From positions 9,567 through 30,685 of the forward strand of contig JACNFQ010000071.1 in assembly GCA_014384545.1 (NCBI GenBank): 21,119 nucleotides of DNA. The letters are read 5' to 3'. Under the pieces are notes generated by a model. It saw only the letters and a list, made by a program, of their open reading frames with translations. It had not been told where the DNA came from and made no database searches. This DNA comes from a bacterium. GTDB lineage: Bacteria; UBP7; UBA6624. How positions within the stretch are numbered: the stretch's first letter is position 1; every line of letters begins with the position of its first letter. The position numbers and the translations under genes are program-made. Of this stretch, positions 1 to 21,119 are shown in pieces.

Positions 1-74
1 GCGCAAAACATGGGAGGAAACGCGGGTAAAGAATAAAGTGTGTACCCACCATTCGAGGGGTAACCACTCCAAAG

Positions 75-179
75 TCAAGCTGCACTCAACCCATCCATCC
101 GCGGGGTATGGAATGAACCCTCTCGACCCGTCATGCCTTGAACGATGACTCTGGTTCCTTCATTGAGATAGATACTCAT
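75..179 (-). pseudogene. sucD: Succinyl-CoA synthetase alpha subunit, broken 5' fragment
   Basis: The first 27 or so codons (MSIYLNEGTRVIVQGMTGRE, then GSFHTPRM) match the N-terminus of succinyl-CoA synthetase alpha, the CoA-binding partner of SucC, which normally has about 290 residues. The ATG overlaps the sucC stop (ATGA at 176-179), the standard sucCD coupling. A TGA at 75-77 ends the frame after 34 codons. Pieces of the next conserved block may survive further on: VTPR at 53-64 in the +1 frame and a GG...LPAF stretch at 18-50 back in the original frame. That suggests several insertions or deletions. Because SucC needs SucD and the break lies at the very edge of the window, poor sequence near a contig end is as likely as true decay. 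Confidence 0.6.
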
Positions 180-1297
180 TTCCCTGCCACCGCCAAAGCA
201 GCGGCTCTGTCCATCGTCCCTGAAACCTCCAATCCCCCCGCCTCAAGTAAGGCAAGACCCTCTTTGGCACGCGTACCTGTCAACCTAATCGTTAAGGGCA
301 CCGATAACGGCTGTTCTGCTATCGCTGCCAACAACCCCCTAGCGACTTCATCACCACGCGTAATCCCTCCAAAAACATTCACCAAAATCGACCGTATCTT
401 GGGGTTCCCCCTCAACAGGGCTAGTGCATTCTTTACGGTCTTAGCCTGAGCCCCACCACCGATGTCAAGAAAATTAGCTGGCTCGCCACCAGCAGCCTTT
501 ACAGCATCCATCGTTGCCATCACCAACCCTGCGCCATTCCCAATAATCCCCACGTCACCATCCAAGGGCACAAAAGTGAATCCATTTTCACGTGCTAGAG
601 CTTCTTCAGCACTCTCTTTCTGACTCTGCATCTCACCAAATTCTGCCTGCCGAAAGAGAGCGGCATCATCCACCGAGACTTTGGCGTCTAAAACAACGAC
701 ATCCCCTTCTTTTGTAGAAACAAGAGGATTAATCTCAATCAAAGTCAAGTCCTTATCTACCAACAATCCCCAAGATGAACAGAGTACGGCTACGACATCA
801 ACGACGAATCGCCGATCCAAACCCGCCCGACGAACGATATCCTCCGCGATCAAGGGTGTTAATCCTTCTTTAGGATTCAAAGGGAACCGAATCACTTTTT
901 CCGGTGTGGCCTCAGCGACCAACTCAATATCAACACCCCCTTCGGTAGAGAAGATGACAGAATAGGTGCGTTCTGCCCGGTCAAAGACGATTGAAAAATA
1001 CCACTCTTGGTCAATCGCAACCCCAGGAGAAACCAAGACCTCTTCAACGAAATGCCCCTTGATGTCCATACCTAAGATATCTTCGGCGTGCTTTCTTGCT
1101 TCGCACGATCTCTTTGCCAACTTAACCCCCCCCGCTTTCCCTCGCCCCCCTGTTAGAACTTGAGCTTTAACGACGACGACACCCTGCTCTCGAGCATACG
1201 CCTCGACCTCGTCGGGTGACGATGTAACGAGTCCCTGTGAAACAAGGGGCATGCGCGTCGCCAACAACCTCTTCCCTTCGTACTCCTTTAGATCCAT
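176..1297 (-). CDS. sucC: Succinyl-CoA synthetase beta subunit
   Basis: 373 residues, slightly shorter than the usual 385-390. It is the ATP-grasp subunit that binds nucleotide and, with SucD, converts succinyl-CoA to succinate with substrate-level phosphorylation in the TCA cycle (cytoplasm). Family marks seen are the N-terminal LKEYEGKRLL, the nucleotide-binding VVVKAQVLTGGRGKAGGVKL near residues 41-60, EGGVDIE, the metal-binding LIEINPLV and DAKVSVDDAALFRQ. The C-terminal part has GNGAGLVMATMD, a GGGA loop and NVFGGITRGDEVA. The ATG follows the icd stop codon with no gap, and its own TGA overlaps the sucD ATG, so it lies in the tyrS-icd-sucC-sucD run. No strong Shine-Dalgarno is visible, so translation is probably coupled to icd. 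Confidence 0.95.
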   Translation of the reverse strand: MDLKEYEGKRLLATRMPLVSQGLVTSSPDEVEAYAREQGVVVVKAQVLTGGRGKAGGVKLAKRSCEARKHAEDILGMDIKGHFVEEVLVSPGVAIDQEWYFSIVFDRAERTYSVIFSTEGGVDIELVAEATPEKVIRFPLNPKEGLTPLIAEDIVRRAGLDRRFVVDVVAVLCSSWGLLVDKDLTLIEINPLVSTKEGDVVVLDAKVSVDDAALFRQAEFGEMQSQKESAEEALARENGFTFVPLDGDVGIIGNGAGLVMATMDAVKAAGGEPANFLDIGGGAQAKTVKNALALLRGNPKIRSILVNVFGGITRGDEVARGLLAAIAEQPLSVPLTIRLTGTRAKEGLALLEAGGLEVSGTMDRAAALAVAGK

Positions 1298-2518
1298 CTA
1301 CATCGATTCCAATACAGCATCGCCAAACCCTGAGCAACTCGTTTCCTCAACCCCCTCCATCAATCGGGCAAAGTCATAAGTCACTTTCTGGGCACAAATA
1401 GCACCCTCTACTCCCTTCACGACCCTATCTGCTGCCTCTCCCCATCCCAAATGACGCAACATCAAAGCACCAGAAAGGATTACACTCCCCGGGTTCACTT
1501 TATCAAGCCCTGCATATTTTGGCGCTGTACCATGGGTCGCTTCAAAGATGGCGACACCCGTGTCATCGTTGATGTTCCCCCCAGGTGCAATCCCAATTCC
1601 CCCAACCTGCGCTGCCAAAGCGTCCGAGATGTAATCTCCATTGAGATTCAGGGTCGCAATGACGTCATACTCGGTAGGCCGAGTCAATATCTGCTGAAGG
1701 AATGCATCCGCAATCACATCCTTGACCACCTGACCATTATGAAGAGTCATCCAAGGTCCTCCATCTAAGGGCTTGGCGCCCCATTGGGACGCCGTCTCGT
1801 AACCCCAATCCCTAAAGGCACCCTCGGTATACTTCATGATATTCCCCTTATGAACAAGTGTCAAACTCTCTCGCCCCTCTCTCTCCAAATACCGCAGTGA
1901 GGAACGAACCAGCCTCTCTGTCCCCTCCCTACTGACGGGCTTAAGACCTAGTCCACAAGACTCAGGAAAGCGAATCTTTGCGTATTTTTCGGGGAAAGAC
2001 GCACGCAACCACTCCAAAAGAGCTTTGGCTTCGTCACTTCCCTCCAAGAACTCAATCCCTGCATAAATGTCCTCTGTATTTTCCCTAAAAATAACCATAT
2101 CTACTTTCTCGGGCGACTTTACGGGGCTTGGGACACCCTTGAACCATCGAACAGGTCGGAGACAAACGAAGAGATCTAACAACTGCCTCAACGCAACATT
2201 CAACGAACGAATCCCTCCACCTACAGGTGTCGTCAATGGACCCTTTATGCCTACCAAATGGGTACGGAACGCTTCCACCGTTTCCTCTGGTAACCATTGC
2301 CCCGTTTCCCTAAATGCCTTCTCTCCAGCCAAGACTTCAACCCACTCAATTCGTCGGCTTCCCCCATAGGCAGATGCCACAGCACCATCTAGTACCCTAG
2401 ATGCTGAAGCCCAAATATCAGGTCCGATTCCATCCCCTTCAATATAAGGAATCAAGGGGTGACTGGGCACATCAAGACCACCCTCCCCCAAACGAATTTT
2501 CTGTCCAGAGTTGTTCAC
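1298..2518 (-). CDS. icd: Isocitrate dehydrogenase, NADP-dependent type
   Basis: 406 residues, close to the 416 of E. coli Icd. It oxidatively decarboxylates isocitrate to 2-oxoglutarate in the cytoplasm. Motifs in order are [12 protein letters not shown] (24-35), the substrate loop [13 protein letters not shown] (100-112) with the serine that is phosphorylated in E. coli, [14 protein letters not shown] (144-157), [13 protein letters not shown] (223-235) and HGTAPKYAG (329-337). The Lys-Tyr pair after HGTAP is the one that binds the 2'-phosphate of NADP in E. coli, so NADP use is likely. The start is GTG at 2516-2518, overlapping the tyrS TGA (GTGA), with GGAGG at 2523-2527 four bases upstream. 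The stop directly abuts the sucC ATG, grouping two adjacent TCA steps with sucD. Confidence 0.95.
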
Positions 2519-3696
2519 AAAACCTCCAAATCAAACCAATCTCTCTTCCCCACACGCAAGACCGTCTTTAGCCCAGACTCTACCAAGAACTGGGGTTTAC
2601 TGACTCTCTCATCCCCCACCCTAACACCCCCATCAAGAATCCGTCTCTTTGCCAGACCTCTTGAAGAAAAGAGTCCACTAGCCATCAAAAGATCAAGCAA
2701 AGTAATAGAACCTTGCACCTTTAGACTTGGAAGCTGGTCGGGAACTTCCCCCTCGCTTACAGTCTTCGTAAAAAATGCCGATGCACGCTCCGCTTCCAAG
2801 ACCCCGTGGAACGAAGAGACAACTTCAGACGCCATCTCTCTCTTACCCTCCATGGGGTGTCTTGCCAAGACCTCTCTAATCTCCTTGCTCGTGAGGTCGG
2901 TCAACAATCGCAAGTAGTCTCCCACAGGTTCATCGGGCAGGGACATGAGCCCACCAAACATCTCTTCAGCAGGGGCAAGCAGTGGAATCTCATTCCCAAA
3001 GGACTTGCTCATCTTCTTCTTCCCATCTAATCCCACCAAGAGGGGGACAAGTAGGACAACTTCGGGTCTAAGACCTGCTTCTTTCATCGCATCTCTTGTT
3101 GTCATAAAGTTCGGGCGTTGGTCTCTACCTCCCATCTCGATATCCGGAGCCAATACGACCGAATCATGTGCCTGAAAAAGAGGGTAGAGAAGTTCGTGCA
3201 ATCGAATCGGCTCCCCCCTAGATAGGCGTCCACGGAACCCTGCCCGTTCTAGGAGACGATTCAATGAACGATTCCCTGCCAATCGAAGAACTTCTCGGGC
3301 GGTCAATGCTCCTAACCACTCTCCATTGTTAGAGAACTGCGTCCTTTTCTCATCTAAGATAAGTAAGACTTGCTCCTTATACCGTTCCGTATTCGTTTCT
3401 ACTTGTTCCGCTGTCAATGGAGGCCGCGTCTTATCTCTTCCCGAGGGATCACCTATCAGAGCTGTAAACCCACCCACCACCAAGAGCACCTTGTGACCCT
3501 TATCTTGGAAACGGCGCAGAATGCGGAGAAAGACGGCGTGTCCTAGGTGGATTTCGGGGCTTGTGGGGTCAACGCCCACCTTGAGAGTAAGGGGGCGATT
3601 CTCTGAAAAGAGAGCGTCCAGTTCATCTCGTGAAATCACCTCCTCAACACCCCGTAGCAAGGGATACTTTTTCAAGAACGAAGCGTGGTCATTCAC
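2515..3696 (-). CDS. tyrS: Tyrosyl-tRNA synthetase
   Basis: 393 residues. A class I aminoacyl-tRNA synthetase that charges tRNA-Tyr. It has the HIGH-type signature HLGH at 50-53 inside [19 protein letters not shown], then [11 protein letters not shown] (82-92), the tyrosine-site region around [12 protein letters not shown] (185-196), KMSKS at 228-232 and a C-terminal S4-like RNA-binding domain from about 335 ([20 protein letters not shown]). Two adenylation motifs and the S4 domain make the assignment secure. The only plausible start is GTG at 3694-3696, just 30 bp from the divergent penicillin-binding-protein gene. TATTCT at 3699-3704 sits too close to that GTG to be an obvious -10 box. It is the first gene of the run that continues into icd, sucC and sucD, an unusual partner for TCA genes. 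Confidence 0.95.
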
Positions 3697-3726
3697 GGAG
3701 AATATGGGGTATCCTTGCTTTTCGTC

Positions 3727-5787
3727 ATGGAAAGAAGGGAGATTCTAAACCGAGGGTCGGTCATCAAGACCCTCGCCCGAATGATACTGGGAGGGATGAT
3801 GGGGTGGGTTCTCTTTCAGTCAATCGCTTCCCGCCAAGCTGTCCCTAACCTCCTGCTATCCCACCTAGAGCCCCCTTCTATTCGGCTCTTGGCATCGGAC
3901 GATACGCCCTTGACGATTGAAGGAGGAGGTGGACGGTTTCGCTTTGCTGACGCTTTCACAGGAGACCCCTCCATTGATACGCACCGTTCCACAACGCTCT
4001 CCCTCCTAGTCTCATCCCTTCTTGCAGCAGAAGACCACCGTTTCTTTGAGCATAGAGGAGTCGATGGGGCAGGCTTGGGCAGAGCAATCCTGACAAACAT
4101 AGATAGACGAAGTATGGTTCAAGGGGGTAGCACCCTGACCCAACAAGTGGCACGAACCGCCTTCCACTCTGCGATTGGGTCTGAGGATAGCCTGAGAAGA
4201 AAAGCTCGAGAAGCGTTCGTTGCTCTGAGGCTTGAACGAACTCTCTCCAAGGAGGAGATTCTTGAAGCGTGGTTGACTTGGGTGCCCCTTAGCCCCTTTG
4301 AACCAGGCATTCTGAGTGCTTCCCAACGCCTATACTCTCGCCCCCCTTGGCTCTTGGAACTTCCCCACCTTGCTCTCTTGTCTGGATTGGCAGCTGCACC
4401 TTCTTTGTGGGATCCGCTACGCCACCCTAAAGAAGCTCTTGAACGCCGCAACCGCGTTCTTGACCGCATGGTTGAACTCCGTTTCATCTCCCCCTCTCAA
4501 GGAAAAGACGCAAAGTTGAGAGGACTGGAACTCTCTCCACCGCCCCACCCGATCGCTTCTTCTCACTTTCTTGAGACGATAAGAGAAATCACGATTGATG
4601 ATGACCTCAATCTAGAAGTCGTAACGACTCTAAATCCCCTCTTCCAAAAAGCAGCTTGGGAAGCTATTTGCGTAGCAACTTGGTGGGCGAAAGCAGAGTC
4701 TGAAATCCCTACTTTAGAGGGGGTTGCTCTCGTATCTATTGATCCCCGAACCGGTGACCTCCTCGCTTATGCTCCCCACAACAACTTCCAAGACATGGAC
4801 TTCCCAAAAGAGGGAGAAGAGATACCCGGCGGAGAAACTGACTGTCTAGATGCTCATCTGCGCCCTCTTGGGGGAGGCTTCGATTTTGGGCGTGCCACCC
4901 GATCCCCAGGCTCAGCTGTCAAACCCTTCATTCTGGCTGCAGGGATGGAAGCAGGTCTCCTCAATCCTCATGACCCCGTCTTTGATGGCCCGACTTCCTT
5001 TTGGAATGAAGAAGATTCTTCTCTTTACCAACCCAAGAATGCGGATGGTTATTTGGGATTGGTGGGATGGACCGAAGCATTGGCAAGTTCCAGCAATGTC
5101 GTCGCTGTCACATGGGCAGACCAAGTAGGAACGCGTGCTTTGACGGAGAGTTGGTCACAACTGGGATTTGAAGAAGAGTGGGGACCATGGCTTTCCAGTG
5201 CCTTGGGAACGACGCCTGCAACCCTTTTAGAGATGGTCTCTGGATTTGCCACGATTGCAGGAGATGGGATTCGCCATCCCCCTCGCTGGGTTCTCTCTAT
5301 TGAAAGGGAGGGGAGCGTCCAATCTCTTCCCCTCGTCCAAGAGCGTGTTCTCTTGCCTGAGACTTCGCGCACCCTCGTTTCCCTATTGGGACAGGCTCTC
5401 CCTGAGGGAACGGGCTTTAGGGCTGTTCAATGTGATGTAGGTCTACCCTCCATCGCAGGACCCTGTCTTGAAGATTGGATGCCTCCTTGGGTTGCTGGGC
5501 CAGGTTCCCCCCCAGTCCTCTTTGGGAAAACGGGGACGAGTCAAGCGAACAGGGATGGGTGGTTTATCGGTTGTATTCCCTCCTTATGCACGGGCATTTG
5601 GATGGGCACTAAAGAAGCAGGGGGGGGGCTTGTAGGTGGGAACCTACCTGCTCTCGCTTTTAATCTCTACATGCGTCGTATCGCCCATCTCCTTGACTGG
5701 GTCGTTTTTCCCCCCCCTCCCCCCTCTCTATCTTTGGGTTCACTGGGGCTCAATGAAAGAAAAGAGTCGGAGAATATTCTGCCCTAG
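3727..5787 (+). CDS. Class A penicillin-binding protein, PBP1C-like
   Basis: 686 residues from the ATG at 3727. An envelope enzyme that polymerises lipid II (glycosyltransferase) and cross-links peptides (transpeptidase). Residues 18-33 are hydrophobic and form a signal anchor. The GT51 domain has AAEDHRFFEHRGVD (E102 is the expected catalytic acid), QGGSTLTQQVART (132-144) and SKEEILEAWL. The transpeptidase domain has all three motifs: SAVK (S396, K399), SSN (455-457) and KTGTS (601-605). It ends soon after, with no added C-terminal domain, so PBP1A versus PBP1C is uncertain. The reading frame is open further upstream (GTG at 3685), but that would overlap tyrS. A possible -10 box, TATCCT (3710-3715), ends 11 nt before the ATG. 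Unusual runs of 9 G (5620-5628) and 8 C (5710-5717) lie near the 3' end. Confidence 0.9.
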   Translation: MERREILNRGSVIKTLARMILGGMMGWVLFQSIASRQAVPNLLLSHLEPPSIRLLASDDTPLTIEGGGGRFRFADAFTGDPSIDTHRSTTLSLLVSSLLAAEDHRFFEHRGVDGAGLGRAILTNIDRRSMVQGGSTLTQQVARTAFHSAIGSEDSLRRKAREAFVALRLERTLSKEEILEAWLTWVPLSPFEPGILSASQRLYSRPPWLLELPHLALLSGLAAAPSLWDPLRHPKEALERRNRVLDRMVELRFISPSQGKDAKLRGLELSPPPHPIASSHFLETIREITIDDDLNLEVVTTLNPLFQKAAWEAICVATWWAKAESEIPTLEGVALVSIDPRTGDLLAYAPHNNFQDMDFPKEGEEIPGGETDCLDAHLRPLGGGFDFGRATRSPGSAVKPFILAAGMEAGLLNPHDPVFDGPTSFWNEEDSSLYQPKNADGYLGLVGWTEALASSSNVVAVTWADQVGTRALTESWSQLGFEEEWGPWLSSALGTTPATLLEMVSGFATIAGDGIRHPPRWVLSIEREGSVQSLPLVQERVLLPETSRTLVSLLGQALPEGTGFRAVQCDVGLPSIAGPCLEDWMPPWVAGPGSPPVLFGKTGTSQANRDGWFIGCIPSLCTGIWMGTKEAGGGLVGGNLPALAFNLYMRRIAHLLDWVVFPPPPPSLSLGSLGLNERKESENILP

Positions 5788-5796
5788 AATCCACCT
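5785..5796 (+). promoter_or_regulatory. Candidate leaderless promoter of mrp (-10 box TAGAAT)
   Basis: TAGAAT at 5785-5790 ends 6 nt before the mrp ATG, so a start site about 7 nt downstream would fall on the A of the ATG. The TAG of this box is also the stop codon of the upstream penicillin-binding-protein gene. No Shine-Dalgarno is seen. The call rests on the same arrangement recurring at five other genes here. No TTGACA-like -35 element is evident. Confidence 0.55.
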
Positions 5797-6654
5797 ATGC
5801 CCTCGAACAAGAGTCGTGAGAACCCCCCCAAAAAGGGGGGCGTTTCAAAGGTGGGCGTATCCCTTTTGGTCGGCTCGGGGAAAGGGGGGGTAGGGAAATC
5901 TACCCTCTCTGCGAACCTCGCGTTGGCTCTCCTTCGAGAAGGGCTTTCTGTGGGGCTCCTCGATGGTGATTTATACGGACCAAGCCAGTCCCATCTTTTC
6001 AATCTCCCTGATGGCGCAAAGGGCACAAAAGAAGGGGGTATCCTTCCTCACCAAGCATTCGGTCTGGAGATCGTCTCGTTGGGGTCGATCGTTGAGAAAG
6101 AGAAGGCGTTGCTTTGGCGTGGTCCGGTACTACATCGAGCTCTTGAGCAACTCGTCACCGATGTCATTTGGGGGGAACTAGATGTCCTGATTGCCGATTT
6201 GCCCCCTGGAACAGGGGATACGCTACTCAGTCTCCACCAACTCCTTAGACCCGCAGGGGCGATTCTTGTGACAACCCCCCAGGAAACGGCTCTCTTGGAC
6301 GCCCGCCGAGCCTGGAGTGCTTTTCGTAAACTAGGGTGCAACGTTCTTGGAGTGGTCAATAATATGTCGGGGACACTTTGTCCCCATTGCGGCGAAACCT
6401 ACCCTCTATTTCCCTCTGCCATTTCCTCGTTCCTTTCTTCCACAGGCTTGCGGCTCCTCGGAGAGATTCCTTTCCAACCAGAAGTCGCTCTGTGGGCTGA
6501 ATCTGGGCAACCTATACTCGCTACCGACTCCATTGGTAACCAGGGAGAACCATGGTCCCATCTAGGAGCTACGGTGGCAAAAGAAGTTCGCTCTCTTCTG
6601 GCTAAAGGTAAGGGACTCAATAAGATTGGTGGATTGCATGTAGAGAGGAGTTAG
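5797..6654 (+). CDS. mrp: Mrp/ApbC-type Fe-S cluster carrier P-loop ATPase
   Basis: 285 residues. A cytoplasmic MinD/ParA-fold ATPase of the Mrp/ApbC/Nbp35 family, which binds and delivers iron-sulfur clusters. It has the deviant Walker A GKGGVGKST at 28-36, DGDLYGPSQSHLF soon after, the family segment ADLPPGTGDTLLSLHQL, and the cluster-binding CxxC in MSGTLCPHCGE (C195, C198). It lacks the N-terminal DUF59/MIP18-like domain that many Mrp proteins carry, so it is the short form. The ATG is 9 bases past the upstream stop. A run of 7 C, 5 A and 6 G at 5823-5840 would place a strong hairpin over codons 9-15. It converges on the SLC13-type transporter with a 9-bp gap. Confidence 0.9.
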   Translation: MPSNKSRENPPKKGGVSKVGVSLLVGSGKGGVGKSTLSANLALALLREGLSVGLLDGDLYGPSQSHLFNLPDGAKGTKEGGILPHQAFGLEIVSLGSIVEKEKALLWRGPVLHRALEQLVTDVIWGELDVLIADLPPGTGDTLLSLHQLLRPAGAILVTTPQETALLDARRAWSAFRKLGCNVLGVVNNMSGTLCPHCGETYPLFPSAISSFLSSTGLRLLGEIPFQPEVALWAESGQPILATDSIGNQGEPWSHLGATVAKEVRSLLAKGKGLNKIGGLHVERS

Positions 6655-6662
6655 CCCTCCTC
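6645..6662. terminator. Weak inverted repeat between convergent genes
   Basis: GAGGAG, a 6-nt loop (TTAGCC), then CTCCTC. It spans the mrp stop codon and the short gap before the SLC13-type gene ends, so it could act on both strands. The stem has only 6 bp and no T-run follows, so a terminator role is a weak inference from position. Confidence 0.25.
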
Positions 6663-6663
6663 G

Positions 6664-8472
6664 TTACGAAAGGGGGGTAAGGGGGTACACCTTGAGCAAA
6701 GCCCAACATGCAGCAACGCCTGTAACGACAGTCATCGGTATACCAATGCGCGCAAAATCGGCGAATGAGTACCGACCTAACGACCAAACCATCGTATTGG
6801 TCTGATACCCAATGGGCGTCGCAAACGAAGCGCTTGATGCCAAGGCAACCGCCATCGCAAAAGGAAGGGGGTTTACATCCAGAGCTGCAGCGATACTTAT
6901 TGCTAGGGGCAAGAAAGCAATAGCAGTAGCCCCATTAGACAAGAAACTCGTTAAGAGAGCGACCAAGAAGTAAACAGCAAAGAGGGAAAGAGCGGGTCCC
7001 ATCACCAAAAGGGAAGGACGGACTGCCTCAACCAGAATCGAAAAGACCCCCACATCTTCCATCACCAAGCCCCACGCCATAAAGCCAATCAACAACGCTA
7101 AAACCTGATGGTCAATCGCTTGAAAAGCCTCATCCACACGCACAGTGTTAAGGAGTATCATGCCACCCACACCTATGAGGGCAGCGAAGTGGTGAGGGAT
7201 GCCTAGGGCGACCATCCCCACAAAAAGAGAGAGAAGCGTAACCGCAACGGCTGCATGTCTTCTGCTGCCAAAACCAAAAGGCACTTTTTGAATCACCAAG
7301 AGATCGCTTCGGGGTTGGCTAAGCGCTTCCAACACATCTTTCTGGCCGTGAACCAGCAAGACATCACCTACTTGTAAGCGATAGGGTCCCATCTTCCCCG
7401 TTCGTGGTTCACTTCCATGCCTAATCGCCAAAGCTGTAATGCCAAACCGACCTCGGAACGAAAGCTCTCGTATCGTCTTTCCAATCAAATCCGAGCCGGG
7501 AACAACGAGCGCTTGCCCCAAATGGAGACCCTCTTTTTGAGCCATCTGTAGCTCCTCAGACAAGGGCACGATGGACAACCCAAACCGCCTACAAAGGTCG
7601 GGGCACGCTTCAGGTCTAACCCTTAGCATTAGCTCGTCGCCCACACCTAATATACTTCCCGCACGCGGCGCCAAATCTACCTGATGTTCGGGTGAATGAA
7701 GCTCGACGATATGAAGGTCTTCTTCTTCCCAAAGATGGGCTTCTTCAATCGTCTTCCCTGCGAGACTGCTTCCTCCATTTATTCGAACGACCACGATGAA
7801 TTGGGCAAGGGCATAATCCCTCACCAAATCCTCTCTAACTTTCTTATCGGGCAAGGAATGTCTGCCCACAAAGGCCAACCAAAGCCCTCCCGCAACAGCG
7901 ACAGCACCGCCAGGGATAAGGAATGCAAAGAGAGAGATGCGGTCGCCCGTAGCTTCAAGAAACCTCTGGGCAACCAGCAGGTTTGTTGACGTCCCAATCA
8001 ATGTCATCGTCCCCCCAAGAATGGCAGCGTACGAAATGGGGATAAGGAGTCGACTTGCCGAAATACCACTTCGCCGTGCCAACTCCAAGCCCACAGGAAT
8101 AAAGATGATAACGACTGCTGTATTGTTGATGAGAGCAGAAAGGAGAGCCAACAATAAGAAAAAGAGAATGATCCTCCCTCTCTTTCCTCGTTCTCGCCAC
8201 TCTCCCTTCCCTACCAACCAATACCCCAATTTATTCATCGCTCCTGAAACTTGGACGGCATGACCCATCACAAATAGAGCTGCGATCGTAATCACTGCCG
8301 GGTCCACAAAAAGAGAGACGAGTTTCGCTGCCGTCTCTTCTCCTCTTCCAAAAAGAATAAAAGTAAACAGGACACCCCAAAGTATCGCTCCTACCCTATC
8401 TTGTGCCACCTTACCCGATACCAAGGCAACGATCGCCAAAAGCCCCACAACAGCCACAAACCAAGGGCTCAT
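6664..8472 (-). CDS. SLC13/DASS-family transporter with two TrkA-C domains
   Basis: 602 residues of a polytopic inner-membrane transporter. The N-terminal membrane half runs to about 205 and carries NNTAV (116-120) and IGTSTNLLV (159-167). Two soluble TrkA-C (RCK-C) modules follow, at about 222-295 and 310-390, each ending in a GVGDELMLRV- or VGDVLLVHG-like strand. The C-terminal membrane half has LSNGATAIAFLP near 510 and TPIGYQTNTMVW near 552-563. SLC13 members with this layout and a GTSTN motif include sulfate permease-like and dicarboxylate carriers; the substrate cannot be read from sequence. TrkA-C domains often bind a regulatory ligand. The ATG overlaps the stop of the NYN gene (ATGA at 8469-8472), so the two are co-translated. 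Confidence 0.88.
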   Translation of the reverse strand: MSPWFVAVVGLLAIVALVSGKVAQDRVGAILWGVLFTFILFGRGEETAAKLVSLFVDPAVITIAALFVMGHAVQVSGAMNKLGYWLVGKGEWRERGKRGRIILFFLLLALLSALINNTAVVIIFIPVGLELARRSGISASRLLIPISYAAILGGTMTLIGTSTNLLVAQRFLEATGDRISLFAFLIPGGAVAVAGGLWLAFVGRHSLPDKKVREDLVRDYALAQFIVVVRINGGSSLAGKTIEEAHLWEEEDLHIVELHSPEHQVDLAPRAGSILGVGDELMLRVRPEACPDLCRRFGLSIVPLSEELQMAQKEGLHLGQALVVPGSDLIGKTIRELSFRGRFGITALAIRHGSEPRTGKMGPYRLQVGDVLLVHGQKDVLEALSQPRSDLLVIQKVPFGFGSRRHAAVAVTLLSLFVGMVALGIPHHFAALIGVGGMILLNTVRVDEAFQAIDHQVLALLIGFMAWGLVMEDVGVFSILVEAVRPSLLVMGPALSLFAVYFLVALLTSFLSNGATAIAFLPLAISIAAALDVNPLPFAMAVALASSASFATPIGYQTNTMVWSLGRYSFADFARIGIPMTVVTGVAACWALLKVYPLTPLS

Positions 8473-9119
8473 GAGCTTTGAGGTGCGAACGAGATCATCG
8501 TTCGCTTATTTAAGGAGTGGAACTTATCCGCATCACTGCGCAATCCTGAAGCGACAGAGCCGCGGGGACCAGCGACTTCCACATTGACACCTTGACTTTT
8601 TAGATGGGCAACGAGAGGAATGAAATCACCATCTCCAGAAACGAGTATCTGAACATCTGCCAATTCTCGGTGGGCATGGTCCAACATATCCACAGCAATC
8701 TGAATATCAACGCCCTTCTCCTTCGTCTCTGTCGCTTCTTCCACGAGAAAAGTTCGGATTCGATTCTCTAGTTCGGTCAGTGCCACACTCAATGTGGGTG
8801 TCGCATCAATATGCCCCCCCACCGATTGGAGTTCCTTGAGGAGATCACTGGGCAAGAGACGTCGTTCAACCTTGAGGCTTCCTGCACGAACCTCCATCCT
8901 TTCTTGAAAGTTGAGGTATTCAAAGAACTTCAACTTCTTGTCATGCCCCATTGGGTCATCCTCCCTTGAAGGGAGCGATGAGTAGTAATAGGCGCGCAAT
9001 AAGTGACGCTCGCCCACCAAATGGGACACCAGCTTCGGAATATCTATGCGGTGGATCCCCATTGCCGCGTGCCCCATAAAGAGGTTTTGCCCATCAATGT
9101 AGAGAAGAACCTTTTCCAC
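8469..9119 (-). CDS. NYN-domain (LabA/DUF88-type) putative ribonuclease
   Basis: 216 residues from the GTG at 9117-9119. The NYN fold belongs to the PIN-like nuclease group. Conserved acidic positions are visible in LLYIDGQNLFMG near the start, EKGVDIQIAVDML in the middle and LVSGDGDFIPLV, followed by GVNVEVAGPRGS. These suit metal-dependent RNA cleavage; the target is unknown. The frame extends 13 codons further to a GTG at 9158, but I prefer 9119 because the family begins at this point and a TAGGAT box ends 7 nt before it. It is translationally coupled to the SLC13-type transporter gene, an unexpected pairing. Confidence 0.85.
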   Translation of the reverse strand: MEKVLLYIDGQNLFMGHAAMGIHRIDIPKLVSHLVGERHLLRAYYYSSLPSREDDPMGHDKKLKFFEYLNFQERMEVRAGSLKVERRLLPSDLLKELQSVGGHIDATPTLSVALTELENRIRTFLVEEATETKEKGVDIQIAVDMLDHAHRELADVQILVSGDGDFIPLVAHLKSQGVNVEVAGPRGSVASGLRSDADKFHSLNKRTMISFAPQSS

Positions 9120-9132
9120 AGCGAAAATCCTA
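9120..9132 (-). promoter_or_regulatory. Candidate leaderless promoter of the NYN gene (-10 box TAGGAT)
   Basis: On the minus strand TAGGAT occupies 9132-9127 and the GTG start follows after 7 nt (TTTCGCT). This is the same geometry as at mrp, fumC and gcvT. It supports the shorter NYN protein, because the box would otherwise lie inside the coding sequence. Confidence 0.5.
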
Positions 9133-9182
9133 TACCCTACGATGAACAGACCACTCACCTGAGAGCATGGTGGAATTCGTTC

Positions 9183-9195
9183 TAGAATCTATACT
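9183..9195 (+). promoter_or_regulatory. Candidate leaderless promoter (-10 box TAGAAT) for the gene at 9196
   Basis: TAGAAT at 9183-9188 ends 7 nt (CTATACT) before the ATG at 9196. No Shine-Dalgarno lies between. Together with the NYN promoter it makes a divergent 76-bp intergenic region (9120-9195). Confidence 0.55.
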
Positions 9196-9972
9196 ATGGA
9201 CTGGTTGGTTTTGATTCATGACAGGGAGAAAGGAGAAGGTGTCTTCTTCCATGACCAAGGAGAACTCCCTTACCCTTTCTTCCTCGGTCCAGCTCCGTGG
9301 CCGTCACTGCGTCGCCTTGATGCAGGAGACACCCTGTGGCTTCTCACACGAACACTCCATGGATCGGGTACAAGGTGGTGGTTGGTGGGAAATCTCCAAA
9401 TAGAGAGTCAAGGAGAAAGCGAACCTTGGGTAGATCCTTCCACATTTTGGCTATCAGGAAAACCCCAAGTTCTCCAGAAACCCCGTCGAGCCGAGAAACT
9501 CCTCAAATCTCTTTCCCTAGAGAAATTGAATGGGCTGGGTCCAGCTACGGGCTGGGCACGCCGACTTGGAAAACCGATTCGACTAACGCCCCAGGATGGT
9601 GATCTCCTTTCACCCTCTTGCAAGAGGGTTGTCCCCCTCATTAGGGCGACCCCTAAGGAAGAACCCGAGCGTATCCTCCTTTCGGTATTGGAACGAGCGT
9701 TTGGACCTTTTCATCAAACCGAATCCCCTCAAGGATTGCCCGCATGGGAACTACCGGGGAACAAGGGTGTTCGTCTCCTGACTGATGGAGACGGTCGACT
9801 CCATTTGCTCACACTCTATGGCTCGTTGAACGCTTCCTTTATCTCTTCCTTGCTTGACGCAGTCCTGCTCCTAAACGCAAGGGGGCACTCATGGGAAGTC
9901 AACACCTTTTCAGATGGGGAGAACGATTCCGGCGTTGCGTTTGTCTTCTCTCCTCAGGAAAGAAGAAGCTAG
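9196..9972 (+). CDS. Uncharacterised protein
   Basis: 258 residues that I do not recognise. No signal peptide or membrane segment is apparent. The N-terminal 70 residues look like a compact beta-rich unit (MDWLVLIHDREKGEGVFFHD, then GDTLWLLTRTLHGSGTRWWLVGNL). The middle (about 80-155) is basic and proline-rich. The C-terminal 90 residues (PERILLSVLERAFGPF, GVRLLTDGDGRLHLLTLYG, SSLLDAVLLLNARGHSWEV) look like an alpha/beta domain. It has its own leaderless-type promoter, and its TAG stop overlaps the stop of the convergent coiled-coil gene by 3 bases. Coding status rests on the long open frame, the promoter spacing and the tight fit to its neighbours. Confidence 0.75.
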   Translation: MDWLVLIHDREKGEGVFFHDQGELPYPFFLGPAPWPSLRRLDAGDTLWLLTRTLHGSGTRWWLVGNLQIESQGESEPWVDPSTFWLSGKPQVLQKPRRAEKLLKSLSLEKLNGLGPATGWARRLGKPIRLTPQDGDLLSPSCKRVVPLIRATPKEEPERILLSVLERAFGPFHQTESPQGLPAWELPGNKGVRLLTDGDGRLHLLTLYGSLNASFISSLLDAVLLLNARGHSWEVNTFSDGENDSGVAFVFSPQERRS

Positions 9973-10379
9973 GCACCCAACCCTCTTCGTATGAGATCAA
10001 GAGTCGATTGGATCGTGACCAGACGATCTATCAATGCATGGGTCTCTCGTTCTCTCCACTCTCTTTCTTGACACGAATCCTCTCCGTTTGTATACCTTTC
10101 GGTGGGCAAATTCTCCAATCTCTCCATAATTCCTCTCACCAGAGAGAGTAAGACACTTTCCCTTTGAATGAGCCGCTTCTCGATCTCTCCAAGTTGCTCA
10201 AGGATATCAAGAGCACTCTCCTTCTGTGCGATTCTCTCCACCAATCTCGCAAGGGGTTCGGTCGTCACTTGGCCCTGTTCTTCATCTGATAACAGACGGT
10301 GAATATCTGCGAGTTTCTCCTCTACATAGGTTAAACGCGTCAGAATATGGTGGTCGTAACTCGCTGAACCAAGTTTCAT
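9969..10379 (-). CDS. Small uncharacterised coiled-coil protein
   Basis: 136 residues, highly charged, with almost no glycine or proline after residue 40. Heptad-like spacing of hydrophobic residues runs through most of it (LTYVEEKLADIHRLL, LARLVERIAQKESALDILEQ, LGEIEKRLIQRESVLLSL, LIDRLVTIQSTLDLI). No enzyme motif or membrane segment is seen. The ATG at 10377-10379 is preceded by a long purine-rich leader with several Shine-Dalgarno-like AGGAGG or AAGGAG copies, including GGAG 7 nt upstream. It is therefore not leaderless, unlike its neighbours. It converges on the unknown gene at 9196 with overlapping stops and diverges from fumC. Confidence 0.7.
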   Translation of the reverse strand: MKLGSASYDHHILTRLTYVEEKLADIHRLLSDEEQGQVTTEPLARLVERIAQKESALDILEQLGEIEKRLIQRESVLLSLVRGIMERLENLPTERYTNGEDSCQEREWRERETHALIDRLVTIQSTLDLIRRGLGA

Positions 10380-10390
10380 CCCATCTCCTT

Positions 10391-10426
10391 CCTCCTAACC
10401 CCCTCCTTTCCACCCCTCCTAACCCC
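10391..10426. repeat. 12-bp direct repeat between the coiled-coil gene and fumC
   Basis: CCTCCTAACCCC occurs at 10391-10402 and 10415-10426, a period of 24 bp. On the minus strand each copy reads GGGGTTAGGAGG, so the coiled-coil gene's leader contains duplicated Shine-Dalgarno-like sequence. It could be a local duplication or a protein-binding site; sequence alone does not decide. Confidence 0.5.
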
Positions 10427-10441
10427 TTTACTCCTTCGGGG

Positions 10442-10455
10442 TAGAATCAGTTTCC
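10442..10455 (+). promoter_or_regulatory. Candidate leaderless promoter of fumC (-10 box TAGAAT)
   Basis: TAGAAT at 10442-10447 ends 8 nt before the TTG start at 10456. No Shine-Dalgarno precedes the TTG. The neighbouring ATG at 10460 is out of frame with fumC. Confidence 0.5.
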
Positions 10456-11790
10456 TTGAATGACCCTCTTTACGGAAAGGAGACCCGCATGGCGCTCTCT
10501 AACTTTCCCATCTCTGGATGGAGAATGCCTCTTCCTGTCATCCACGCACTGGGGACGATCAAGCACGCAATGGCACTTGCTAATGGCGAGCAGGGGTTGA
10601 TTCCCCAAGATATCTCCACCGCTATCGCCCAAGCGTCAAAGGAGATTGCTGAAGGAAAGTGGGATAGCGAGTTCCCAGTGGATATCTTCCAAACCGGTTC
10701 TGGTACGAGTACACATATGAACGGAAATGAAGTCTTAGCATCTCGGGCTTCTGCACTTCTGGGTAGAGAGATAAACAGTCATGATGAAGTCAATCGTGGC
10801 CAGAGCAGCAATGATGTGATGCCTTCTTCCATTCAAGTCGCTGTTGTTCTGTCGCTAACTGGAGATTTGATTCCTGCTACAGATTCTTTGGTTGAGGCAT
10901 TGGAGAGCCTTTCCCATAGGGCTAAAGGGATCGTCAAGACCGGTCGTACACACCTAATGGATGCCCTTCCCATCCTCATGTCTGATGAGATTGATGCATG
11001 GAAAGAAGCAATTGGTGAGAGCCGCAGGCGATTGCGGGCGGCTTCCTTTGATGCTTCTGCTCTCCCCCTAGGAGGAACCGCTGTGGGAAATGGGGTCAAT
11101 GGGGATCCCCAAACCACAACGCGAGCTTTTGAGATTCTTTCTGAAGAGACGGGTGTTCCTTTTCGGTGCATGGAGAGCCCCTTCAGGGGCTTGTCGCTCC
11201 CCAACTCGCTCCTAGCTGTCTCTTCATCCCTAAGAGATCTTGCCATTGCTCTTTTCAAGATCTCGAATGACTTGCGTTGGATGAACAGTGGACCCAAAGC
11301 TGGGATTGGTGAGATTGAACTTCCCAAGCTCCAGCCTGGTTCTTCTATTATGCCTGGCAAGGTAAACCCTGTTATTCCTGAGGCGGTTGCTCAAGTCGCC
11401 GCTCAGGTGATTGGAAATGATGCTACCGTATCTTGGGCTGTAGCTTCGGGGAACTTCCAGCTAAATGTGATGTTTCCTCTTATCTCAAAGAACTTATTGG
11501 AACCGATTCATCTCTTGTCAAGAGGGATGGATACACTCCGAACTAAGGCGCTTGAGACTCCCTCATGCAGGAAAGAACAGATGGAGGAAATGCTTTGGAG
11601 AAACCCCATTCTAGCGACAGCCCTCAACCCCCATATCGGGTACGAAGCGGCAGCAGAGATTGCGGGTATAGCTTACGCCGAAAACCGATCCGTTCTAGAA
11701 GTCGCTATGGAAAAAACGGAGTTAGGTGAAGAACGTTTGCGGGCGTTGATGAATCCTTCTAAGATTGCAAGGGGTCCATCTGCTCCATGA
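10456..11790 (+). CDS. fumC: Fumarate hydratase, class II
   Basis: 444 residues. It interconverts fumarate and malate in the TCA cycle as a cytoplasmic homotetramer of the fumarase/aspartase superfamily. Motifs are QTGSGTSTHMNGNEVL (79-94), HDEVNRGQSSND (109-120), TGRTHLMDALP with the proton-relay His166, and the superfamily signature GSSIMPGKVNP (295-305) with catalytic Ser297. I chose the TTG at 10456 because the residues it adds (LYGKETRMALSNFPIS) match the conserved YGxxT...NF block. Even so, the protein lacks the 10-20 residues that usually precede this block. An internal ATG at 10489 has a perfect AAAGGAG 6 nt upstream but would remove part of the block. Its TGA overlaps the next ATG (11787-11790). 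Confidence 0.93.
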   Translation: MNDPLYGKETRMALSNFPISGWRMPLPVIHALGTIKHAMALANGEQGLIPQDISTAIAQASKEIAEGKWDSEFPVDIFQTGSGTSTHMNGNEVLASRASALLGREINSHDEVNRGQSSNDVMPSSIQVAVVLSLTGDLIPATDSLVEALESLSHRAKGIVKTGRTHLMDALPILMSDEIDAWKEAIGESRRRLRAASFDASALPLGGTAVGNGVNGDPQTTTRAFEILSEETGVPFRCMESPFRGLSLPNSLLAVSSSLRDLAIALFKISNDLRWMNSGPKAGIGEIELPKLQPGSSIMPGKVNPVIPEAVAQVAAQVIGNDATVSWAVASGNFQLNVMFPLISKNLLEPIHLLSRGMDTLRTKALETPSCRKEQMEEMLWRNPILATALNPHIGYEAAAEIAGIAYAENRSVLEVAMEKTELGEERLRALMNPSKIARGPSAP

Positions 11791-12488
11791 TCTTTCGGGC
11801 GCTCAAGGCGCTCGGAGACCCATTCGTACTCTTCCCCTCTTGGCTCCTCTTCTCATCCCTCCTACTCTTTGCTCAAGCGCTCTTTCCCCTTTCCTCCTTT
11901 TCAGCTGAGGCGTTCCTCTCGGGAGAGGTTAACCTTGGATTGGGGTCTCAAATCGCTCTGGGTCTCGCATCGGCTTGGGTTTGGGGTTCTGCTTTCTTGC
12001 TTGCCCATAGTCGCCTCCTATCGGGAATCGCTCCTCCCGCCTCTTCCCCGATTGCTCACGCCTTCTTTCGCCTCCCTTCCATCTTCTTAGTAACGACACT
12101 CCAAGGCTTTCTTTTGGGACTCGTTTCTTCAATCGGTGCATCCCTTTACTTTCTACCTACCTTGGTGCTTTGGACGCTCCTTTTCTTTGCCCCCGCCCTC
12201 GCCTTTTTAGGAGCCCCACCCCTCAGTACATTCCATGCATCAATGAAACGAGTATGGCCCCAGTTCTTCCCGTACCTGGGATCTCTCTTTGCCTTGGGGT
12301 CTTTTTTCATGGCAGGGGTCTTCTTCCTCTCCATTCTTCTCTCACTACTCTTCTCAGCTTCCTCTCTTGAGGAGATTCCCTTTTGGGTCGCCCCCATCAT
12401 CTTGGGAGGTGCATTCCCCATCCTCTCCGTGGGGTGGGCGGTTATGACCGCAGGGTCTTTTCCTCCCAAGGAGCGAAAGAAAGATTAG
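11787..12488 (+). CDS. Uncharacterised integral membrane protein
   Basis: 233 residues, very hydrophobic, with about five or six likely membrane segments: WLLFSSLLLFAQALF near 20-34, IALGLASAWVWGSAFLL near 56-72, IFLVTTLQGFLLGLV, then LVLWTLLFFAPALAFLG, then FALGSFFMAGVFFLSILLSL, and a last one near APIILGGAFPILSVGW. It ends in a basic tail (PPKERKKD). I do not recognise the family. The ATG overlaps the fumC TGA, so it is probably co-translated with fumC. Its last 47 bp lie inside the 3' end of lplA on the opposite strand. It may have no functional link to fumarase beyond shared expression. Confidence 0.75.
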   Translation: MIFRALKALGDPFVLFPSWLLFSSLLLFAQALFPLSSFSAEAFLSGEVNLGLGSQIALGLASAWVWGSAFLLAHSRLLSGIAPPASSPIAHAFFRLPSIFLVTTLQGFLLGLVSSIGASLYFLPTLVLWTLLFFAPALAFLGAPPLSTFHASMKRVWPQFFPYLGSLFALGSFFMAGVFFLSILLSLLFSASSLEEIPFWVAPIILGGAFPILSVGWAVMTAGSFPPKERKKD

Positions 12489-13227
12489 GGTAGTTAGGAA
12501 GAAACTCCTTTACTTTCGCAAAGACCGTTTCTGGCTCTATCTCTACAATCTCCCTTTTGAGTATCGTAGAGACAGATTTCTTCCATCCTGCTTCCGCCTC
12601 AGCCACAGACTGTGGAACCCCAAGAAGTGACAAGTTTGATAGGTAATCTGAATGGGGTATGCCTGGGCGATCAGGAGGAATAGGTAAGAACCTCTCCATC
12701 TCCTCTAACTCCCTCAAGAGGAGTGTGCCATGCCACAACAACGCACTCCCCCGGCGGGCTTGTGCGGTGCCAGATACCTTCCTCAACGATTCGTGTCCAG
12801 CCAAGATATCACTAATCCGCCCCACGCCCGTGTTCAACCCCAAAGACGAAAGCCAATCTGTCAGGAATCGTCCACACCATAAGAATGAGGACTTGGGGTC
12901 CAACGGGATCTTCCAGTACTCCCTATCAAGGACAAGAGAGAGGTTTAGGTTTCCCTCTCCGTGAAGGACTGCCCCACCACCAGAGCACCGCCTGTAGATA
13001 CCCACACCTGATTCAATGCAGGACTCTCTGTGAACGACTTCACCAACTTTCTGAGACCTCCCAACGACGACCGAAGATTGGCCCACCCAAGATCGAAGCC
13101 AAACCTTGTCCGTCCCTCTATTCGCACGCCTAACATCCTCCAAGAGCATCTCTTCACAAGCGAGGTCGGTTGCTGGCTCTCCCGCACCAAACCGGAGAGA
13201 GAGCAGGGGGCTAATCGGAGTAGGCAT
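12442..13227 (-). CDS. lplA: Lipoate-protein ligase A family protein
   Basis: 261 residues from the ATG at 13225-13227. The biotin/lipoate protein ligase fold transfers lipoyl or octanoyl groups to lysines of carrier domains. Seen are WLRSWVGQSSVVVGRSQ, RRCSGGGAVLHGEGNLNLSL (79-98), RKVSGTAQARRGSALLWHGT with the conserved Lys150, and HGTLLL. The last gene of gcvT-gcvH-gcvP-lplA, so GcvH Lys57 is the natural target. LplA (ligase) and LipM-type octanoyltransferases share these motifs, so the exact activity is open. The frame extends upstream to 13371, but that part lies inside gcvP; the chosen ATG gives a 17-bp overlap with gcvP. The 3' end overlaps the convergent membrane-protein gene by 47 bp. 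Confidence 0.85.
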   Translation of the reverse strand: MPTPISPLLSLRFGAGEPATDLACEEMLLEDVRRANRGTDKVWLRSWVGQSSVVVGRSQKVGEVVHRESCIESGVGIYRRCSGGGAVLHGEGNLNLSLVLDREYWKIPLDPKSSFLWCGRFLTDWLSSLGLNTGVGRISDILAGHESLRKVSGTAQARRGSALLWHGTLLLRELEEMERFLPIPPDRPGIPHSDYLSNLSLLGVPQSVAEAEAGWKKSVSTILKREIVEIEPETVFAKVKEFLPNYPNLSFAPWEEKTLRS

Positions 13228-16027
13228 CGGTGGGATCACAACCGCAATGGAAGTTTCGATCTCCCCAAACTTCGTCAATGCGAGCGACCGAGGGCCACAC
13301 TTTACCCTCCCCAACCCAAGGCAAAGGAAATGCAGCTGTTTTACGGGAGTAGGGATGGGTCCATCGCTCAACTACGAAGCTCTTTTCAGAGTGAGGGGCA
13401 TGGACGAGAGGATTATCATCCGCTGGCCAAACTCCCTTTTCTACATTTCGAATCTCCTCCCGAATAGAGATAAGTGCTTCTAGAAAGCGATCCAGCATCT
13501 CTTTGGGCTCACTCTCTGTAGGTTCAATCATCATCGTTCCAGGGACAGGAAAGGAGATTGTGGGGGCATGGAATCCGTAGTCCATGAGGCGCTTAGCAAT
13601 ATCAGTGACAGTAATCCCGTCTTTTTGAAAGCCCCGACAATCAAGAATAAACTCATGAGCGACAGCGCCTTGGCTCCCCTTGAAAAGAACGGGGTAGATC
13701 CCTTCCAATCTTCTCATCAAATAGTTCGCTGAAAGAATCGCTTGTTCGGTCGCTTCTTGTAGTCCTCTCGACCCCATCATCCGAATGTAGACCCATGGAA
13801 TCGGTAGGACCCCAGCACTCCCAAAAGGTGCAGAGGAAAGAGTCCCTAATGGAACCTCGCCACCACAGGGAACAACGGGATGGTTGGGGAGGAACGGTGC
13901 TAGGTGTTTCTTGACGACGACAGGTCCCACACCTGGGCCCCCACCCCCATGAGGAATCGCGAATGTCTTGTGGAGATTCAGGTGCCCTACATCCATCCCC
14001 AAATCACCCGGACAAACGAGCCCCACCATGGCGTTTAGATTGGCGCCATCCCAATAGACCTGCCCCCCCGCGCGATGGACCTCTCTCACGAGATCTTCAA
14101 TTCCTTCCTCAAAGATCCCATGAGTTGAGGGATATGTCACCATCAGCGCTCCCAAACGGCTCCTATTCTCCTCAATCTTCTCCCGAGCAACCTCACAATC
14201 AATACTCCCATTCTTATCACATGGGATAACGACCACATCCATCCCTGCCATAACTGCACTCGCCGGGTTGGTTCCGTGCGCCGATGCAGGTATCAAGACA
14301 ACCGTCCTTTCTCCATCACCTCTTGACAGATGGTATGCCCTAATCGTCAATAAACCAGCAAGTTCCCCTTGGCTTCCCGCATTGGGCTGAAAACTAATCT
14401 CATCAAACCCCGTTATTTGACAAAGGGATCTCCCCAAGGAAGAGATAAGCTGGGCATAACCCTCGGCATCTTCTAGGGGGACAAAAGGGTGTAATGTACC
14501 CACCTCTTTCCAGGTGATGGGCTCCATCGCTGCAGAGGGATTCAGTTTCATCGTACACGAGCCCAACGGAATCATCGATTGAGCAAGTGTCACATCTTTC
14601 CTTTCAAGCCGTTTCAGGAAGCGGAGCATTCCATGCTCGCTGTGGTGGGTATTGAATGCGTCAGCTGTCAAGAAAGAGGTCTCCCTCACTAATCTCTGTG
14701 GAATCTCCTCCTGCTCATCTTCGAGAGATAGGGAAGGGAGAGAGAAGAGCTTTGCCAACTCTTCCACATCTTGAAGTGTCGTCGTTTCGTCAAGAGTAAT
14801 TCCAATCAGATTCCTCCCAATCCTGCGCAGAAAAATCCCCTCCGCTCTCCCTTTTGCCAAAAGGGACTCTTCGTCATCTACAGTCACAACCACCGTATCA
14901 AAAACGACACCCTTATTCACCATATATCCGCCCCTCTCTAGCCCGCTCTTCAGGATTAGGGTTAGCTCTCTGATACGCTCTCCAATCGCTTTGATGCCGG
15001 AGGGACCATGCCAACAACAAGTCAGCGCTGAAAGAACAGCTAGGAGGACTTGTGAAGTGCATATATTACTTGTCGCTCTTTCTCGCCGAATATGTTGCTC
15101 ACGACTTTGGAGTGCCAATCGAAATGCGGGTGACCCATCCCGATCTCTGGACAACCCAACCATCCGACCGGGCATCTTCCTTTGGAACCGCTTCTTGGAG
15201 GCGATAAAACCTGGATGGGGTCCTCCATATCCCAAGGGGACACCAAAGCGCTGAGCACTCCCTACGGCGATGTCAGCACCCCAATCGCCCGGGGGAGCAA
15301 AGAGGGTCAACGCCAGAGGATCCACAGTTACGACGACGATCGCCCCTTTCCTTTGAGCCTTGGCTACAATCTCCTTAGGGTCCACAAACGCACCTAGACT
15401 GTTGGGGTAAGCGAACAACACCCCCGCAATCTCTTCCCCCACCTCCCACTGGGATGGCGAGGAGACCTCAACCTTGATCTCCATCGCTTCAGCGCGGGTC
15501 TGAATAACAGCTAAAGTCTGGGGATGGATATTTTCATCTACGAGGAAACCGCGTCTCTTCCCCCGCCACTCTCTAACTGTCATCGCCATACCCTCCGCTG
15601 CCGCAGTCGCCTCGTCTAAGAGAGATGCGTTGGCGATTTCAAGAGAGGTAAGGTCAATCACCATCTGCTGAAAGAGAGCGAGCGCCTCTAATCTTCCTTG
15701 AGAAATCTCAGGCTGATAGGGGGTATAAGCCGTATACCATCCCGGGTTTTCTAGAATCTGACGCCTGAGAATAATGGGTGTGTAAGTAGCGTGGAACCCC
15801 ATTCCAATATAGGACTTTCCCAGTCGATTCTTACCGAGGATGCCTCGGAGTTCAACGAGTGCTTCTTCTTCGGAACATCGTTGAAAAGTGAAAAGCTCCT
15901 CTTTGAGCAGAGATGGGGGAATCACCTTTTCTAGGAGTTCCCCCATTGTGGATAGCCCCAAAACGCGCAACATCTCTTCCCTATCCTCTCTTGAAGGGCC
16001 GATTTGGCGGTCAGAGAACCTTCTCAA
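13211..16027 (-). CDS. gcvP: Glycine dehydrogenase (P protein of glycine cleavage), single-chain form
   Basis: 938 residues, close to the 950-960 of single-chain P proteins and unlike the split P1/P2 form. This PLP enzyme decarboxylates glycine and passes the aminomethyl group to lipoyl-GcvH. The N-terminus FSDRQIGPSREDREEML is typical. The first half includes GMGFHATYTPIILRRQILEN, then WYTAYTPYQPEISQGRLEAL. The second half has MKLNPSAAMEP, then the PLP-binding Lys687 in NLHKTFAIPHGGGGPGVGP. The start is TTG at 16025-16027, chosen because it begins the conserved domain 5 nt after the gcvH stop, with GAGGGG about 8 nt upstream. It sits third in the gcvT-gcvH-gcvP-lplA run. Confidence 0.95.
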   Translation of the reverse strand: MRRFSDRQIGPSREDREEMLRVLGLSTMGELLEKVIPPSLLKEELFTFQRCSEEEALVELRGILGKNRLGKSYIGMGFHATYTPIILRRQILENPGWYTAYTPYQPEISQGRLEALALFQQMVIDLTSLEIANASLLDEATAAAEGMAMTVREWRGKRRGFLVDENIHPQTLAVIQTRAEAMEIKVEVSSPSQWEVGEEIAGVLFAYPNSLGAFVDPKEIVAKAQRKGAIVVVTVDPLALTLFAPPGDWGADIAVGSAQRFGVPLGYGGPHPGFIASKKRFQRKMPGRMVGLSRDRDGSPAFRLALQSREQHIRRERATSNICTSQVLLAVLSALTCCWHGPSGIKAIGERIRELTLILKSGLERGGYMVNKGVVFDTVVVTVDDEESLLAKGRAEGIFLRRIGRNLIGITLDETTTLQDVEELAKLFSLPSLSLEDEQEEIPQRLVRETSFLTADAFNTHHSEHGMLRFLKRLERKDVTLAQSMIPLGSCTMKLNPSAAMEPITWKEVGTLHPFVPLEDAEGYAQLISSLGRSLCQITGFDEISFQPNAGSQGELAGLLTIRAYHLSRGDGERTVVLIPASAHGTNPASAVMAGMDVVVIPCDKNGSIDCEVAREKIEENRSRLGALMVTYPSTHGIFEEGIEDLVREVHRAGGQVYWDGANLNAMVGLVCPGDLGMDVGHLNLHKTFAIPHGGGGPGVGPVVVKKHLAPFLPNHPVVPCGGEVPLGTLSSAPFGSAGVLPIPWVYIRMMGSRGLQEATEQAILSANYLMRRLEGIYPVLFKGSQGAVAHEFILDCRGFQKDGITVTDIAKRLMDYGFHAPTISFPVPGTMMIEPTESEPKEMLDRFLEALISIREEIRNVEKGVWPADDNPLVHAPHSEKSFVVERWTHPYSRKTAAFPLPWVGEGKVWPSVARIDEVWGDRNFHCGCDPTDAYSD

Positions 16028-16032
16028 CAGGT

Positions 16033-16392
16033 TTACCCCTCGTTTTCGCAGAATGTTTGGTAGGTCTCCTCGTCCATAAGCCCTTCTGCTTTGAGACCAG
16101 AGAGTATGAGCAGATGACCTTCTCCCTCCGCATCCGCATTGACCAACGAGGGGTCATCTACTACATAACGATTCAACTCTTCTACAAAACCCTCAGAAGG
16201 AGCATACGCTTGGGCACTACTTTTTACACTCTCCACTTCGGCAATCGCTTGACCTGCTTCCACCCTATCTCCTTCGGCAACCAAAAACTCAACAAAGACG
16301 ATATCTCCCATCGCTTCTGCAGCATAGGCTGTGATACCCATCCTCCCACCCGATTCATCTTCTACCCATTCGTGGGACGTCGTATATTTCAT
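16033..16392 (-). CDS. gcvH: Glycine cleavage system H protein
   Basis: 119 residues, slightly shorter than the usual 125-130. The lipoyl carrier that shuttles the aminomethyl intermediate between the P, T and L proteins. The domain is complete: YTTSHEWV at the start, GITAYAAEAMGDIVFVEF, and the lipoylation site ESVKSS with Lys57. The tail DEETYQTFCENEG matches the family pattern. Its ATG overlaps the gcvT stop (ATGA at 16389-16392), and a full AGGAGG at 16398-16403 sits 5 nt upstream inside gcvT codons, so internal operon genes do use Shine-Dalgarno initiation. Confidence 0.95.
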   Translation of the reverse strand: MKYTTSHEWVEDESGGRMGITAYAAEAMGDIVFVEFLVAEGDRVEAGQAIAEVESVKSSAQAYAPSEGFVEELNRYVVDDPSLVNADAEGEGHLLILSGLKAEGLMDEETYQTFCENEG

Positions 16393-17447
16393 CCTTTCCT
16401 CCTATAAAAAGGGAGTTTTACTCTCGTTGCCTTACGGGGTCTTCCCCCCTTCATCACAACGAGGTCTCCCTCTGGTCTCTCCCTTGAAATGAGAGCGAGA
16501 CCGATGGGGTGACCAAGAGTAGGACTAAAAAGTCCACTCGTGACCCTACCCACACACTCTTCTCCACAATAGACCTCATTTCCAAATCGAACGGGTATCC
16601 GTGTCTGAATACCCACCCTCTCTCTAGTTGAACCCTCTTCTCTCTCCTTCAATAGAGCCCCTTTCCCCACAAACGAGCCCTTATTCCATTTTACGGCCCA
16701 CTCTAACCCTGTTTCTAGGGGAGAAGTGCGGGGCGAAATATCTTGACCATGTAACGGAAAGGAAGCTTCCAGTCTAAGAACATCTCGAGCCGCCAGTCCG
16801 CAAGGACGCGCTCCCGCAGAGATAAGCCCCTCCCAAACAACGAATGCGCTCTGAAGAGGAATAAAGAGTTCAAATCCGTCTTCACCTGTATACCCTGTTC
16901 GGGCACCAGAAACCAGATTGCCCAAGATCTCCCCCTTCCCCAACCCAAACCGAGGAATCCCCTTTGATGAAAACCCCAGTTCGCTCAATGTTGCAGCAGC
17001 ATGAGGACCCTGGAGAGCGACAAGAACGATTGATTCTGAATCATCCTCCATCACCACCCCCTTACCCACTCTTTCCCTTATCCACGCCCAATCCCCATCC
17101 CTGTTCCCCGCATTGACGACAAGATTCCATAGATCCTCTTCTACTCGATAGGCGATCAGGTCATCCACAATCCCTCCCTTTTCGTTCAATAACAGAGTGT
17201 ATTGGGCTTTTCCGATCGGGACTAAAGAGAGGTCGTTTGTTACCAAAGGTTGGAGCGCCCCTAGAACATTCCCCCTTATAGAGAAAGTGCCCATGTGAGA
17301 GACATCGAATAGTCCCACATCTTCGCGAACCGCCTTCACTTCTTGAGAGACTCCTTCAGAATACCACAAAGGCATCTCCCATTCCCCAAAGGAACCCATT
17401 TTCGCACCCAACGAAAGATGGGCGTCATAAAGATAAGTATGGCGCAT
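16389..17447 (-). CDS. gcvT: Aminomethyltransferase (T protein of glycine cleavage)
   Basis: 352 residues, normal length. It transfers the methylene group from GcvH to tetrahydrofolate and releases ammonia. Seen are the N-terminal LYDAHLSLGAKMGSFGEWEM, FDVSHMGTFSIRG (47-59), KAQYTLLLNEKGGIVDDLIAYR with the conserved acidic pair at 95-96, LVVNAGNRDGDW and RTGYTGEDGFELF. The C-terminal part has LEAGLEW-like and VGRVTSG segments. It is the first gene of the run and starts at ATG 17445-17447 with a TAGAAT box 6 nt upstream and no Shine-Dalgarno, consistent with a leaderless transcript. No glycine-riboswitch-sized leader is present: only 41 bp separate it from the divergent gene at 17489. Confidence 0.95.
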   Translation of the reverse strand: MRHTYLYDAHLSLGAKMGSFGEWEMPLWYSEGVSQEVKAVREDVGLFDVSHMGTFSIRGNVLGALQPLVTNDLSLVPIGKAQYTLLLNEKGGIVDDLIAYRVEEDLWNLVVNAGNRDGDWAWIRERVGKGVVMEDDSESIVLVALQGPHAAATLSELGFSSKGIPRFGLGKGEILGNLVSGARTGYTGEDGFELFIPLQSAFVVWEGLISAGARPCGLAARDVLRLEASFPLHGQDISPRTSPLETGLEWAVKWNKGSFVGKGALLKEREEGSTRERVGIQTRIPVRFGNEVYCGEECVGRVTSGLFSPTLGHPIGLALISRERPEGDLVVMKGGRPRKATRVKLPFYRRKG

Positions 17448-17459
17448 CGGGAGATTCTA
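17448..17459 (-). promoter_or_regulatory. Candidate leaderless promoter of gcvT (-10 box TAGAAT in a palindrome)
   Basis: On the minus strand TAGAAT occupies 17459-17454 and the gcvT ATG follows after 6 nt (CTCCCG). The box is part of the perfect 10-bp palindrome ATTCTAGAAT (17454-17463), so the same TAGAAT also faces the divergent gene. Confidence 0.55.
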
Positions 17460-17475
17460 GAATAAACGACCCCCA

Positions 17476-17488
17476 TAGGATGCCCATT
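17476..17488 (+). promoter_or_regulatory. Candidate leaderless promoter of the zinc-finger gene (-10 box TAGGAT)
   Basis: TAGGAT at 17476-17481 ends 7 nt (GCCCATT) before the ATG at 17489, matching the NYN promoter in box and spacing. An earlier in-frame ATG at 17480 overlaps this box, which favours 17489 as the start. The palindrome at 17454-17463 offers an alternative forward box 25 nt upstream. Confidence 0.45.
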
Positions 17489-18070
17489 ATGTCGATTGAA
17501 ATCGTAGGAGAGGGAGAAGAAGACCTCTGCGGATGGTGCTTGGATGGACTCTCCGACGCGTATGTCGTTTGTGGCATGTGTGGTGGCAAGTACCACCATT
17601 CTTGTTGGTCTCATGCAAGGCGGTGTGCGATATCCAACTGCAAAGGTCAGCCGCTCCAAGGATTGCCTGCTCCCGTCGCTACGATACCGATGAATGTGAC
17701 AACTGATGTTGTAGAGAGAGTTCCCCCTGCTCAACCTTCCTCACCCTCCCCATCCCCTGCTCCCATAACACCTGGATTCCATTGGGGAGCTGCACTCTTG
17801 GGTCCTATTTGGGGATTTGCACATGGCGGAGCTAGCGGACTAAGGACACTCCTTTTCCACGCCCTTCTTTGGCCCTTTGGAGTTGGATGGCTAGCACCAC
17901 TTCTCATTGGGATGCTAGGGTGGGATTGGGGATGGAGGGAGCATGCCTCTCTTGGGGGAACACCTATGGAATATGTCGTTAGAGAAAGGGCATGGAATCA
18001 GGCTGGTTTTATCGCGGTAGGACTTGGTCTCATCCTGTGGTTTATCCTGAATGCGACCGGCGTCCTTTGA
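17489..18070 (+). CDS. Zinc-finger (RING-like) membrane protein
   Basis: 193 residues. The N-terminal 51 residues carry metal-ligand spacing of a RING/PHD-like finger: C14-x2-C17, C28-x2-C31, H36-x2-C39, then C46-x4-C51. This resembles prokaryotic RING-type fingers found in bacterial membrane proteins. A Pro/Ser-rich linker (about 73-92) follows, then a hydrophobic domain of about three membrane segments (GAALLGPIWGFAHG, then LLFHALLWPFGVGWLAPLLIGML, then GFIAVGLGLILWFILNAT), with conserved-looking Trp/Gly between them (GWDWGWREH). The role is unknown; a sensor or protein-interaction module is inference only. A start 9 bp upstream (17480) is possible. The TGA overlaps the TTG start of the hydrolase (TTGA at 18067-18070). 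Confidence 0.8.
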   Translation: MSIEIVGEGEEDLCGWCLDGLSDAYVVCGMCGGKYHHSCWSHARRCAISNCKGQPLQGLPAPVATIPMNVTTDVVERVPPAQPSSPSPSPAPITPGFHWGAALLGPIWGFAHGGASGLRTLLFHALLWPFGVGWLAPLLIGMLGWDWGWREHASLGGTPMEYVVRERAWNQAGFIAVGLGLILWFILNATGVL

Positions 18071-18822
18071 AAATCCTCCTTCTCCATGGGGCAGGAATGG
18101 GACCTCAGGTTTGGGAGGGGTTAGATCCCTATTGGCCCACCGAATGGAAAATCGTCACACCTCTCCTCCCGGGGCATCAAAGTGCCCCTCCTCCAACTCC
18201 TCCTAATCTTGAAGGACTCACAGAGTGGGTCGCGGACACCATTCAAAACCACAAGCCAAGGATTGTCTTGGGATGGTCAATGGGGTCTTATGCTCTCCTA
18301 GAAACGATCTTTCGTAAAGGGGAACTCGGGTTGGCTGGTGTTGCCATCGTCAATGGTTCACCGCCACCAACCCTCTCTTCCACACCCCACGAAGTGATTC
18401 AAAGAAGGATGGATGCTCATTTCTTGAACCCCTTGAGGATTGCTGAGCCCTTTATTCAACTCCTAGCTAAGAAGGGATGGTCACCCCAGGCGACTGGGGG
18501 CCTAAGAGAAGGTGTCCTATTAGCTAACGAACCCTTCTTGCGTCAAGTCCGATGGGATATGTTCTTGACCCCCTTTGGTGCCCGTATCCCTACATTCCCC
18601 CTCCCCTTGCTCGTACTTCACGGCAAACGCGACCGTATCAACCCCCTCTCTCAAGCGGAATGGATTTCTAGGAATGCACCTCATGTCCATTTGGAAGTCT
18701 TGCCTGGTGCCCACGCTCCTTTTGGCCATCACCCCCAGCACTTCGTTGACGCTCTTGTCCGGGGACTTCGTTGCCTGATGCCACCCAAAGTGCTACCCCA
18801 TTCCGGTTCTGGGGAGCATTGA
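18067..18822 (+). CDS. Alpha/beta hydrolase, BioH-like
   Basis: 251 residues from the TTG at 18067. Visible are the oxyanion-loop HGAGMGPQVW near the start, the nucleophile elbow GWSMGS, the acid in LHGKRDRI and the His in GAHAPFGHHPQHFVDALVRGL. The His region and the GWSxG elbow resemble BioH, the pimeloyl-ACP methyl ester esterase of biotin synthesis. No bio genes are nearby, so a general carboxylesterase is equally possible. The frame is open back to ATG 17992, but those 25 codons lie within the upstream gene and are not hydrolase-like. The TTG gives MKILLLHGAG, the expected first strand, and overlaps the upstream TGA as TTGA. Confidence 0.82.
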   Translation: MKILLLHGAGMGPQVWEGLDPYWPTEWKIVTPLLPGHQSAPPPTPPNLEGLTEWVADTIQNHKPRIVLGWSMGSYALLETIFRKGELGLAGVAIVNGSPPPTLSSTPHEVIQRRMDAHFLNPLRIAEPFIQLLAKKGWSPQATGGLREGVLLANEPFLRQVRWDMFLTPFGARIPTFPLPLLVLHGKRDRINPLSQAEWISRNAPHVHLEVLPGAHAPFGHHPQHFVDALVRGLRCLMPPKVLPHSGSGEH

Positions 18823-19025
18823 TTGTCCACGCCCCCGCTTCCCCAAAAGATCCAGTTATTAGGCGGGGGGTTGTGGCTCTTCGTTAGGTCGGGGGTTGTG
18901 GCTCTCCGTTTGGTCGGGGCTTGTGGCTCCCCGAGCCTCAAGCCTTGCCCTAAAGTGGTGGTCGCCCTAACTGGAAAGGGATGTTATCGGTGACAGGTAG
19001 AGATAGGGGATAGACGAGGGGAAAA
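18823..19025. other. Convergent intergenic region with G-rich repeats
   Basis: 203 bp between two genes that point at each other. It holds three tandem 25-bp repeats (18861-18935) and two possible longer stems: TGGGGA (18810-18815) with TCCCCA (18840-18845), and CCCCCGC (18832-18838) with GCGGGGG (18863-18869). None is followed by a T-run, so intrinsic termination is only a guess. I see no gene in it, and nothing notable in 18936-19025. Confidence 0.5.
18861..18935 (+). repeat. Three tandem 25-bp repeats
   Basis: Units at 18861-18885, 18886-18910 and 18911-18935 share the core GGGG-TTGTGGCTC with small differences (first versus second copy differ at a few positions; the third reads TCGGGGCTTGTGGCTCCCCG). 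The third copy alone can fold as TCGGGG, a 9-nt loop, CCCCGA. The copies abut without spacers, so it is not a CRISPR array. Confidence 0.85.
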
Positions 19026-19901
19026 CTACCATTCGCGCTCTTTCCCTAGGGTTGCACCTTCACCCACTTCAGTCAGGAAAAAGGTCTCAATAATCCACGC
19101 TGCAAAATCAAACTCACTCTCTTTGACACTACAGCGGTGGTTGCCAGGATCCCAATGGTGGTTGTTATGCATGCCAAAAGAAAAGAAGGTAACGAGATGA
19201 ATAAACCAGTTGTTTCTCGCTTCACAGACATGGCCTCCACGGGTTAGAGGATAGTTCTTATACCCCCACATATGGCAAACGACATTGAGACAAGCAAACT
19301 GGACATTGACAATCGCTGCCGGAACGAGCATACAAAACAAAAGCCACTCCCATCCAACCCACCACAAAACAGCGACATAAAGTGCCACAATGGGGTAGTA
19401 ATAGAGATGGGTAATGCGATAAATGGGGTCACCGATGAGACCCCTGAAATACTTCTTGTTGGCCTGGACATCAAAACGATAGGCAGGAGGTAAAAAGAGA
19501 AAGACATGCCACCACTTATCTTGATGGGGGGAATGGGGGTCCTCGTCCGTTTCACACTCGGCATGGTGCTTGCGGTGGACAACCGACCAGTGCAAGGGGC
19601 TTCCGACAAGCGTGGGCAGCCCCCAGAATAACAAGAAGATGCGACCCAAGGTCGTCGTCTTGAATGCGACATGAGAATCATGACGGTGCAAGCCGATATC
19701 GAGACCGACCACAATCATCATAAAGTTGATTCCCAAAGCCCACATCCACATCCCAAAGCTCTCTTGAGGGTGGTCCAAACTCCAAATCACGGCAGGAATA
19801 AAAAGGAGGGGTTTGAGAATCATCAACCACCGGGTCAAAAAGTCGTAGGATCCCTCAAGTGCCGTGCGCACCCAATCCTCCTTCGGCGAAGAGCTTTTCA
19901 C
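19026..19901 (-). CDS. Membrane fatty-acid (acyl-CoA delta-9 type) desaturase
   Basis: 291 residues. A di-iron membrane enzyme that puts a cis double bond into acyl chains using O2. All three histidine boxes are present: HRHDSH (72-77), HRKHH (109-113) and HNNHH (245-249), the last in the family context ARNNWFIHLVTFFSFGMHNNHH-like (about 228-249), plus hydrophobic segments around 27-42, 52-68, 86-100 and 168-200. The start is GTG at 19899-19901, overlapping the TGA of the flavoprotein gene (GTGA), with AAGGAAAAGA just upstream. Co-translation with the flavoprotein suggests that both act on one lipid-like substrate, though this is inference. The electron donor is not encoded in the window. Confidence 0.9.
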   Translation of the reverse strand: MKSSSPKEDWVRTALEGSYDFLTRWLMILKPLLFIPAVIWSLDHPQESFGMWMWALGINFMMIVVGLDIGLHRHDSHVAFKTTTLGRIFLLFWGLPTLVGSPLHWSVVHRKHHAECETDEDPHSPHQDKWWHVFLFLPPAYRFDVQANKKYFRGLIGDPIYRITHLYYYPIVALYVAVLWWVGWEWLLFCMLVPAAIVNVQFACLNVVCHMWGYKNYPLTRGGHVCEARNNWFIHLVTFFSFGMHNNHHWDPGNHRCSVKESEFDFAAWIIETFFLTEVGEGATLGKEREW

Positions 19902-21119
19902 TCTTTTCCTTGGGCTTCGTCAGTCATCTCCAAAGTGAGACCACCCTCATGCTGAAACCGCTTGAAAAGACGGGTAAAAATACGACCAAACTCCGCAATC
20001 GCATCGGGATCGTAGGCAATAAACGTCCGAATATAAAGATCTCTCATCTTGGGATTCCTATTGCCCCACTCCAAGAAAAAGTCAATGAACTTCGGTTCAT
20101 AATAGAGGAGTGCCATCCCCTGAATATGGAACAGAATATCTCCCAGAGCAGCAAGGTATTTCTCCGGATAAGATGAAAGTCTCTCCTTAGAAAGATCACC
20201 TTCTTCCATCGCAGAAAGAACTTCATCAGCGAGCCATGCGGCACTGTTCTGCACCACAAAGAGACCTGCTGAGAATATGGGGTCTATGAAGCCAGCAGAA
20301 TCTCCAATCAAGACCCAACCATCCCCCACCAACTCGGTGGATCGTGCAGCGAAGCGATCTAAGTTTGCTCCCCCTGTTCCTTTCTCTACTCTTTCGAACC
20401 CTGTAACCCTCTTTGCATCCTTGATACGATCCCACACATAGGGATTGGTTTGGATCCATTTCTCAAAGAACGCTTCTGGATCTCTTTCATACTCTTCTCC
20501 GTGTGTTTCTCGATCTGCCACGATGCCGATAGACGCTTTTGGCGCCAATAAAGGAGCCCACCAAAACCACATGCGGTCGGCCCCGAAACAGAGGCGAACG
20601 AGGCCTTCTTTCTTCCCTTCATCTCTCTTTACACCTTCGTAATGAGCAAAGACAGAAAAGGAGTGGAGTTCATCAATCTCGGTCCTTAACCCCAACTTTC
20701 TAGGGAGAAAGTTTGCCCGTCCTGACGCGTCTACAAGCAACTTACATCTCACTTCATGAGACTTGCCATGTTGCGAAAACCGAACCCCCACGACCCTTCC
20801 ATCCTCTTTCAGAATATCTTCTACCCATGCTTCTTCAAGGGCTACCACCCCCATTTCACGAGCATGGTTCAACAAGAAATGGTCGTATTCACCTCTATCA
20901 AAGGTATATACAAAGGGGCGACAGAGAGGGTCTTCTGGATGTACATCTTGCTCAAAATCAAAGACTGTGCCATTGGGGGACATCCAAGATGCACCCCACT
21001 TTCGGATAAAGCGACCATCAAGCATCTCTTGAGTAATGCCCAACCTGTTCCACATTCTCCATAGAGCCGTGGGAGCAATAATCTCACCCACGGCAAATCG
21101 AGGGAACTTTGCCCCCTCA
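19898..21119 (-). CDS. FAD-dependent monooxygenase, flavin halogenase-like, N-terminus cut off
   Basis: At least 406 residues visible; the frame stays open to the right edge, so the N-terminus with the FAD-binding GxGxxG is missing. The GTG at 21091 is not the start: the codons before it read KFPRFAVGE, the usual second conserved block of tryptophan-halogenase-like flavoproteins. Further marks are DASGRANFLPRKLGL, a WxWW-like stretch in DRMWFWWAPLL at the place where halogenases have WxWxIP, and GDSAGFIDPIFSAGL, which binds FAD. The WxWxIP motif is imperfect (Ala replaces Ile), so a hydroxylase, a reductase of the geranylgeranyl-reductase group or a halogenase remain possible. It overlaps the desaturase by 4 bp. 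Confidence 0.8.
   Translation of the reverse strand, partial: EGAKFPRFAVGEIIAPTALWRMWNRLGITQEMLDGRFIRKWGASWMSPNGTVFDFEQDVHPEDPLCRPFVYTFDRGEYDHFLLNHAREMGVVALEEAWVEDILKEDGRVVGVRFSQHGKSHEVRCKLLVDASGRANFLPRKLGLRTEIDELHSFSVFAHYEGVKRDEGKKEGLVRLCFGADRMWFWWAPLLAPKASIGIVADRETHGEEYERDPEAFFEKWIQTNPYVWDRIKDAKRVTGFERVEKGTGGANLDRFAARSTELVGDGWVLIGDSAGFIDPIFSAGLFVVQNSAAWLADEVLSAMEEGDLSKERLSSYPEKYLAALGDILFHIQGMALLYYEPKFIDFFLEWGNRNPKMRDLYIRTFIAYDPDAIAEFGRIFTRLFKRFQHEGGLTLEMTDEAQGKE

Follow-up and report, generated by a model that had tools for sequence, protein, structure and literature searches.

Leaderless genes of this kind are already known in Actinobacteria and Deinococcus-Thermus. In Deinococcus, a -10 motif lies approximately 6–7 bp before open reading frames, and its promoter action was demonstrated by reporter and RNA assays (PMC12340547). 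The genome studied here resembles Deinococcus-Thermus in having a TANNNT-type -10 box about 6–7 bp before the open reading frame, in the coexistence of a Shine-Dalgarno-type motif in the same genome, and in the usefulness of the box for correcting gene starts (PMC12340547). It differs in its box, with a fixed GA or GG at the two central positions (TAGRAT), at a GC content of 52% and in an unrelated lineage. New are the lineage, represented here by genome assemblies alone, and the TAGRAT form of the box. A 953-genome survey describes leaderless genes as TA-led, with the same position and logic of the box. As for such genes, the -10-like box of our genome stands some 10 bp before the start codon, and its enrichment at this constant distance extends over the genome. 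The survey gives TAtaaT for medium-GC groups, whereas our medium-GC genome uses TAGRAT; its low-GC relatives shift toward TANAAT, in agreement with the GC trend of the survey. The lineage is not visibly among the phyla listed there. With it, a separate one-family phylum would be added to the bacteria in which leaderless starts are numerous.

The source genome (G000; 1.39 Mb, 107 contigs, 79% complete) belongs to a phylum for which there are three genomes, all from the same family and divided between two genera. Its two family relatives are G001, which is assigned to another genus, and G002. The GC content was 52% in G000 (506 kb sample) vs. 35% in both relatives. The 16S rRNA gene was not found in any of the three genomes. 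A comparison of gcvP did not help to place the lineage: its best relatives showed about 50–55% identity and belonged to many phyla. Hexamer and profile statistics were obtained for the 506 kb sample of G000, about one-third of the genome, which contained 405 genes; their starts were set by coding potential and start codon, and upstream signals were not used. About half of the contigs in this sample were initially chosen for carrying the box, and the second set consisted of surrounding contigs taken regardless of the box. Whole-genome counts of TAGAAT and TAGGAT were independent of this choice.

The TAGRAT arrangement before start codons is real and conserved in the relatives. Among all 4096 hexamers located 6–7 nt before ATG in the 506 kb sample, TAGAAT ranked first (23 genes) and TAGGAT second (20 genes), followed by the Shine-Dalgarno hexamer AAGGAG (11 genes). 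The counts of TAGRAT before ATG in this sample at gaps from 0 to 11 nt were 0, 0, 0, 0, 0, 0, 26, 17, 1, 5, 3, and 0; over gaps of 0–29 nt the sole peak was at 6 and 7 nt (26 and 17 genes), with 0–5 genes at other gaps. The reversed decoy TAAGAT was not encountered at gaps of 6–7 nt before ATG in the sample. In the whole genome, TAGAAT followed by 6–7 nt and ATG occurred 59 times vs. 6 for the reversed pattern, and TAGGAT in the same arrangement 54 times vs. 7. At the off-distance of 16–17 nt before ATG, TAGAAT gave 10 occurrences vs. 4 for the reversed control. The genome-wide enrichment expected by an earlier sequence-only reading of this DNA was thus strong and spacing-specific. The distance of 5–9 nt which it had proposed turned out to be too wide, with the peak at 6–7 nt and fumC (TTG, gap of 8 nt) outside of it. 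For 42 of the 50 boxed genes, the start that had been chosen without regard to the box was the boxed one. ATG or GTG was present at 46 of the 50 boxed starts and TTG at the other four. TTG is usually disfavoured in leaderless translation, and some of these four genes are probably chance matches. The exact box pattern was also above control in several unrelated genomes (33 vs. 1 in G084 and 36 vs. 4 in G018), which agrees with the wide scatter of leaderless genes.

The likelihood that the boxes are accidental, or are reused TAG stop codons of upstream genes, is practically negligible. In four same-strand cases, mrp included, the TAG of the box is indeed the stop codon of the preceding gene, but decoys and other spacings were near zero, and boxes were most frequent at divergent genes, where there is no upstream stop. 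We rejected this reading on the decoy, off-spacing, and divergent-gene counts.

The window, i.e., the whole analysed stretch of 21,119 nucleotides, contains 12 TAGRAT sites, only six of which are located 5–9 nt before a credible gene start. All six boxes listed in the earlier reading were recovered with the same positions and gaps. Five of the six genes fit the strict rule, and fumC is the exception. The first box, TAGAAT at 5785..5790 (+), precedes with a gap of 6 nt the ATG at 5797 of mrp (5797..6654, +), which encodes an Mrp/NUBPL-type ATPase (Pfam ParA (NUBPL), 4.8e-76). In the orthologue alignment, the mrp box was not kept in G001. The TAG of this box (5785-5787) also terminates the penicillin-binding-protein-like gene located upstream (3727-5787); three further cases of such doubling were observed in the sample (L087, L092, and L101).

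The NYN-domain gene (8469..9119, −) has a TAGGAT box at 9127..9132 (−), 7 nt from its corrected GTG start at 9119. The orthologue in G001 begins at the same residue (VEKV), and its box lies 20 nt from the start. The suggestion that the box can be used to correct gene starts was therefore borne out for this gene, and the rule should be restricted to gaps of 6–7 nt and to ATG or GTG. In this form (TAGRAT, 6–7 nt, ATG/GTG), it can serve for correcting starts and for locating the first genes of transcription units in genomes for which metagenomes are the only source. Divergently from the NYN box and 56 bp apart, a TAGAAT box at 9183..9188 (+) is followed with a gap of 7 nt by the ATG of a gene of no known family (9196..9972, +), which had no Pfam match.

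The TAGAAT box of fumC (10442..10447, +) is separated by 8 nt from the TTG at 10456. This start of fumC (10456..11790, +) agrees with that of the G001 orthologue (MNKLYGKET vs. MNDPLYGKET), in which the box lies 10 nt before ATG. As the gaps in the two genera are 8 and 10 nt, a leader of 1–4 nt is the better reading, and fumC is more likely near-leaderless than leaderless.

The last two boxes stand back to back, 22 bp apart. TAGAAT at 17454..17459 (−) lies 6 nt from the ATG at 17447 of gcvT (16389..17447, −); both the box and the gap are kept in G001 and G002. TAGGAT at 17476..17481 (+) lies 7 nt before the ATG at 17489 of a zinc-finger (Prok-RING-like) gene (17489..18070, +), whose match to Prok-RING_1 (26.8 bits) was just under the cut-off. 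The start of this gene is probably not the in-frame ATG farther upstream, at 17480, which lies partly within the box. In G001 and G002, the divergent TAGGAT opposite gcvT heads a hydrolase gene with a gap of 6 nt; the counterpart of that gene in the window is located behind the zinc-finger gene.

An exact TAGRAT search had suggested that leaderless genes are rare in G001. This conclusion was dropped after the alignment of orthologues, in which the box was found to be kept but relaxed from TAGRAT in G000 to TANRAT. When orthologues from the G001 sample whose starts could be aligned (36–74% identity) were compared, TANRAT at 6–8 nt was present for 12 of 19 genes with the box in G000 and for 3 of 90 without it (Fisher p = 6e-9). 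The box profile of G001 was broader than that of G000, with gaps of 6–10 nt. That the box is conserved in the second genus of the family speaks for its function, and the putative choice of a leaderless start at individual genes appears to have persisted between genera whose proteins are about 50% identical.

Genes for tRNA also carried the box. Of 16 tRNA genes located first in their cluster, 10 had TAGRAT 7–25 nt before the mature 5′ end, while the total expected was about 0.09. Nine of these boxes were at 7–14 nt and one at 25 nt; for the few at 12–14 nt, the explanation may be a variable start point or processing of the tRNA leader. Since tRNAs are untranslated and yet boxed, these genes indicate that the box acts in transcription, as a promoter -10 element and not as a translation signal. 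The position of genes within transcription units pointed in the same direction. At divergent genes, TANNNT occurred 6–7 nt before the start in 33 of 74 cases, compared with 5 of 74 at the control spacing of 14–15 nt and 6 of 74 for a strict Shine-Dalgarno motif. At operon-internal genes (<30 nt), 16 of 165 had the box and 41 of 165 a strict Shine-Dalgarno motif. The two signals were thus oppositely distributed, the box being commonest at divergent genes and the Shine-Dalgarno motif inside operons. In boxed genes, which had no separate Shine-Dalgarno sequence, its position was occupied by the box. The earlier observation that no Shine-Dalgarno sequence accompanies the box holds, as such motifs are concentrated in operon-internal genes.

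These data make it very unlikely that TAGRAT is a translation-initiation element, either a degenerate Shine-Dalgarno sequence or another ribosome-binding motif, on mRNAs with leaders. The box does occupy the usual Shine-Dalgarno place, TAGGAT includes AGGA, and other genes show an enrichment of AAGGAG at this gap. Against this, the box is shared with untranslated tRNA genes, is confined to 6–7 nt whereas Shine-Dalgarno spacing in G000 is spread over several positions, has no Shine-Dalgarno core in its TAGAAT form, and is distributed oppositely to the Shine-Dalgarno motif over divergent and operon-internal genes. The AGGA of TAGGAT was counted against the -10 reading of leaderless genes, and this form of the box may pair weakly with the anti-Shine-Dalgarno sequence.

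We therefore consider it highly probable that TAGRAT is the -10 element of the housekeeping sigma-70 factor and that its location 6–7 nt before ATG or GTG gives a leaderless mRNA which is read without a Shine-Dalgarno sequence. The sigma-70 holoenzyme would open the DNA at TAGRAT (core TANNNT), and RNA polymerase would begin 6–7 nt past the box, at the first letter (A or G) of the start codon. The ribosome would then bind the 5′-terminal start codon directly, without Shine-Dalgarno pairing, and operon-internal genes would initiate by Shine-Dalgarno instead. With a spacing of 6–7 nt, the transcription start is expected on the start codon, so that the mRNA would have no leader. We infer which sigma factor is used, the precise point of transcription start, the lack of a leader, and ribosome loading at the 5′ end; for the start point and ribosome loading, this is based on the spacing and on the analogy with Deinococcus. 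The leaderless interpretation of the sequence-only reading gained support from the spacing-specific enrichment, the boxes at tRNA genes, and the conservation in another genus. After subtraction of the control spacing, roughly 58 of 385 genes (15%) and roughly 28 of 74 divergent genes (38%) are probably leaderless. By such excess, the share of about 15% of genes compares with nearly a third in D. radiodurans (PMC12340547).

We regard it as unlikely that transcription from TAGRAT, taken as a -10 element, usually begins slightly upstream of the start codon and yields leaders of 1–10 nt. Such leaders would fit the fumC gaps of 8 and 10 nt in two genera, the gap of 20 nt of the NYN gene in G001, the broader G001 profile (6–10 nt), and eight genes of G000 with the box 9–10 nt before ATG. 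However, the sharp peak at 6–7 nt in G000 equals the spacing of the leaderless -10 motif in Deinococcus (PMC12340547), and a start farther upstream would fall less than 6 nt from the box.

Divergent genes often had back-to-back boxes 10–40 bp apart, some of which overlapped as TTCTAGAA. A strict box on both sides was present in 4 of 22 close divergent pairs. The bidirectional pseudo-symmetrical promoters of E. coli (PMC12825309) are similar in their close divergent -10 boxes, some of them overlapping (in G000, TTCTAGAA at gcvT), and different in that G000 has two separate boxes 10–40 bp apart, each with a predicted leaderless gene.

The absence of a -35 element noted in the earlier reading held when tested. 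The mean best match to a TTGACA-like element located 16–18 bp from the box was 2.62 of 6, within the null range (2.22–2.64, 5–95%). In a power simulation, an E. coli-like -35 element planted in 25% of sites raised the mean to 2.93 and would usually be seen; it may be present at a minority of boxed sites. Every upstream position in the 50 boxed genes had ≤0.15 bits, and an extended -10 (TGn) was absent from these 50 sites (T 0.28 at position -3, G 0.18 at position -2). A search for -35/-10 dyads in the upstream regions of G000 and G001 gave no clear peak in either genome. Pooled TAGAAT-like upstream sites showed a weak rise of TTGACA-like sequences at 17–18 bp (12 and 11 vs. 4 and 2).

One full housekeeping sigma factor (regions 1.1, 1.2, 2, 3, and 4) is encoded in G000 (L148:721-2166, −). 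In its protein (residues 443–452), the turn of the -35-binding helix-turn-helix of region 4.2 is longer by six residues (LEEVGKKLSEADGKPLTRERVRQI vs. LEEVGKKLNVTRERVRQI in the family relatives). The six-residue insertion was not found in G001, G002, or 25 sigma factors of other lineages with a readable motif, and the recognition-helix motif TRERVRQIE is intact. We assign a low probability to the idea that the lengthened -35-reading turn makes transcription rely on an unusually exact -10 alone, without -35 contact. The causal link from the insertion to the missing -35 element is unproven: G001 lacks the insertion and also has no -35 peak, so the insertion cannot be tied to the loss of -35. If the two were linked, this genome would offer a natural test case for transcription without -35 elements.

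Two further proteins with sigma-70 region 2 are present in G000, and TAGRAT is a more exact motif than TANNNT, which is used by other GC-rich lineages with leaderless genes. Both points would suit a site of a regulator or an alternative sigma factor serving one regulon. We give this explanation a very slight likelihood, as the box is used both by tRNA genes and by housekeeping genes unrelated to one another (gcvT, fumC, mrp), and TAGRAT is the commonest upstream hexamer pattern genome-wide, which better suits a general -10 element.

The housekeeping sigma proteins of all three family members (L146, L147, and L148) have an insert of about 85 residues between regions 2 and 3 (approximately residues 265–350), and NIVRRPVHM in place of the RTIRIPVHM of other sigma factors. 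In all three genomes, the region upstream of the sigma gene, which separates it from a divergently transcribed neighbour, contains a palindrome, GAGTATACTC, possibly a regulator site.
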